Positions 1-54,741 of a stretch of 54,741 nt of DNA are shown one piece after another (within the stretch, counting starts at the first letter, position 1; every line of letters starts with the position of its first letter). The notes beneath the pieces were generated by a model, which was not told the origin of the DNA, did no database searches, and saw nothing but the letters and a program-made list of their open reading frames with translations. The DNA comes from an aff. Roholtiella sp. LEGE 12411 (GTDB lineage: Bacteria > Cyanobacteriota > Cyanobacteriia > Cyanobacteriales > Nostocaceae), in NCBI RefSeq assembly GCF_015206995.1, contig NZ_JADEXR010000029.1:1-54741 (forward strand), in the 5' to 3' direction. A program made the translations under genes and the position numbers.

Positions 1-28
1 GCCCCATGCCCCATGCCCCATGCCCCAT
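1..28. repeat. Heptamer tandem array (GCCCCAT)x4
   Basis: Four perfect copies of GCCCCAT open the window, so the array may continue to the left. It matches the short tandemly repeated heptanucleotides (STRR) known from heterocystous cyanobacteria. It lies just beyond the stop codon of the first gene. Confidence 0.9.
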
Positions 29-38
29 AACTAATTTA

Positions 39-824
39 TCAATCTTTAGGAGGAAATATAATTTTCTGATTACCTTCACTAGTTTTAATTACCTTTCCTC
101 CTAACACCTCGATTTCTCTAATTGCTCGTTTCCGTGTTTTCTCATCAACTGGATTATTAAAAACCATTGCCCAGGTAGAAATTTGAGCGTATTTACTGTT
201 AGGATTTCGCTTCAAGAATTCAGCAGTTCTTTGGGAATTAGTAGCTATTAATTGACTCTCTGTATCAGAGAATTTACTAGCCCAGTTTGCCGCTGTTGCA
301 AACGATTGCTGAGCCGCTTGAGCATTTCCTAAAAACAATAATTCATCAATTCCTTTATAACGCCACACATAATAAGACCTTTGGGGAACCCAAGGAGATA
401 GTGATTTTAAACCTTTCTCCGTTAATGCGATCGCTCTTTCTGGCATACCAGCATACATTGAAGTACTCATCGAAAGACTTAGATAAGATTTTAAAAATCG
501 TGGATCTCGCTTTAAAATTACTTCAAAATATTCTGGACTAAGACTGTAACCAGTTTGAGCACGAACCTCATCATCACCGAAATATTGTAAAAAATTAAGA
601 TATACCCAATCTGCGATTAAATTATCATAACCAAAACTGGGCATTTTATTGAGTAATTTTAGCCGCAGAGCTTCTGATTTAATATCTTTTTCTAGAGTTT
701 CTAAAGAGACGTTTTGTTGGTTAGTTAGCAATTTTTGTAGTCGGGAGAATTGAATCAAACCGACTCCTATGAAACACAAACAGATTACAAAAGGTGTGGT
801 AATAGCTTTACTAAATAACAACAT
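39..824 (-). CDS. Membrane-anchored hypothetical protein with helical repeat character
   Basis: A 261-residue protein of unknown function. I chose the ATG at 824 over a TTG nine codons upstream because it directly precedes a hydrophobic segment (about residues 5-25, AITTPFVICLCFIGVGLIQF) that would be a signal anchor. The rest is soluble, rich in aromatic residues and alpha-helical, with TPR-like spacing around residues 90-180 (SPEYFEVILKRDPRF, ERAIALTEKGLKSL, AQAAQQSFATAANWASKF). I infer a periplasm-facing or thylakoid-lumen-facing scaffold. No enzymatic motif is visible. It carries the first HIP1 site of the window. The family is not recognised with certainty, although its features are common in cyanobacterial proteins of unknown function. 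Confidence 0.75.
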   Translation of the reverse strand: MLLFSKAITTPFVICLCFIGVGLIQFSRLQKLLTNQQNVSLETLEKDIKSEALRLKLLNKMPSFGYDNLIADWVYLNFLQYFGDDEVRAQTGYSLSPEYFEVILKRDPRFLKSYLSLSMSTSMYAGMPERAIALTEKGLKSLSPWVPQRSYYVWRYKGIDELLFLGNAQAAQQSFATAANWASKFSDTESQLIATNSQRTAEFLKRNPNSKYAQISTWAMVFNNPVDEKTRKRAIREIEVLGGKVIKTSEGNQKIIFPPKD

Positions 825-1255
825 GTTTTTTACCTTTATCCGTATAATCAAACTATTGTATACAATATTACTTTCAATAGCTTTGTCGGGAATCTATTAA
901 GACAAGTGCTTTTTAAGTACATACTGTAAACTTTTGTAAAAAGCTTGTAACGTTTGATCTATGTTGCTGTGACGGAAATTCACCAGCTTGACTTCAATAC
1001 CTATTGCTTCCCTGATTGGAGTAGAAAATAGTAAACGAGCAACTTGAGTAAGTATACAAAAATTTAGGCTAGCTTTATTTTCTCTTGTCTGCATCAGCTC
1101 TTATAGAGCCTAATTGCACTGAGTTTTAAAAATACTTCTTAATCATTAAGTTGTTTAAACTTTACTTACTTTTATCAAGTAAAGTCAGTATAACTTTCAA
1201 CATCATCTAAAATAATATTTTGTTCTTAATTCAAACCTATCACCTTTAAAATCTC
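825..1255. other. Intergenic stretch without a convincing gene
   Basis: The 431-bp gap between the divergent first and second genes is AT-rich. A 65-codon minus-strand frame (897-1094) lies in it but has no recognisable domain. The gap probably holds the promoters of both flanking genes; I cannot place them. Confidence 0.5.
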
Positions 1256-1756
1256 ATGGTAAATACTGTTAGGGAAAACACGGAAAGCAATGGTCAAGGT
1301 AGCGAAAGCAAGGAATATAATGGCCAAGTTAGCAAGGCAAGCCTTAAATTTAAAGAGAAACTCAACGATAAAAAAGGATTTAATCTTGAAGACGTTATTG
1401 ACGCTATCAAGATAGCCATAGTTGATGTTATTGAATTAGACATTACTACTTGGGTTCCAGAATCATCTAATCAGTTAGACCACGAACCACAAAATGAGCC
1501 AGAAATAGCCAAGCCAGGTAATCGTATGTATACGGTTATTAACCTAATTGATGGCACTATAACAAATGAAGTTGGTAGTCAATTTATTGGTACTGGCCCC
1601 TACACAGAACTTCGTGAATTTCATTTAAGTCAAGTGAAAGAAAGCCGGGATATCATTCAGAAAAATATAGAAAGTGTACGGAAGTTGTACGAAATTCTTA
1701 CAGAAGTTCTTAAATCTCGTAAAAGTTCACAACAACCTACACTTAATAAATCTTAA
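1256..1756 (+). CDS. Unrecognised small acidic/helical protein, first of a three-gene group
   Basis: A 166-residue protein I do not recognise. The first 30 residues are polar and low-complexity (VRENTESNGQGSESKEYNGQ). A short helical stretch (FNLEDVIDAIKIAIVDVIELDITTW) follows, then a segment with a likely beta hairpin (RMYTVINLIDGTITNEVG), then a long amphipathic C-terminal helix (about residues 120-160) that may be a coiled coil. It has no signal peptide or membrane segment. It precedes two genes in the same direction by 136 bp. No HIP1 site occurs in it or its two neighbours, which is unusual for this genome. The start is the first in-frame ATG. Confidence 0.6.
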   Translation: MVNTVRENTESNGQGSESKEYNGQVSKASLKFKEKLNDKKGFNLEDVIDAIKIAIVDVIELDITTWVPESSNQLDHEPQNEPEIAKPGNRMYTVINLIDGTITNEVGSQFIGTGPYTELREFHLSQVKESRDIIQKNIESVRKLYEILTEVLKSRKSSQQPTLNKS

Positions 1757-1892
1757 GTCCTTTTTAGTTAATTAAATTTCAATTAAACTACCTACAGCAA
1801 CAGCAATTTAGCTATAGGTTAGTTTGTTTGGGTATCCAACATCAAATGCAACGCTACAGCCAGATTAGTTTAAAAATTAAAAGCGTATCACT

Positions 1893-2756
1893 ATGGTTGA
1901 TAAAGTTAATAAAACTCAAGCTCAAGCTCAAGAATTATTAGACAATTTAGTGAAGTCTGTACGGACACTACTCGATGACATCACAGCCTTAGAAGTGAAT
2001 ACAATGGTTGTAGATCAGATTACTGGCGCCAAGTTTAATGCTTGGAAGACATATCAAGAAATTTACTCCATAAATGACAAAGACTATTTTGATATAAAAA
2101 ACATTCCAGAAGAAGGTTCTCAAGGTCAAGACTTACGTAAGCGTTATAAAAGTCTCTTTGAACAACTTGAAAGAGAATATTTTTACATTCTCATCGATAA
2201 CTATCTTAACAAGGATTCAAAGTTTTATAATCCGCAGGATGACAGAGTAAGAAGATATCAGGAACGCCTGGAATATTTGAAGACGACTAAAGGGAAGATG
2301 GTTGAAAGTGATGAGAAATATATACAGTTAGCTGAGCCGATACTTCCGGCTCCGTCTCCTGTTGTGGATAAAAAAGATAAGAATAATAAATCTTCAGATG
2401 AAACAGAGAAAATTAATCAAGAAAATTGGATAAAAAATTGTACAGAAATTCGTAAACTCTTTAGTCATGATGAATTTCTCCGCAGCCTTCGGAAAATTTC
2501 TGAACTTAAAGCTGCACTTGATAGTGGTGATGTTACAAGCACCAACATCGATCTTATTTATGCCCAAACAGTCATGCAGTTAGACGGAGATATTATCAGC
2601 CGTTATCATAAACAACTCTTTGAGGAAGACGAAGAAACAAAAGATTTAATCATTCAAATACATAAAGAAGGAGTAGTTGCTGGAGAGAAACAGTGGCGTG
2701 GAACATTAGATTTTCTAATTAATTTGATAAAGGGTATCGCCAATATAGCTCGATAA
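1893..2756 (+). CDS. Unrecognised soluble helical protein, second of a three-gene group
   Basis: A 287-residue, highly charged and mostly helical protein with no family I can name. The N-terminal 60 residues are heptad-like (KTQAQAQELLDNLVKSVRTLL). A Lys/Asp-rich linker lies near residues 155-175 (KKDKNNKSSDETEKIN). The C-terminus ends in a short hydrophobic amphipathic helix (GTLDFLINLIKGIANIAR) that could touch a membrane or a partner. Its TAA stop shares one base with the ATG of the next gene (TAATG), so the two are very probably translationally coupled and their products may interact. The coding sequence is AT-rich and HIP1-free. Confidence 0.65.
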   Translation: MVDKVNKTQAQAQELLDNLVKSVRTLLDDITALEVNTMVVDQITGAKFNAWKTYQEIYSINDKDYFDIKNIPEEGSQGQDLRKRYKSLFEQLEREYFYILIDNYLNKDSKFYNPQDDRVRRYQERLEYLKTTKGKMVESDEKYIQLAEPILPAPSPVVDKKDKNNKSSDETEKINQENWIKNCTEIRKLFSHDEFLRSLRKISELKAALDSGDVTSTNIDLIYAQTVMQLDGDIISRYHKQLFEEDEETKDLIIQIHKEGVVAGEKQWRGTLDFLINLIKGIANIAR

Positions 2757-3697
2757 TGAACGTCAATAGCACACATCTAGATAATCAAGTTAATGTTATA
2801 CTTTCTTCTTTTTTACAAATTGCTCAAGGTACTTCTTTTGAGCTAAAAATTGAACAAGCACAATATAGTTTTTACTTAAATGAGACAGTTGTAGAACAGA
2901 TTCAGCTAGCACAAAAAATGGGTTCTTCTTTGTATGTTCCGCCAAGTTTGCTAGTTCCTCTTTGGTACTGTGCTATCTTCAGCAACCATGCTGTTGATGT
3001 GCGTGGGAGGGAACCCGAAATTGTCAGAAAACACGTTAGAACTTTTGATGTTATTTTTATACTCAATCTTCTAAAATTATTTTTGAGTAAATCTCTACAA
3101 GATAAAACAACCCTACAGTGTGGACTCACGTTTAATTCTTACTACAAAACAGCTACATCACCTTTAATCGATTATAAAGACCAAGATATTGTTTTGCAAA
3201 GCACCATTATTCTTAATGGTGATATATTGCATAAAATTCGGCGAGATTTTCTCCAAAATTCTAACTGCTCGGTAATTATCTCTGCTCATTATTGGCTCAC
3301 TGAACAATTACTAAATTACTTTCGCAATAACTTAAGTTTACTAACTTGGGAGCTAGCTTCGCTCTTTCCAGCGGGTTTTTTAGCCTGGAAATTACATTTA
3401 GTAAAACAAGTTGGAGTTTCGTTATCAATATTTGCCTGGTTAGGAATATTTATAGTATTTGTTATTATCCGCTACTTGCTTGTTAATCAACTTCAAAAAT
3501 GGACTTCCATTAACTCTAAATATCTAAATTGGCTGGTATGGGGAATCACTTGTCTCACGCCTAGTATTTTTCTGAATTATACTGATTTATTATTGTTGCT
3601 TTTTTTGTTACTTCTGGGGCCTTTATTGGAACGTATTTTTAGCTTTATCCTGTCGCAAGTTGGTAAACGTATTATACGTTGGCTACTGTATTCATAA
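2756..3697 (+). CDS. Unrecognised membrane protein, third of a three-gene group
   Basis: A 313-residue protein of unknown family. Residues 1-195 are predicted soluble. The C-terminal third holds about four hydrophobic spans (near 200-218, 222-244, 256-275 and 276-300), the last very leucine-rich, followed by a basic tail (GKRIIRW). The gene overlaps its upstream neighbour by one base (TAATG). A membrane protein coupled to a soluble helical partner suggests a two- or three-component membrane-associated complex; this is inference only. A DNA-level hairpin (3743-3760) follows. No HIP1 sites are present. Confidence 0.65.
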   Translation: MNVNSTHLDNQVNVILSSFLQIAQGTSFELKIEQAQYSFYLNETVVEQIQLAQKMGSSLYVPPSLLVPLWYCAIFSNHAVDVRGREPEIVRKHVRTFDVIFILNLLKLFLSKSLQDKTTLQCGLTFNSYYKTATSPLIDYKDQDIVLQSTIILNGDILHKIRRDFLQNSNCSVIISAHYWLTEQLLNYFRNNLSLLTWELASLFPAGFLAWKLHLVKQVGVSLSIFAWLGIFIVFVIIRYLLVNQLQKWTSINSKYLNWLVWGITCLTPSIFLNYTDLLLLLFLLLLGPLLERIFSFILSQVGKRIIRWLLYS

Positions 3698-3742
3698 GTA
3701 TTTTTAACAGGTTGCGGCGTTCCTCTCCCTGGGTACTGAGGA

Positions 3743-3760
3743 TTGGGAAAACATTCCCAA
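3743..3760. terminator. Hairpin downstream of the unknown operon
   Basis: TTGGGAA, loop AACA, TTCCCAA: a perfect 7-bp stem 46 bp after the stop. There is no clear T-run, so termination is only possible. Confidence 0.35.
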
Positions 3761-3862
3761 ATATGTTTGGGATTAAAGCCTCTTCCATAATTTTTCATTT
3801 GAATACCACTACCCTAATCCCCAGTTTCTTTTACACAATTTTTTTGAATGACAATACCCTTA

Positions 3863-4088
3863 TAGGACTTACCCTTTCAAGGTGATTCGTAAAATAAGAT
3901 TGTTTTTTCTCAGCGTTCTGTGTCTTGAAAAGTTCAGAGCGCTGGTTTCCGGCGCTCCGACTTTTCGCTGTGCCTGTGCGGTTAAAAGTAATTTATCTAA
4001 CCCCAGAGGCGCAGAGAACACAGAGGTAAGAAATAAAAAGGGGATTTTTGGAGCCATATTTTTACCCACCTTGAAAGGGCTTGTCCTA
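3863..4088. mobile_element. Non-autonomous inverted-repeat element (MITE-like) with 5-bp target duplication
   Basis: The left end 3863-3884 begins TAGGACTTACCCTTTC; the reverse complement of the right end 4067-4088 begins TAGGACAAGCCCTTTC. The 22-bp inverted repeats differ at three positions. The 5-bp word CCTTA flanks both sides directly (3858-3862 and 4089-4093), which fits a target-site duplication. The 226-bp interior has no real coding capacity, although open frames cross it on both strands, and contains a nested GAGCGC/GCGCTC hairpin at 3937-3957. The tip resembles those of two other elements in this window. Confidence 0.75.
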
Positions 4089-4108
4089 CCTTAGTATTGT
4101 TAGGCTTT

Positions 4109-5326
4109 TTATTTTTTTAAAAGTTGCCAGCATTGCTGAGCGATCGCCCAATCTTCTTGAGTATGAATTACTAATACTCGTACCGCTGAGTCAGAGGTAG
4201 CAATATCCTCATCAACAGGCTGCTGCTGATTTTTCTCAGGATCTAGTTTCAGTCCCAAAAATCCAAAGGCTTCACAGGCGGCTTGGCGAATTCCCGCAGA
4301 GTGTTCACCTACACCAGCAGTGAATACCAAAGCATCTAATCCCCCAAGACTGGCGAGCATTGCACCGATACCAGCCCGCAAGCGATGTACGTAGATATCC
4401 CAGGCCAATTGAGCGCGGTAGTTACCTTGAGCGATCGCCTCAATTACTTGGGGCAAATCACTAGATACCCCCGAAATTCCTCGTAGACCAGAAGCTTTAT
4501 TTAGAACATAATCTAGTCTTTCGGCTGAGTAATTAGATTGCCGTAATAGGTGAATTAAAATCCCCGGATCAAGAGAACCAGAACGACTACCCATCATCAA
4601 TCCATCCAAGGGCGTAAAGCCCATAGTAGTATCAATACTGCGACCGTTTTTAATCGCTGCCAAAGAGCAGCCGTTGCCTAGATGACAGGTAATGATCCGC
4701 AGAGATGCTAAATCTCGACCGAGTATATGGGCAGCACGTTGAGAACAGTATTGGTGACTAATGCCATGAAACCCGTAGCGACGGATACCTTGCTCTATCC
4801 ACTCATAAGGGCCGGGATAGATTGCTGCTGCCTCCGGTAAAGTAGCATGAAATCCGGTATCAAATACTGCTATTTGGGTTACATTTTCCAAGCTTTTCTC
4901 AATGGCTTCTATGCCTTCTAAAGCGGCTGGATTATGTGCTGGAGCTAGATTAGAAAGACGAGCGATCGCCTTTTTGACATCCTCCGTAATTACCACACTA
5001 TGTCGGTAATCTTGTCCGCCATGCACCACGCGATGCCCTACTACATCGATTTCTGACAACTGACCGATCACTTTGGTAGCACCGCGACTGAGAGTATAGA
5101 GCATATAGGCAACATGTGCCTGTCGAGAATCGCCATAAATTGATTCTTGCAGCGTTTCACCCGTCGCCGTCTTCACCTCAATTTCTGCCACACCCCGATC
5201 TTGAGTCCAGTTGACTTTTCCTTGCCAAAGAGGCTGGAGTGCTTGGTTAGGGAGAGCTTCATCTGTAATTTCATACAGACAGCTTTTTTGACTGCTTGAT
5301 CCGGCATTCAATATGAGTACTTTCAT
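4109..5326 (-). CDS. ackA: Acetate kinase
   Basis: Catalyses acetyl phosphate + ADP to acetate + ATP in the cytoplasm. The 405-residue length is normal for the family. Visible signatures are the N-terminal phosphate-binding NAGSSSQK (residues 7-14), HRVVHGG near residue 100, FDTGFHATLP near 150, HLGNGCS near 210 and GVGEHS near 340. The ATG at 5326 is the natural start. A phosphoketolase on the same strand (at 14.8-17.2 kb) would supply its acetyl phosphate, so acetate and ATP production in the dark is a likely role. The gene is divergent from a small secreted-protein gene across only 98 bp, so the two share a promoter region. Confidence 0.97.
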   Translation of the reverse strand: MKVLILNAGSSSQKSCLYEITDEALPNQALQPLWQGKVNWTQDRGVAEIEVKTATGETLQESIYGDSRQAHVAYMLYTLSRGATKVIGQLSEIDVVGHRVVHGGQDYRHSVVITEDVKKAIARLSNLAPAHNPAALEGIEAIEKSLENVTQIAVFDTGFHATLPEAAAIYPGPYEWIEQGIRRYGFHGISHQYCSQRAAHILGRDLASLRIITCHLGNGCSLAAIKNGRSIDTTMGFTPLDGLMMGSRSGSLDPGILIHLLRQSNYSAERLDYVLNKASGLRGISGVSSDLPQVIEAIAQGNYRAQLAWDIYVHRLRAGIGAMLASLGGLDALVFTAGVGEHSAGIRQAACEAFGFLGLKLDPEKNQQQPVDEDIATSDSAVRVLVIHTQEDWAIAQQCWQLLKK

Positions 5327-5424
5327 ACTTTTGCATCACTTACGTTTGTGAACTCTGAACTACATAATCGCTAATTTCAAGTAATTAATAAATTTATTAC
5401 CAATAGTCTAGGAAAAGCAAAAAC

Positions 5425-5775
5425 GTGAAAGGTTTCAAGAAGCTATCCTCAATCGTATTGCTACTATTAGCCTTTACCTATCCGCCTACTTTGGCTCAAG
5501 CCAAGGATAGTAGTCTGAATAATGTTCATAGTGAGCATCATGAGTCAGAAACAAATTTAGTTGAGGGTACAACTGGCGAGCTTTTACTAACTCAACGACG
5601 GACTAGACGACATTACTATAGACAGCGGAATCGACAACATTACTATGGAAGGCGGCGGAATCGACGACATTCTTATCGAAGAAGTCATCGTTCTGGACAA
5701 TACTATCGTCATGGACAATGGGAACTTATGCGCGATCGTCATGGAAGATTAATGTATGAGTGGCAGCGATTTTAA
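5425..5775 (+). CDS. Secreted Arg/Tyr/His-rich small protein, paralog 1
   Basis: A 116-residue protein with a clear signal peptide (KKLSSIVLLLLAFTYPPTLAQA, cleavage probably after AQA). A short acidic spacer (HSEHHESETNLVEG) and the motif LLLTQRR follow. The mature C-terminal half is dominated by Arg, Tyr and His (RRHYYRQRNRQHYY and similar). The start is a GTG at 5425, supported by alignment with the ATG of the paralog at 6565 (both read MKGF[K/R]KLSSIV) and by an AGGAAAAG stretch upstream. The family is unknown to me. A strongly cationic exported protein could bind polysaccharide, nucleic acid or membranes; that is inference. Confidence 0.75.
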   Translation: MKGFKKLSSIVLLLLAFTYPPTLAQAKDSSLNNVHSEHHESETNLVEGTTGELLLTQRRTRRHYYRQRNRQHYYGRRRNRRHSYRRSHRSGQYYRHGQWELMRDRHGRLMYEWQRF

Positions 5776-6115
5776 TGATTGATGCTTAACTCAATCTCAT
5801 TTCTCCGTGTCCTGTGTCTTGGAAAGTGACGCTCCTGCTGCGCTAACTGATGCCTACGGCGGTACTCCTTTTATACGGGATGCTCCGCAAACGGAGAACC
5901 CGCAGTGTAGCCGCCGCACCTTGCGGGATCTTGCTACAGAGTTTTGTGCGTGTCCTCTGTGGCAAGCTCCGTGAACGCGTCTACGTTCTTCGGTTCTTGT
6001 GCGTAAGTCCTGAGCGATTTCTAAAGTTAGTATCACTGTGCATTAAAAATATGCTTTATGGCAGTTGTCAATTGTCTGTAATATACCTTAGCTAGTTTGC
6101 TCATCATTTACCTTC
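5776..6115. other. Intergenic repeat-rich DNA
   Basis: Between the two paralogous secreted-protein genes. The sequence around 5805-6036 is GC-richer than its surroundings and full of short palindromes (for example CTCCGCAAACGGAG near 5884). It resembles dispersed cyanobacterial intergenic repeats. Two open frames cross it on opposite strands; neither encodes a recognisable protein. Confidence 0.5.
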
Positions 6116-6251
6116 TATAGGATTCCTATTTGATTTTTGAAAGAACTGCGTACACCTCTAACTCCCTTTTTTCCCATTTCCCATTCCCTATCCCCTATCC
6201 CCCATTCCCTGTCTCTACAAGTCAGTTCACGAATCAAATCGGATTACTATA
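6116..6251. mobile_element. 136-bp inverted-repeat element with heptamer core, copy 1
   Basis: The ends are TATAGGATTCCTATTTGATT (6116-6135) and, reversed, TATAGTAATCCGATTTGATT (6232-6251), matching at 17 of 20 positions. The middle is a degenerate heptamer array of the CCCATTC/CCCTATC type. A second copy lies in opposite orientation at 20465-20598. The outermost TA on each side could be a TA target duplication as made by IS630/mariner-type elements; this is inference. Confidence 0.7.
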
Positions 6252-6564
6252 TGTGTTAATTGATATAAGAATTTTTAATTGTTTTGCTGATAAAACTGCT
6301 GTGCTATTGATCAAAAAATACAAGCTGTAATATCGAGGCTAACCCTGTATTCATAGACTATGTTATCAAAATTATTTGTTTTAAAGATGCTCAAAAAATG
6401 CAGGTTTTTATACAAAGATATTGGACTATCAACTGATAATTACACAGAGGTTTTTATGATCCATAACACCTCAATTAATGTAAAAAAAAAGTGTCTGATC
6501 TGTAATTCTTTGATTTAAAGGTATTTAATGAACTTATTACTTAAGTTTGAGTAGAAGCAAAAAC

Positions 6565-6912
6565 ATGAAAGGTTTCAGGAAGCTGTCTTCAATCGTGATC
6601 TTGCTATTTGCCTTCGCGTATCCGCCTTCATTAGCTGAAGCAAAAGATACTTCTGTGAGCAATGATCTCAATGAACAGAGTAATGTGGCAGAAACTAACT
6701 TAGTTGGAGGTAACACTGAAGAAGTTTTAATTACTCAAAGGCGTAATGGACGACGAGTTTATAGAGGCTCACGATATAGACGACGAGTTTATAGACGTTC
6801 CCGGTACAGGCGATCGCAGTATAGACGACCAGTTTATAGGCGCTCGCAGTATAAACGCTCGCAGTACAGGCGATCGCAGTATAGACGACCAGTTTATATA
6901 AGACTAAATTGA
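6565..6912 (+). CDS. Secreted Arg/Tyr-rich small protein, paralog 2
   Basis: A 115-residue paralog of the protein at 5425-5775. It shares the signal peptide (MKGFRKLSSIVILLFAFAYPP, then SLAEA), an acidic spacer, the motif VLITQRR, and even about 20 bases of the leader (AGAAGCAAAAACATG). I chose the ATG at 6565 over a TTG six codons upstream because of this alignment. The C-terminus is nearly all Tyr-Arg-Arg repeats (RRSQYRRPVYRRSQYKRSQY). A 34-bp segment is repeated exactly (6805-6838 and 6865-6898), each copy carrying a HIP1 site, so the tail grew by DNA duplication. It lacks the C-terminal Trp-containing segment of paralog 1. Function unknown. Confidence 0.72.
   Translation: MKGFRKLSSIVILLFAFAYPPSLAEAKDTSVSNDLNEQSNVAETNLVGGNTEEVLITQRRNGRRVYRGSRYRRRVYRRSRYRRSQYRRPVYRRSQYKRSQYRRSQYRRPVYIRLN
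6805..6898 (+). repeat. Coding direct repeat with embedded HIP1
   Basis: A 34-bp sequence starting TACAGGCGATCGCAGTATAG occurs at 6805-6838 and again, identical, at 6865-6898, 60 bp apart and therefore in frame. It codes for YRRSQYRRPVY. Confidence 0.9.
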
Positions 6913-6993
6913 TGACATTTGAGGCAAGCACAAATAGCTAGTAGTTAGTGGTTGTTCCACTAACCACCAACTAATGATGAGCGTCATCTAGCC

Positions 6994-7998
6994 CTAATGG
7001 CTTACTACTACCTCTCCTTCAAGGCGAGCCAGTCTTTCTGCAAGAAGTTTTTCTAGATCTTCCAGCGCCTTGGTAAACCCTTTAATACCCTCTGCTAGTT
7101 TGTCAGATGCCATGCGATCAGTAGTGTGCATCTTGTCAAAAGTAGCCTTGTCGATGGATATTTTTTGAATTTGCAAGTTTGTTACCTTGGCGGGGTCGAG
7201 TTTGCGTGGTAGTTCGCCAATGGTTGCTTGTAATTCAGCCAACAGCGATGGAGAAATGGTTAGCAAGTCACAACCTGCGAGTTCGGTAATTTCGCCAATG
7301 TTGCGGAAGCTAGCTCCCATAACTTCGGTTTGATAACCGAATTTCTTGTAATAGTTGTAGATTGTGGTGACAGACAATACCCCTGGATCTTCGGCTGCTG
7401 GGTAACTATCGCGTCCGGTATCTTTCTTGTACCAGTCGAGAATCCGCCCAACGAAGGGAGAAATCAGAGTAATGCCAGCTTCTGCACAGGCGATCGCTTG
7501 GTGGAGGCCAAACAATAAGGTAAGGTTGCAGTGAATACCTTCTTTTTCGAGAACTTCCGCAGCGCGAATGCCTTCCCAGGTGGAGGCAATTTTAATGAGT
7601 ACGCGATCGCGGGAAACTCCAGCTGCTTTATATTGAGCAATTAACTCCCTTGCCTTGGTAAGGGTAGCTTCTGTATCGTAGGACAAGCGAGCATCTACTT
7701 CTGTAGACACCCTACCGGGGATAATTTGCAAAATCTTCAGTCCAAAGGCAACAGCCAAACGGTCAAAAGCTAGAGAAACCACCTGTGCTTGGGTGGCTCC
7801 AGTTCCAGCATCTTTCTTTGCCTGGAGTAAAGTTTGATCGACAATTTCCTGATATTCTGGCATCTGTGCCGCAGCAGTAATCAGAGAAGGATTGGTAGTA
7901 GCATCTTGGGGTTTGAACTTTTCAATCGCTTGGATATCCCCCGTATCTGCGACCACAACAGTCATTTTCCGCAATTGTTCTAGTAAACTCTTAGGCAT
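6994..7998 (-). CDS. tal: Transaldolase
   Basis: Transfers the dihydroxyacetone unit between sedoheptulose 7-phosphate and glyceraldehyde 3-phosphate in the non-oxidative pentose phosphate pathway (cytoplasm). It is 334 residues, the usual size of TalB-type enzymes. DATTNPSL (about 32-39) and the Schiff-base lysine in VLIKIAST (Lys136) are present, as are the downstream LLFG and ISPFVGR segments. The ATG at 7998 follows a good AAGGAG Shine-Dalgarno. It is followed upstream on the same strand by pyruvate kinase and GAPDH genes, so the three probably serve sugar catabolism together. Confidence 0.97.
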
Positions 7999-8149
7999 AA
8001 ATACTCCTTGATTTTGATTTGTTTAGGACTTACTAATTTCCCTCTTGTTCACACTTTTTGCTGTTCCTTCAATTCTGATTCTGGCAATTTTTCTTAAACA
8101 TTGCCCAAGTTGGCTTGCTATCTTAAGCCTCGGTCTTATTCTAGGTGCG

Positions 8150-9580
8150 TTATGCCGAAATTGGCTGTCCAATGGAATGCACTTTGATTAAGCTAGTTGT
8201 TCCTGCTTTACCAATTGGGACACCAGAAGTAATCACTACCTTATCACCCTTGTTCGCTAAACCCATGTCTACAACGGTGTTCACCACATTCGTAAACATC
8301 TCTTCTGCATTGTGGACTGGTGGGATCAGCAAAGGTTCTACACCCCAGGAAAGCGCTAGTTGGCGGTAAGCAGTAACGTCAGGAGTTAGGGCAATGATAG
8401 GCGTACTCGGACGATATTTAGAAACCAGTCTCGCTGTACTTCCTGATGAAGTGTTACAAAGAATTGCTCGTGAGCCTGTTTCGTAGGCGATGCGACATAC
8501 TGCTTCTGCCACAGATTCGGTAACGCTGAGACTACCTGCTTCATGACACCAGGAATGTTTACCACCTTCATCTAAGGCCTGTTCTGTCCGCACAGCGATA
8601 TTATGCATTGTCTGGACGGCAGCGATGGGATATTGTCCCACAGCAGTCTCACCAGAGAGCATTACCGCATCTGTACCATCCAAAATGGAGTTGGCAACAT
8701 CTGTTGCTTCGGCGCGGGTAGGGTCTGGGGCGCTAATCATCGACTCCAGCATTTGCGTGGCTGTAATCACCGGTTTGCCAGCACGATTGCAACGACGAAT
8801 TATGTCTTTTTGAATCAGGGGTACTTCGTGAATTGGCATTTCTACCCCTAAATCGCCACGGGCAATCATAATGCCGTCGGCAACTTCTATGATCGCATCT
8901 AGCTGTTCTACCGCTTCTGCTCTTTCGATTTTGGCGATGACGCGAATGTTAGCACCCGCTGCTTCAATCATCCGCTGGGCAGGTTCTAAGTCTTGGGGCG
9001 ATCGCACAAAGGATACTGCCACCCAGTCTACGCCCAACTGAATCCCAAAACGCAAATCTAGTAAGTCTTTTTCGGTGATCGAACTGACGGGTAAACGAGT
9101 TTCTGGCAGGTTTACCCCTTTACGGGTGGAAATTAACCCACCAATTTTCACCTGTGCCCGAATTCTATCAGCATCGCGATCGGTAACAATCAACTTGACA
9201 CGACCATCATTAATCAAAATTTGTTCCCCCGGTCGCACCATTGCAAACAAAGTTGGCAACGGTAACGGTAGCTCATCAATACTCTCGCCTTTCTCTTGCA
9301 AAACAAAGGTAACTTCACTATCAGCTTCCACAGTTAGCCCATCAGGTGGCAAGGTTCCCAAGCGAATTTTGGGGCCACACAAGTCTTGCATGATGGCGAT
9401 CGGTTTTTGTTGCTCTTTGCTAATCTGTCTGAGGTGCTGAGCAGTTTGGGCGTGGAATTCATAAGCTCCGTGAGAAAAGTTCAGCCGTGCCATATTCATG
9501 CCAGCTTTTACTAATGCTTGTAGCTGCTCTGGTGCAGATGTAGCCGGCCCGACAGTACAAATAATTTTGGTTCGACGCAT
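8150..9580 (-). CDS. pyk: Pyruvate kinase
   Basis: Converts phosphoenolpyruvate + ADP to pyruvate + ATP, the last step of glycolysis. It has 476 residues with the classic motifs: RTKIICTVGPA at the N-terminus, ARLNFSHG near 33-40, AKIERAEAVEQ near 215 and the signature MIARGDLGVEMP near 237-248. The C-terminal domain ends normally without the extra PEP-utiliser domain found in longer cyanobacterial isoforms, so it is the short type. It lies about 150 bp upstream of tal and is followed (upstream side) by the GAPDH gene, all on the minus strand. Confidence 0.97.
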   Translation of the reverse strand: MRRTKIICTVGPATSAPEQLQALVKAGMNMARLNFSHGAYEFHAQTAQHLRQISKEQQKPIAIMQDLCGPKIRLGTLPPDGLTVEADSEVTFVLQEKGESIDELPLPLPTLFAMVRPGEQILINDGRVKLIVTDRDADRIRAQVKIGGLISTRKGVNLPETRLPVSSITEKDLLDLRFGIQLGVDWVAVSFVRSPQDLEPAQRMIEAAGANIRVIAKIERAEAVEQLDAIIEVADGIMIARGDLGVEMPIHEVPLIQKDIIRRCNRAGKPVITATQMLESMISAPDPTRAEATDVANSILDGTDAVMLSGETAVGQYPIAAVQTMHNIAVRTEQALDEGGKHSWCHEAGSLSVTESVAEAVCRIAYETGSRAILCNTSSGSTARLVSKYRPSTPIIALTPDVTAYRQLALSWGVEPLLIPPVHNAEEMFTNVVNTVVDMGLANKGDKVVITSGVPIGKAGTTSLIKVHSIGQPISA

Positions 9581-9934
9581 AGGGATTTAGGGATTTTAGG
9601 AATAACTTACGATGTGGATATCTCAAGCGATCGCCTAGGGCGCTTAGTTAATATGTGTTTCATATCACTGGTTTTCTAGGCGATATTGCGTATTTTTAAT
9701 CCTGTTTGCAGGGTGTGTACCATTTAACCCAAATCCCAAAAGTCTCTGGTCAGTCGTTAGTTCTGAGTATTTATCTTTTTGCTTCTAAACGCCAGTTAGT
9801 TGCCTCAAGTCGGACGCCCACGGCACTGCCTCCTTTAAGCCGGGGAACCCACTCAGGCAACTGGCTTTTGTAGAGACGCGTAGACGCTCAAAGAGCATCT
9901 GCTCGTAAGAGTACGCGTCCCTACTGCTGACTAA
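9581..9934. other. Intergenic region with two palindromic repeats
   Basis: The gap between gap and pyk holds an imperfect inverted repeat (9791-9805 against 9855-9865, GCCAGTT/GCCT arms) and a second hairpin GTAGAGACGCGTA / TACGCGTCCCTAC (9870-9882 and 9912-9924, one mismatch). The second sits just beyond the gap stop codon and could act as its 3' end structure. No gene is seen. Confidence 0.55.
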
Positions 9935-11444
<1,510 letters not shown>

Positions 11445-12005
11445 ATGGCGATCGCCAGTCAACCCCAACTAACTTTAGACGACTTTCTCAAACTGCCGGA
11501 AACTGAGTCAGCATCAGAATTTATTAACGGAAAAAGCATTCAAAAACCAATGCCTCAAGGTGAACATGGTCTGATCCAGACAGTTCTATCTGAAGTGATT
11601 AACGGCGTAGCCAGAAATCAAAAAATTGCTATAGCTATCACAGAATTACGTTGCACCTTCGGCGGTGCTTCTATTGTCCCTGATATAGCTGTGTTTCGCT
11701 GGGATAGAATTCCTAAAACTTCATCTGGCAGAATTGCTAATCGCTTTGAGATTCATCCCGACTGGGCAATTGAGATTCTTTCTTCAGACCAAAAGTTAAA
11801 AAAAATGTTAAGTAAATTATTTCATTGTTCGCGCAATGGAACCGAACTAGGCTGGTTAATCAACCCAGAAGATGAAAGTGTACTGGGGGTGTTTCCTGGA
11901 CAGCGAGTGGAATTATACGAAGGTGCTGATAAATTACCCTTACTTGAGGATATCGAGTTGGAACTGAAGGTTGAACAGGTTTTTGGCTGGCTGAGTTTGT
12001 CATAA
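11445..12005 (+). CDS. Uma2-family (DUF820) putative restriction-fold nuclease
   Basis: A 186-residue protein of the Uma2/DUF820 family, greatly expanded in filamentous cyanobacteria and predicted to have the PD-(D/E)XK nuclease fold. Visible features are the N-terminal LTLDDFLKLPETE, SEFINGKSIQKPMPQGEHG, the core segment SIVPDIAVFRW (with the conserved Pro-Asp) and WAIEILSSDQ (with the Glu). The cellular role is unknown. I chose the ATG at 11445, within an overlapping HIP1 (ATGGCGATCGCC), over a TTG eight codons upstream. Its TAA stop lies inside the target duplication of an inserted small element. Confidence 0.85.
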   Translation: MAIASQPQLTLDDFLKLPETESASEFINGKSIQKPMPQGEHGLIQTVLSEVINGVARNQKIAIAITELRCTFGGASIVPDIAVFRWDRIPKTSSGRIANRFEIHPDWAIEILSSDQKLKKMLSKLFHCSRNGTELGWLINPEDESVLGVFPGQRVELYEGADKLPLLEDIELELKVEQVFGWLSLS

Positions 12006-12006
12006 A

Positions 12007-12130
12007 CAGGACTTACGCAAGTGTCACAAAAATCTCAATTTTTTGTTTGTAGTGAGGACTTTAGTCCTCAAAATAAGGACTAAAGTCCTTACTACGAACT
12101 TAAAATAATATGCCAGTTGCGTAAGTCCTG
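12007..12130. mobile_element. 124-bp inverted-repeat element with 5-bp target duplication
   Basis: Ends CAGGACTTACGCAAGTG (12007-12023) and CAGTTGCGTAAGTCCTG (12114-12130) are 17-bp inverted repeats with one mismatch, flanked on both sides by ATAAA (12002-12006 and 12131-12135). The interior folds as a second hairpin around GTAGTGAGGACTTTAGTCCT and its complement. There is no coding capacity. The left ATAAA contains the stop codon of the preceding gene. Confidence 0.85.
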
Positions 12131-12133
12131 ATA

Positions 12134-12151
12134 AAAAAGCGATCGCTTTTT
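12134..12151. terminator. HIP1-centred palindrome with T-run
   Basis: AAAAAGCGATCGCTTTTT is a perfect 18-bp palindrome, shaped like a short bidirectional terminator. The inserted element now separates it from the Uma2 stop codon. Confidence 0.4.
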
Positions 12152-12446
12152 CTATTTGAAATCATCCTTTTTTATTAGTCTTTTGTTCTTATAAATGACC
12201 AAATACCCACCCAAATACATTTATAAATATTACGCCCGTTTTTGTGAGAAACTATCAGAAACTAGAGAATGTAATATTTATAATTTTACGCATTGTAAAG
12301 CAGCAAATCTTATAAATGCTTAAATAGTAATTATGGCAGTTGTGTGGTGAAAAAGTTTGGATTTATTAAGTCTATTGTAGAAACTAGATAGTGCAGCCCA
12401 AATTGGTGTATTGGCTCCGACAAAAAAATGTGTATGCCGTACTTTT
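12152..12446. other. AT-rich intergenic region
   Basis: This 295-bp gap before the small membrane protein contains no gene or clear structure that I can see. Confidence 0.4.
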
Positions 12447-12638
12447 ATGGAAAATCAAATGAGTTTTATTGTCAAACTGCTTCTACTCTCAGCTTTGCTA
12501 TCACTATTAATTAAGTATGCAACTCCAAGTTTAGTAATTCCGGCTACAGCAATCAACGCGCTAATTATAGTTTTATTGCCGCCAGTGATTATGGCGATCG
12601 CTTTATTATGGCGATTCCAAGCACACAAACAAAATTAA
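12447..12638 (+). CDS. Small membrane protein
   Basis: A 63-residue protein with two hydrophobic spans (SFIVKLLLLSALLSLLIKYA and NALIIVLLPPVIMAIALLW) and a short basic tail. The start is the ATG at 12447 (MENQMSFIVK) or the second ATG at 12459; an upstream TTG extension is not hydrophobic and looks non-coding. It sits about 90 bp upstream of an AI-2E-type transporter gene in the same direction and may be co-transcribed. The family is unknown; small two-span proteins of this kind are common in cyanobacteria. Confidence 0.6.
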   Translation: MENQMSFIVKLLLLSALLSLLIKYATPSLVIPATAINALIIVLLPPVIMAIALLWRFQAHKQN

Positions 12639-12729
12639 CTCAAATCATCTAGACTGAAGTTGCTAAAATCAGCTAACCTAGCTGAATTGTCTGGAAATTG
12701 CATCTCGCCAATTATTGGGAGTCAGTCTT

Positions 12730-13863
12730 GTGAACCTTGGTCAATGGATCGGTTTAATCGCCATAGTTCTGTCTTTATACATCTTGTGGCAAATTCGGGA
12801 AGTGCTTTTGCTGATGTTTGCCGCAGTTGTATTAGCCACAACCTTAAATCGTCTAGCAAAACGGTTTCAACGCTCAGGGATGACGCGTGGATTCGCTGTA
12901 CTCCTATCAGTGGCTATCTTTTTTGCTGGCGTCGTGGGTTTTTTCTGGCTGATTGTGCCACCTTTTGCACAGCAGTTCCAAGAACTAACGTATCGAGTCC
13001 CACAGGGGTTTGAGCGCTTTAATAATTGGCTGGACGCACTCAGAACTCGTATTCCTAATCAGTTGGTTCCCTATATCCCAGATATTAACAGCCTCATTCA
13101 ACAAGCACAGCCCATTATCAATCGGGCGCTGGGAAACTCTTTCGCCTTTGTCTCTGGTTCATTAGAAGTCCTGCTCAAAGTTTTGCTAGTGCTGGTTTTA
13201 ACCGGAATGATTTTAGCTGATCCTATAGCTTACCGGAAAGTATTTATACGTCTGTTTCCTTCGTTTTATCGTCGGCGGGTAGAAGGGATTTTAGATAAAT
13301 GCGAAGTCTCTTTGGAGGGATGGATAACAGGCGCTTTTATTGCCATGAGTGTAGTGGCATTGATGAGCGTGGTTGGCTTATCAGTTTTGGGTGTAAAGGC
13401 AGCATTGGCTTTAGGAATTTTAGCAGGATTTTTGAACTTAATTCCTAACTTGGGGCCGACTTTAAGCGTAGTACCAGCAATGGCGATCGCATTGTTAGAT
13501 AGTCCCTGGAAAGTCGTTGCTGTCTTGATTCTCTACTTGATTATTCAACAGGTTGAGAGCAATTTCATCACGCCCATCGTTATGGCGCATCAAGTTTCAT
13601 TGCTACCAGCTGTGACTTTAATTGCCCAGCTATTTTTTGTTACTTTCTTTGGCTTTTTAGGATTATTTCTAGCGTTACCACTGACTGTTGTTGCCAAAAT
13701 TTGGATGCAAGAAGTTTTAATTAAAGATGTTTTAGATGAATGGGGAAATAATCATCGAAAAGATACTGAGTTGGTGATCGTTTCTGAATCTCCCACATCT
13801 GATAAATTTACCAAAGTCAATGACCCTTGGGAGGCAGAAAGTTCCGTTAGTGATGATGAGTAG
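12730..13863 (+). CDS. AI-2E family (PerM-like) transporter
   Basis: An integral membrane protein of the AI-2E/PerM superfamily, proposed to move small molecules or ions across the cytoplasmic membrane; the substrate here is unknown. About 377 residues with hydrophobic segments near residues 8-45, 60-85, 145-165, 205-240, 245-265 and 290-330. Family features include an N-terminal pair of spans, a long middle soluble region (VPQGFERFNNWLDALRTRIP) and the C-terminal AGFLNLIPNLGP...QQVESNFITPIVM segment. I chose the GTG at 12730 because GGGAG lies 8 nt upstream; a TTG at 12715 lacks such a site. The C-terminal 45 residues are acidic and polar. Confidence 0.9.
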   Translation: MNLGQWIGLIAIVLSLYILWQIREVLLLMFAAVVLATTLNRLAKRFQRSGMTRGFAVLLSVAIFFAGVVGFFWLIVPPFAQQFQELTYRVPQGFERFNNWLDALRTRIPNQLVPYIPDINSLIQQAQPIINRALGNSFAFVSGSLEVLLKVLLVLVLTGMILADPIAYRKVFIRLFPSFYRRRVEGILDKCEVSLEGWITGAFIAMSVVALMSVVGLSVLGVKAALALGILAGFLNLIPNLGPTLSVVPAMAIALLDSPWKVVAVLILYLIIQQVESNFITPIVMAHQVSLLPAVTLIAQLFFVTFFGFLGLFLALPLTVVAKIWMQEVLIKDVLDEWGNNHRKDTELVIVSESPTSDKFTKVNDPWEAESSVSDDE

Positions 13864-14037
13864 CAGATGGATGATATTCTTACCAGTCTGCGGTTCGTTA
13901 AAAAAATAACTTAAGAGTCCTAACCTTAGAGGTTGTTTGAAAATTCCTCGGCAAATAGAATTTGCTACTACACAACCAAAGTCCACCTCCGTATTTTCAT
14001 AAAACTTTATTTATCGTCATCATTACCACACCATGTC

Positions 14038-14727
14038 ATGACGCGTCGCCACACAATCCTAGGTCTTAGCGCTGTTGCACTGTCCTTAATACTCAAACGT
14101 TTATACAATCATGAAACTGAAGAAAAGCAAGCAGTAGAACCTGTAAAGCAACCTGAACAATCTCTGTCTACAAATGAACAGAGTTTAGCTTCAATCGATG
14201 CAACTGATATTCCTGCTACTAAAGCAGCGATTTGGTCTATTCTTCAGCAGGGAAAAGGCTACGTGGTGCTCATGCGTCATGCTTTAGCACCAGGAATTGG
14301 CGATCCACCTGATTTTCGACTAAATGATTGCTCTACACAAAGAAATCTATCGGATGAAGGTAAAAAACAGGCAATACGAACTGGAAAAGCATTTAAAAGT
14401 CGGAATATTCAAGTTTCTAGAGTTTTATCAAGCCAGTGGTGTCGCTGCTTAGAAACGGCAAAGCTAATGAATTTGGGTGCAGTTGAGCCTTTTTCAGCGC
14501 TGAATTCTTTTTTCCTCAATCACGCAACAGAATTTAAGCAAACTGCACAAGTGCGTCAATTTATTTTGAATAACCGTAACACTCCGGGTGTAATTGTGAT
14601 GATCACCCACGAGGTTAATATTAGAGCGATCGCCAGTGATATTTACCCCGAATCTGGAGAATCAGTAGTGTTACGAGCTAATCAAAAAAACAAAATAGAG
14701 GTGGTTGGACAAATTAAAGCTATTTGA
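14038..14727 (+). CDS. Histidine phosphatase superfamily protein, membrane-anchored
   Basis: A 229-residue protein. The start at 14038 (MTRRHTILGLSAVALSLILK) gives a signal anchor with paired arginines; frames upstream lack support. Residues 75-90 carry VLMRHALAPG, the phospho-acceptor RH motif of the phosphoglycerate-mutase-like/SixA clan. SSQWCRCLETA and MITHEVNIRAI supply the other conserved Arg and the second His. It probably removes phosphate from an unknown substrate outside the cytoplasm. The canonical RHG is RHA here. It converges on the phosphoketolase gene, with a hairpin between them. Confidence 0.85.
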   Translation: MTRRHTILGLSAVALSLILKRLYNHETEEKQAVEPVKQPEQSLSTNEQSLASIDATDIPATKAAIWSILQQGKGYVVLMRHALAPGIGDPPDFRLNDCSTQRNLSDEGKKQAIRTGKAFKSRNIQVSRVLSSQWCRCLETAKLMNLGAVEPFSALNSFFLNHATEFKQTAQVRQFILNNRNTPGVIVMITHEVNIRAIASDIYPESGESVVLRANQKNKIEVVGQIKAI

Positions 14728-14742
14728 CACTCCAGGAAATTG

Positions 14743-14788
14743 AGGGGATGCGGGGAAAATATTTCTCAAAATCTCCCTGCATCTCCCT
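14743..14788. terminator. Hairpin between convergent genes
   Basis: AGGGGATGCGGGGA (from 14743) pairs with TCCCTGCATCTCCCT (to 14788) with one bulge and one wobble. It lies between the convergent histidine phosphatase and phosphoketolase genes and could terminate both. Confidence 0.5.
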
Positions 14789-14803
14789 GTGTCAGTTTCT
14801 TCT

Positions 14804-17185
14804 TCAGTAGGGCCACTTCCAGTTACGAACTTCTGGCATATCCTCCCCGTACTTCTCAATGTAGTGCTTATGTTCGATTAGCTTATCTTGCAACTGCTGC
14901 TTGATATAAGCTGCCCTATACCCTAATTTTGGTACGCGATCAATTACATCCATCACCAAGTGGAAGCGATCAAGATCGTTAAGAACAACCATATCAAAGG
15001 GGGTAGTGGTGGTTCCCTCCTCCTTATAGCCACGCACATGCAAGTTCTTGTGATTGGTGTGGCGATAGGTTAAGCGATGAATCAGCCAGGGATAACCATG
15101 AAAGGCGAAAATTATGGGTTTGTCGGTGGTAAAAATTGTGTCGAAATCTTTGGCGCTCAAACCGTGTGGATGCTCACTTTTCGGCTGTAGTGTCATCAAA
15201 TCGACTACGTTCACTACCCGCACCTTTAAGTCAAGAAAGTGCTGACGCAGGATATCTACAGCAGCCAAGGTTTCTAAAGTAGGAGTATCGCCAGCACAAG
15301 CCAGCACCACATCTGGTTCACTGCCTTGGTCATTGCTTGCCCATTCCCAGATCCCAATACCTTTGGTACAGTGTTTAATGGCAGCGTCCATGTTGAGGTA
15401 TTGCAATGCTGGTTGCTTTCCAGCAACGATGACGTTGATATAGTTGCGACTTCTTAAGCAGTGGTTAGTTACCGATAGCAGAGTGTTGGCATCGGGGGGA
15501 AGATATACACGAACGATCTCTGCTTTTTTATTGACCACATGATCGATAAATCCAGGGTCTTGGTGAGAAAAACCATTGTGGTCTTGTCGCCAAACGTGGG
15601 AGGTGAGCAGGTAGTTGAGGGACGCAATTGGTCTGCGCCAGGGAATATCAAGGGTAGTCTTCAGCCACTTAGCATGTTGGTTAAACATGGAGTCAATAAT
15701 GTGGATGAACGCTTCATAGCAAGAGAAAAACCCGTGGCGTCCTGTGAGGAGATAGCCCTCTAACCAACCTTGACAGCTAGTTTCGCTGAGGATTTCCATC
15801 ACCCGACCATTGGGAGATAGGTGTTCGTCTTCCGGGAGAATCTTGCTAACCCAAGTCCGTTCTGTGACTTCAAACACAGCATCTAAGCGATTTGATTGGG
15901 TTTCATCGGGGCCGAAGATCCGGAAATTGCGGCTTTCCTGGTTAAGTCGCATGACATCCCGCAATAATTTTGCTGTCACCTTGGTAGCTTCAGCTTCAAT
16001 TTTGCCTGGTTGGGGAACATCTACGGCATAGTCTTGAAAGTTGGGCATCTTCAGGTCGCGTAGTAAGATACCACCATTAGCATGGGGATTGTCACCCATA
16101 CGTCGATGTCCTTGGGGAACTAGTTCTGCTAATTCGGGAATCAATTTGCCATTCTTATCGAAGAGTTCTTCTGGTTTGTAACTCTTCATCCACTCTTCTA
16201 GGAGTTTTAGATGTTCTGGCTTTTTGGCTATTTCACCAAAGGGAACTTGGTGCGATCGCCAATAATCTTCGGTTTTTTTCCCATCAACTTCCTTGGGCCC
16301 TGTCCAACCTTTAGGGGTTCTCAGAACAATCATCGGCCACTGAGGACGTTCGGTGAAACCATGTACACGCGCTTCCCTCTGAATGCTTTGAATTTGAGCG
16401 ATCGCTGTGTCTAAAGTCGCCGCCATCTGTTGATGCACATCTGTGGGATCGGAGCCTTCCACAAAGTACGGTTTGTAACCATAGCCGATAAATAGACTCT
16501 CTAATTCCTCATGACTTACCCGTGCTAATACCGTTGGGTTGGCAATTTTATAACCATTCAGGTGCAGAATGGGCAGTACAGCACCATCACCCACAGGATT
16601 GAGAAACTTGTTGGAATGCCAGCTAGTGGCTAAAGCGCCTGTTTCTGCTTCACCGTCACCAACAACAGCAGCAACAATCAAGTCCGGGTTATCGAAAGCA
16701 GCACCGTAGGCGTGGACGAGTGCGTAACCTAATTCACCGCCTTCGTGGATGGAACCGGGAGTTTCTGGTGCAGCGTGGCTAGGAATACCACCCGGAAAAG
16801 AAAATTGTTTGAAGAGTTTCTTGATTCCCTCAGCATCCTGGGAAATATTCGGGTAGTACTCGCTGTAGGTTCCCTCTAAGTAGGTGTTGGCTACCAATCC
16901 AGGGCCTCCATGACCTGGCCCAGCAATGTAGATCGTGTTCAGGTCATATTTTTTGATTACCCGATTCAGGTGAACATAAATGAAGTTCAGCCCTGGTGTT
17001 GTTCCCCAGTGACCCAGGAGTCTGGGTTTGACGTGTTCTAACTTTAGCGGTTCTAAGAGTAGTGGATTGTCAAGTAGATATATTTGACCAACTGAAAGAT
17101 AGTTTGCAGCACGCCAGTAGGCGTTTATCTTACGCAATTCCTCATCTGTTAAAAGCTTTGTTTGTGGAGTCGTTGCTAATGTCAT
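14804..17185 (-). CDS. xfp: Phosphoketolase (xylulose 5-phosphate/fructose 6-phosphate)
   Basis: A thiamine-diphosphate enzyme that splits xylulose 5-phosphate or fructose 6-phosphate to acetyl phosphate plus a triose or tetrose phosphate. The 793-residue length is typical. Signatures include [17 protein letters not shown] (about 60-76), [20 protein letters not shown] (about 88-107), the thiamine-binding [19 protein letters not shown] (about 178-196) and [13 protein letters not shown] (about 548-560). The ATG at 17185 has GGAG seven bases upstream. Together with ackA it makes a carbon-saving acetate/ATP bypass of glycolysis. Family members act on either or both substrates; the sequence alone does not settle which. 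Confidence 0.96.
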
Positions 17186-17569
17186 TTCGGCACTCCATTA
17201 CAAAAAGGATTTTGACTAGTTCATCAGTAAGCAATTATACTTTTTTTCTAGATTATGGACATCTAACCAATGATGAATTTTCCAGCCTTTGTGACTAAAT
17301 TCTTTCGAGCTTGGTTGTAATTTTTGTAGGTTGGGCAATGTTTAGAGGTATTTTCTTTAGTTTCATTTATTTATTGATAAATCAAGTTACTTTGTCGTGA
17401 AATTATGAATTATGAATTATGTAAATTGATAGTTGAAAACCTTTCAATTTCGCTGATGATTTCAAAATAACGATTTTGTAAAAGCTTAGAAAGTTTTATA
17501 GGAAAATGTGATTTTTTGATTCGCATCAAACGTGAATTATTTATTAATAATTAATTGGACAGTATTTGT
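17186..17569. other. Intergenic region with short heptamer array
   Basis: An AT-rich gap between xfp and the second Uma2 gene. It contains AATTATG x3 at 17401-17421. No gene is seen. Confidence 0.5.
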
Positions 17570-18190
17570 TTAAGTTGAAATATTACCCGCTTGAAAAATC
17601 TGTTGAGCAGTTAGATTTAACTCTGGAAATGTTGGGGACTGGATATGGTCTTTATCCCGAAACTTACTAACTTGATACTCACCTTCATCCAAAGAACAAA
17701 CTAAGATCGTAGGCTGTTTTGGTTTGCCAATAAACTCCCTACCGCCCAAAGCACTATAATCAATAATCCAATATTCAGGAATTCCTATTTCCTCATAATC
17801 TGCGTATTTTTTGAGATAATCATCACGCCAATTTGTACTAACAACTTCAACAATTATAGGAATTGATGCAGGTTGAATAACAGTAGATTCTTTTTTCCAC
17901 AGAGGTTCATTTATCAAATTAGGGCGATTCAACAACAGTACATCTGGCGAGTAACCTGATTCATTTGCAGGTGGTTTGACTAATGCTGTCTTGGGTATGA
18001 AGTATGGGAGATTTAAACGGATACATTCTCTAGTCAGTTCAAAAGCTAAAAATCCTGTTAACTCTTCATGATCTCCTACAGGTTGAGGCATTTTAACAAT
18101 TGTTCCATTGTGCAATTCATAGCGTTCGTTCTCTGGCTTCCAGTTGATAAATTCTTCAAAAGTTACGATTTTTGGTAAAGCTTGAGTCAT
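17570..18190 (-). CDS. Uma2-family (DUF820) putative restriction-fold nuclease
   Basis: A 206-residue Uma2/DUF820 protein, the second in this window. It shows the usual order: VTFEEFINWKPENERYELHNG, VKMPQPVGDHEEL, SGYSPDVLLLNR (conserved Pro-Asp), IPIIVEVVSTNWRDD (conserved Glu) and the late YADYEEIGIPEYWIIDY. These residues build the PD-(D/E)XK-like site, so nuclease activity is predicted but the biological role is unknown. It is monocistronic in appearance, followed on its 5' side by rimM on the same strand. Confidence 0.88.
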   Translation of the reverse strand: MTQALPKIVTFEEFINWKPENERYELHNGTIVKMPQPVGDHEELTGFLAFELTRECIRLNLPYFIPKTALVKPPANESGYSPDVLLLNRPNLINEPLWKKESTVIQPASIPIIVEVVSTNWRDDYLKKYADYEEIGIPEYWIIDYSALGGREFIGKPKQPTILVCSLDEGEYQVSKFRDKDHIQSPTFPELNLTAQQIFQAGNIST

Positions 18191-18271
18191 TTTCCAGTCT
18201 CCAAAATTTTGGTTAACGATTTCAGTTCAAATGTGTTTGTTACTAGCTAGACGCAGATCAATTATAATGAC

Positions 18272-18859
18272 CTAACTGTTAATTTCCAATAATCCCGGCG
18301 GTGGTGTAATTTCAATGCGACCAGCTGGCAAATCTACCACAGGTGCGATCGCTTTCACAAACGGAATCAAAACAGTCTTTTGTTTTTGATCATTTGTCAT
18401 TTGTCCTTTGTCATGAGCAAATGATGGGTGCAATTCCACTTCTAATAAATCATTCCCGGCGGCGATGATATCTACTACTTTGCCCACGAGTTCGCCGGAT
18501 GTTTGCATGAAAACTTCCAAGCCCATCAAATCGAGGACATGATATTCGTCTTCACCTAATTGCGGGCGATCGCTGGCTGATACCATTAACTTACAACCGC
18601 GTAATGCCTCTGCCTGGTCGCAATTTTCTACACCAGCTAACTTGAGAACATACAAGTTTTTACCATTGATGTAACGTCCTGCTAATAATTCGATAGATTG
18701 CGGTTTAGTCTCACCAGGGCGTAATAACCAACGTTTCCCTGGGACTTCAAACCGTTCAGGAAAATCGGACTCAGGATAAACCCGCACCTCCCCAGACAAT
18801 CCTTGAGGTGCAACAATCTTCCCAATTTCTAACCATTCATCAGATTTGTCATTTGTCAT
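18272..18859 (-). CDS. rimM: Ribosome maturation factor RimM
   Basis: RimM binds the 30S head (ribosomal protein S19) during 16S rRNA processing. The protein has 195 residues: an N-terminal RimM barrel ([29 protein letters not shown]) and a C-terminal PRC-barrel-like domain ([24 protein letters not shown] ... [16 protein letters not shown]). Two features are odd. The start codon and first residues (MTNDKS) come from a heptamer array that also replaces the Shine-Dalgarno region. Inside the second domain, the segment DKGQMTN (18392-18412) is exactly three heptamers of the same kind, an in-frame 21-bp addition. No other in-frame start lies ahead of the conserved WLEIGKI. Confidence 0.93.
18392..18412. 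repeat. Three heptamers inside rimM
   Basis: ATTTGTC, ATTTGTC, CTTTGTC in tandem (plus strand). Seven codons, in frame, between two conserved parts of the RimM C-terminal domain. Confidence 0.85.
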
Positions 18860-18899
18860 TTGTCATTTGTCAAGGGTCAAGGGTCAAGGGTCAAGGGTC
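18844..18899. repeat. Heptamer arrays (ATTTGTC)x4 and (AAGGGTC)x4 over the rimM start
   Basis: Eight heptamers in one phase covering 56 bp. The rimM ATG (18857-18859, minus strand) lies within the first array. On the minus strand the region reads as repeated GACCCTT then GACAAAT, with no Shine-Dalgarno. Confidence 0.92.
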
Positions 18900-18965
18900 A
18901 AGAGTTAGGAAGCACAGAGAGCGGCAGATCTAAAAAACTTACTGCAACTCCCCCACTCTCCCAAA

Positions 18966-20249
18966 TCAAGCACTCACAGCCGCACGCTGATACGTTTCCT
19001 CTGCTACTTTTGCCAAGCGCTGCATACCAGTGACAATCTCCTCATCGCTGCCGGTGAGACTGATGCGGAAGCATTGGTGCTTGTGCTGCCACTCTTCTTC
19101 TAAACCGGGGAAGAAAGAACTACCAGGTACAATAATTACACCCACCTTTTTTAGTCGCTGGTAAAATTCCCAGTCAGTGATAGGTAGATCCTCTAACCAT
19201 AACCAAGCAAAAATTGCCCCTTCTCCGCGATGGAGAAACCAAGGTAAATTTTTGGGCATTGCTTGTTCTAAACTAGTTTCTAAAACAGTAAATTTATTTT
19301 GGTAAAAGGGACGAATGACTGTTTGAGAAATTTCTACTAAAGCACCAGAATTGATTGCCAGAGCAGTGATTGCTTGTCCATAACGTGAAGAATGCAAACT
19401 CGCATTTGATTGGAAACACTCCAGCGGCTCAATCCACTTTTCATCACCGATGGCAATCCCAATTCTTTCTCCTGGTAATCCTGCTTTGGATAAACTCATG
19501 CAGTGCAGGATGTTATCACCAAACACTGGTGTCATTTCGGTAAAATTCAATGCTGGAAAGGGAGGCGCGTAAGCCGAGTCAATCAACACTGGTAGGTTGT
19601 ATGGCGAAGCTAGGGCAGCAATCTTTTTCACTTCATCAGCGGTGAGGACGTTACCAGTGGGATTACAGGGACGAGAGAAGAGGACGCAACCAGTGTTTTC
19701 TGTAATCGAAAGTTGGCTGAAATCGGGACGATATTTAAATCGGTGAGCAGCTGTATCAATATCTAGGGTTGGTTTGTAGGCGATTAAAGCTTCTGGAACT
19801 AAGCAAATACCGCCATAACCTGTGTAGTCAGGACTCAGGGGCAAAACGATTTTTTTTAACTCGCCGCTGCTGGTGTAGCCACCAAATACATTGACAGCGT
19901 AGAAGTAGAGAGTTTGACTACCGGGGGTAATCAGGATATTGCGATCGCTTAAATTTAACCCATATCGTTTGTTAAAATCGTTAGCGATCGCCTCAATTAA
20001 AGGTGCATAGCCTTGACTTGAACCGTAGCGACAAACGACCTCACCATATTCGGGGCTAGCCAGAAGTTGTGCAGTACAATCTCGCCATAACTGCTCTACC
20101 TCTGGCAAAATCAATGGATTGCCAGCACTCAAATTAATAAACTGCTGCCCCGTACCAGATCGTAAGATTTCGATAATGTCCTTCATAATTGCTCTTACGC
20201 CAGTTAGATTGGACATTTGAGCGCCAATTTGAGTTAGGGCAGGGTTCAT
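18966..20249 (-). CDS. avtA: Valine-pyruvate-type aminotransferase (class I/II PLP enzyme)
   Basis: A pyridoxal-phosphate aminotransferase resembling valine-pyruvate transaminase, which interconverts valine + pyruvate and 2-oxoisovalerate + alanine. I start it at the ATG 20249 (MNPALTQIGAQMSNLTGVRAI), giving 427 residues; a TTG four codons upstream is possible. Motifs: FINLSAGNPLILPEVEQLW (N-terminal), CRYGSSQGYAPLIEAIA, LFSRPCNPTGNVLT, and the PLP-binding lysine in SLSKAGLPGERIG. The C-terminal arginine that binds the substrate carboxylate is in CFRISLTG. It fits branched-chain amino acid metabolism, as does ilvH elsewhere in the window. Substrate assignment by motif recall only. Confidence 0.8.
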   Translation of the reverse strand: MNPALTQIGAQMSNLTGVRAIMKDIIEILRSGTGQQFINLSAGNPLILPEVEQLWRDCTAQLLASPEYGEVVCRYGSSQGYAPLIEAIANDFNKRYGLNLSDRNILITPGSQTLYFYAVNVFGGYTSSGELKKIVLPLSPDYTGYGGICLVPEALIAYKPTLDIDTAAHRFKYRPDFSQLSITENTGCVLFSRPCNPTGNVLTADEVKKIAALASPYNLPVLIDSAYAPPFPALNFTEMTPVFGDNILHCMSLSKAGLPGERIGIAIGDEKWIEPLECFQSNASLHSSRYGQAITALAINSGALVEISQTVIRPFYQNKFTVLETSLEQAMPKNLPWFLHRGEGAIFAWLWLEDLPITDWEFYQRLKKVGVIIVPGSSFFPGLEEEWQHKHQCFRISLTGSDEEIVTGMQRLAKVAEETYQRAAVSA

Positions 20250-20464
20250 AAGCTGTAACAATAATGTATTAATCGAGAGGTGGACAAACTATCTGGAGGT
20301 TGCTGCTGACACAGTGTCTACGTCGTTGCCAAAACAGCTATTACCGCCTTTAATTAATCTAACTAGAGAATGTCATTTTAACAAAGCAAGACTATCGTTG
20401 TAGCGGTTATTGTGCAGACTAAATACCATTAAATGTTGCAAAAGTCTATCATACACCTAATATC
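20250..20464. other. Divergent promoter region
   Basis: Non-coding sequence upstream of the aminotransferase gene. No gene or clear motif is visible. Confidence 0.4.
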
Positions 20465-20598
20465 TATAGTAATCCGGTTTGATTGCTGAATCACTCGTAA
20501 AGACCGGGAATGGGGAATAGGGAATGGGGAATGGGGAATAGGGAAGAAGTAATAAAGGTGTACTGAATTTTTTTCAAAAATCAAATAGGAATCTTATA
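20465..20598. mobile_element. 134-bp inverted-repeat element with heptamer core, copy 2
   Basis: It ends with TATAGTAATCCGGTTTGATT (20465-20484) and the reverse complement of TATAAGATTCCTATTTGATT (20579-20598). The core is five and a half heptamers GGGAAT[A/G] (20506-20545). It aligns end to end with the reverse complement of 6116-6251, so the two are copies of one dispersed element. Confidence 0.75.
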
Positions 20599-20631
20599 TC
20601 AGGGCATTAATATAAAGAGCAGAGTTGATAG

Positions 20632-21831
<1,200 letters not shown>

Positions 21832-21837
21832 TTGTTA

Positions 21838-22045
21838 GATTTTGAGTAGGGTGTTTATCTTTGGAGTAGCCATGACGTAGTAGATTTTCTTCTGAATCCC
21901 TTTGATTGTCATGGTTTACACTAAAGCTTGTGGTGTCTGTACGTACTATTATTGTCGGTAATTCGTAGGCTCTAACAAATAGTTTGCGATCGCTCACTTC
22001 TGCCAAGATCAACTTTGAATCACTCCATTTTAAGCTTTCCCTCAT
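21838..22045 (-). pseudogene. Transposase fragment (IS1634/IS4-type DDE)
   Basis: Minus-strand translation reads WSDSKLILAEVSDRKLFVRAYELP, then IIVRTDTTSFSVNHD and LLRHGYSKDKHP. The D-T-T-S-F-S block followed about 25 residues later by HGYSKD resembles the first catalytic Asp region of IS1634-like transposases. The frame continues only as antisense of frmA, so the element is truncated near 21840, right behind the frmA stop. The rest of the transposase is missing. Family name from memory of the motif. It marks a past insertion immediately upstream of the lasso-peptide genes. Confidence 0.6.
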
Positions 22046-22351
22046 CTGTTAATGGCTATCTAACAAGTTAATAACTGTTTAATAGCTGTCCATGCAAAAG
22101 GTTGTTTGAAAAGTATGATTGCGAACACCATCTTAAGCAATTGCAAGCAAATATGAATATCTGAATATCAAAGCGTAGTAATTTACAGCAAAATACTTAT
22201 ATTTCATTTTGTTTCCTTTACAGATACTTTATAAAATCAAGGATAATTTAAAACAATGAGTAAAGATACTACCTTGGTGTAGCAGTAATTTTTAGTAGGT
22301 GTTATAAATTAATCTAAGCATAAACAAAAGTGCATAGAAAATTTACTGAAG
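22046..22351. other. Upstream region of the lasso-peptide operon
   Basis: An AT-rich 306-bp leader that should carry the operon promoter. A TATAAAAT box-like stretch occurs near 22230, but I cannot assign a -35 with confidence. No gene is seen. Confidence 0.4.
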
Positions 22352-22654
22352 ATGCCTGTAAATATATCGACCGATTATTCCAGGATAGTAGCAGCTAAGG
22401 ATCAAATTTTCTCTGAACTACAAGGAGAAGCAGTTATTCTAGATATAAAATCCGGGGTTTACTACGGTTTAAATCAAGTAGGAGCCAGCATTTGGAATGT
22501 GATTCAAGCTCCAAAAACTGTAAATGAAATTCGGGATGCCTTGTTGGCAGAATATGAAGTTGATTCCCAAGCATGTGAAACTGACATTTTAATATTGCTT
22601 GAAGACTTAGCAAAAAATGGGCTGATCGAGATAACAAATGAAGCAGCTGCTTAA
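22352..22654 (+). CDS. Lasso peptide B1 protein (PqqD-like RiPP recognition element)
   Basis: A 100-residue PqqD-family protein. Such proteins form a winged-helix recognition element that binds the leader of the precursor peptide and presents it to the protease. Typical features are IFSELQGEAVILDIKSGVYYGLNQVGASIW (beta-strands plus start of helix 2), TVNEIRDALLAEYEVD and the final LEDLAKNGLIEI helix. It is the first gene of the cluster and overlaps the B2 gene by 17 bp, so the classical B protein is split into two tightly coupled genes here. The expected partner is the leader motif (Tyr..Pro.Leu...Gly) of the precursor at 25247. Confidence 0.93.
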   Translation: MPVNISTDYSRIVAAKDQIFSELQGEAVILDIKSGVYYGLNQVGASIWNVIQAPKTVNEIRDALLAEYEVDSQACETDILILLEDLAKNGLIEITNEAAA

Positions 22655-23075
22655 ATTGCTCCGCTTGACAAGCAAAGATGGCAACCTTTTGATAAATACC
22701 TTTATTTTGTTGGGATTAGTCAAACTAGGATTGTGGTTGCTGCCATTTCAGACCTTACGGCGAATCCTGCGTAACATTAGTCAGCCAAACCCAAAACTAA
22801 ACCAAACCTCCCTTAGCAGAATTATTTGGGCTGTTAATGTAAGTACTCGTTATATGCCCAGTGGCGCTAAGTGTCTTGCCCGTGCTTTGACTTGCCAGAT
22901 ACTGATGACTCAACGAGGTTACTCACCAGAACTCCGCATAGGAGTTGCCAAAAGTGAGGAAGGGAAATTAGAAGCCCATGCGTGGGTTGAAAGTCAAGGA
23001 AAAGTTGTAATTGGCTATCTTACAGATCTTCCACGCTTTACCCAACTGCCCTCTTTGCCAGGAAACAGACTATGA
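22638..23075 (+). CDS. Lasso peptide B2 leader protease (transglutaminase-like)
   Basis: A 145-residue cysteine protease that removes the leader from the lasso precursor. The N-terminal 50 residues include a hydrophobic stretch (LLINTFILLGLVKLGLWLLPF). The catalytic core shows Cys79 in GAKCLARAL, His114 in EAHAWVE and a likely Asp130 in GYLTDLPRF, the Cys-His-Asp arrangement of B2 proteins. It overlaps B1 upstream by 17 bp and the cyclase downstream by 4 bp (ATGA), so the three are translationally coupled. Length is normal for stand-alone B2 proteins. Confidence 0.94.
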   Translation: MKQLLKLLRLTSKDGNLLINTFILLGLVKLGLWLLPFQTLRRILRNISQPNPKLNQTSLSRIIWAVNVSTRYMPSGAKCLARALTCQILMTQRGYSPELRIGVAKSEEGKLEAHAWVESQGKVVIGYLTDLPRFTQLPSLPGNRL

Positions 23076-25039
23076 GTGGTATCATCGGCATCTACAACCT
23101 AGATGGGAAGTTTGTTAACCATCAGCATCTCAATGATATGGTCAATATTCTCGCCCATAGAGGGCCAGATGGGTCAGATGCATGGTGCGCTGGGTCTGTT
23201 GGCTTGGGCCACAGAATGTTATGGACTACTGCTGAATCTCTGTTAGATAAGTTACCTTTGGTTAATCAGACTGAGGATTTAGTTATTACAGCAGATCTTC
23301 GTATAGATAACCGGGATCAACTTATCTATGCGTTAAATTTTAATAATTATCCATCTGAAAAAATAACTGATAGCCAGCTAGTATTGGCTGCTTATGAAAA
23401 ATGGGGTGAGCAATGCCCAGAAAATTTACTAGGTGATTTTGCCTTTGCTATTTGGGATAGGCGAAAGCAAATAATATTTGGTGCCAGAGATCATTTTGGT
23501 ATTAAACCTTTCTACTACTACTCATCTGAAAAAACCTTTATTTTTGCCAGCGAAATCAAAGCTATTTTTTGTGTTCCAGATGTTCCTCGTCAGATCAATA
23601 AAGTGAGGATAGGTGACTATCTGGCATCAATGTTTCACGAGGCTGATATCACTTCTTACAAGAACATCTTCCGATTACCTCCTGCTCACAGGATGACAAT
23701 CAGTCCTGAAGGAATAAAACTACAATCATACTGGTCTATTGATCCTAATCGTGAATTGCGTTTAGGTTCGGATGAAGAGTACGCAGAAGCATTTCGCGAA
23801 ATTTTTAGCAAAGCAGTGCAGTGCCGCTTGCGTAGTGCCTTTCCTATTGGATCTCATTTGAGTGGTGGACTGGATTCCTCCTCCATTACCTGTATGGCAC
23901 GGAAACTGCTTGCTGAAAATGGAGGGCCGCGTCTGCATACCTTTTCGGCAGTCTTTGATGAATTGACCGAATGTGATGAACGCTCCTACATCAACGCAGT
24001 GATTGCACAGGGAGGGCTTGAGCCGCATTACGTCAAGGCAGATAAAACCAGTCCGTTGAAGAATATAGACCAAATGTTTTGGCATCAAGACGAAGCTTTT
24101 TACGCACCTAATTGGTCTATGAGTTGGGCGTTGTATGAAGCAATTAAAGAGCAAGGTGTTCGTGTAGTATTCGATGGTTTTGATGGCGATAACGTCGTAT
24201 CGGATGGTTATGGTTACTTAAGTGAATTAGCACGAGCCGGTCGCTGGCTAGCTTTGACTGGGGAAATTAGAGAGCTAACTAAAACTTTCGATGCGAATTT
24301 TGGGAAATGGTTATGGAGTTATGTGAAACAATATGGAATTAAGCCGATATTTTCCAAATTCCCACTCTTGAGCCTACTCCGTCGGAGCTGGCGATTAGTC
24401 ACTCAGTCCGCCACTCGCCAAGCTACCCAACCTCCTTGGAGTGCCATCATGAATGCTGAGTTTATACAACACATCGATCTTCAAAAGCGCTATGAGGCTT
24501 GGCAAAAAGTCCAAAGTAATTTTGGTCAAGACGAAAGAGAACGGCACTACCGCAATATAACTCAGGGTTTAGTGTCATTTGCTGCTGAGATGCAAGACAA
24601 GACTTGTGCTGCCTTTTCTATTGAGCAACGCTACCCTTTTTGGGACAAGCGCTTAGTAGAATTCTGTCTCTCCTTACCTGCTGAACAAAAGCTGCACATG
24701 GGCTGGAATCGGGTTGTGATGCGCCGTGCAATGGCAAATATCTTGCCAGTGGAAGTGCAATGGCGTCGAGGCAAAACAAATTTTTCTCCAAATCTTGTCC
24801 ATGGTTTATTGTCTTTTGAGCGAGAGCGTTTGGACAAGTTAATTCTCCATGATTTAGGAGTCGTTGCAGAATATGCAGATGTTACTGAACTCAAGCAGAT
24901 ATATCAAAGATTTGTCTCTTTACAGTCTCCAACAACAGCAAAGGATGTCCATACAATTTGGATAGCTATTTCTTTAGCTCTATGGTTGCAGTACGCTGCA
25001 CAGGACAGACCTGATGAGCTTGCCAGAAAAGGAGTTTAA
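23072..25039 (+). CDS. Lasso peptide macrolactam synthetase (asparagine-synthetase-like cyclase)
   Basis: An ATP-dependent enzyme that adenylates the side-chain carboxylate of the core peptide and lets the new N-terminus close the ring around the tail. 655 residues: an N-terminal Ntn-type domain (GIIGIYNLDG, LAHRGPDGSDAW, FGARDHFGIKPFYYY) and a C-terminal synthetase domain with the PP-loop SGGLDSSS near 264-271 and DGFDGDNVVSDGYGY near 368. Asparagine synthetase B needs Cys as the second residue for glutamine hydrolysis; here it is Ser (MSGIIG), consistent with a cyclase that uses the peptide amine instead of glutamine ammonia. Plain asparagine synthetase is unlikely given the B1/B2 neighbours. 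Confidence 0.93.
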   Translation: MSGIIGIYNLDGKFVNHQHLNDMVNILAHRGPDGSDAWCAGSVGLGHRMLWTTAESLLDKLPLVNQTEDLVITADLRIDNRDQLIYALNFNNYPSEKITDSQLVLAAYEKWGEQCPENLLGDFAFAIWDRRKQIIFGARDHFGIKPFYYYSSEKTFIFASEIKAIFCVPDVPRQINKVRIGDYLASMFHEADITSYKNIFRLPPAHRMTISPEGIKLQSYWSIDPNRELRLGSDEEYAEAFREIFSKAVQCRLRSAFPIGSHLSGGLDSSSITCMARKLLAENGGPRLHTFSAVFDELTECDERSYINAVIAQGGLEPHYVKADKTSPLKNIDQMFWHQDEAFYAPNWSMSWALYEAIKEQGVRVVFDGFDGDNVVSDGYGYLSELARAGRWLALTGEIRELTKTFDANFGKWLWSYVKQYGIKPIFSKFPLLSLLRRSWRLVTQSATRQATQPPWSAIMNAEFIQHIDLQKRYEAWQKVQSNFGQDERERHYRNITQGLVSFAAEMQDKTCAAFSIEQRYPFWDKRLVEFCLSLPAEQKLHMGWNRVVMRRAMANILPVEVQWRRGKTNFSPNLVHGLLSFERERLDKLILHDLGVVAEYADVTELKQIYQRFVSLQSPTTAKDVHTIWIAISLALWLQYAAQDRPDELARKGV

Positions 25040-25091
25040 GTCGATGTTTTTATTTCCTAGAAAACTTTCCATAATGTGTCAGTTCATTGTC

Positions 25092-25125
25092 CTGTTGGCT
25101 GTTGCTTATAAGTAACACCCAACAG
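25092..25125. promoter_or_regulatory. Long hairpin between cyclase and precursor genes
   Basis: CTGTTGG (25092-25098) pairs with CCAACAG (25119-25125), and inside it GTTGCTTA (25101-25108) pairs with TAAGTAAC (25109-25116) with one mismatch. A smaller TCACCC/GGGTGA stem follows near 25143-25162. There is no T-run. It may be an RNA-processing or attenuation point that lets precursor mRNA accumulate independently of the enzymes. Confidence 0.5.
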
Positions 25126-25246
25126 CACAGTGAGTTTGATTTTCACCCAACTGAATGGGGTGATTTCACACTTAGCTGCTCTTGGTTCTGAATAGAGCCA
25201 ACATTGAAAGTAAACAAAACATCAATGAGCAATGAAGGAGAAAATT

Positions 25247-25393
25247 ATGACTGCTAACAAAAAGCCTTATACTCAGCCCAAACTGACTGTTTATGGTGAA
25301 GTTGAAGTCTTGACACAAGGTCTAGGTTTGGGCTTGTTTACAGATAAGGAATTTCCCATATCAACTCCCAAAGACGATGTGACTTTCTCTTAA
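25247..25393 (+). CDS. Lasso peptide precursor (A gene)
   Basis: A 48-residue peptide with the start ATG 25247 placed 6 nt behind a perfect AAGGAG (25235-25240). The leader (residues 1-24, MTANKKPYTQPKLTVYG then EVEVLTQ) has the YxxPxLxxxG recognition motif and Thr23 at position -2 of the cleavage site, both hallmarks of lasso leaders. The core starts at Gly25. Counting from Gly1, residues 7, 8 and 9 are Phe, Thr and Asp, so only Asp9 (Asp33) can close a standard ring: GLGLGLFTD, a nine-residue macrolactam. The 15-residue tail starts KEFPISTPK and ends at Ser48. Hand-calculated monoisotopic mass of the cyclised core is about 2565.30 Da. The terminal Ser fits the kinase gene downstream. Confidence 0.9.
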   Translation: MTANKKPYTQPKLTVYGEVEVLTQGLGLGLFTDKEFPISTPKDDVTFS

Positions 25394-25520
25394 TGGGAGT
25401 TTTAAATGACAAATAGGTAGATTAGGATACCCAAGTTTTTAAAGCCTATATATTCCTAATTCTCTACCAATAAATCTGATACATAGGCTTCACAAGCTCA
25501 GATAGTCTAGATTATTCATT

Positions 25521-25553
25521 TACCTCTGTTTAGGTTACAACTAAGCAGAGGTA
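25521..25553. terminator. Hairpin between precursor and kinase genes
   Basis: TACCTCTGTTTAG (25521-25533), loop GTTACAA, CTAAGCAGAGGTA (25541-25553): a 13-bp stem with one G-T pair, followed by only three T residues. A partial terminator that would make the kinase less abundant than the precursor is plausible. Confidence 0.55.
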
Positions 25554-25628
25554 TTTACTCGAATCTAAATAAAGAATTAGTCTGTGTGGGCAAGTAACTT
25601 AAATAGCTGCTGATATGGAGTTTATGAG

Positions 25629-26558
25629 ATGTATAGTTACACTGCTTACAATTTAGGCATTTGCTCTGCTTTGCCTTTACCGGAGTTACAAGAAAGTTCT
25701 ATACAGATAGAAGCAGATGTAGTTATCCGTTTTGGAGAAGTAGATTGGTCTTTACCCACGCCACTCCCATCATGGAGTTACTTTCAAATTGATGGTGAAT
25801 ATACTTATTTATACTGGAAAGTGGTAGGTAAATTCCTAATACATTCTGGAAAGGAAATTATTATCGATCCGCTCCCAAATGTAGAAGAGAGCATTATTCG
25901 CCTGCCTTTGTTAGGAGCAGTTTTAGGAATGCTGCTTCACCAACGGCAGTTTTTAGTGCTACATGGTAGCGCTGTTGCCGTTGATGGTAATGCTGCCGTC
26001 TTTTTAGGGCGATCTGGGCAAGGGAAGTCTACTATGGCAGCAACCCTCTATGGACGGGGGCATAAACTGATGGCAGATGATGTAGCTGCTGTAAATGTTG
26101 ACAATGCGATCGCTCCCTTATTAGTTCCAGGGTTTCCACGAATCAAGCTTTGGCCGGACGCAGCCACAGCTGCACTGGGAGATGATCCAGAAACCTTGAG
26201 GAAGATTCACCCTGAAGTTGAAAAACGCGATCGCCCCACTGTCGATAACTTTTTACGAACACCCTTAATCCTTAAGCGGATTTATGTACTTTCTGTAGGT
26301 TCAACTCTTCAGATTAGACTTCTCAAACCCACAGAAGCCGTAACCCAAATAATAGCCAATTCTTATATTCCCATGTTAATTGGCAAAAAATTTATCCAAA
26401 GTTCTAAAGCATCTGTACACTTACATCAATGTACCAGTTTAGTTAACAATCTACCTATCTATAGTCTGGAACGACCCCGTTCTCTAGAATTGTTAGCTGA
26501 TGTAGCAGGTTTGGTAGAAGAAGATTTAGCAGGTGAGAGCCACCCAGCCAGGGTATAG
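25629..26558 (+). CDS. HPr-kinase-like lasso peptide kinase
   Basis: A 309-residue protein with the HPr Ser kinase/phosphatase fold. The N-terminal 100 residues are beta-rich (YTAYNLGICSALPLPEL, YTYLYWKVVGKFLIHS). The catalytic part shows HGSAVAVDG (112-120), the P-loop GRSGQGKST (127-135) and ADDVAAV (149-155). Known relatives in lasso clusters (the paeninodin kinase and ThcoK) phosphorylate the C-terminal Ser of the precursor. The precursor here ends in Ser, so the same reaction is the best guess. It starts 235 bp after the precursor gene, behind a hairpin. The cognate HPr/PTS system is not expected in this organism. The first HIP1 sites after about 4 kb appear in its second half. Confidence 0.88.
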   Translation: MYSYTAYNLGICSALPLPELQESSIQIEADVVIRFGEVDWSLPTPLPSWSYFQIDGEYTYLYWKVVGKFLIHSGKEIIIDPLPNVEESIIRLPLLGAVLGMLLHQRQFLVLHGSAVAVDGNAAVFLGRSGQGKSTMAATLYGRGHKLMADDVAAVNVDNAIAPLLVPGFPRIKLWPDAATAALGDDPETLRKIHPEVEKRDRPTVDNFLRTPLILKRIYVLSVGSTLQIRLLKPTEAVTQIIANSYIPMLIGKKFIQSSKASVHLHQCTSLVNNLPIYSLERPRSLELLADVAGLVEEDLAGESHPARV

Positions 26559-26591
26559 ATTATTTAAGCTTAATCTAAATTTAAGATTTTA

Positions 26592-26638
26592 TTAGAGTAA
26601 TCCAAGGAAAAAATGATCCAAAACTTGGATTACTCTAA
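26592..26638. repeat. Perfect 15-bp hairpin, solo inverted terminal repeat or terminator
   Basis: TTAGAGTAATCCAAG (26592-26606) and CTTGGATTACTCTAA (26624-26638) are perfectly complementary with a 17-base loop containing AAAAAATGATCCAAAA. It lies between convergent genes and could terminate both. The left arm plus loop recurs at 43444-43477 beside a transposase-like fragment, so it may instead be an insertion-sequence end. Confidence 0.7.
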
Positions 26639-26673
26639 CGAAAAAATTGAGGTAATTCTAGATAAATCCAAAA

Positions 26674-28737
26674 TTATTTGTTGCCGTTGCCGTTGCCATT
26701 ACCGTTATTGTTATTTTTAAGGACACGTTCGGCCAGTTTTTCCGGTACTTCCTGGAGATGAGCGTATTCCCAATGGAAAGAACCAACACCAAGAGTAAGC
26801 GATCGCAATTCTACAATAAAGTTTTGCATCTCTGCTTGCGGCAAATATGCAGATACATTATCCCAGCCTTGCCAATCGTTTTTGCCCTCATAACCCAAAA
26901 TTTGCCCGCGTCTACCACTCAGCAGTTGCAACACCTTGGAGGTAAATTCGCTAGGTGTTGTCACCTGCACCCGTAGAATCGGTTCTAGAAGGGTGGGTTG
27001 GGCTTGGGGCATCCCCGTTTGCATAGCCAGGCGGGCGGCTTGCTTAAAAGCTTGTTCGGAACTATCGACGCTGTGGTAGGAACCATTGGTCAGAGTTACC
27101 GCTACATCTACTATTGGGAAACCCAAGGGCCCGTGTGCCAGAAACTCCCGCACGCCCATTTCTACCCCAGGAATATACTGTCTAGGAACCACACCGCCAA
27201 CGATGGTTTCATTGAAGTTAAAACCTGTACCACGAGGTAAGGGCTTAATGTCGAGAAAAACATCACCAAACTGTCCATGACCACCGCTTTGGTGCTTGTA
27301 GCGCCCATGAACTGAAGCCACAGTTTTGCGGATGGTTTCTTTGTAAGGCACTTGCGGCAAGTGGGTTGTCATCGGTAAGTTATATTTGCGGCGCAGTCTA
27401 TCTAGGGCGACTTGTAAATGAATTTCGCCTTGTCCCCAAAGGATTACTTCGTGGGTATCGCCATGTTGCTCCCAAGCTAGTGAGCAGTCTTCTTCCAAGA
27501 GCTTGGTGATGGCACTGCTCAGTTTAACTTCATTGTTGCGCTTTTCCGGTGTAATGGCGAGTGCATACACTGGTTCCAATTTTTCAGCTTTGGGTAATTC
27601 TATAGTCAACGGCTGATCTGTAGAGATTGTATCCCCCGTCTTGATTCCCTCTAAACGACTCAATGCGACAATTTCACCAGCACTAACTTCATTAACTGAC
27701 TGCTGTTGTTGTCCCATGAGGCGATAAATTCCACCAGTACGAATACCGTTAAGGACGATACCATCAGTTAATTTACCTTGCCAAACACGCACTAGGGATA
27801 GTTTGCCACCTTGGGGAGTATAGTAAGTTTTTAGTACCTGGGCTAAAGGAGAAGTTGTTTTGTTTTTGAAGTTTTTTAAGCGACGTTCTGCTGTAGTTTC
27901 TGGTTCGGGAGCTTCTCTTAACAAAGCTTCTATTAAAGGTCTAACACCATAGTCTTGTTCTGCTACACCAAAGAAAACGGGCACTACCAAATCGGCCCCT
28001 AATTCTAGTTTCAAGTCTTGGAGAATTTCTTCTTGGGGTGGCTCAATGTCTTCTAAAAGTTCTTCCAATAAGTGATCATCAAAATTTGCCAGGGCCTCAA
28101 GCATTTCTGCCCGTGCTATATGTTCCTCTTCTTTTAAACTTTCGGGAAAGGGGATAGGATCAGCAGGTGCGCCTGGATGATATTTGTATGCCTGTTCGCT
28201 CACCATATCAATAAAGCCGATGAGCTGCTCCTCCCCATTCATAATGGGATATTGGTGCGCTACTAAAGGACGGCTGGATACTGCTTTGAGGGCGTGCAAT
28301 GTTTCCAATACGTGAATATTTGCCCGATCCATTTTATTAACAAAGACGATGTGGGGAATTTCCCAATCGTCTAAGAATTTAAATAAAGGGGCTAAGGTAA
28401 GGACTCGTTGGCGTATGGGTTCACAAACTACAATGGCTGCATCGACTCCCATTAAAGCATTGGATGTTTCTTGGGCAAACTCCACGCTTCCCGGACAGTC
28501 AATAAAGGTGAAGTGAATGCCGTTATACTCGGTGCTAGCAGCACTTACTTCTACACTCATCTGGCGATCGCGTGACTCAGCGGCACTGTCTCCTACTGTG
28601 TTACCATCCTTAACATTGCCTTTGCGCGAAATTGCCCCTGTAACAAATAACAAGCTTTCTAGTAAAGTGGTTTTTCCACTTAAATAAGGCCCAACAATTG
28701 CAACGTTCCGCGAACCCGATTTTACTTTTTCATTCAT
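26674..28737 (-). CDS. EF-G-like translational GTPase (atypical)
   Basis: A 687-residue protein with the domain order of elongation factor G: G domain (P-loop GPYLSGKTT, 16-24; NKMDRANIH near 133), domain II, then domains III-V (VPYKETIRKTVASVHGRYKHQSGGHGQFGDV; GFPIVDVAVTLTNGSYHSVDSSEQAF). The switch II motif is DCPGS (80-84) instead of DTPGH, so the His that activates water in classical EF-G is absent. The family is the EF-G-like group seen beside true EF-G in many bacteria; its function is not settled. The ATG at 28737 follows GGGAGG; an upstream TTG start is weaker. The C-terminal tail is Asn/Gly repeats (NNGNGNGNGN). Confidence 0.88.
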   Translation of the reverse strand: MNEKVKSGSRNVAIVGPYLSGKTTLLESLLFVTGAISRKGNVKDGNTVGDSAAESRDRQMSVEVSAASTEYNGIHFTFIDCPGSVEFAQETSNALMGVDAAIVVCEPIRQRVLTLAPLFKFLDDWEIPHIVFVNKMDRANIHVLETLHALKAVSSRPLVAHQYPIMNGEEQLIGFIDMVSEQAYKYHPGAPADPIPFPESLKEEEHIARAEMLEALANFDDHLLEELLEDIEPPQEEILQDLKLELGADLVVPVFFGVAEQDYGVRPLIEALLREAPEPETTAERRLKNFKNKTTSPLAQVLKTYYTPQGGKLSLVRVWQGKLTDGIVLNGIRTGGIYRLMGQQQQSVNEVSAGEIVALSRLEGIKTGDTISTDQPLTIELPKAEKLEPVYALAITPEKRNNEVKLSSAITKLLEEDCSLAWEQHGDTHEVILWGQGEIHLQVALDRLRRKYNLPMTTHLPQVPYKETIRKTVASVHGRYKHQSGGHGQFGDVFLDIKPLPRGTGFNFNETIVGGVVPRQYIPGVEMGVREFLAHGPLGFPIVDVAVTLTNGSYHSVDSSEQAFKQAARLAMQTGMPQAQPTLLEPILRVQVTTPSEFTSKVLQLLSGRRGQILGYEGKNDWQGWDNVSAYLPQAEMQNFIVELRSLTLGVGSFHWEYAHLQEVPEKLAERVLKNNNNGNGNGNGNK

Positions 28738-29017
28738 AAAACCTCCCTTGCAGTAAGTCACCCTAACTGCATGATTCTGTTGATTTCAGGGATAAAAAAT
28801 GTTTCTCTGGAGTCCAAATTACCCCTTCTTTAATTTGTTATTATCCTCCTTTTAATCAAAAGCTAAAAAAATTGTAGCCTGTTGTAAGGTTTAGCTTAAT
28901 AAAAGTTAACAATTACCACCTTTAATACCGAATCCAGAAGTTTTGTAAAGGGCTTCAGTTGTAACAAGACTTTATGTGAAGTAAAACTAACTGAAAGTGT
29001 TCCAAGTCAGAAAATCA

Positions 29018-29944
29018 ATGGGATTATCATTCTCTAAATATCGCATAGCAACAGTGGCGAGTTTGATTTTGCTAGGTGCAAGCATCCTCTCTCCCTCCCC
29101 TTCTCTTCCACTTTCTCCTTCTCCCTCGATGCTGGCACAAAATAGTGGTCAAACGGCCACAGACAGGTTAAACCAAGGCTTACAGGCAATTCAGACGGGA
29201 AGAGTACAAGATGCGATCGCTGCTTTTAAACAAGCAACCCAATTAGATCCAAACTTGGCAGCAGCCCACTATAATTTAGGGCTAGCATTACGACAAGTAG
29301 GACAATTACAACCCTCTGCTGATGCATTTTATCGAGCAACGCAAGCTGATCCTAAATTTGCTCCAGCCTTTGCCAATTTAGGCGGAGCGTTGTTAGAAGG
29401 GAATAATTTACAGTTAGCAAATGATTACTTGCTGCGAGCACTAGAACTTGATCCCAAACTGGGTTTTGCCCACTATAACTTAGGGTTGGTAAGAGAACAG
29501 CAACAAGATTGCAAGCAGGCGATCGCCTCTTTTAAAAAAGCAATGGAATATAGTAAAAATGCACCGGAGCCTGCCTATCACATAGGAATGTGTTATCTGC
29601 AACAAAGTAAACTTGATCAAGCCAAAGATGCATTTCGCCAAGCACTAAAAATTAATCCTAAATATTCAGAAGCTCACTACAATCTTGGTTCAATTTGGTT
29701 TAACCAAGGCAAATTACAAGAGGCTTTGGAAGCTTTTAGAAAATCAGCCGAAGCTAACTCTAACTATCCCAATGCCTATTACGGTGCAGGGTTGGTTTTT
29801 ATGCAGTTACGACAATATGGAGATGCAATCCAAGTATTGCAATTTGCCAGAGATTTATACAACGCTCAAGGTAATTCCCAGTGGGGAAAAAATGCCGAAC
29901 AATTGTTGCAACAAGCACCAAATTTAAATTACCAACCTCGCTGA
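29018..29944 (+). CDS. Secreted tetratricopeptide-repeat protein
   Basis: A 308-residue protein with a signal peptide or anchor (SKYRIATVASLILLGASIL) and a Ser-Pro low-complexity stretch (SPSPSLPLSPSPSMLAQ) ahead of the mature part, encoded by CTCCCT-type repeats. Seven or so 34-residue TPR units follow from about residue 45 (for example AIAAFKQATQLDPNLAAAHYN and AKDAFRQALKINPKYSEAHYN). It probably scaffolds proteins in the periplasm or thylakoid lumen. I start at the ATG 29018; a GTG at 28997 would add seven residues. It is divergent from the EF-G-like gene. Confidence 0.85.
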   Translation: MGLSFSKYRIATVASLILLGASILSPSPSLPLSPSPSMLAQNSGQTATDRLNQGLQAIQTGRVQDAIAAFKQATQLDPNLAAAHYNLGLALRQVGQLQPSADAFYRATQADPKFAPAFANLGGALLEGNNLQLANDYLLRALELDPKLGFAHYNLGLVREQQQDCKQAIASFKKAMEYSKNAPEPAYHIGMCYLQQSKLDQAKDAFRQALKINPKYSEAHYNLGSIWFNQGKLQEALEAFRKSAEANSNYPNAYYGAGLVFMQLRQYGDAIQVLQFARDLYNAQGNSQWGKNAEQLLQQAPNLNYQPR

Positions 29945-30033
29945 GGCGCGATCGCTTAATATTGCGTAATATAAGATTATTGGGTTGACTCGCTGGTGTG
30001 GTGTGAACTAGTCTCGATTGGAATGAAATTTAC

Positions 30034-30573
30034 ATGCAAAAGCGCCTCAAGAGTCGATTTTTATTTTGCGATCGCTGGCTTGATCGGCAATCAATTGTTC
30101 GTAACATGGAGGCTTTCCAAGATTTAATTGTGATTGTCCTGTGTTTGGGTTTGTTCGCTGTTATGCTCATACAGTTGTGGGGGATACTTATCGCCCTAAC
30201 GCAGCCGCTTGACTATAAACATGTGACGGCAAAAATACTATTTGTGTTGATTTTAGTCGAATTATTTCGACTGCTAATGGTCTACTTGCAAGAACATAGC
30301 ATTTCTGTTGGTGTAGCAGTTGAGGTAACAGTTGTATCTGTACTGCGCGAAGTAGTGGTTCACGGAGTACTAGAAATTTCTTCAGTTCAGACGGCTGCAA
30401 TTTGTGGCTTATTGTTTATTCTGGGTGGGCTATTAGTAGTGTGTGCTAAGACGCCACACATGGATTGTATAAGTGCTAACACTAAGTTATGCCCTATTGT
30501 GTACGAAGACCGTAGGGAACTGCAAAATGATTTAGAGTTTCAGTATTCACGTCGCCAAAAAAGTGCTGAGTAA
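30034..30573 (+). CDS. PsiE-like (phosphate-starvation-inducible E family) membrane protein
   Basis: A 179-residue membrane protein with four hydrophobic spans (near 35-58, 70-88, 95-120 and 125-145) and polar ends. The pattern FQDLIVIVLCLGLFAVMLIQL, KILFVLILVELFRLLMVYL and VTVVSVLREVVVHGV (with the conserved Arg-Glu) resembles the PsiE family, induced by phosphate starvation in E. coli. Its biochemical role is unknown. A decayed pstB gene lies about 800 bp downstream, so the region may once have been phosphate-related. Confidence 0.75.
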   Translation: MQKRLKSRFLFCDRWLDRQSIVRNMEAFQDLIVIVLCLGLFAVMLIQLWGILIALTQPLDYKHVTAKILFVLILVELFRLLMVYLQEHSISVGVAVEVTVVSVLREVVVHGVLEISSVQTAAICGLLFILGGLLVVCAKTPHMDCISANTKLCPIVYEDRRELQNDLEFQYSRRQKSAE

Positions 30574-30868
30574 ATAAAAATTGAAAATCACTCAGCATAC
30601 AAAGGTATGTTGTTCTCCGAAGTTCCGTTCAACCTTGGCGTACAAACCTCTGCGCTATGATTTTACCCAGATCGTCTACGCCTTTATTTAGATTGCTTCA
30701 ACAGCCTTGATCATCCATAGATGACGATTGTTAATCTAACAGTAGTAGTAGTTAACGCACCTTTATAGGGTTCTTCCGGCGTATTGAACTATACTCTTTT
30801 GGAGAGATGAATCACTCTTTAAAGCTGAGTAAAAATTAACTGGAAATCCTAAACTAAGGTCAATAACA

Positions 30869-31114
30869 ATGGCTAAAAACACAGGTAACGGACAGTCTCA
30901 ACAACCTATTAGCAATTTGGAGTACGACTTTATCACCGTGTTGCATAACAAGGCTGAAGCAGTTAAAGCTTACGATACTTACATCAAAGATGCAGAGAAA
31001 GTTGGTTCCCAGCCTTGTGTAGAGTTGTTCCAAAAATTACGGCAATCTGATATTGAGCAAGCACAAGAGATTCGCCACCATCTGCAAGAAATAATGCAGC
31101 ACAGCAAAATGTAA
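30869..31114 (+). CDS. Small helical conserved-looking protein
   Basis: An 81-residue protein of two probable amphipathic helices (EYDFITVLHNKAEAVKAYDTYIKDAEK and CVELFQKLRQSDIEQAQEIRHHLQEIM) after a polar N-terminus. The pattern of paired Glu/His residues recalls small ferritin-like or DUF2383-like four-helix-bundle proteins, but I cannot confirm this. It has no signal peptide. It starts at an ATG after a Shine-Dalgarno-poor AT-rich leader. Confidence 0.65.
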   Translation: MAKNTGNGQSQQPISNLEYDFITVLHNKAEAVKAYDTYIKDAEKVGSQPCVELFQKLRQSDIEQAQEIRHHLQEIMQHSKM

Positions 31115-31166
31115 CCTAAGCCTTTAACTGCGTAGACGCAAAGAGAAGTTTGAGCATCGGCTTTCT

Positions 31167-31370
31167 TTGCTTAGATTTGCGGGAGCGACTTGTCGTCAGA
31201 CATCGTTCCCCACTTATAGAGACAAAGAAGAAAGGCTTACTGATAATGTTGATGGGAGGGAGACGTTAGGAAAAGTATTTGAAGTAATTTTTTTGTTAGG
31301 GTTGCTGATTGGTATATTTATTCTGGCTTTGCTACTTTTTGATATTTTTCGAGATGGATTAGCAGATTAA
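31167..31370 (+). CDS. Possible small membrane protein
   Basis: A 67-codon frame whose C-terminal half is one strong transmembrane segment ([23 protein letters not shown]). The N-terminal half is not protein-like and no ribosome binding site is evident at the TTG start, so the true start may be further in. It abuts the pstB remnant. Low confidence. Confidence 0.3.
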
Positions 31371-31375
31371 ATTAC

Positions 31376-31930
31376 CGCGATCGCAATATTTACGACCCTA
31401 AGATCAATTCTGTAAAATTACGACGCCAAGTCGGAATGGTGTTTCAAAGACCGAATCCTTTTCCCAAGTCAATATACATTGGTGACAAGTTAAGATAATC
31501 AACTTTTTGTAAACAAGTAATAATACTTAATATGTTGGACAGAATCGGGCTGAAAAACACAATTTTTCAGACTGCGATCGCGTCAAATAAAAAAGCATCG
31601 TTTACCCTTGTGTTCAAAACCGAGTCTTTAGCTAAATTTGATACTCAATCTCTCCGTTTATTTATAGCTTAATTACTGTTGACAGAAATAATTTTCCCTT
31701 AACTTGTCACGAATGGTCAATATACGAAAATATTTTCTTTGGGACGCGTGCTAACGGTTATAAAGGTAACGTTGATGAATTGGTGAAAAATTCTCTTAGA
31801 CGCGCCGCTATTTGGGATGAAGTCAAGGACAAACTCAAAGAAAAGGGTACAGCATTATCTGGCGAACAACAGCAACGGCTTTGCATTGCCCGTGCGATCG
31901 CTATGAAGCCAGATGTATTACAGTGTTTCC
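31376..31930 (+). pseudogene. pstB: Phosphate ABC transporter ATPase PstB, truncated and interrupted
   Basis: Two pieces of PstB in the same orientation. Piece one (31376-31477) reads [20 protein letters not shown] and [13 protein letters not shown], the region after Walker A. Piece two (31717 on) resumes [33 protein letters not shown] and IAMKPDV. The N-terminus with Walker A is missing, the signature LSGGQ has become LSGEQ, and the sequence stops before Walker B. A 239-bp insertion with 9-bp target duplications separates the pieces. The gene cannot make a working transporter ATPase. Confidence 0.9.
31477..31715. mobile_element. 239-bp inverted-repeat element inside pstB, 9-bp target duplication
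   Basis: Ends CATTGGTGACAAGTTAAG (31477-31494) and CTTAACTTGTCACGAATG (31698-31715) are 18-bp inverted repeats with one mismatch. GTCAATATA flanks both sides (31468-31476 and 31716-31724). Removing the element and one flank restores the PstB reading frame. It has no coding capacity. A 9-bp duplication suggests an IS1-, IS4- or IS10-like parent; this is inference. Confidence 0.88.
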
Positions 31931-31973
31931 AACAGATAAAGCGAAGACACGAAGCAGCTGAAAATAAAATAGG

Positions 31974-32897
31974 CTAATTTCCAGCTGCTAGCTGCACTTG
32001 CTCTACCGTTAAATCTAAAGCCACTGCTACTTGTTCCACACTCAATCCTAGTGCCAATAACCGAGGTACAGATTCTAACTTAGCTTGTAACTTACCTTCT
32101 TCTAAGCCTTCCTGTCTACCTTCCTGTCTACCTTCCTGTCTACCTTCCTGTCTACCTTCCTGTCTACCTTCCTGTCTACCTTCCTGTCTACCTTCCTGTC
32201 TACCTTCCTGTCTACCTTCCTGTCTACCTTCTTCTAAGCCGTCTTCTTTAATTGATTGATACATCCTGCTTTTTTTGAATTCATCGTCTATCCCTAACAT
32301 TTGTGCCAACTCCTCTCGGCTTAACCGGGTAAATTTGTATAAAAGGATGGTTTCTATTAATTCTACAATTTGCTTCCTGGTTGTTTCATCTGCCAGTTGT
32401 TGTCTTGCCTGCAAAATCAATTCTCTACCTTTGTCTACGGCTGTTTCTTCCCTTTCGATAATTAATTTAACAATTGCCACTTGCAGTGAATTCTCTGCTG
32501 TTCCTAATTCATCTAGATAAATGCGTTGCACTTGTAAACTGTTAAGCAGCAGTTGATACGGTAGTTGATCTTCTGGATCTAAACTTCGTTGCGGATAGAT
32601 AACGACAGCACGCCAAAAATTGACGGATTCGTTTTGACGCAGGTAAAGAAAAATTTCAGCAAACAAGCGTCTATAAAAAGTAGAGTCTAGTTGAAACTGG
32701 ACTTCGACAAAGTACAACGGTTGGTTTGTAGTTTCATCTGTTGGGATGAATACCCCATCAATCCGAAAAGCAGTGTCTTTTAGTTCAACGGAAACAAATT
32801 CATAGGCACTGGTATTGACAGTTGTGTCACCAATGATTTCAAAAAATATGCTAGGGAAAGCTTGAAATATGCTATAAAATATTTTGTCAGTTTGCAC
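31974..32897 (-). CDS. DUF2887 / Rpn-type PD-(D/E)XK nuclease-like protein with EGRQ repeats
   Basis: A 307-residue protein. The N-terminal 130 residues ([60 protein letters not shown]) match the DUF2887 family related to Rpn recombination-promoting nucleases: the Asp in FRIDG and E-V-Q in FVEVQ form the nuclease-like core. A helical region follows, then ten Glu-Gly-Arg-Gln repeats, then a C-terminal helix ([25 protein letters not shown]). The start is GTG with no obvious Shine-Dalgarno. The family is common and mobile-associated in cyanobacteria. In vivo role unknown. Confidence 0.85.
32108..32227. repeat. Ten exact 12-bp coding repeats (CTTCCTGTCTAC)
   Basis: Ten consecutive identical 12-bp units encode (EGRQ)10 on the minus strand. 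The period is a multiple of three, so copy-number change alters protein length without frameshift. Confidence 0.97.
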
Positions 32898-33039
32898 CTG
32901 GTGACTACAGCGAAAGTTTTATATTAAAAGTTTATCAAAAATAGCGATCGCCTTCTGATTCAGCATAAAAAAAGAGTTTCACAAGACACTTAGCTCAATG
33001 CAAAATTCGGAAAAATAGCGATTTGATTTTATGCAGATT

Positions 33040-34803
33040 TTAATTACTTTGCATTTCTGCGCCAAGTTTTTCCAGATTTTGGCGAACATTAATAGTACGA
33101 ATATTATTTACGCCCCAAACTCGCTCACAAATATCTAAAGCTTGCAGATAGAGGGGTTTTGCTTCGCTGTAGCGTCCTGTTGCACGATAGATTTCTGCGA
33201 GATTGTTGAGACTTTCAGCAACATTGGGATGGTTCTCTCCCAATAGATGTTTATCAAATTCTAACGCTTTTAAACACAAGGGTTCTGCCTCATTGTAACG
33301 CCCCTGTTCTCTGTACATATAACCAAGAGCGTAGATAGTGTCTGCCAAAAGGGGATGGGCCTTTTGCAGTACACGCTGCTTGAGTTCTAAGGATTGCAAA
33401 AACAATGATTCAGCTTGTTCATAGCGTCCTTGAGCGCGGTAAATCAATCCTAAATTGTGAAGATCTGTAGCAACATCGGGATTATCTTCTCCCAAAAAAC
33501 GCTTATCTAACTCTATTGCTTGTTGCGATAAAGGTTCAGCTTCACTGTAGCGTCCTTGATGATAATAAAGTAACGCTAGATTATTCAGTATGAGAGCGAA
33601 AGAGGGATGGTTTTCGCCAAGCAGACGCTTTCTGAGTTCTAATGATTGCAGATACAGAGGTTGTGCTTCGTCATATCGCCCTTGTTCATCGTATAGTAGT
33701 GCCAGGTTGTTAAGACTAGCGGCGACATCGGAATGGTTGTCTCCCAATAGGCGTTTCCTTAATTTCAAAGCTTGTTGATATAGAAGTTCCGCTTTGTTGT
33801 ATTGTCCAGTAGATTTGTAAAGTCCCGCCAAGTTATTGAGGCTAGTGGCGACATCGAGATGGTTGTCTCCCAATAGGCGTTTCCTCAGTTCTAAAGCTTG
33901 TTGATATATAAGTTCAGCTTCACCGTAACGTCCTGTAGCACGGTACAATCCTGCGAGATTGTTGAGACTATTGGCTAAGTCTATCTGCAAACCTGATTCA
34001 CTTTGCAGTTCAATCGCTTTACGCCAGTATTTTATTGCTAATTCTTGTTCTTTTTGATAATTCTGAGATTCTCCCCTATCTAACCTACTGCGATAAATAT
34101 CAGCCAACCTTGAATATAAGGTAGCTAAGCTAGGATCTCTAACTCCTTGTTCCTGTTCTATCTTCTCGATTAAACTTTGTAAATCTTGAATGGGCAAGAA
34201 AAAGGAGTTATTTTCATTAGTATCTGTGCTCGCTAATTCTGTGTCTCTAAAAACAAAGCGTATAGGTTCTAATTCTTTACAAGCAATAGCATTTGTTTTT
34301 TTAGATACAAACCGAAAAACACCATTGCGCCAACTCCAAAAATCAGGGGCTTTTTTAATTAAGTTGACTAAAATTTGATTAGTCACCCAAAGCACGATCG
34401 CAAAAGGAAACTCGCGCAATCCTTCCCGTGTCCACTGTAAGTAACCAAAAAGTTTCTCTTGTTCCGATTGTTCTTCACCTAATCTGAGAAAATAAAGTTG
34501 TTCAGCACCTGTCACAGTGATCACCGCCGGGTTACGCTGACTCAGATATTCTTCTTGTTGTACCAGTTGGTTAAGAGCAGCTTTTAGGCTCGGTTCATGA
34601 CGTGCTAAAGTCACCCGATATGGACGGAATGCGGTTTGTAGTTCAGCTTCATACTGGTCAATAATTTCATCACGAAAGTTAACATCATCACAAACCGCAA
34701 TCAGTAAATTTAATCCATGTTTTTGAGCTTCAATAGAAACAATTAAATCATCATACGCATCTTGATTTTCTCCTTCATCATCTAATAATTCTTCATTTAA
34801 CAT
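33040..34803 (-). CDS. TPR protein with degenerate NTPase-like N-terminal domain
   Basis: A 587-residue protein. The first 190 residues (LNLLIAVCDDVNFRDEII, NPAVITVTGAEQLYF, FPFAIVLWVTNQILVNL, APDFWSWRNGVFRFV) resemble the core of STAND-type NTPases but show no Walker A P-loop. A linker follows, then seven 42-residue kinesin-light-chain-type TPRs (pattern SLNNLAGLYRATGRYGEAE, 7 copies). The gene overlaps the upstream ATPase gene by 11 bp, so the products are made together and probably form one complex: the ATPase as motor or switch, this protein as binding partner. Function unknown. Confidence 0.85.
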   Translation of the reverse strand: MLNEELLDDEGENQDAYDDLIVSIEAQKHGLNLLIAVCDDVNFRDEIIDQYEAELQTAFRPYRVTLARHEPSLKAALNQLVQQEEYLSQRNPAVITVTGAEQLYFLRLGEEQSEQEKLFGYLQWTREGLREFPFAIVLWVTNQILVNLIKKAPDFWSWRNGVFRFVSKKTNAIACKELEPIRFVFRDTELASTDTNENNSFFLPIQDLQSLIEKIEQEQGVRDPSLATLYSRLADIYRSRLDRGESQNYQKEQELAIKYWRKAIELQSESGLQIDLANSLNNLAGLYRATGRYGEAELIYQQALELRKRLLGDNHLDVATSLNNLAGLYKSTGQYNKAELLYQQALKLRKRLLGDNHSDVAASLNNLALLYDEQGRYDEAQPLYLQSLELRKRLLGENHPSFALILNNLALLYYHQGRYSEAEPLSQQAIELDKRFLGEDNPDVATDLHNLGLIYRAQGRYEQAESLFLQSLELKQRVLQKAHPLLADTIYALGYMYREQGRYNEAEPLCLKALEFDKHLLGENHPNVAESLNNLAEIYRATGRYSEAKPLYLQALDICERVWGVNNIRTINVRQNLEKLGAEMQSN

Positions 34804-36085
34804 TGATGGCTCCCTGCCTTTTCAAGCTTTCTATAATAATTGGGTGAACATCGTACCAAGTTTCATCAGTGCGATATTCTAAGACATACAGCCCATGTAG
34901 CAAATCCAAAAACTCGGTTTGTTTCGGGTCATTAGGCATAAATTGCTGATAAATACTTTGCAAAATATCTATATCAACTTTTCCTAAACGTATGGAAAAG
35001 TCATTGCGAATTTTATTAATTGCTTGAAGTAAAATTTGATCATCAATGATAACTTTCCCTGTTGGATTTCGCCGAATTATCCGCAAGCAAATTCGGCAAC
35101 ATTCTTTAGAAATACGGATTAGCTCTCGCAATACGCCACCACTGTAAATCACAATTTTTTCAGCAGTTTCTGCTGCTATTAATTCGCTAGAAATTCGTTT
35201 ATGTAAAACTTCACCGAGAATCTTTGTCGCTTCAGAGCGAGGTTGAGCATTAGGGAAGCGATTTTTACCTTTTTCAAAGGTTTTTAATACAGGCATTGCC
35301 ACAATTTGATCGTTAGTTTCAGTGGCAATTATTGTGCTGATAAATGTTTCTCTAAGTACTGCGATCGGGATAGTGTAGATAATCCTAAAATTAGGTTGAC
35401 AGAGAGCTTTAATATTGTCTCTATAAATTTCATTAACTCTTCCCAAGTCTAGTTTATCTAAATCATCAATAATTACTAAGACATCTTGTTTCGTAGCAGC
35501 TTGAATCAGAGCAGCTATTTCGTTAATCCTAGCAACTAAATCTGATATTTTGCGTTCAAACTCTTGCTTAATTTCATCCCTAACAGTAGCGTCAGCTTTT
35601 AGTTTAGAGCTAATTAACTTTAGTAAATCAAACCCTATACTAGCTTCCACTTGCAAATTTAATTCTTCAGTGCGAGTGCGAGTAGCAAACCATTTATAAA
35701 GAGCTTCTTTAGTCGATTGAGGAATTTCAACTCTACGTGCTTCCGCCTCGGTCATTAAGTTAACTGCGATCGCAAACAATATATTAATATGATTAACAGC
35801 CGACATTTCAATTTTGTCAGCAATAGAAAATAGAACTACAAAATATTTATTTTGAATTTGCCTGCTAAACTCAGCTAACAAAGTTGACTTACCACATCCC
35901 CGATGTCCTGTAAAGACAATTTTGCCATCTCCATTGGGACTATCTTCAACTAGTTGGCTAAGATCTGCGATCAAATCATCACCATATTCCACTCTAAATC
36001 TTTCCATTTCGTTCTGTTCCATCAACGGGAACAGTTCGAGATTGCTGTATGCTTCTTGAAAAGAGTTTAATAATTCTTTGGTCAT
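34793..36085 (-). CDS. P-loop ATPase (KAP/AAA-like), partner of TPR protein
   Basis: A 430-residue ATPase. Walker A GHRGCGKST lies at 60-68 and Walker B DVLVIIDDLDKLD near 195-207, with a likely sensor region after it (FRIIYTIPIAVLRE). The C-terminal part contains a winged-helix-like segment (KVDIDILQSIYQQFMPND). It resembles KAP- or AAA_16-like ATPases used in signalling or defence. It overlaps the TPR gene by 11 bp. No membrane segment is seen. Role unknown; a conflict or sensing system is possible. Confidence 0.82.
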   Translation of the reverse strand: MTKELLNSFQEAYSNLELFPLMEQNEMERFRVEYGDDLIADLSQLVEDSPNGDGKIVFTGHRGCGKSTLLAEFSRQIQNKYFVVLFSIADKIEMSAVNHINILFAIAVNLMTEAEARRVEIPQSTKEALYKWFATRTRTEELNLQVEASIGFDLLKLISSKLKADATVRDEIKQEFERKISDLVARINEIAALIQAATKQDVLVIIDDLDKLDLGRVNEIYRDNIKALCQPNFRIIYTIPIAVLRETFISTIIATETNDQIVAMPVLKTFEKGKNRFPNAQPRSEATKILGEVLHKRISSELIAAETAEKIVIYSGGVLRELIRISKECCRICLRIIRRNPTGKVIIDDQILLQAINKIRNDFSIRLGKVDIDILQSIYQQFMPNDPKQTEFLDLLHGLYVLEYRTDETWYDVHPIIIESLKRQGAINVK

Positions 36086-36633
36086 TGGATAGTGCTGTAA
36101 ATGTGTTAACTATCCATATAATGGCTCATCATTTTTGTACTAAAAGTTCAGGCGATCGCAACTTTCCCCGCTCTGTCAATAAACGACTACTAGGTGCTTA
36201 CTATCTGATCTTCTCAAAACAAAGGCTCTACTTATCAGAATACCAACCAAAAAACAAGTAATAGAGGTAAATAATAAATAAAAACTGATGATAGATGATA
36301 CATTTAATAAACAGCAATGAATGATGGATTATACATCTGAAATAGTGAAGCTACTTAACCAATAAATAAAATAAAATTTTCAGTTATAAAAATAAATTTT
36401 CTGCGTCCTGTGTGTCTCTTCTGCTTATTCTTGTAACAATAGTGGTCTAACTCCTAACGGTAGCGGTTTCCGTTACAACATTATTCGTCTACATTGAAAC
36501 ATTAGACCTCTTGCATAAATCAAAACATCATCAAGGCTGGGTAATGGGGAAGAAATTATGAGTAAGATTTAGTTGGGTTCTAAATCCCCATCCGAATCTT
36601 TAAGAGTCCCCAATCCCAGTCCCCAGTCCCAGT
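36086..36633. other. Intergenic region, 548 bp
   Basis: AT-rich non-coding DNA upstream of the ATPase-TPR pair and downstream of mnmA. It has one HIP1-like site (36153) and a degenerate heptamer block of the TCCCAGT/CCCCAGT type near 36606-36632. A 70-codon plus-strand frame crosses the ATPase start and is not protein-like. Confidence 0.5.
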
Positions 36634-37689
36634 TCAACTAAACTGCTCAATAATCCCGCCGCCTAACACTTTCTCCGCGTCGTACCACACAGCAGCTTGT
36701 CCGGGGGTGATACTTACCTGGGGTTCATCAAACACCAAGCGGACGCGGGAGTTTTCTAAAGGAATCACTGTAGCTGGTGTAGGGGTTGAACGATAACGAA
36801 TTTGTACTTTTGCACGAATCGGGGTTGATGGTTCAACAATGGAAACCCAGTTTACTCGCTCTACCGTACATTCTGATTGAGTTACCTTAGTGCGATCGCC
36901 TACAACTACTTTATTATTCACTGCATCTAATTCAATCACATACAGCGGTTCAGCCGCAGCAATCCCCAATCCTTTGCGCTGGCCAATTGTGTAGTGATGC
37001 ACACCATCGTGCTGTCCTAAGATTTTGCCTGTAGCATCTACAATATCGCCTTTTTTGGGCGCAAGATACTTATCGAGGAATGCCCGCATGGAACCGTTAC
37101 TTTCCACTAAACACAAATCCTGACTTTCTGGTTTCTCAGCGGTTTTCAGTCCGTATTCAGCAGCGATGCGGCGGGTGTCAGCTTTTTCCAGTTCACCCAA
37201 AGGAAATATGCTCGCTGCGAGTAAATCCTGAGACAAATCATAGAGAAAATAGGACTGGTCTTTGTTGCGGTCAACTGCTCTTAACAACTGGTAACGCCCA
37301 GTAGCTTGATCATAATTAATTTGAGCATAATGACCAGTAGCAATGCGATCGCATCCTAATTCTTCTCGAGCATACTGCACCATTGGGCCAAACTTCACCG
37401 TTTTATTGCACTGGGAGCAAGGTAAAGGCGTGATCCCAGCACTGTAACCAGCCACCAAATAATCGACAATATATTTTTGAAAGACATCCCTAGTATCAAC
37501 AACCTGATGGGGAATTCCTAGTTGTTCACAGATATAAGCCGCGTCGATCATACCTTCAGAGCAACACTGACCTTTGCCTTTCATGAGCCAAAGAGTCAAA
37601 CCAATCACTTCATAACCCTGATGATGCAGGATAGCAGCTGCGGTGGAACTATCAACGCCACCCGAAAGACCAACGACGACTTTTTTCAT
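36634..37689 (-). CDS. mnmA: tRNA-specific 2-thiouridylase MnmA
   Basis: Adds sulfur to U34 of Lys, Glu and Gln tRNAs, using ATP and a persulfide relay. I start at the ATG 37689 ([15 protein letters not shown]), giving 351 residues; an upstream TTG adds 11 unrelated residues. Visible motifs: PP-loop SGGVDSST (9-16), the catalytic first Cys in PCSQCNK near 100, GHYAQI near 120 and the second active Cys in QDLCLVES near 200. [18 protein letters not shown] and the C-terminal beta-barrel are normal. It appears monocistronic. Confidence 0.96.
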
Positions 37690-38137
37690 AACCCTAAATC
37701 TTGTTAGGCTAGTGGCTGCCACCGACTGGGATTAAAACCCATACAATACAACCACATAGCAAAATTTTAACTTTGTCCAACTTTCTATCTGTGGTTTTTA
37801 TGTAATCAAGGCAATGCCTTAATTATTCAATTGTAGCATACATCTCTTCAAAGCCTTGCTAGCAAAGCGCTTCAGTTCATGGAAAGCGGCAGTATTGGGC
37901 ATAGGACAAGGGAAATAATAATTGTTCGCTTGCTTCCCCTACTTCCCTACTCCCATACCCGAATGGCACTATGCCCAAAAACCACTCCCATAAATGGTTT
38001 TATTATCTTCATAGATGTATTTGTTGCCACGCAGATGAGCTAATTTTACGCAAACGCTATATAGTTGCTACAACAGCGAACTAAATTAGTTGCTGAAGGA
38101 AATTGCCTAGAAATGCTGTGACTACTTTGTGACTACT
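37690..38137. other. Intergenic region, 448 bp
   Basis: A divergent gap between mnmA and the SPOR-like gene. No gene or strong hairpin is seen. Confidence 0.4.
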
Positions 38138-38935
38138 ATGTCAAGTGCAATACCAAGTCAATTTATCCGATTTCACATACTGCTCTTGTTAGTAGGAGGA
38201 TGGTTAGCATTAATCACTCACTCTACCCCAGCACAAGCACAAATCCACAACAGCGGCGTGTTGTTGGTTCAACAAGGGGGCGTTGAAACTTTACCACCAC
38301 CGCCAGATCTCCAACCGATTCCTTATAATCAGCAGCCATTACCGCAGATCGAACCAGTACAAAATAATCAATCTGAGCAGGACTTTCAACCCTCCCAAGC
38401 AGTAGAGGCTAATCAATATAGCCAGAACTTTGAGCGTTATTTAGTATATGTTGATAGCAATGATCCCCAGACACTAGAACAAATACGCTTGATTGAACCC
38501 AGAGCTTATGTCCGCCAGTACCAAGGACGTACCGTAATCCAGTCAGGAGTTTTTAGCAGAGCATCTAACGCTCAACAACGAGTTAGAGAACTGAAGTCAT
38601 ACGGTATCAATAGCGCAAGGATCGTCAGCTTTGCTGATGGACAGGAAATAAACACTTCCTCCTCTTTTAGAAGTGATTCTGGAAGAGACAATTCTAGAAG
38701 GCAAGAGTCTAGATACTATGTCGCTATTCCCGCCAAAGCCGAAGAGTTAGCCGGAATTGCAGCCCGAATTAGGCAGAATCTGGGACAAAATGGCGGTGTA
38801 TTTGAAAGACTCAAACCGCGAGGGCCACACGTAGCAGTAGGGCCTTTTACTGAGCGTTTCCAAGCAGAAGAATGGAACAAGTATCTGCGAGATTATTTAG
38901 GATACGGTGATGCCAGAGTTTACTACGGAAAGTAA
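38138..38935 (+). CDS. Secreted protein with SPOR-like repeats
   Basis: A 265-residue protein with a signal peptide (FIRFHILLLLVGGWLALI, cleavage after AQA). A Pro/Gln-rich linker follows (PPPPDLQPIPYNQQPLPQ). Two C-terminal modules look like SPOR-type peptidoglycan-binding folds: FERYLVYVDSNDPQTLEQIR ... VIQSGVFSRASNAQQRVREL (about residues 98-160) and RYYVAIPAKAEELAGIAARI ... HVAVGPFTERFQAEEWNKYL (about 195-255). I infer a periplasmic cell-wall-associated protein. The start is the ATG at 38138; a GTG three codons upstream is possible. Confidence 0.7.
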   Translation: MSSAIPSQFIRFHILLLLVGGWLALITHSTPAQAQIHNSGVLLVQQGGVETLPPPPDLQPIPYNQQPLPQIEPVQNNQSEQDFQPSQAVEANQYSQNFERYLVYVDSNDPQTLEQIRLIEPRAYVRQYQGRTVIQSGVFSRASNAQQRVRELKSYGINSARIVSFADGQEINTSSSFRSDSGRDNSRRQESRYYVAIPAKAEELAGIAARIRQNLGQNGGVFERLKPRGPHVAVGPFTERFQAEEWNKYLRDYLGYGDARVYYGK

Positions 38936-38971
38936 ATTCAGTGCTGAGTAAAGAGTGAGGAGTTAATGTGA

Positions 38972-38999
38972 AACTCATAACTCATAACTCATAACTCAC
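38972..38999. repeat. Heptamer array (AACTCAT)x3 plus one variant
   Basis: Three perfect copies followed by AACTCAC. The array sits inside a larger imperfect inverted repeat (about 38940-39020) that runs up to the possible first ATG of the next gene. Confidence 0.85.
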
Positions 39000-39025
39000 T
39001 ACTCATGATTCAGCACTCAGGACTG

Positions 39026-40570
39026 ATGCAGGATAGGCAAGAACAAATTTCGCAAGTGGTAGTTACTGCTGGGCAAATGCGCGATATTGAAAAGCGGATC
39101 TTTGCAGCAGGAATGCCTGTAGTCGCTTTGATGGAAAAGGTGGCGGGATTAATTGCGCGTCGTATTCAAGCTCTAATCTCCTCCCCTGTCAAGAAATCTC
39201 GGATCGGCATTTTAGTCGGCCCCGGTCATAATGGGGGTGATGCTTTGGTAGTAGCCCGTGAATTACACTTTTGCGGATATGAAGTTTGGATATATTCTCC
39301 TTTCTCGAAGCTCAAGGAATTAACTTCGCAGCACTTGCAGTATGCCCAAAGTTTGGGCATCCCAGTTTATCAAACCGTCGCGCAATTGCCAAATTCTGAT
39401 TTTTTGATTGATGGCTTATTTGGATTTGGTTTAGAAAGAACGCTTACAGATCCCATAGCCTTGGAAATTAATCAGCTAAATGAATTGTCTGTACCAATCA
39501 TTAGTATTGATTTGCCGTCGGGTTTACACACTGATACAGGTGAGGTGTTGGGAACTGCCATTCGTGCTACTCATACGTTTTGTCTAGGTTTATGGAAGCT
39601 GGCTTTTTTGCAAGATCAGGCTTTGAATTATCTCGGTAAAGCTGAGTTAATCGATTTTGATATTCCTTTAGCTGAGGTGCAAGCGGTTCTAGGGGATACA
39701 CCCAAGATTAAACGCATTACACGAGCGATCGCACTTTCTACTTTACCCCTACCTCGTCCACCAGTCACTCATAAGTATAAAGAAGGACATTTACTACTAA
39801 TTTGTGGTTCACGCCGCTATGCTGGTGGAGCAATTTTAACTGGTTTAGGTGCGCGGGCGAGTGGTGTGGGGATGCTTTCAATTGCCGTACCCGAATCCCT
39901 GAAACCCCTTTTGGTGTCACACTTGCCAGAAGCGCTAATTGTTGGTTGTCCAGAGACGGAAACCGGAGCGATAGCTCACTTGCAACTCCCAGAAAACACT
40001 GATTTGAGTTCATTTAATGCGATCGCTTGTGGCCCTGGTTTAACACGAGATGCTACTCCCATAGTACAAGAAGTTCTACAAAGCGACGCCCCTTTGCTTC
40101 TCGATGCTGATGGTTTGAATATCCTGGCCCAAATGGGAACAATCCCCACCTTAAAAAAGCGCCAAGCACTAACAGTGCTGACACCCCACACTGGTGAATT
40201 CCAGCGATTGTTTCCTGATATTGCCGATGCCAAAGATCGGGTGTTAGCAGTACGGGAAGCAGCGGCGCAAAGTGGGGCGGTAATTTTATTAAAAGGGGCT
40301 AGGACTGCGATCGCAAACCCTCAAGGTGCAGTGTGGATTAATCCAGAAAGTACGCCGGCTTTGGCGCGTGGCGGTAGTGGCGATGTGTTAACCGGGCTAC
40401 TAAGTGGATTATTAGCACAAGCAGCGACCAAGCAGATTACAGTAGAGAATATTGTTGCAACTGCTGCTTGGTGGCATTCTCAAGCAGGTATTTTAGCAGC
40501 CCAAGAGCGCACTGAGTTAGGTGTAGATGCATTCACATTGACACAATATTTGATGAAAGCTTTAACTTAG
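39026..40570 (+). CDS. nnrD: Bifunctional NAD(P)H-hydrate epimerase / ADP-dependent dehydratase
   Basis: Repairs damaged NADHX/NADPHX: the N-terminal YjeF_N domain (epimerase) contains GPGHNGGDALVVAREL near residues 70-85 and IDLPSG near 165. The C-terminal dehydratase domain contains LTPHTGEFQRLF near 390 and ARGGSGDVLTGLL near 450. I prefer the ATG at 39026 (514 residues) because the ATG at 39005 lies within the arm of a repeated sequence; either could be used. It converges on mtnP with a strong hairpin between. Confidence 0.94.
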   Translation: MQDRQEQISQVVVTAGQMRDIEKRIFAAGMPVVALMEKVAGLIARRIQALISSPVKKSRIGILVGPGHNGGDALVVARELHFCGYEVWIYSPFSKLKELTSQHLQYAQSLGIPVYQTVAQLPNSDFLIDGLFGFGLERTLTDPIALEINQLNELSVPIISIDLPSGLHTDTGEVLGTAIRATHTFCLGLWKLAFLQDQALNYLGKAELIDFDIPLAEVQAVLGDTPKIKRITRAIALSTLPLPRPPVTHKYKEGHLLLICGSRRYAGGAILTGLGARASGVGMLSIAVPESLKPLLVSHLPEALIVGCPETETGAIAHLQLPENTDLSSFNAIACGPGLTRDATPIVQEVLQSDAPLLLDADGLNILAQMGTIPTLKKRQALTVLTPHTGEFQRLFPDIADAKDRVLAVREAAAQSGAVILLKGARTAIANPQGAVWINPESTPALARGGSGDVLTGLLSGLLAQAATKQITVENIVATAAWWHSQAGILAAQERTELGVDAFTLTQYLMKALT

Positions 40571-40582
40571 TTGCTCCCCTCA

Positions 40583-40603
40583 TTCCCAGCCTCCGGCTGG
40601 GAA
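40583..40603. terminator. REP-like hairpin between nnrD and mtnP
   Basis: TTCCCAGCC, loop TCC, GGCTGGGAA: a perfect 9-bp stem between convergent genes. It resembles the common cyanobacterial repeat TTCCCAG..CTGGGAA. Confidence 0.7.
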
Positions 40604-40627
40604 CGAGAGGAATCACCCATTTATGAG

Positions 40628-41500
40628 CTACAAATACTTTTGTAACAATAACCCTAACTTCGCCTTTGTCGCGGCTGGTGCTTTTTCTAAATTAGTCAAA
40701 ATTGCATACTTCAACGCTGAATGTGCATCACTCAACGGGGGATTTTCACTCAAGCGGCGCACGGTTTCTTGAATCACCTTTTGAGCATTGACTGCATTCC
40801 GCTGCAAATTAGCAATCACTAACTCCACTGTGACGCTATCGTGTTCTGGATGCCAACAATCATAGTCTGTCACCAGCGCTAAGGTTGAGTATGCAATTTC
40901 GGCTTCCCTCGCCAACTTCGCCTCTGGTAAATTCGTCATCCCAATTACTGTTGCACCCCAACTGCGGTAAAGACTTGATTCCGCCTTAGTGGAAAAAGCT
41001 GGCCCTTCCATGCATACATAAGTACCACCGCGATGCAGAGTTACTTCTGGCAAATTTAGAGATGCGATCGCATCTGCCAACACAAGAGCCAAGTTTTTAC
41101 AAATCGGATCGCCAAAAGCAATGTGAGCAACAATTCCCTCACCGAAAAATGTCGAAATCCGGTTTTTCGTCCTGTCAATAAACTGATCTGGTACTACCAT
41201 ATCCAGTGGTTTAGCTTCTTCCTTCAAGGAACCGACAGCACTAGCTGAAATTAAATACTCTACACCCAGTTGCTTCATTGCATAGATATTTGCACGAAAT
41301 GGTAACTCAGAAGGTAATAACGTGTGATTGCGACCATGGCGTGCTAAAAAAGCTACTCGTGTACCCTCTAGTGTCCCCAAAATTAAAGCATCCGATGGTG
41401 AACCAAAAGGAGTCTCGACTTGCACTTCTTCTACATCTTTGAGTGCATCCATCTTGTATAAACCACTGCCGCCAATAATTCCAATCCGAGCTTGGGTCAT
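40628..41500 (-). CDS. mtnP: S-methyl-5'-thioadenosine phosphorylase
   Basis: Phosphorolyses methylthioadenosine from polyamine and methionine metabolism to adenine and methylthioribose 1-phosphate. 290 residues; typical motifs are [10 protein letters not shown] (6-15), [24 protein letters not shown] (about 51-74), the segment [18 protein letters not shown] (about 158-175) and [13 protein letters not shown] near 187-200. The start at 41500 is the natural ATG. Convergent with nnrD. Confidence 0.95.
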
Positions 41501-41607
41501 GATTTTAAACTGTTCCTTGCTAAGCCGCCAAGTTATTTTACCGAAAAGCAGAACGGCTGCAAATTAGCTGAGTATTTGATGCTTTACGGTATTGGATTAA
41601 AGATTGA

Positions 41608-43425
41608 TCACCGATACTGTTGGGCTTGGGTTTCAAACAAGTAAGCATAAGTACCGCCCATCTGTATCAGTTCTTCATGGGTTCCATTCTCAACAATTGT
41701 CCCACCTGCCATAACATAAATGCGATCGGCCATTTTGACGGTGGATAAGCGATGACTAATCAGGATCGCAGCTTGATTTTTAATCAGTTGGCGAAACTGT
41801 TCAAATACTTCGTATTCAGCTTTGGGATCCATTGCACTGGTAGGTTCATCCAAGACAATCACCTGAGAGTTGCGGAGAAATGCTCGCGCCAAAGCTACCT
41901 TTTGCCATTGCCCAATACTCAGTTCTTCTCCTTGATCAAATAATTTCCCTAAGACGGTATCATAACCTTGGGGTAATTTGGCAATTACATCATCAGCACC
42001 AGAACGACGTGCCGCAGCAATAATGCTTTCTCGCTTTGCTGGTAAATCAATGTTGCCCAACCAAATATTTTCCTGAGCCGTAAAGTGGTACTTAGCATAG
42101 TCTTGGAAAATCACGCTGATTTCACGGCGCAATTCTGCCATTTTATATTGGCTGAGGTCAATGCCATCAATAGTAATGCTGCCAGTAGTTGGGTCGTACA
42201 AGCGGCATAAAAGTTTAATTAAAGTAGTTTTTCCAGAACCGTTTTCTCCTACAAGCGCCACTACTTCACCTGGTCGAATTGTCAGGTTAATATCTTGAAG
42301 TGCCTGACGGTTAGTGGTAGCGTATTGGAAACTCACTTGGTTAAAAACGATGCCAGTTTGCATCGGTTGGGGAATAGGGTGGGGATTTAAAGGTTCTACT
42401 AACTTGGGTTCCAGGTCAAGAAATTCGTAGAGGTTAGCGAGAAATAGATTATCTTCATATAGATTAGACAAACTAACTAATAGACTTTTAATATCATTTT
42501 GTCCTCGTTGCAATGCTTGGTGATAAAGTACCAAATCACCCAAACGTAAAATACCTTGAATAGCTTGATAGACGATAAAAGCATAGACACCAAAGATGAA
42601 AATACCCGCTATAGCTTCTGCAACAAAATTAGCTATGGAGCGTTTGGTGAAAATAGCTATCTTTTCCTTATATATCTGCCGTCGGATACGAAGATACCAT
42701 TGACTGAAATACTCACCTAAATCAAACAAGCGAATTTCTTTAGCGTACTGGTCTGATGTCAGCATCCAAGCTAGGTACATTGCTTGCCGTTCTGGTTGTG
42801 TACGTTTACGCTGCCAACGATACATGACCCGGCTATATTTTAACCGTACTAACAGCGCCGGAAGAGCTGCCACAAATAAAATGCCGATAATTCCCCAATG
42901 CAGTGACAGCAGTAAACCCACCATAGCTACTAAGGAAATACTACTTTGACCAACTTGTGCTAAACGATTGAGGATTTCGGGAGGTCGGTAAGGAGCTTCT
43001 CGTTGTGCTCGTTGCAGGGCATCGAAGTATTGGGCGTTCTCGTAGTATTCTAGGTCAGTAGCAATTGATTTAGCATTAATAATCCCCTGCATGTAGTCAG
43101 TCACTTGCTGAGAATGGGCAGTAACCACTAATTCTGTTAAGGAACTACAAACACTGCTAACAAGAGTGACTGCACCAGCCAAGATAACCCAGAGGATGAC
43201 ATTACCAAAGGCGACTGTTTTATCAGCAACGTTGAGATTAGCAACTACTGCATCTATGATTAATTTGGTGAGATAGATTGATATTACGGGCAGTATGCCT
43301 TGGATGACTAATAGTACTATGCGAGCGATCGTCCAGCCGGGGCTACTTTGCCATACTAGGCGTAATGCAGGCACAAGGTGTAAAGTTTGCTGAATTTTTT
43401 GTTTGATCTTTTTGCCTGCTCGCAT
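41608..43425 (-). CDS. ABC transporter, fused permease-ATPase half-exporter
   Basis: A 605-residue half-transporter: six membrane spans in the first 330 residues (for example IARIVLLVIQGILPVISIYL and GIIGILFVAALPALLVRL), then an ATPase domain with Walker A GENGSGKTT near 392-400, signature LSIGQWQ and Walker B VIVLDEPTSAMD. The signature's second Gly is Ile-Gly (LSIGQ), seen in some exporters. It would work as a homodimer. Substrate unknown; lipid, peptide or drug export is typical. Although not next to the lasso genes, it is the only ABC exporter in the window. Confidence 0.92.
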   Translation of the reverse strand: MRAGKKIKQKIQQTLHLVPALRLVWQSSPGWTIARIVLLVIQGILPVISIYLTKLIIDAVVANLNVADKTVAFGNVILWVILAGAVTLVSSVCSSLTELVVTAHSQQVTDYMQGIINAKSIATDLEYYENAQYFDALQRAQREAPYRPPEILNRLAQVGQSSISLVAMVGLLLSLHWGIIGILFVAALPALLVRLKYSRVMYRWQRKRTQPERQAMYLAWMLTSDQYAKEIRLFDLGEYFSQWYLRIRRQIYKEKIAIFTKRSIANFVAEAIAGIFIFGVYAFIVYQAIQGILRLGDLVLYHQALQRGQNDIKSLLVSLSNLYEDNLFLANLYEFLDLEPKLVEPLNPHPIPQPMQTGIVFNQVSFQYATTNRQALQDINLTIRPGEVVALVGENGSGKTTLIKLLCRLYDPTTGSITIDGIDLSQYKMAELRREISVIFQDYAKYHFTAQENIWLGNIDLPAKRESIIAAARRSGADDVIAKLPQGYDTVLGKLFDQGEELSIGQWQKVALARAFLRNSQVIVLDEPTSAMDPKAEYEVFEQFRQLIKNQAAILISHRLSTVKMADRIYVMAGGTIVENGTHEELIQMGGTYAYLFETQAQQYR

Positions 43426-43476
43426 ATTTAAAATTTATTCAGTAAGAGTATTCCAACTAAAAAATGATCCAAAAAT

Positions 43477-43701
43477 TCAGTCACTTCGACAAAAGATTTC
43501 AACGAACCATTTTTTCCAAGTTGGTAAGCGGTAAATCTGCTCTTTAATTTGATCCATTGCTTTTTGTGTAAGTTGAACTCCTGTATGATCAATTTTCTCA
43601 ACCAAAGGAACCACAGGATTTTTGCCCTTGAAAGCCACTCTTTGAAGCAAAGCGTAGCAAGGTATCAACACTGTCGAGGAAGTTTTGGCAGAATAAACCA
43701 C
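43477..43701 (-). pseudogene. Probable transposase C-terminal fragment
   Basis: A 74-codon frame whose second half, NPVVPLVEKIDHTGVQLTQ then RLPTWKKWFVEIF, resembles the C-terminal tail of a cyanobacterial transposase family in my memory (TGVKLT...RLPxLxKWFV). The frame has no credible start. Directly beyond its stop the sequence AAGAGTATTCCAACTAAAAA (43444 on) matches the arm of the 26592-26638 hairpin, as expected if it is the insertion-sequence end. The specific family is uncertain. Confidence 0.45.
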
Positions 43702-43798
43702 AGTAGGGTAGGGTGGGCATTGTAATGTCCACTCTACAAAACGATATTTTTCGGACTTGTGTACACTAGCGTAGCCTTTACCCCTTCCCCAATCTCTA

Positions 43799-44317
43799 CT
43801 AAACTTTTGCTTCTAAAGACTTGAGCAACTCAGTATTCACACCCGACTCACGAGTTAGGGCAATTTTGCCAGTGCGGGCGACTTCTCTTAAACCAAATTT
43901 TTGCAGCACCTGCACGATCGCCACCATCTTTCCTGGATCTCCGACAACTTCCAAGGTAAGAGAATCTTCCGCCACGTCTACGACACGCGCCCGGAAAATC
44001 TGAGACAGTTCGATAACTTCTGAGCGATTGTTGCTAGTCGCATTCACCTTCAATAGCATCAATTCCCGCTCTACGCAAGGAGTCTCGGTAATATCTTGTA
44101 CTTTGAGAACGTTGACCAACTTGTATAACTGCTTGGTTAATTGCTCGATTACGCGATCGTCACCGGGTACAACCATCGTAATACGGGACACTCCTCCCTG
44201 CTCAGCTGGGCCAACTGCAAGGCTTTCAATATTAAAACCGCGACGGGCAAATAAACTAGAAATACGGGAAAGAACACCCGCCTCATCTTCTACGAGAACT
44301 GAAAGAGTATGTTTCAT
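43799..44317 (-). CDS. ilvH: Acetolactate synthase small (regulatory) subunit
   Basis: Regulatory subunit of the enzyme that starts branched-chain amino acid synthesis; it binds valine through its ACT domain and activates the catalytic subunit. 172 residues from the ATG 44317 ([20 protein letters not shown]); a TTG three codons upstream is possible. The ACT domain is [27 protein letters not shown], and the C-terminal domain continues through [19 protein letters not shown]. The catalytic subunit gene is not in this window. Confidence 0.95.
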
Positions 44318-44585
44318 CTTCGCCAAAAAAGGCTAGAGCAGGATTTGATAACGCAGACACTAGCTAACGGCTGCGCTAGACGTACTGCTGCAATAAATTA
44401 TTAGTCAGACTTTTTATTCTACAACTCAATAGCTGCAATCATTGCAGTCTTAGAAAAAAATTGTATAGAAATCATGCCGCAAGTAGGAATATTCCTGAGT
44501 ACATATCTTTTCATTGGCAGATGCGGGAATTTGGTAAAGCATTTATACTCAAATTTAACAAACCTTCAAAAGGAGCAAATTATTT

Positions 44586-44945
44586 ATGAGTTGGTTAAAA
44601 AGACTATTTGGAATGGAAAAGCCTCAAAATGCAGAAGTAAATCCTACTCCTCAAGTACAGCAAACTTCTACGAGCGCTCCTACTGCTACTCAATCAATAC
44701 CCCCAGAACGTTTAGGATTAAACGGAGAATACGACCAGAGTGGGTTAGCAAAGCGGGTAGCATTGGCATTTGATCAAGATCCCCAACTCGATGATGTTGA
44801 TACCCTGTGGGTTGCTCAGACGGGCAGTACTGTGGTATTGAAAGGCAAAGTTCCCAGTCAGGAAATTCTCAATAAAATGATTTCTGTAGCTCGTTCTGTG
44901 AGTGGCACTACGAATGTTGACACTAATCAAGCCACAATTGGTTAG
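44586..44945 (+). CDS. BON-domain protein
   Basis: A 119-residue protein with an N-terminal MSWLKRLFGMEKPQN, a Thr/Ser/Gln/Pro linker (about 18-40) and a C-terminal BON domain (LAKRVALAFDQDPQLDDVDTLWVAQTGSTVVLKGKV then PSQEILNKMISVARSVSGTTNVD). BON domains bind phospholipid or cell-envelope ligands. No signal peptide is visible, so it is probably cytoplasmic or peripheral. A good Shine-Dalgarno (AAAGGAG) precedes the ATG. Confidence 0.85.
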   Translation: MSWLKRLFGMEKPQNAEVNPTPQVQQTSTSAPTATQSIPPERLGLNGEYDQSGLAKRVALAFDQDPQLDDVDTLWVAQTGSTVVLKGKVPSQEILNKMISVARSVSGTTNVDTNQATIG

Positions 44946-44978
44946 GTGCTGGCGCTTGAATAGCTAGTTTGAGAATAT

Positions 44979-45911
44979 CTAGGGAACAACTAGCCTTTGG
45001 CGATCGCCACCCCATCTCTTAATCCAATCCAAAATAGCTTGGTTGACTTGTTCTGGACATTCATCGTGGGGACAATGCCCCACATCCTCTAGATTCAGCA
45101 ATTCCAATTTCTCATTGTATTGAGCAAATTGGCTTGCAAGTGCTGGGGGAACAAAACGGTCTTTTTGTCCCCAAATTAAGAGCATCGGAATTTTTAAAGT
45201 TGGTAATACTGTCTTGACACTAGGACTAAAGTTAATACCGATCGCAGCTTTAAACAAGGCACTAAAAGCACGAGCAGAACCCCGGTCTTGCGGTGGCCCA
45301 GCTAAAATATCTATGAGTTCATCAGTAATTGCCTCTGGGTTAGCATAAGCAATACTAGCCCAGCGACGTAACACTCCTGGGCGACGCACAAAGTTAAACA
45401 CAGGCTTCAGTATCAGCGGAGAAGCGACGATATTTTTAATGGCTCTGACGATTGGTCGCAGCACAGGCGCGATCGCTTCTTGTTCTAATGACGGATCGGG
45501 TAAACTCATCATTACCATACCTCGCACCATGTCGGGATAGGTAGCAGCGATGGCCATGGAAATCAGTGAACCGTTGGAATTACCTATCAATACTGCTGGT
45601 TGACGGATAAATGTTTTCCAAAAGTCGTGAACTTGCTCTACCCAAAGTTCTATGCTGTAATTAACCGGGGCTTTTTCAGAAGCGCCAAAACCCAGCATGT
45701 CTAAAGCATAAACTGTGTGATACTCACCCAAAACCTCTAAGTTATGTCGCCAATGCCCAATAGAAGCACCAAAGCCATGTAGTAGGATTAAGGGTGTTGT
45801 CTGATGGTGATTTTGGACAGGTCGAATAAAAGTGTAGCGAGTTTGCCAGCCCCGCCAAACCCAATCCCTTTGATTACCAACCCGCTCCTGCCAATGTACC
45901 CTAGTGGTCAA
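44979..45911 (-). CDS. Alpha/beta-fold hydrolase
   Basis: A 310-residue alpha/beta hydrolase. The catalytic triad is probably Ser in GNSNGS (nucleophile elbow, near 118), Asp in GQKDRFVPP (near 250) and His in GHCPHDECPEQV (near 277). The oxyanion motif LLHGFGASIGHWRHNL is near 44-60. The start is TTG with GGAGGA directly upstream and no competing ATG. Substrate unknown; related plant and cyanobacterial enzymes act on chlorophyll derivatives or esters, but I cannot assign this one. Confidence 0.85.
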   Translation of the reverse strand: MTTRVHWQERVGNQRDWVWRGWQTRYTFIRPVQNHHQTTPLILLHGFGASIGHWRHNLEVLGEYHTVYALDMLGFGASEKAPVNYSIELWVEQVHDFWKTFIRQPAVLIGNSNGSLISMAIAATYPDMVRGMVMMSLPDPSLEQEAIAPVLRPIVRAIKNIVASPLILKPVFNFVRRPGVLRRWASIAYANPEAITDELIDILAGPPQDRGSARAFSALFKAAIGINFSPSVKTVLPTLKIPMLLIWGQKDRFVPPALASQFAQYNEKLELLNLEDVGHCPHDECPEQVNQAILDWIKRWGGDRQRLVVP

Positions 45912-46280
45912 AATTCCTCCAATTTATCAGCATTGAAACACTATTACTTCCAATATAAGAGTCTAATTGCAAATCTTTAGTGCCAAGTCTGAAGAAGTTA
46001 TAACCATTCTCTACCTGTAAAAGAAAGCTACCGCATCTATGTCTAAGTAAATTTATCAGGAGTTTTTGATTATAAATACTACCAATAATACTTGAGTAAC
46101 ATAATGTAATACATTGATTTTGAGCAACGTCCTGTATATTTAATCTTGCTATTTTAGAGATATGCTTTTTAATTCAACCGTCAATAAGTATTGGTAAACA
46201 ATTGTAACAATACTTAATATTGCCCCAAGTTGTGTAATTTAGATTAACTATTGCAGAGAAATTCTCTCAGAGTGAGTAGA
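45912..46280. other. Intergenic region, 369 bp
   Basis: A divergent gap upstream of infC and its small upstream frame. No structured element is recognised; it should carry the infC promoter. Confidence 0.35.
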
Positions 46281-46448
46281 ATGACAAATACAACAACGCA
46301 ACTACTCCATGGATTAGTTACTCTAGAACTACAGACTATGTATTCAGTCCTCAGTTATTCCAGTATTTTGCCTCTAAGGCATAACAATCAAGATCACACC
46401 AATCAAGACCACGCCAAATCCTTCATTAAGAGCTCCCACAAATCATAA
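46281..46448 (+). CDS. Possible upstream ORF coupled to infC
   Basis: A 55-codon frame from the ATG 46281 ([20 protein letters not shown]), ending in a TAA whose last base is the first base of the infC ATG (TAATG). The encoded peptide has no recognisable domain. infC itself has no clear Shine-Dalgarno, so translation through this frame could feed infC. Confidence 0.35.
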
Positions 46449-46981
46449 TGCCTGTGATTGAGAAAAAACGAACTCGCGATCTGCCACAAATTAACGAACG
46501 GATTCGCTTCCCGAAAATTCGGGTCATTGACACTGATGGCGCCCAACTGGGAATTATGCCCCCACAGGAAGCACTACAACTAGCAGAAGAAAAAGAACTA
46601 GATCTAGTGCTACTCAGTGACAAGGCTGATCCGCCGGTTTGCCGGATTATGGACTACGGTAAATATAAGTTTGAGCAGGAGAAAAAGGCGCGGGAAGCCC
46701 GGAAAAAGCAGCACACAGCTGATGTTAAGGAAGTTAAGATGCGCTACAAGATAGAAGAACACGACTACAATGTGCGTGTTAAACAAGCAGAGCGCTTTCT
46801 GAAAGATGGTGATAAAGTCAAAGCTACTGTGATGTTCCGGGGTCGAGAAATTCAACACAGTGACCTAGCAGAAGATTTGCTTAAGCGAATGGCAACAGAT
46901 TTAGAGCCGTTTGGTGAAGTTCAGCAAGCGCCTAAAAAGGAAGGGCGAAATATGATGATGCTGATCTCGCCCAAAAAATAA
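46448..46981 (+). CDS. infC: Translation initiation factor IF-3
   Basis: Binds the 30S subunit, keeps it dissociated from 50S and checks initiator tRNA/start-codon pairing. 177 residues: N-domain ([29 protein letters not shown]), a basic linker and C-domain ([42 protein letters not shown]). The start is a normal ATG rather than the AUU of E. coli infC. A hairpin terminator with a T-run follows (47013-47044). Confidence 0.97.
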
Positions 46982-47012
46982 TCCTCTGACTGTTGAATAA
47001 ACGAAGTTTAAT

Positions 47013-47044
47013 AATCCTCTGGCTATGAGTCAGGGGATTCTTTT
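47013..47044 (+). terminator. Rho-independent terminator of infC
   Basis: AATCCTCTG (47013-47021) pairs with CAGGGGATT (47031-47039), one G-T pair, followed by CTTTT. Confidence 0.75.
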
Positions 47045-47053
47045 GTGATTGGG

Positions 47054-47081
47054 CATTGGTCATTGGTCATTGGTCATTGGT
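47054..47081. repeat. Heptamer array (CATTGGT)x4
   Basis: Four perfect tandem heptamers downstream of the infC terminator. Confidence 0.9.
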
Positions 47082-47331
47082 CAGGAAATAAGAGTCAGGA
47101 GTTAGGGAGATTTCTCTAATTTTGGCTATTGGTTCTAGTTTTCTGAGCTTATTTATCTGAAATCGATAGTCCTGAGGGCTGAGTGGGAAACATAATACTC
47201 AGTTACTCAGGACTTTTGCTATGTCCAGGAGTGATGAGTGCTGAGATCGCATCTCTACAAGAGTCAGTATTTATTCTCCTTGTACCCCCACTCCCCCACT
47301 GCGCGGTGATGATACCAGAAATGAAAACTGC

Positions 47332-50300
47332 ATGGAACTGAAAAATGACTGGTTGACTGCAAATAGAGGTGTTTTACCACGACTGCTACAGTGGGTAAAT
47401 CTCCGACCAGAGGAGAGCGAACGAACTTGGATTATGTTTACTTTTTACACAACTGTATCCGTAGGATTGCGGTGGGCAGAGGATAGTACAGTCGCGCTGT
47501 TTTTAGACGAATATGGGACAGACTTATTGCCTTGGATGTATATTGCCAGTGCCGGGTTAGGTACAGGACTGGTTTTTCTATATTCTTGGCTGCAAAAGAT
47601 TTTCCCCTTACGTCGGGTAATTGTGGCGATCGCACCTTGCATGGTGACGCCATTAGTTTTATTAGTTTTATTACATTGGGGAACTCATGTTTCATACCTA
47701 GCAGTTATTTCAATATTTCTGCTGCGGCTGTGGGTAGATGCACTTTATGTGGTCAATGACCTCAACACCTCCATTATTGCCAACCAACTATTTAACATTC
47801 GAGAAATTAAACGCACTTACCCACTGGTTAGTAGTGGTTTGTTGGTTGCTGATGTGATCAGTGGCTTTAGTTTGCCTTGGCTAGTGCAATTCGCCAAGTT
47901 AAATAACGTCATTCTCATCGGCTGTGTATTCATTTTATTGGGATCGGGGATTTTACTCTATTTAACTCATCACTATCGAGCAGCTTTTCCCGCGACCCCA
48001 CAAAGACTAATTCCTGAAGCTCAAGCCTCACAAGAGCGTTTCCTCAGAAGTCCGCTAAAGCAATATGTCTTGCAATTATTTGCCTTTGTGGGACTGTTAC
48101 AGGTTATTGGGTTATTAATAGATTTTCAGTATCTGCGTGAACTTCAAACCAATTTGGGCGATCGCGAACTCGCTAGTTTTTTGGGGCTATTTGGTGGAAT
48201 GCTGGGATTGTGTGAGTTGTTGACGCAGTGGTTTATTTCCAGCCGACTCATCGAACGAATGGGGGTATTCTTCACCGCCACGCTTTTACCAATCACTGTC
48301 GGTTTGTTGTTACCAGCGGTGCTGGCGTTCCTGAATTTAGTTCCTGCAATGCAATCGCAGAGCTTTTTCTGGGGTCTGATAATTCTCAAATTCTGCGATG
48401 AACTTCTGCGCTACACCTTTGTCATGAGTAGTGGCCCAGTTTTATATCAACCGATCCCACAGTCAATTCGTAGCAGAATGCAGACATTATCTGGTGGAAC
48501 TGCGGAAGCGATCGCTACTGGTTTGACAGGATTAGTAATTTTTCTGACATTGTTCCTCGGTGGCAAGTTCGTACCAGTACCACTACAAAAGTGGGTATTG
48601 GTAGGAGAAACAATGGTGGTAGCCGGTGCTTGTTTAAAAGTAGTTTGGCAGTTGCGATCGCGCTATGTTGACCTATTAGTGTTAAGTGTGGCCCGGGGAC
48701 ATCTGAGTGCGAACAATGTGGGCTTACGATTCTTCAAGCAGGGCGTGGTTAAAGCTTTGGGAGAAAAAGGCAGCGAGGCAGATAAACGGTCTTGTATTGA
48801 ACTTTTAGCTCAAATTGATTCTCCAGGCGCAGCAGAAGTTTTAGCACCACTGCTAGTCAAGTTACCCCCAGATTTGCAGTGCCAAAGTTTGGAGGTGATG
48901 TTAATGGGAGGCGCAAATCCTGCTTATTTATCTGCTATCCGCCCTTTATTAGAACAACCAGAAGCAACTACCCCAGAAGTTTTTGCCCTAGCGCTGCGGT
49001 ACGTTTGGCTGGCGGAACCAAATCCCAATTTAAGCCTACTAGAAGAATACTTGCATCCCCGTCAAAACTCACTCATCCGCGCTACCGCAGCTGCTTTGGT
49101 TTTACGTCAGGGAACACCAATGCAAAAAGTCGCAGCTACTAAAACCATGCGCCGGATGCTAACTCATAAACATGAATGGGAACGGGTGAATGGAGTCAGA
49201 GCACTCAGAGAAGCGATTCATTTACAGGCGCTGCGGATTCACATTCCAAATTTGTTACAGGATGAATCTTTACGGGTACGTTGTGCTGTATTAGAAATGA
49301 TTGCAGCAACCCACTCAGAAGAGTACTACTCGGCACTGATTGCGGCACTTTATTACAAATCAACCCGCAGTACAGCAATGTTAGCCTTAGTACGATTGGA
49401 AAATGAAGCTTTAAAGATGTTGTTGCAGGTAGCTACGAATATTTACAAACCAGAAGTAGTGCGGATGTATGCTTGGCGTACCATTGGTCAGATCAGTACC
49501 CAGGAAGCGATGGAGTCTTTATGGCAAAACTTGGAAACATCTTCGGGTACTGCTAGAGATCATATTCTTCGGAGCTTGCTAAAAATACATAAACAACCAG
49601 TAATTGCAGGTTTAGTAGATCGATTTTATGAAAATAGAATAGAAACTCTAATTGAGCAGGAATTACGATTTTTAGGCGAGATTTACGCCGCTTATGTAGA
49701 TTTCAAAACAATAGACCCTCTAGAATATGATCAATTAAGCAAGAGAATTCTGACTGTTTGTGAGTTACTGCAACGTGCTCTACTAGAATTAGAATCAGAT
49801 GTTAAAGAGCGGTTGCTGTTGTTATTGAAACTGCTTTACTCCCCAGATAAAATGCAGGCAGCGGCATTCAATCTGCGATCGCAATCAGGGGTAAACTTAG
49901 CACGGGGATTAGAAATCTTAGAACATACTGTGACTCTGGCTTCAAAGTCTCTGTTGTTGAATATTTTAGATGACCGATCACAGCAAGAAAAACTGCAACA
50001 TCTTATAGAAGCCAAAGTTGTGGTATACGAAAATATGTTAGTTAGCGATCGCCTTCACAAATTACTGATGGTGAGTAATTTGCTTTCTGACTGGTGCTTA
50101 GCTTGCTGTTTTCATTTTGCTCAAGTTACTCGTATCCGACTGACAAGTTTTGAGATTTTGGCAGCTTTGCGTCATCCGACTGGCTTTGTCAGAGAGGCTG
50201 CGATCGCATATCTAAATATGGTTTCACATCGCGTTCTTTTAGAAATTTTACCTCAGTTGCAAAACGATCCACACCCACTCGTAGCTGCTCAAGTTAAAGA

Positions 50301-50337
50301 GTTGCTCGAAAAATCCCAGTTCCAAAATTACACATAA
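47332..50337 (+). CDS. Membrane transporter-like domain fused to HEAT repeats
   Basis: A 1001-residue protein. Residues 1-430 are polytopic, with about twelve hydrophobic spans (for example WIMFTFYTTVSVGLRWAED, VIVAIAPCMVTPLVLLVLL, FVGLLQVIGLLI, WGLIILKFC), resembling the major-facilitator/ADP-ATP translocase type of fold. From about 455 to the end it is a long helical solenoid of HEAT-like repeats (GVKALGEKGSEADKRSCIEL, VLAPLLVKLPPDLQCQSLEV, ATAAALVLRQGTPMQKVAAT). Such fusions occur in cyanobacteria and related bacteria; substrate and partner are unknown. The solenoid would sit on one face of the membrane as a protein-binding platform. Confidence 0.82.
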   Translation: MELKNDWLTANRGVLPRLLQWVNLRPEESERTWIMFTFYTTVSVGLRWAEDSTVALFLDEYGTDLLPWMYIASAGLGTGLVFLYSWLQKIFPLRRVIVAIAPCMVTPLVLLVLLHWGTHVSYLAVISIFLLRLWVDALYVVNDLNTSIIANQLFNIREIKRTYPLVSSGLLVADVISGFSLPWLVQFAKLNNVILIGCVFILLGSGILLYLTHHYRAAFPATPQRLIPEAQASQERFLRSPLKQYVLQLFAFVGLLQVIGLLIDFQYLRELQTNLGDRELASFLGLFGGMLGLCELLTQWFISSRLIERMGVFFTATLLPITVGLLLPAVLAFLNLVPAMQSQSFFWGLIILKFCDELLRYTFVMSSGPVLYQPIPQSIRSRMQTLSGGTAEAIATGLTGLVIFLTLFLGGKFVPVPLQKWVLVGETMVVAGACLKVVWQLRSRYVDLLVLSVARGHLSANNVGLRFFKQGVVKALGEKGSEADKRSCIELLAQIDSPGAAEVLAPLLVKLPPDLQCQSLEVMLMGGANPAYLSAIRPLLEQPEATTPEVFALALRYVWLAEPNPNLSLLEEYLHPRQNSLIRATAAALVLRQGTPMQKVAATKTMRRMLTHKHEWERVNGVRALREAIHLQALRIHIPNLLQDESLRVRCAVLEMIAATHSEEYYSALIAALYYKSTRSTAMLALVRLENEALKMLLQVATNIYKPEVVRMYAWRTIGQISTQEAMESLWQNLETSSGTARDHILRSLLKIHKQPVIAGLVDRFYENRIETLIEQELRFLGEIYAAYVDFKTIDPLEYDQLSKRILTVCELLQRALLELESDVKERLLLLLKLLYSPDKMQAAAFNLRSQSGVNLARGLEILEHTVTLASKSLLLNILDDRSQQEKLQHLIEAKVVVYENMLVSDRLHKLLMVSNLLSDWCLACCFHFAQVTRIRLTSFEILAALRHPTGFVREAAIAYLNMVSHRVLLEILPQLQNDPHPLVAAQVKELLEKSQFQNYT

Positions 50338-50346
50338 TGACCAAAT

Positions 50347-50372
50347 AATTCGTAATTCGTAATTCGTAATTC
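50347..50372. repeat. Heptamer array (AATTCGT)x3 plus partial
   Basis: Three full heptamers and five further bases just after the transporter-HEAT stop codon. Confidence 0.88.
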
Positions 50373-50473
50373 ATTTATTCGGATATCAAGCCCCTAACTT
50401 TTCAGAAAATGTTGCCAGCGTAGTGAAATAGGGCTTGCTCGTCATGTTATTCTTTTGATGCTAGCCTTTTCCC

Positions 50474-50911
50474 TTACTCACGGTTAGATAACAGGTGAAC
50501 AATCTCATCTACAATTTCCTCTGGATTTTCAAGTTTGGCTAGAAATCGATCAAAGCCAGCATTCAAAGCCTTGCGACATGAAACCTCACGTGTATAAGAA
50601 GTAATGGCGATCGCGGGCATCTGTCGTAGGAAGTGGCAAGAATGCACCCGAATTTGCTCAATTAACCAATTGCCATCATGATGGGGCAATTTTACATTGC
50701 ACAGCAGAATATCGGGATGAAGCGATTCGACCAAGGCGAGTGCTATTTCTGCATTGATGAAAGCCACCACCTCTGCACCTGCTGCTTCCAAAATGAAGAT
50801 GAGCAAATCTGCAATGTCTGGCTCATCCTCCACCAGCAAGATTTTGATTCCAACAAGATGCTGGAGCAAATTTGACTGATTTTTTTGATCGCTACTTTGA
50901 TCTTCCACCAT
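50474..50911 (-). CDS. Stand-alone receiver domain lacking the phospho-acceptor Asp
   Basis: A 145-residue CheY-like protein with a 20-residue Asn/Gln/Ser-rich N-terminus. The acidic pocket is VEDEPD (27-32), the Thr/Ser is AITSY (102-106) and the Lys is FLAKLENP (Lys126). At the position of the phosphorylated Asp the sequence is LLCNVKLPHHDG, so residue 72 is Asn. It cannot be phosphorylated in the usual way and is a pseudo-receiver. It has no output domain. It is convergent with the transporter-HEAT gene. Confidence 0.88.
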   Translation of the reverse strand: MVEDQSSDQKNQSNLLQHLVGIKILLVEDEPDIADLLIFILEAAGAEVVAFINAEIALALVESLHPDILLCNVKLPHHDGNWLIEQIRVHSCHFLRQMPAIAITSYTREVSCRKALNAGFDRFLAKLENPEEIVDEIVHLLSNRE

Positions 50912-51340
50912 GCGGTCTCTTCATTGCTTGGTATACTTTGCTTCTTCTATTGGAACCCATAAAATGGAATAAGTATTCCCTCTAAATAGACAAATTTTGA
51001 TAAAAAAGTATTATCAATATAGAGAAGTTAATTCACAAACCAACATTGATTATCTTTTTATTTCAAGTGAGCGATCGCGCTTGCAATTAATACCAAAACA
51101 GTGAAGCTATTGGATGTTAAGAAGCAATTTAGCGATCAGTAAAGCACAATGCTAATGCTTTTCTGGATAATTTATTGCCAATTATAAATATATTGATCTT
51201 TCGGAATAGATCTCTATGTATCTTCTGGAAGAAGACACAATATAAAAGATAAAGCTAATGTGTATGTACAATCACAAAACAAATTTAAAGTTGAAGCCCA
51301 GCTTTGAATATCGGTTTTGTCAAAAATAAGGAGAAGCAAA
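50912..51340. other. Divergent intergenic region
   Basis: A 429-bp AT-rich gap between the receiver and CsbD genes with one HIP1 site. No gene is seen. Confidence 0.4.
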
Positions 51341-51523
51341 ATGAGTATAGAAGATAGAGCAAAAGCTGTTGCTAAAAATATCGAAGGCAAAGCTCAAGAA
51401 GCACTAGGAAACGTTACTGGCGACCCTGAAGACAAAGCCGAAGGAAAAGCCAAGCAAGCTGAAAGCCAAGTTCGTCATGGCGTAGAAGATGTGAAGGATG
51501 AAGTTAAAAAGAATCTTGACTAG
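51341..51523 (+). CDS. CsbD-family stress protein
   Basis: A 60-residue charged helical protein of the CsbD family (MSIEDRAKAVAKNIEGKAQE then ALGNVTGDPEDKAEGKAKQA), known as a general-stress protein in Bacillus, function unclear. The ATG at 51341 follows AAGGAG by 6 bases; an in-frame start 24 bases upstream is weaker. A terminator (51594-51640) ends the unit. It precedes another stress-type gene. Confidence 0.92.
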   Translation: MSIEDRAKAVAKNIEGKAQEALGNVTGDPEDKAEGKAKQAESQVRHGVEDVKDEVKKNLD

Positions 51524-51593
51524 TAAAATTCTATTTGTTCTAGCACTTTCTACATAGAACAAGGTTGAAAGGTGTACGTCCGTTCTGAATTTG

Positions 51594-51640
51594 ACCCCTT
51601 TTTTAGACTTAATTTAATTCTGAAAGGGGTTAGTTTTTTT
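51594..51640 (+). terminator. Rho-independent terminator after csbD-like gene
   Basis: ACCCCTTT (51594-51601) pairs with AAAGGGGT (51623-51630), followed by TAG and seven T residues. Confidence 0.75.
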
Positions 51641-51800
51641 AATTAACAACAGTAAAAGTCAGAATTAAAGTGTTAGTTTTGTTGGCTTCACAACCTAATT
51701 AAACAGTAAATACTACTTTTGACAAACATCTGTTAAAAAGAGAATCTACTCTTATTAAAGACCGTAAAAATCAACTGTACCAAATAGGAGTAAAAATATT

Positions 51801-52652
51801 GTGGCTCTTGTAAAAATTGCAGATTTCAATCCCGACTATCATGAAAGTTTTAATGAAAATGATATCAAGGGGATGAGTATTTATATAGATGGGGATGATA
51901 AAATTGGTACAGTCAGCGATGTTTTAGTAGATGAAGAAGGTATTTTCCGATATTTTGTCGTTGATTTAGGCTTCTGGATTTTTGGCAAGAAAGTCTTATT
52001 ACCTGTTGGTCGTTCTCGCCTTGACCAAAACTCTGACCGCATCTACGCTATCGGGATGACTAAAGAACAAGCGGAAAATTTACCTGAGTTTAACGATCGC
52101 CAAGAGGTTGATCATGACTATGAAGAACGGGTAAGGCAAGTATATCGCTCAACATCTTTAGATACAGCATCTTCGACTGCTAACACTTACAACCCCGATA
52201 CCTACAACTACCAACAAGAGCCGTCTCTGTACGATCTTAATGACCAAGATCATCAAACCTTCAAACTGTATCAAGAACGGCTAATTGCAACTAAAACTCG
52301 TGCTAAGACTGGAGAAGTAGCGATTGGTAAGCGCATTGAAACTGAGACTGCACGGGTTTCAGTACCAATTGAAAAAGAACGAGTTGTCATTGAACGAGTA
52401 ACTCCAGCAGATGCAGGAAAAGCCGTTGCGCCTGGTAGTGTTAACTTCGGCGAAGGTGAGGTAGCACGTATAGAAGTCTATGAAGAGACTGCTGACATTC
52501 ACAAAGAAGCATTTGTGCATGAAGAAGTCAGAATCAAAAAAGTGGTAGAACAAGAAATGGTTGAAGCACAAGAAACCCTTCGTCGAGAAGAGTTAGATGT
52601 TGAGACTAATGGTCTTCCGGTTGTGGAAGGCTCAGATTCAAAACTAGCTTAA
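51801..52652 (+). CDS. PRC-barrel and DUF2382 domain stress-related protein
   Basis: A 283-residue protein. The N-terminal PRC barrel is at about 20-90 (NDIKGMSIYIDGDDKIGTVS then DVLVDEEGIFRYFVVDLGFW). The C-terminal half is DUF2382 (LYQERLIATKTRAKTGEVAIGKRIETE, then VPIEKERVVIERVTP and EEVRIKKVVEQEMVEAQETL). Such proteins are often in stress-response loci (as with CsbD here); the biochemical role is not known. The start is GTG 51801 behind AGGAG. A strong terminator follows. Confidence 0.88.
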   Translation: MALVKIADFNPDYHESFNENDIKGMSIYIDGDDKIGTVSDVLVDEEGIFRYFVVDLGFWIFGKKVLLPVGRSRLDQNSDRIYAIGMTKEQAENLPEFNDRQEVDHDYEERVRQVYRSTSLDTASSTANTYNPDTYNYQQEPSLYDLNDQDHQTFKLYQERLIATKTRAKTGEVAIGKRIETETARVSVPIEKERVVIERVTPADAGKAVAPGSVNFGEGEVARIEVYEETADIHKEAFVHEEVRIKKVVEQEMVEAQETLRREELDVETNGLPVVEGSDSKLA

Positions 52653-52708
52653 CTATGTTTGAATAAATGAAAGGCGAGCGGGTTCATATCTGCTTCTAAT
52701 TAAAAAAT

Positions 52709-52748
52709 AATACAGGCGAGTTGCATTTTAGGCTCTGCCTGTATTTTT
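52709..52748 (+). terminator. Rho-independent terminator of PRC-barrel gene
   Basis: AATACAGGC (52709-52717) pairs with GCCTGTATT (52737-52745), followed by TTT. Confidence 0.8.
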
Positions 52749-53090
52749 AACGCTTCGCGGAAGTCCCCACCCTCAACTTTTAGTAGGGTGGGGATAGGGA
52801 GCCTTGGGTGAGGATTCCATCTAGAATTGATTTAAAACTCAAGTAAAAACAAATTCTGGATGGATGACGAATCCCCGGGATTTTCTGGTAAGATAGTCAA
52901 TGTCTTGACCATCAATGCCATAAGCGAAAACCATTAGCTTTCAGGTATATGTTGCATCGCCCTTGGCGTCTCCCCTTGGGAGAAGAAAAAGATTTGGGTC
53001 TTGGGAACCAGGACTCCTGCCCTTGGAGGGAATGTAAGACCAAAAAAAACTACGGGGTAATTGATGGCTATTCCCGATGAATTGGGGGAG

Positions 53091-53120
53091 CTACGTCCGT
53101 CTTAGGGCGGGGTAGTTCAC
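53091..53120 (+). other. Hairpin plus TTCAC, possible IS200/IS605-type right end
   Basis: CTACGTCCGTC and GGGCGGGGTAG (53091-53115) form an imperfect hairpin with loop TTA, immediately followed by TTCAC. Subterminal hairpin then TTCAC-like cleavage site is how IS200/IS605 right ends look; no transposase remains and the family assignment is a guess. Confidence 0.3.
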
Positions 53121-53134
53121 TATTCCAATTTTGT

Positions 53135-53264
53135 TAGGACTTACGCACACTCTACGAAAATTATCGGCGTTCTTCTCTACGATCCACTACGCGTTGGCGA
53201 AAGCCTCTCGTAGAGATAGCGGTTCGATAAATCAAGCTTTTTGGCAACTTTTGCGTAAGTCCTG
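53135..53264. mobile_element. 130-bp inverted-repeat element with 5-bp target duplication
   Basis: The left end TAGGACTTACGCA (from 53135) and the right end TGCGTAAGTCCTG (to 53264) are inverted repeats. TTTGT flanks both sides (53130-53134 and 53265-53269). The right flank ends one base before the stop codon of the glycerate kinase gene. An internal CTCTACGA/TCGTAGAG stem is present. It has the same tip as the element at 12007-12130. Confidence 0.82.
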
Positions 53265-53270
53265 TTTGTA

Positions 53271-54317
53271 TCAGGTGCGATCGCCATAAACTGCACCAAA
53301 ACTATGATCAGCTTGAACCTCAATAATTAAATCTACCGCTGTGGGATCTTCCATCAACGGTTTAATGAACAATTCTGGGTGAAGCGATCGCCAAAAATAA
53401 TTGACAAATTCTTCTATCTCTGCATTAGTCATCCCCGATTTACCAGCAGCAATCATCTGCTGTTCCGCCTGTTGACGCCACTCCAAAGAACAGCGGTAAT
53501 CGGTTGTATATAGCAAAATTAAGCTGTCTAACCGTGCCCATAATGGAAGATAATCCTGGAGGCGGTGATTCATATCACGGGCAAATCTCCTATCCTCATT
53601 TGTGATAATTGGTGGCAGTGCAGTATCAAATACATCTGCGTTTATTGGTCGCATACCCACAAACCAACCTTCAAACAGTACAAGATCCACACCTGTGATG
53701 ATTTCTGGAGTGGTGCGATCGCCAGCACCTCCATAAGCAGATTTATCAAAACGGGGAACTATAACTGGACTTTGCCACTGGCGAATCTGATCTAGTAAAT
53801 TTAAGCCTAAGTCTATATCGTGAGTTCCTGGTGGCCCCCGCCCAATCAAACGGGGATCTTGCTGTATTAAGACCAGGCGATCGCTGTAAGTTTTGTACAA
53901 GTCATCTAAAGACAAACTGAGAGTGCGGTATCCCAACTGCTGAAGAATCAAGGTGAGAACCTTGGACATAGTGGTTTTACCTGTGCCTTGTCCTCCCAAA
54001 ATGCCCTGTATCAGCGGTCTTTCCAACTGTTGGCGGTGCGATGCTAGTTTGATTCCCAAAGGTAGCCACAAGTCCCACAACACCTGTAACATTTGCTGGG
54101 GTTGCACTTGAAGGGTAGTTTGGCAGAATTCGCTAAAAGCTGGCAAAACGGATTTTAGTAAATGCGATCGCACTTGTATAACTTCATTCACATTTTCTGG
54201 TGTGATCCCAAAAGCTTTGGCTCTTAAATTATCTCTTAACGCTGCTTCTCGTGCTGACTGCTGCCAACTTTCTTCTATCGCACCCGTTACCAAAATTTCG
54301 CTCATCCACGAATTCAT
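53271..54317 (-). CDS. glyK: D-glycerate 3-kinase
   Basis: Phosphorylates glycerate to 3-phosphoglycerate, the last step of photorespiration; this is the plant/cyanobacterial-type enzyme with a P-loop. I start at the ATG 54317 (MNSWMSEILV) because GGAGAG lies just upstream; the GTG at 54347 overlaps the upstream gene. Walker A GGQGTGKTT is at 108-116. SLDDLYKTY near 140, GRGPPGTHDIDLG near 165 and DLVLFEGWFVG near 218 fit the family. The gene upstream on the same strand is ycf20-like. Confidence 0.92.
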   Translation of the reverse strand: MNSWMSEILVTGAIEESWQQSAREAALRDNLRAKAFGITPENVNEVIQVRSHLLKSVLPAFSEFCQTTLQVQPQQMLQVLWDLWLPLGIKLASHRQQLERPLIQGILGGQGTGKTTMSKVLTLILQQLGYRTLSLSLDDLYKTYSDRLVLIQQDPRLIGRGPPGTHDIDLGLNLLDQIRQWQSPVIVPRFDKSAYGGAGDRTTPEIITGVDLVLFEGWFVGMRPINADVFDTALPPIITNEDRRFARDMNHRLQDYLPLWARLDSLILLYTTDYRCSLEWRQQAEQQMIAAGKSGMTNAEIEEFVNYFWRSLHPELFIKPLMEDPTAVDLIIEVQADHSFGAVYGDRT

Positions 54318-54343
54318 ACTCTCCCCCTCTCCCTCTACTCTTC

Positions 54344-54676
54344 TCACGATCCCAGCTTAAAGGCTTCAAGAAATAGGCTATAGATGAAACCAACTTTCAG
54401 GAAGTTCAGTGAGTCTACCCAAAGCGATCGCCTAGACAAAAAGCCCTGACTATAAAATATCCTGCTGGTAGCTTCTGTCAGCACCACTAAAAATGCAGCC
54501 ACCACAATATCCAAGAAACCCCTTTGACCAGCTGTAGTGGAAATTGCGTTTCCTACAAAAAAACCGAATAAAAAACTAATAATTAGCAGCGATAGCCGCC
54601 GCCAAGGATTGATAAACCATTGCCCCAAACGCCTAGCAATGGCATCGAAGAGGTTGTTGAGACGAGTGTTTTGCAT
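54344..54676 (-). CDS. ycf20: Ycf20/DUF565 family membrane protein
   Basis: A 110-residue protein of the Ycf20 (DUF565) family, conserved in cyanobacteria and algal plastids. NTRLNNLFDAIARRLGQWF then NPWRRLSLLIISFLFGFFVG (conserved PWRR and first span), ATSRIFYS and a second membrane region (SLNFLKVGFIYSLFLEAFKLG). A role in photoprotection (thermal dissipation) has been reported for the algal/plant homologue. The stop overlaps the possible GTG start of glyK by four bases, suggesting one operon. Confidence 0.9.
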   Translation of the reverse strand: MQNTRLNNLFDAIARRLGQWFINPWRRLSLLIISFLFGFFVGNAISTTAGQRGFLDIVVAAFLVVLTEATSRIFYSQGFLSRRSLWVDSLNFLKVGFIYSLFLEAFKLGS

Positions 54677-54709
54677 CAGTGAGACTTCTGGGCAAAAGTC
54701 AAGATATTG

Positions 54710-54741
54710 TAAAAGGGATTGGGGAGGGGATTGGGGAAGGT
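54710..54741. repeat. G-rich tandem repeat at the window edge
   Basis: GGGATTGGGGAGGGGATTGGGG-type repeats run to the end of the window, resembling other STRR arrays; extent unknown. Confidence 0.55.

Follow-up and report, generated by a model that had tools for sequence, protein, structure and literature searches.

A contig of aff. Roholtiella sp. LEGE 12411 (NZ_JADEXR010000029.1, assembly GCF_015206995.1) carries a five-gene lasso-peptide locus with every gene on the forward strand. The stretch analysed, referred to here as the window, is 54,741 nucleotides long and also contains an ABC exporter gene, D, away from the locus. A sequence-only reading had described five consecutive genes, including a precursor at 25247-25393 with the motif AAGGAG, and we found all five where it had placed them, with the motif 6 bases before the ATG. 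The features are as follows, with the evidence for each in brackets.

22352 to 22654, + strand: B1, PqqD-like RiPP recognition element predicted to bind the leader (NF033536, PF05402 and 5v1u matches)
22638 to 23075, + strand: B2, transglutaminase-like leader peptidase (NF033537 and conserved residues)
23072 to 25039, + strand: C, asparagine-synthetase-like lasso macrolactam cyclase (NF033535 and residue alignment)
25235 to 25240, + strand: AAGGAG, ribosome-binding site of the precursor (sequence)
25247 to 25393, + strand: precursor A, 48 residues (sequence)
25247 to 25318, + strand: precursor leader MTANKKPYTQPKLTVYGEVEVLTQ, with Thr at -2 (sequence and NF033528 score)
25319 to 25393, + strand: core GLGLGLFTDKEFPISTPKDDVTFS plus stop, with a predicted G1-D9 ring and a tail ending at Ser24 (codon changes and alignment)
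25521 to 25553, + strand: 13-bp stem-loop between precursor and kinase (alignment identity in five of five genomes)
25629 to 26558, + strand: K, HPr-kinase/PEPCK-like tailoring kinase (residues, model and fold match)
26594 to 26650, no strand: breakpoint 3' of K with an IS-end-like element (end of homology and shared element)
41608 to 43425, - strand: D, putative lasso ABC exporter, away from the locus (identity to the ABC gene adjoining K in relatives)
43440 to 43620, - strand: breakpoint 5' of D with an ISAzo13-like transposase relic (sequence matches)

The observation is confirmed as real and as more than chance by the scores of B1, B2 and C and by the codon pattern of the core. The three maturation genes are adjacent and all exceed curated NCBIfam cut-offs: B1, the recognition element, scored 83.3 bits against NF033536 (cut-off 80), B2 scored 118.6 bits against NF033537 (cut-off 33), and C, a clear member of the lasso-cyclase model NF033535, scored 954.3 bits (cut-off 525). 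B1 also matched PF05402 (E 6e-20) and the solved TbiB1 structure (5v1u, E 2.4e-12). The B2 residues Cys79, His114 and Asp130, named in the earlier reading, are all present; the first two are kept in 24/24 aligned B2 proteins, and position 130 is Asp in 19 of the 24.

The precursor leader has the pattern Y..P.L...G....LT, and the features of split-B lasso precursors (a YxxP leader, Thr at -2, and Asp or Glu at core 7-9) are all found in YTQP...LTQ|GLGLGLFTD. The core begins with Gly1, has Asp9, and ends TFS with a terminal Ser. It is unchanged across five genomes of one genus: comparison of its codons with the four other genomes gave no nonsynonymous and 8, 6, 7 and 7 synonymous differences, a pattern that demonstrates, at the level of codons, purifying selection on the core. 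Positions 1, 9, 12, 13, 16, 23 and 24 are invariant in 13 aligned precursors of the window type, although Ser24 is not the last residue in five of them, which carry the extensions P, GTF, GTF, DTY and ETPMRG; the genome G043 and the Calothrix-type locus have such extended precursors. Against the cyanobacterial lasso model NF033528 the precursor scored 30.7 bits, under the cut-off of 33 and so outside the model's membership. A precursor-profile search of a phylum-wide draw of 386 genomes matched 19 at E 0.001, full-length only in the window's own genome and one other (G043); the next match (G354, E 7.8e-9) covered residues 4-36. The sole match to a made-up tail query was a Nostoc plasmid. The stem-loop at 25521-25553 is identical in sequence in all five aligned genomes, but its structure is not proven, because the alignment yielded no covarying base pairs in the intergenic hairpins of the locus; an Rfam search over 22000-26700 found no family at gathering level and one match at chance level.

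The kinase had been read as an HPr-kinase-like tailoring enzyme, and this description holds. Its residues H112, K133, D150 and D151 are kept in 48/48 homologues, and His-Lys-Asp-Asp residues are reported as essential in paeninodin-type kinases (PMC9266682). The protein falls just outside PF07475 (32.3 bits, cut-off 33.3) and well outside TIGR04352 (42 bits, cut-off 200), and scores far under the HprK subfamily cut-offs. Its structure model (pLDDT 92.9) matched PEPCK (E 7.4e-8) and HprK/P (E 1.6e-6) in a Foldseek search of the PDB, each with probability 1.00 and with modest TM-scores of 0.30-0.59 by query, and K is thus modelled as having a PEPCK/HPr-kinase fold.

The gene content, the assignment of B1, B2 and C to their families, and the intact kinase residues are established by these comparisons, and we consider it probable that this is a complete lasso-peptide locus in which B1, B2 and C mature A, K phosphorylates it, and D exports it. 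If the genes are expressed, as we infer, B1 would bind the YxxP leader and deliver the precursor to B2, which would cleave after ...LTQ. C would then adenylate Asp33 (core Asp9) and couple it to the core Gly1 amino group, closing a 9-residue ring through which the tail is presumably threaded, after which K would phosphorylate the last core residue, Ser24, and D would export the product. The likely product is a 24-residue lasso peptide with a 9-residue ring, calculated at 2565.300 Da, in agreement with the mass near 2565.30 Da proposed earlier, and at 2645.267 Da with HPO3 on Ser24.

The sequence-only reading took a cyanobacterial lasso kinase to be a rarity, which is not borne out by the genomes of the host's family, where such kinase-bearing loci are common: a kinase match was obtained in every one of the 83 genomes in which a lasso cyclase was found, and 103 of 105 cyclase matches are followed on their own strand by a kinase no more than 6 kb away. 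Among 66 distinct precursors from kinase loci, 57 have Asp at core 9 and 47 lack a C-terminal Ser. At 26 of the 45 kinase loci with precursors (48 kinases minus 3 with no precursor found) none of the precursors ends in Ser, so that a nearby kinase alone does not imply C-terminal phosphorylation. The motif GS-x-[DNSG], which was picked post hoc, occurs in 35 of the 47 precursors that have no terminal Ser.

These counts, from loci whose kinases keep His-Lys-Asp-Asp, speak for a reading in which the lasso peptide is the same but K acts elsewhere (Thr16, Ser15 or Thr22), adds several phosphates, or adds a phosphate that serves as a handle for a later step. Thr16 is as invariant as Ser24 (13/13 each), the HprK-like RiPP kinase LppK of Bacillota is reported to place phosphates on a Ser named S3 (PMC13381572), and polyphosphorylation is reported for ThcoK and SyanK (PMC9266682). 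We nevertheless judge this reading unlikely, since at least one Ser-ending precursor is present at 12/13 loci in the window's kinase sub-clade versus 7/32 other loci, a count in which the sub-clade was set by a 44% identity cut picked after the data were seen, one mixed locus was scored as having Ser, and the statistics ignore kinship. The C-terminal Ser label needs 10 changes on the kinase tree. In addition, reviews describe the terminal Ser as the target of published lasso kinases, including those nearest in gene context. With a kinase beside nearly every cyclase of the family and many precursors that have no terminal Ser, the group offers a natural test of kinase targets and of the purpose of the modification.

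The position of the exporter bears on whether the locus is functional in this strain. It had been noted that no dedicated ABC transporter is adjacent, which is literally true, but the apparent cognate transporter is in the window, some 15 kb away from K, on the opposite strand. In all six relatives compared, an ABC gene with 89-97% identity to D adjoins K, its start lying 67-138 bases past the kinase gene, and K-D adjacency is, on this sequence evidence, the ancestral state. Homology with the relatives ends at 26594, 3' of K, where the IS-end-like element is shared with 43426-43477, and IS relics were found at both broken ends. The 40-residue transposase relic had no Pfam match; it matched six plasmid records, three of which are annotated as ISAzo13 transposase at the matched spot. 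We suggest that D was parted from K by a rearrangement linked to an ISAzo13-type element. That this was a simple inversion with two breaks is not shown: in five relatives the block from B1 through K, D and an MTA phosphorylase gene is contiguous, with no further match to the window beyond it in the 40-60 kb compared (30 kb for G214), and in six relatives ilvN, which lies beyond D in the window, is not next to D or to the EF-G-like gene in the 3.5 kb examined. The start of D lies about 20 bases in from the breakpoint, so that D would depend on a new promoter.

The displaced exporter and the IS relics could thus mean that the locus no longer works in this strain or is being lost from it. We think this improbable, given that B1, B2, C, A, K and D are all open frames free of stops and frameshifts and that the core is the same as in relatives. 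It is less probable still that the cyclase product is branched-cyclic and unthreaded: threading is not readable from sequence, and the tail plug residues Phe, Pro and Lys are not diagnostic, but B1, B2 and C are all members of lasso models. An ordinary asparagine synthetase beside a chance small frame is a reading of negligible likelihood, for although C exceeds the TIGR01536 asparagine synthase cut-off (317.6 bits versus 267.1), it scores 954 bits on the lasso-cyclase model, it is adjoined by B1, B2 and a precursor conserved in relatives, and it has Ser at residue 2, the site of the glutaminase Cys in asparagine synthetases. Across 29 aligned rows this residue is Ser in 24, with one Cys, one Lys and three gaps, and the SGGLDS loop (264-269) is present in 28. 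One outcome that the earlier reading said would overturn it, a true asparagine synthetase with no precursor in related genomes, is therefore not what was found.

Some relatives have extra precursor genes well away from the biosynthetic enzymes. Of 16 window-type precursors, five have no lasso cyclase anywhere near them, and one of these five is on a conjugative plasmid; in the window's own genome only the copy in the locus was found. Nostoc sp. UHCC 0302, with a single B1-B2-C-K set, has two precursors in that locus, two chromosomal orphans and one on a plasmid. We tentatively propose, as somewhat less than an even chance, that in this cyanobacterial group one chromosomal lasso synthetase and kinase may mature scattered, partly plasmid-borne precursors in trans. 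The leader and the phosphate-accepting tail (Asp9, FPxxT, TFS) would then stay constant while the ring (core 2-8) varies, and new ring variants could be gained on mobile DNA that lacks enzymes of its own. The tail appears common to Bacillota paeninodins and a Desulfocapsa locus, and would, on the same proposal, be a phospho-lasso module outside Bacillota that is either old or transferred. The invariant core, in five genomes of one genus, and the dispersed and plasmid precursors suggest a selected biological role that is testable in culturable strains. New here are these precursors, the kinase loci with no terminal-Ser precursor, and the likeness of the window's tail to that of a Priestia paeninodin-family core.

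Prochlorosins are dispersed precursors serving one lanthipeptide synthetase. Similarly, two relatives have same-leader precursor genes far from the sole cyclase found, but these are lasso rather than lanthipeptide precursors, they are few, and their maturation in trans is a proposal. The proteobacterial loci of the Sphingobium yanoikuyae SyanK type also combine lasso genes with an HprK-like kinase, in the reported order A B1 B2 C K D (PMC5067487), with the precursor first rather than between C and K; this comparison is one of gene content and order. With known cyanobacterial lasso peptides (NF033528, NF033535; Cyanocohniella sp. LLY) the locus shares the NF033535 cyclase and leader type and, as in most relatives fetched, a downstream kinase and ABC gene. 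The available account of Cyanocohniella sp. LLY describes a precursor, C, B2 and B1 and mentions no lasso kinase (PMC9332814). Tails are longer in the commoner cyanobacterial type, where residue 1 is often A, I, V or Q and an internal GS-x-[DN] motif occurs, whereas the window core has Gly1, a short conserved tail DKxFPxxTP... and a terminal Ser.

The closest parallel is the paeninodin family (PadeA/PadeK of Paenibacillus, ThcoK, pseudomycoidin), which is described as confined to Bacillota (PMC13381572); reviews describe phosphorylated lasso peptides that were characterised in Bacillota, and one proteobacterial kinase that was studied biochemically. The window locus and this family share split B1/B2, a C-A-K neighbourhood, a core whose last residue is Ser, and an HprK-like kinase that has the His-Lys-Asp-Asp residues. 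The order B1-B2-C-A-K, previously considered unusual, is less so than it seemed, as C-A-K is reported in paeninodin clusters (PMC5067487) and is also found in a cluster with the annotation 'paeninodin family' on a Priestia plasmid, while the six closest relatives compared all have B1-B2-C-A-K-D. The Priestia kinase is homologous to that of the window (30.6% identity), and its core tail DAAFPTHTPKGDLTFES resembles the window tail DKEFPISTPKDDVTFS; the cores are identical at 13/24 aligned residues, with 0/20000 shuffles as good, in a comparison of one sequence with an assumed core start. The Priestia precursor scored 57.7 against the paeninodin model NF033524 and has WKKP in its leader, in keeping with the WxxP reported as nearly invariant in paeninodins (PMC13381572), whereas the window leader has YTQP (YxxP) and its precursor gave no NF033524 match at E up to 10. 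The window locus further differs from the paeninodin family in being cyanobacterial, in its order B1-B2-C-A-K-(D) as against C-A-K-B1-B2-D, in a kinase only about 31% identical, and in having no nucleotidyltransferase gene within the locus.

The five ORFs that the sequence-only reading had placed at 22352-26558 (+) are present as described, and its enzymes mark the locus as complete and as an ordinary representative of the lasso class. Curated models identify three of the products as lasso enzymes: the PqqD-like B1 (83.3 bits on NF033536, cut-off 80), the leader peptidase B2 (118.6 bits on NF033537, cut-off 33) and the macrolactam cyclase C (954.3 bits on NF033535, cut-off 525). Cys79 and His114, two of the three residues singled out in B2, were invariant in 24 of 24 aligned rows, and the third, Asp130, was conserved in 19 of 24. 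The kinase K scored 32.3 bits on PF07475 against a cut-off of 33.3.

Sequence comparisons indicate that the 48-residue precursor, A, is a gene. Its scores on two models fell slightly under the cut-offs: 30.7 bits against 33 for NF033528, and 18.3 bits against 19 for NF033521, which models the leader. Against four same-genus genomes (putatively Nostoc sp. B(2019), Nostoc sp. MG11, Komarekiella delphini-convector and K. atlantica), core codons showed 8, 6, 7 and 7 synonymous changes and 0 nonsynonymous changes in each; leader codons showed 6, 9, 7 and 6 synonymous and 0, 0, 1 and 2 nonsynonymous changes. In the core of the more distant copy, that of Nostoc sp. UHCC 0302 (G214), 7 changes were synonymous and 4 nonsynonymous. 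The position of the ribosome-binding site led us to prefer the ATG at 25247 to that at 25232 as the start, and recalculation returned the same cyclised mass as before, 2565.300 Da. Precursor and kinase are separated by a perfect 13-bp stem-loop (25521-25553), identical in 5 genomes with variable flanks, which is perhaps a terminator or an mRNA stabiliser that raises precursor over enzymes. Conserved hairpins were also predicted 5' of the precursor, in the C-A intergenic region, at 25092-25125 and 25183-25202; neither matched an Rfam family.

No dedicated transporter adjoins the locus, as had been noted, but a dedicated exporter, the ABC gene D, does exist at 41608-43425 (-). Its counterparts in six relatives (G088-G091, G214 and G043), 89-97% identical, begin 67-138 bases past K. 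When window DNA was aligned with five of these relatives, G043 being left out, B1-B2-C-A-K-D-MTA phosphorylase formed a single DNA block in all five, which the window carries in two pieces, 22129-26594 (+) and 40592-43452 (-). The cut ends share an element (local alignment score 68; maximum among 300 shuffles, 51) with two more partial copies elsewhere in the genome, and a relic on the D side of the break matches ISAzo13 transposases. A mis-assembly could possibly account for the split of K and D; because the block is whole in relatives and its cut ends carry a shared element and a relic, we regard the exporter as relocated. At 31974-32897 (-) the window also has an ORF with an (EGRQ)-like repeat run close to its C-terminus.

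His112, Lys133, Asp150 and Asp151 of K are common to 48 non-identical kinases; a review describes a conserved His-Lys-Asp-Asp set in lasso kinases, essential by mutation (PMC9266682). The AlphaFold model of K (pLDDT 92.9, built with 34 sequences) matched PEPCK best in a Foldseek search of the PDB (E 7.4e-8), with HprK/P from rank 34 (E 1.6e-6) and modest TM-scores. A kinase search of plasmid records returned 14, of which four were looked at in detail. On Priestia aryabhattai plasmid pB2.3 (L126, 4974-5909), the lasso kinase is labelled 'aldolase' in the public record, within a C-A-K-B1-B2-ABC cluster labelled 'paeninodin family lasso peptide'. On the haloarchaeal plasmid pHALXA01 of Halopiger xanaduensis (L129), a kinase homologue of 32.9% identity lies beside lasso B1 and B2 genes, an asparagine-synthase-like gene and an ABC gene; the annotation shows two small hypothetical ORFs on the opposite strand in its place.

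The kinase is nearly universal among relatives. When named genomes were scanned with the cyclase as query, 26 loci were recovered, 23 with a kinase homologue (one truncated at a contig end, one weak at E 6.7e-12); two of the remaining three lie on contigs that stop inside or <1 kb from the cyclase, and the third is distant, without B1 or B2 matches. Among 217 genomes of the window's GTDB family, the cyclase (E 1e-150) was found in 83 and the kinase (E 1e-20) in 95, including all 83; the other 12 had a kinase match but no cyclase at that threshold. In this search, 103 of 105 cyclase places had a same-strand kinase within 6 kb downstream (median 864 bases), the exceptions being one at 6161 bases and one with no downstream kinase on its contig. 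A second lasso locus with a kinase (L085, C85:1-12000) occurs in the genome that the window comes from, in the order B2-C-A-K-ABC, with genes on contig C85 at:

3687, cyclase
5828, precursor, MKKSWNTPDLTVYGAVENLTQ followed by a core unlike the window's and ending in GS
6320, kinase
7241, ABC gene

On contig C333 of this genome, 7843-9642 and 13908-14270 between them hold one more lasso-type B2, the third, and an ABC gene with 62% identity to D; the contig gave no NF033535 cyclase match, and the pair is perhaps another RiPP locus.

Thirteen window-type precursors (12 cyanobacterial and one from Desulfocapsa) share core Gly1, Asp9, Phe12, Pro13, Thr16, Phe23 and Ser24, and Ser24 is the final residue in 8. 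Precursors were located for 45 of 48 kinases: all end in Ser at 18 loci, some at 1 and none at 26. Loci with a Ser-ending precursor made up 12 of 13 in the sub-clade nearest the window kinase versus 7 of 32 in the rest, a cut set afterwards with relatedness ignored. Ser is the last residue of 19 of the 66 distinct precursors; among the 47 that end otherwise, a Ser occurs past core position 9 in 46, and this part contains a [GS]S-x-[DNSG] motif in 35. These counts point to the terminal Ser as the likeliest acceptor for the window kinase, though not for most cyanobacterial lasso kinases sampled. In LPPs, an HprK-like RiPP kinase is reported to use another acceptor, S3 (PMC13381572).

Used as a query on the 217 genomes, the precursor matched 17 times in 9 of them: 16 matches, in 8 genomes, were of window type and one was of another type (G035). 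Eleven of the 16 lie inside a lasso locus and five outside. G214 has two on the chromosome, >1.9 Mb from its sole cyclase, and one on NZ_CP151101.1, a 358 kb plasmid typed conjugative, where the annotation places no lasso gene within 6 kb; G043 has two on contigs other than that of its sole cyclase. The other four showed no lasso enzyme in 1.5 kb on either side, and neither genome had a second NF033535 cyclase at E 1e-100. These distant precursors retain leader, Asp9 and tail, with a purine-rich stretch 5' of the ATG and, in several, stems on the 3' side, and we infer that they would be matured by the locus enzymes. In contrast, a profile for the commoner cyanobacterial precursor type found 107 at E 1e-8, every one of them no more than 4 kb from a cyclase. 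Outside its locus, the genome that the window comes from holds no further window-type precursor. The literature searched yielded no paper on orphan lasso precursors or on distal precursor genes acting in trans.

Alone, the window locus is of moderate interest; the part worth following is the family pattern of near-universal kinase, absent acceptor Ser and scattered precursors. The locus represents a predicted phosphorylated, paeninodin-like lasso variety undescribed from cyanobacteria in the literature examined, where no account of a lasso kinase from cyanobacteria was found either. These genes may well be listed already, since the RODEO survey took in cyanobacteria, according to papers citing it. 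According to a 2026 paper, paeninodins occur in Bacillota only and carry a WxxP leader motif that hardly varies (PMC13381572). The window precursor has YxxP instead and gives no match to the paeninodin model NF033524, and is therefore paeninodin-like in working, yet outside the family on both tests. The paeninodin-family Priestia cluster has a kinase homologue and a precursor C-terminal end, DAAFPTHTPKGDLTFES, that resembles the window core (identical at 13 of 24 residues when the two are aligned from an assumed start of the Priestia core; 0 of 20000 shuffles scored as high), and the Desulfocapsa locus (L026) likewise combines a kinase with a tail, DADFPVGTPFDDLRFSP, resembling that of the window.
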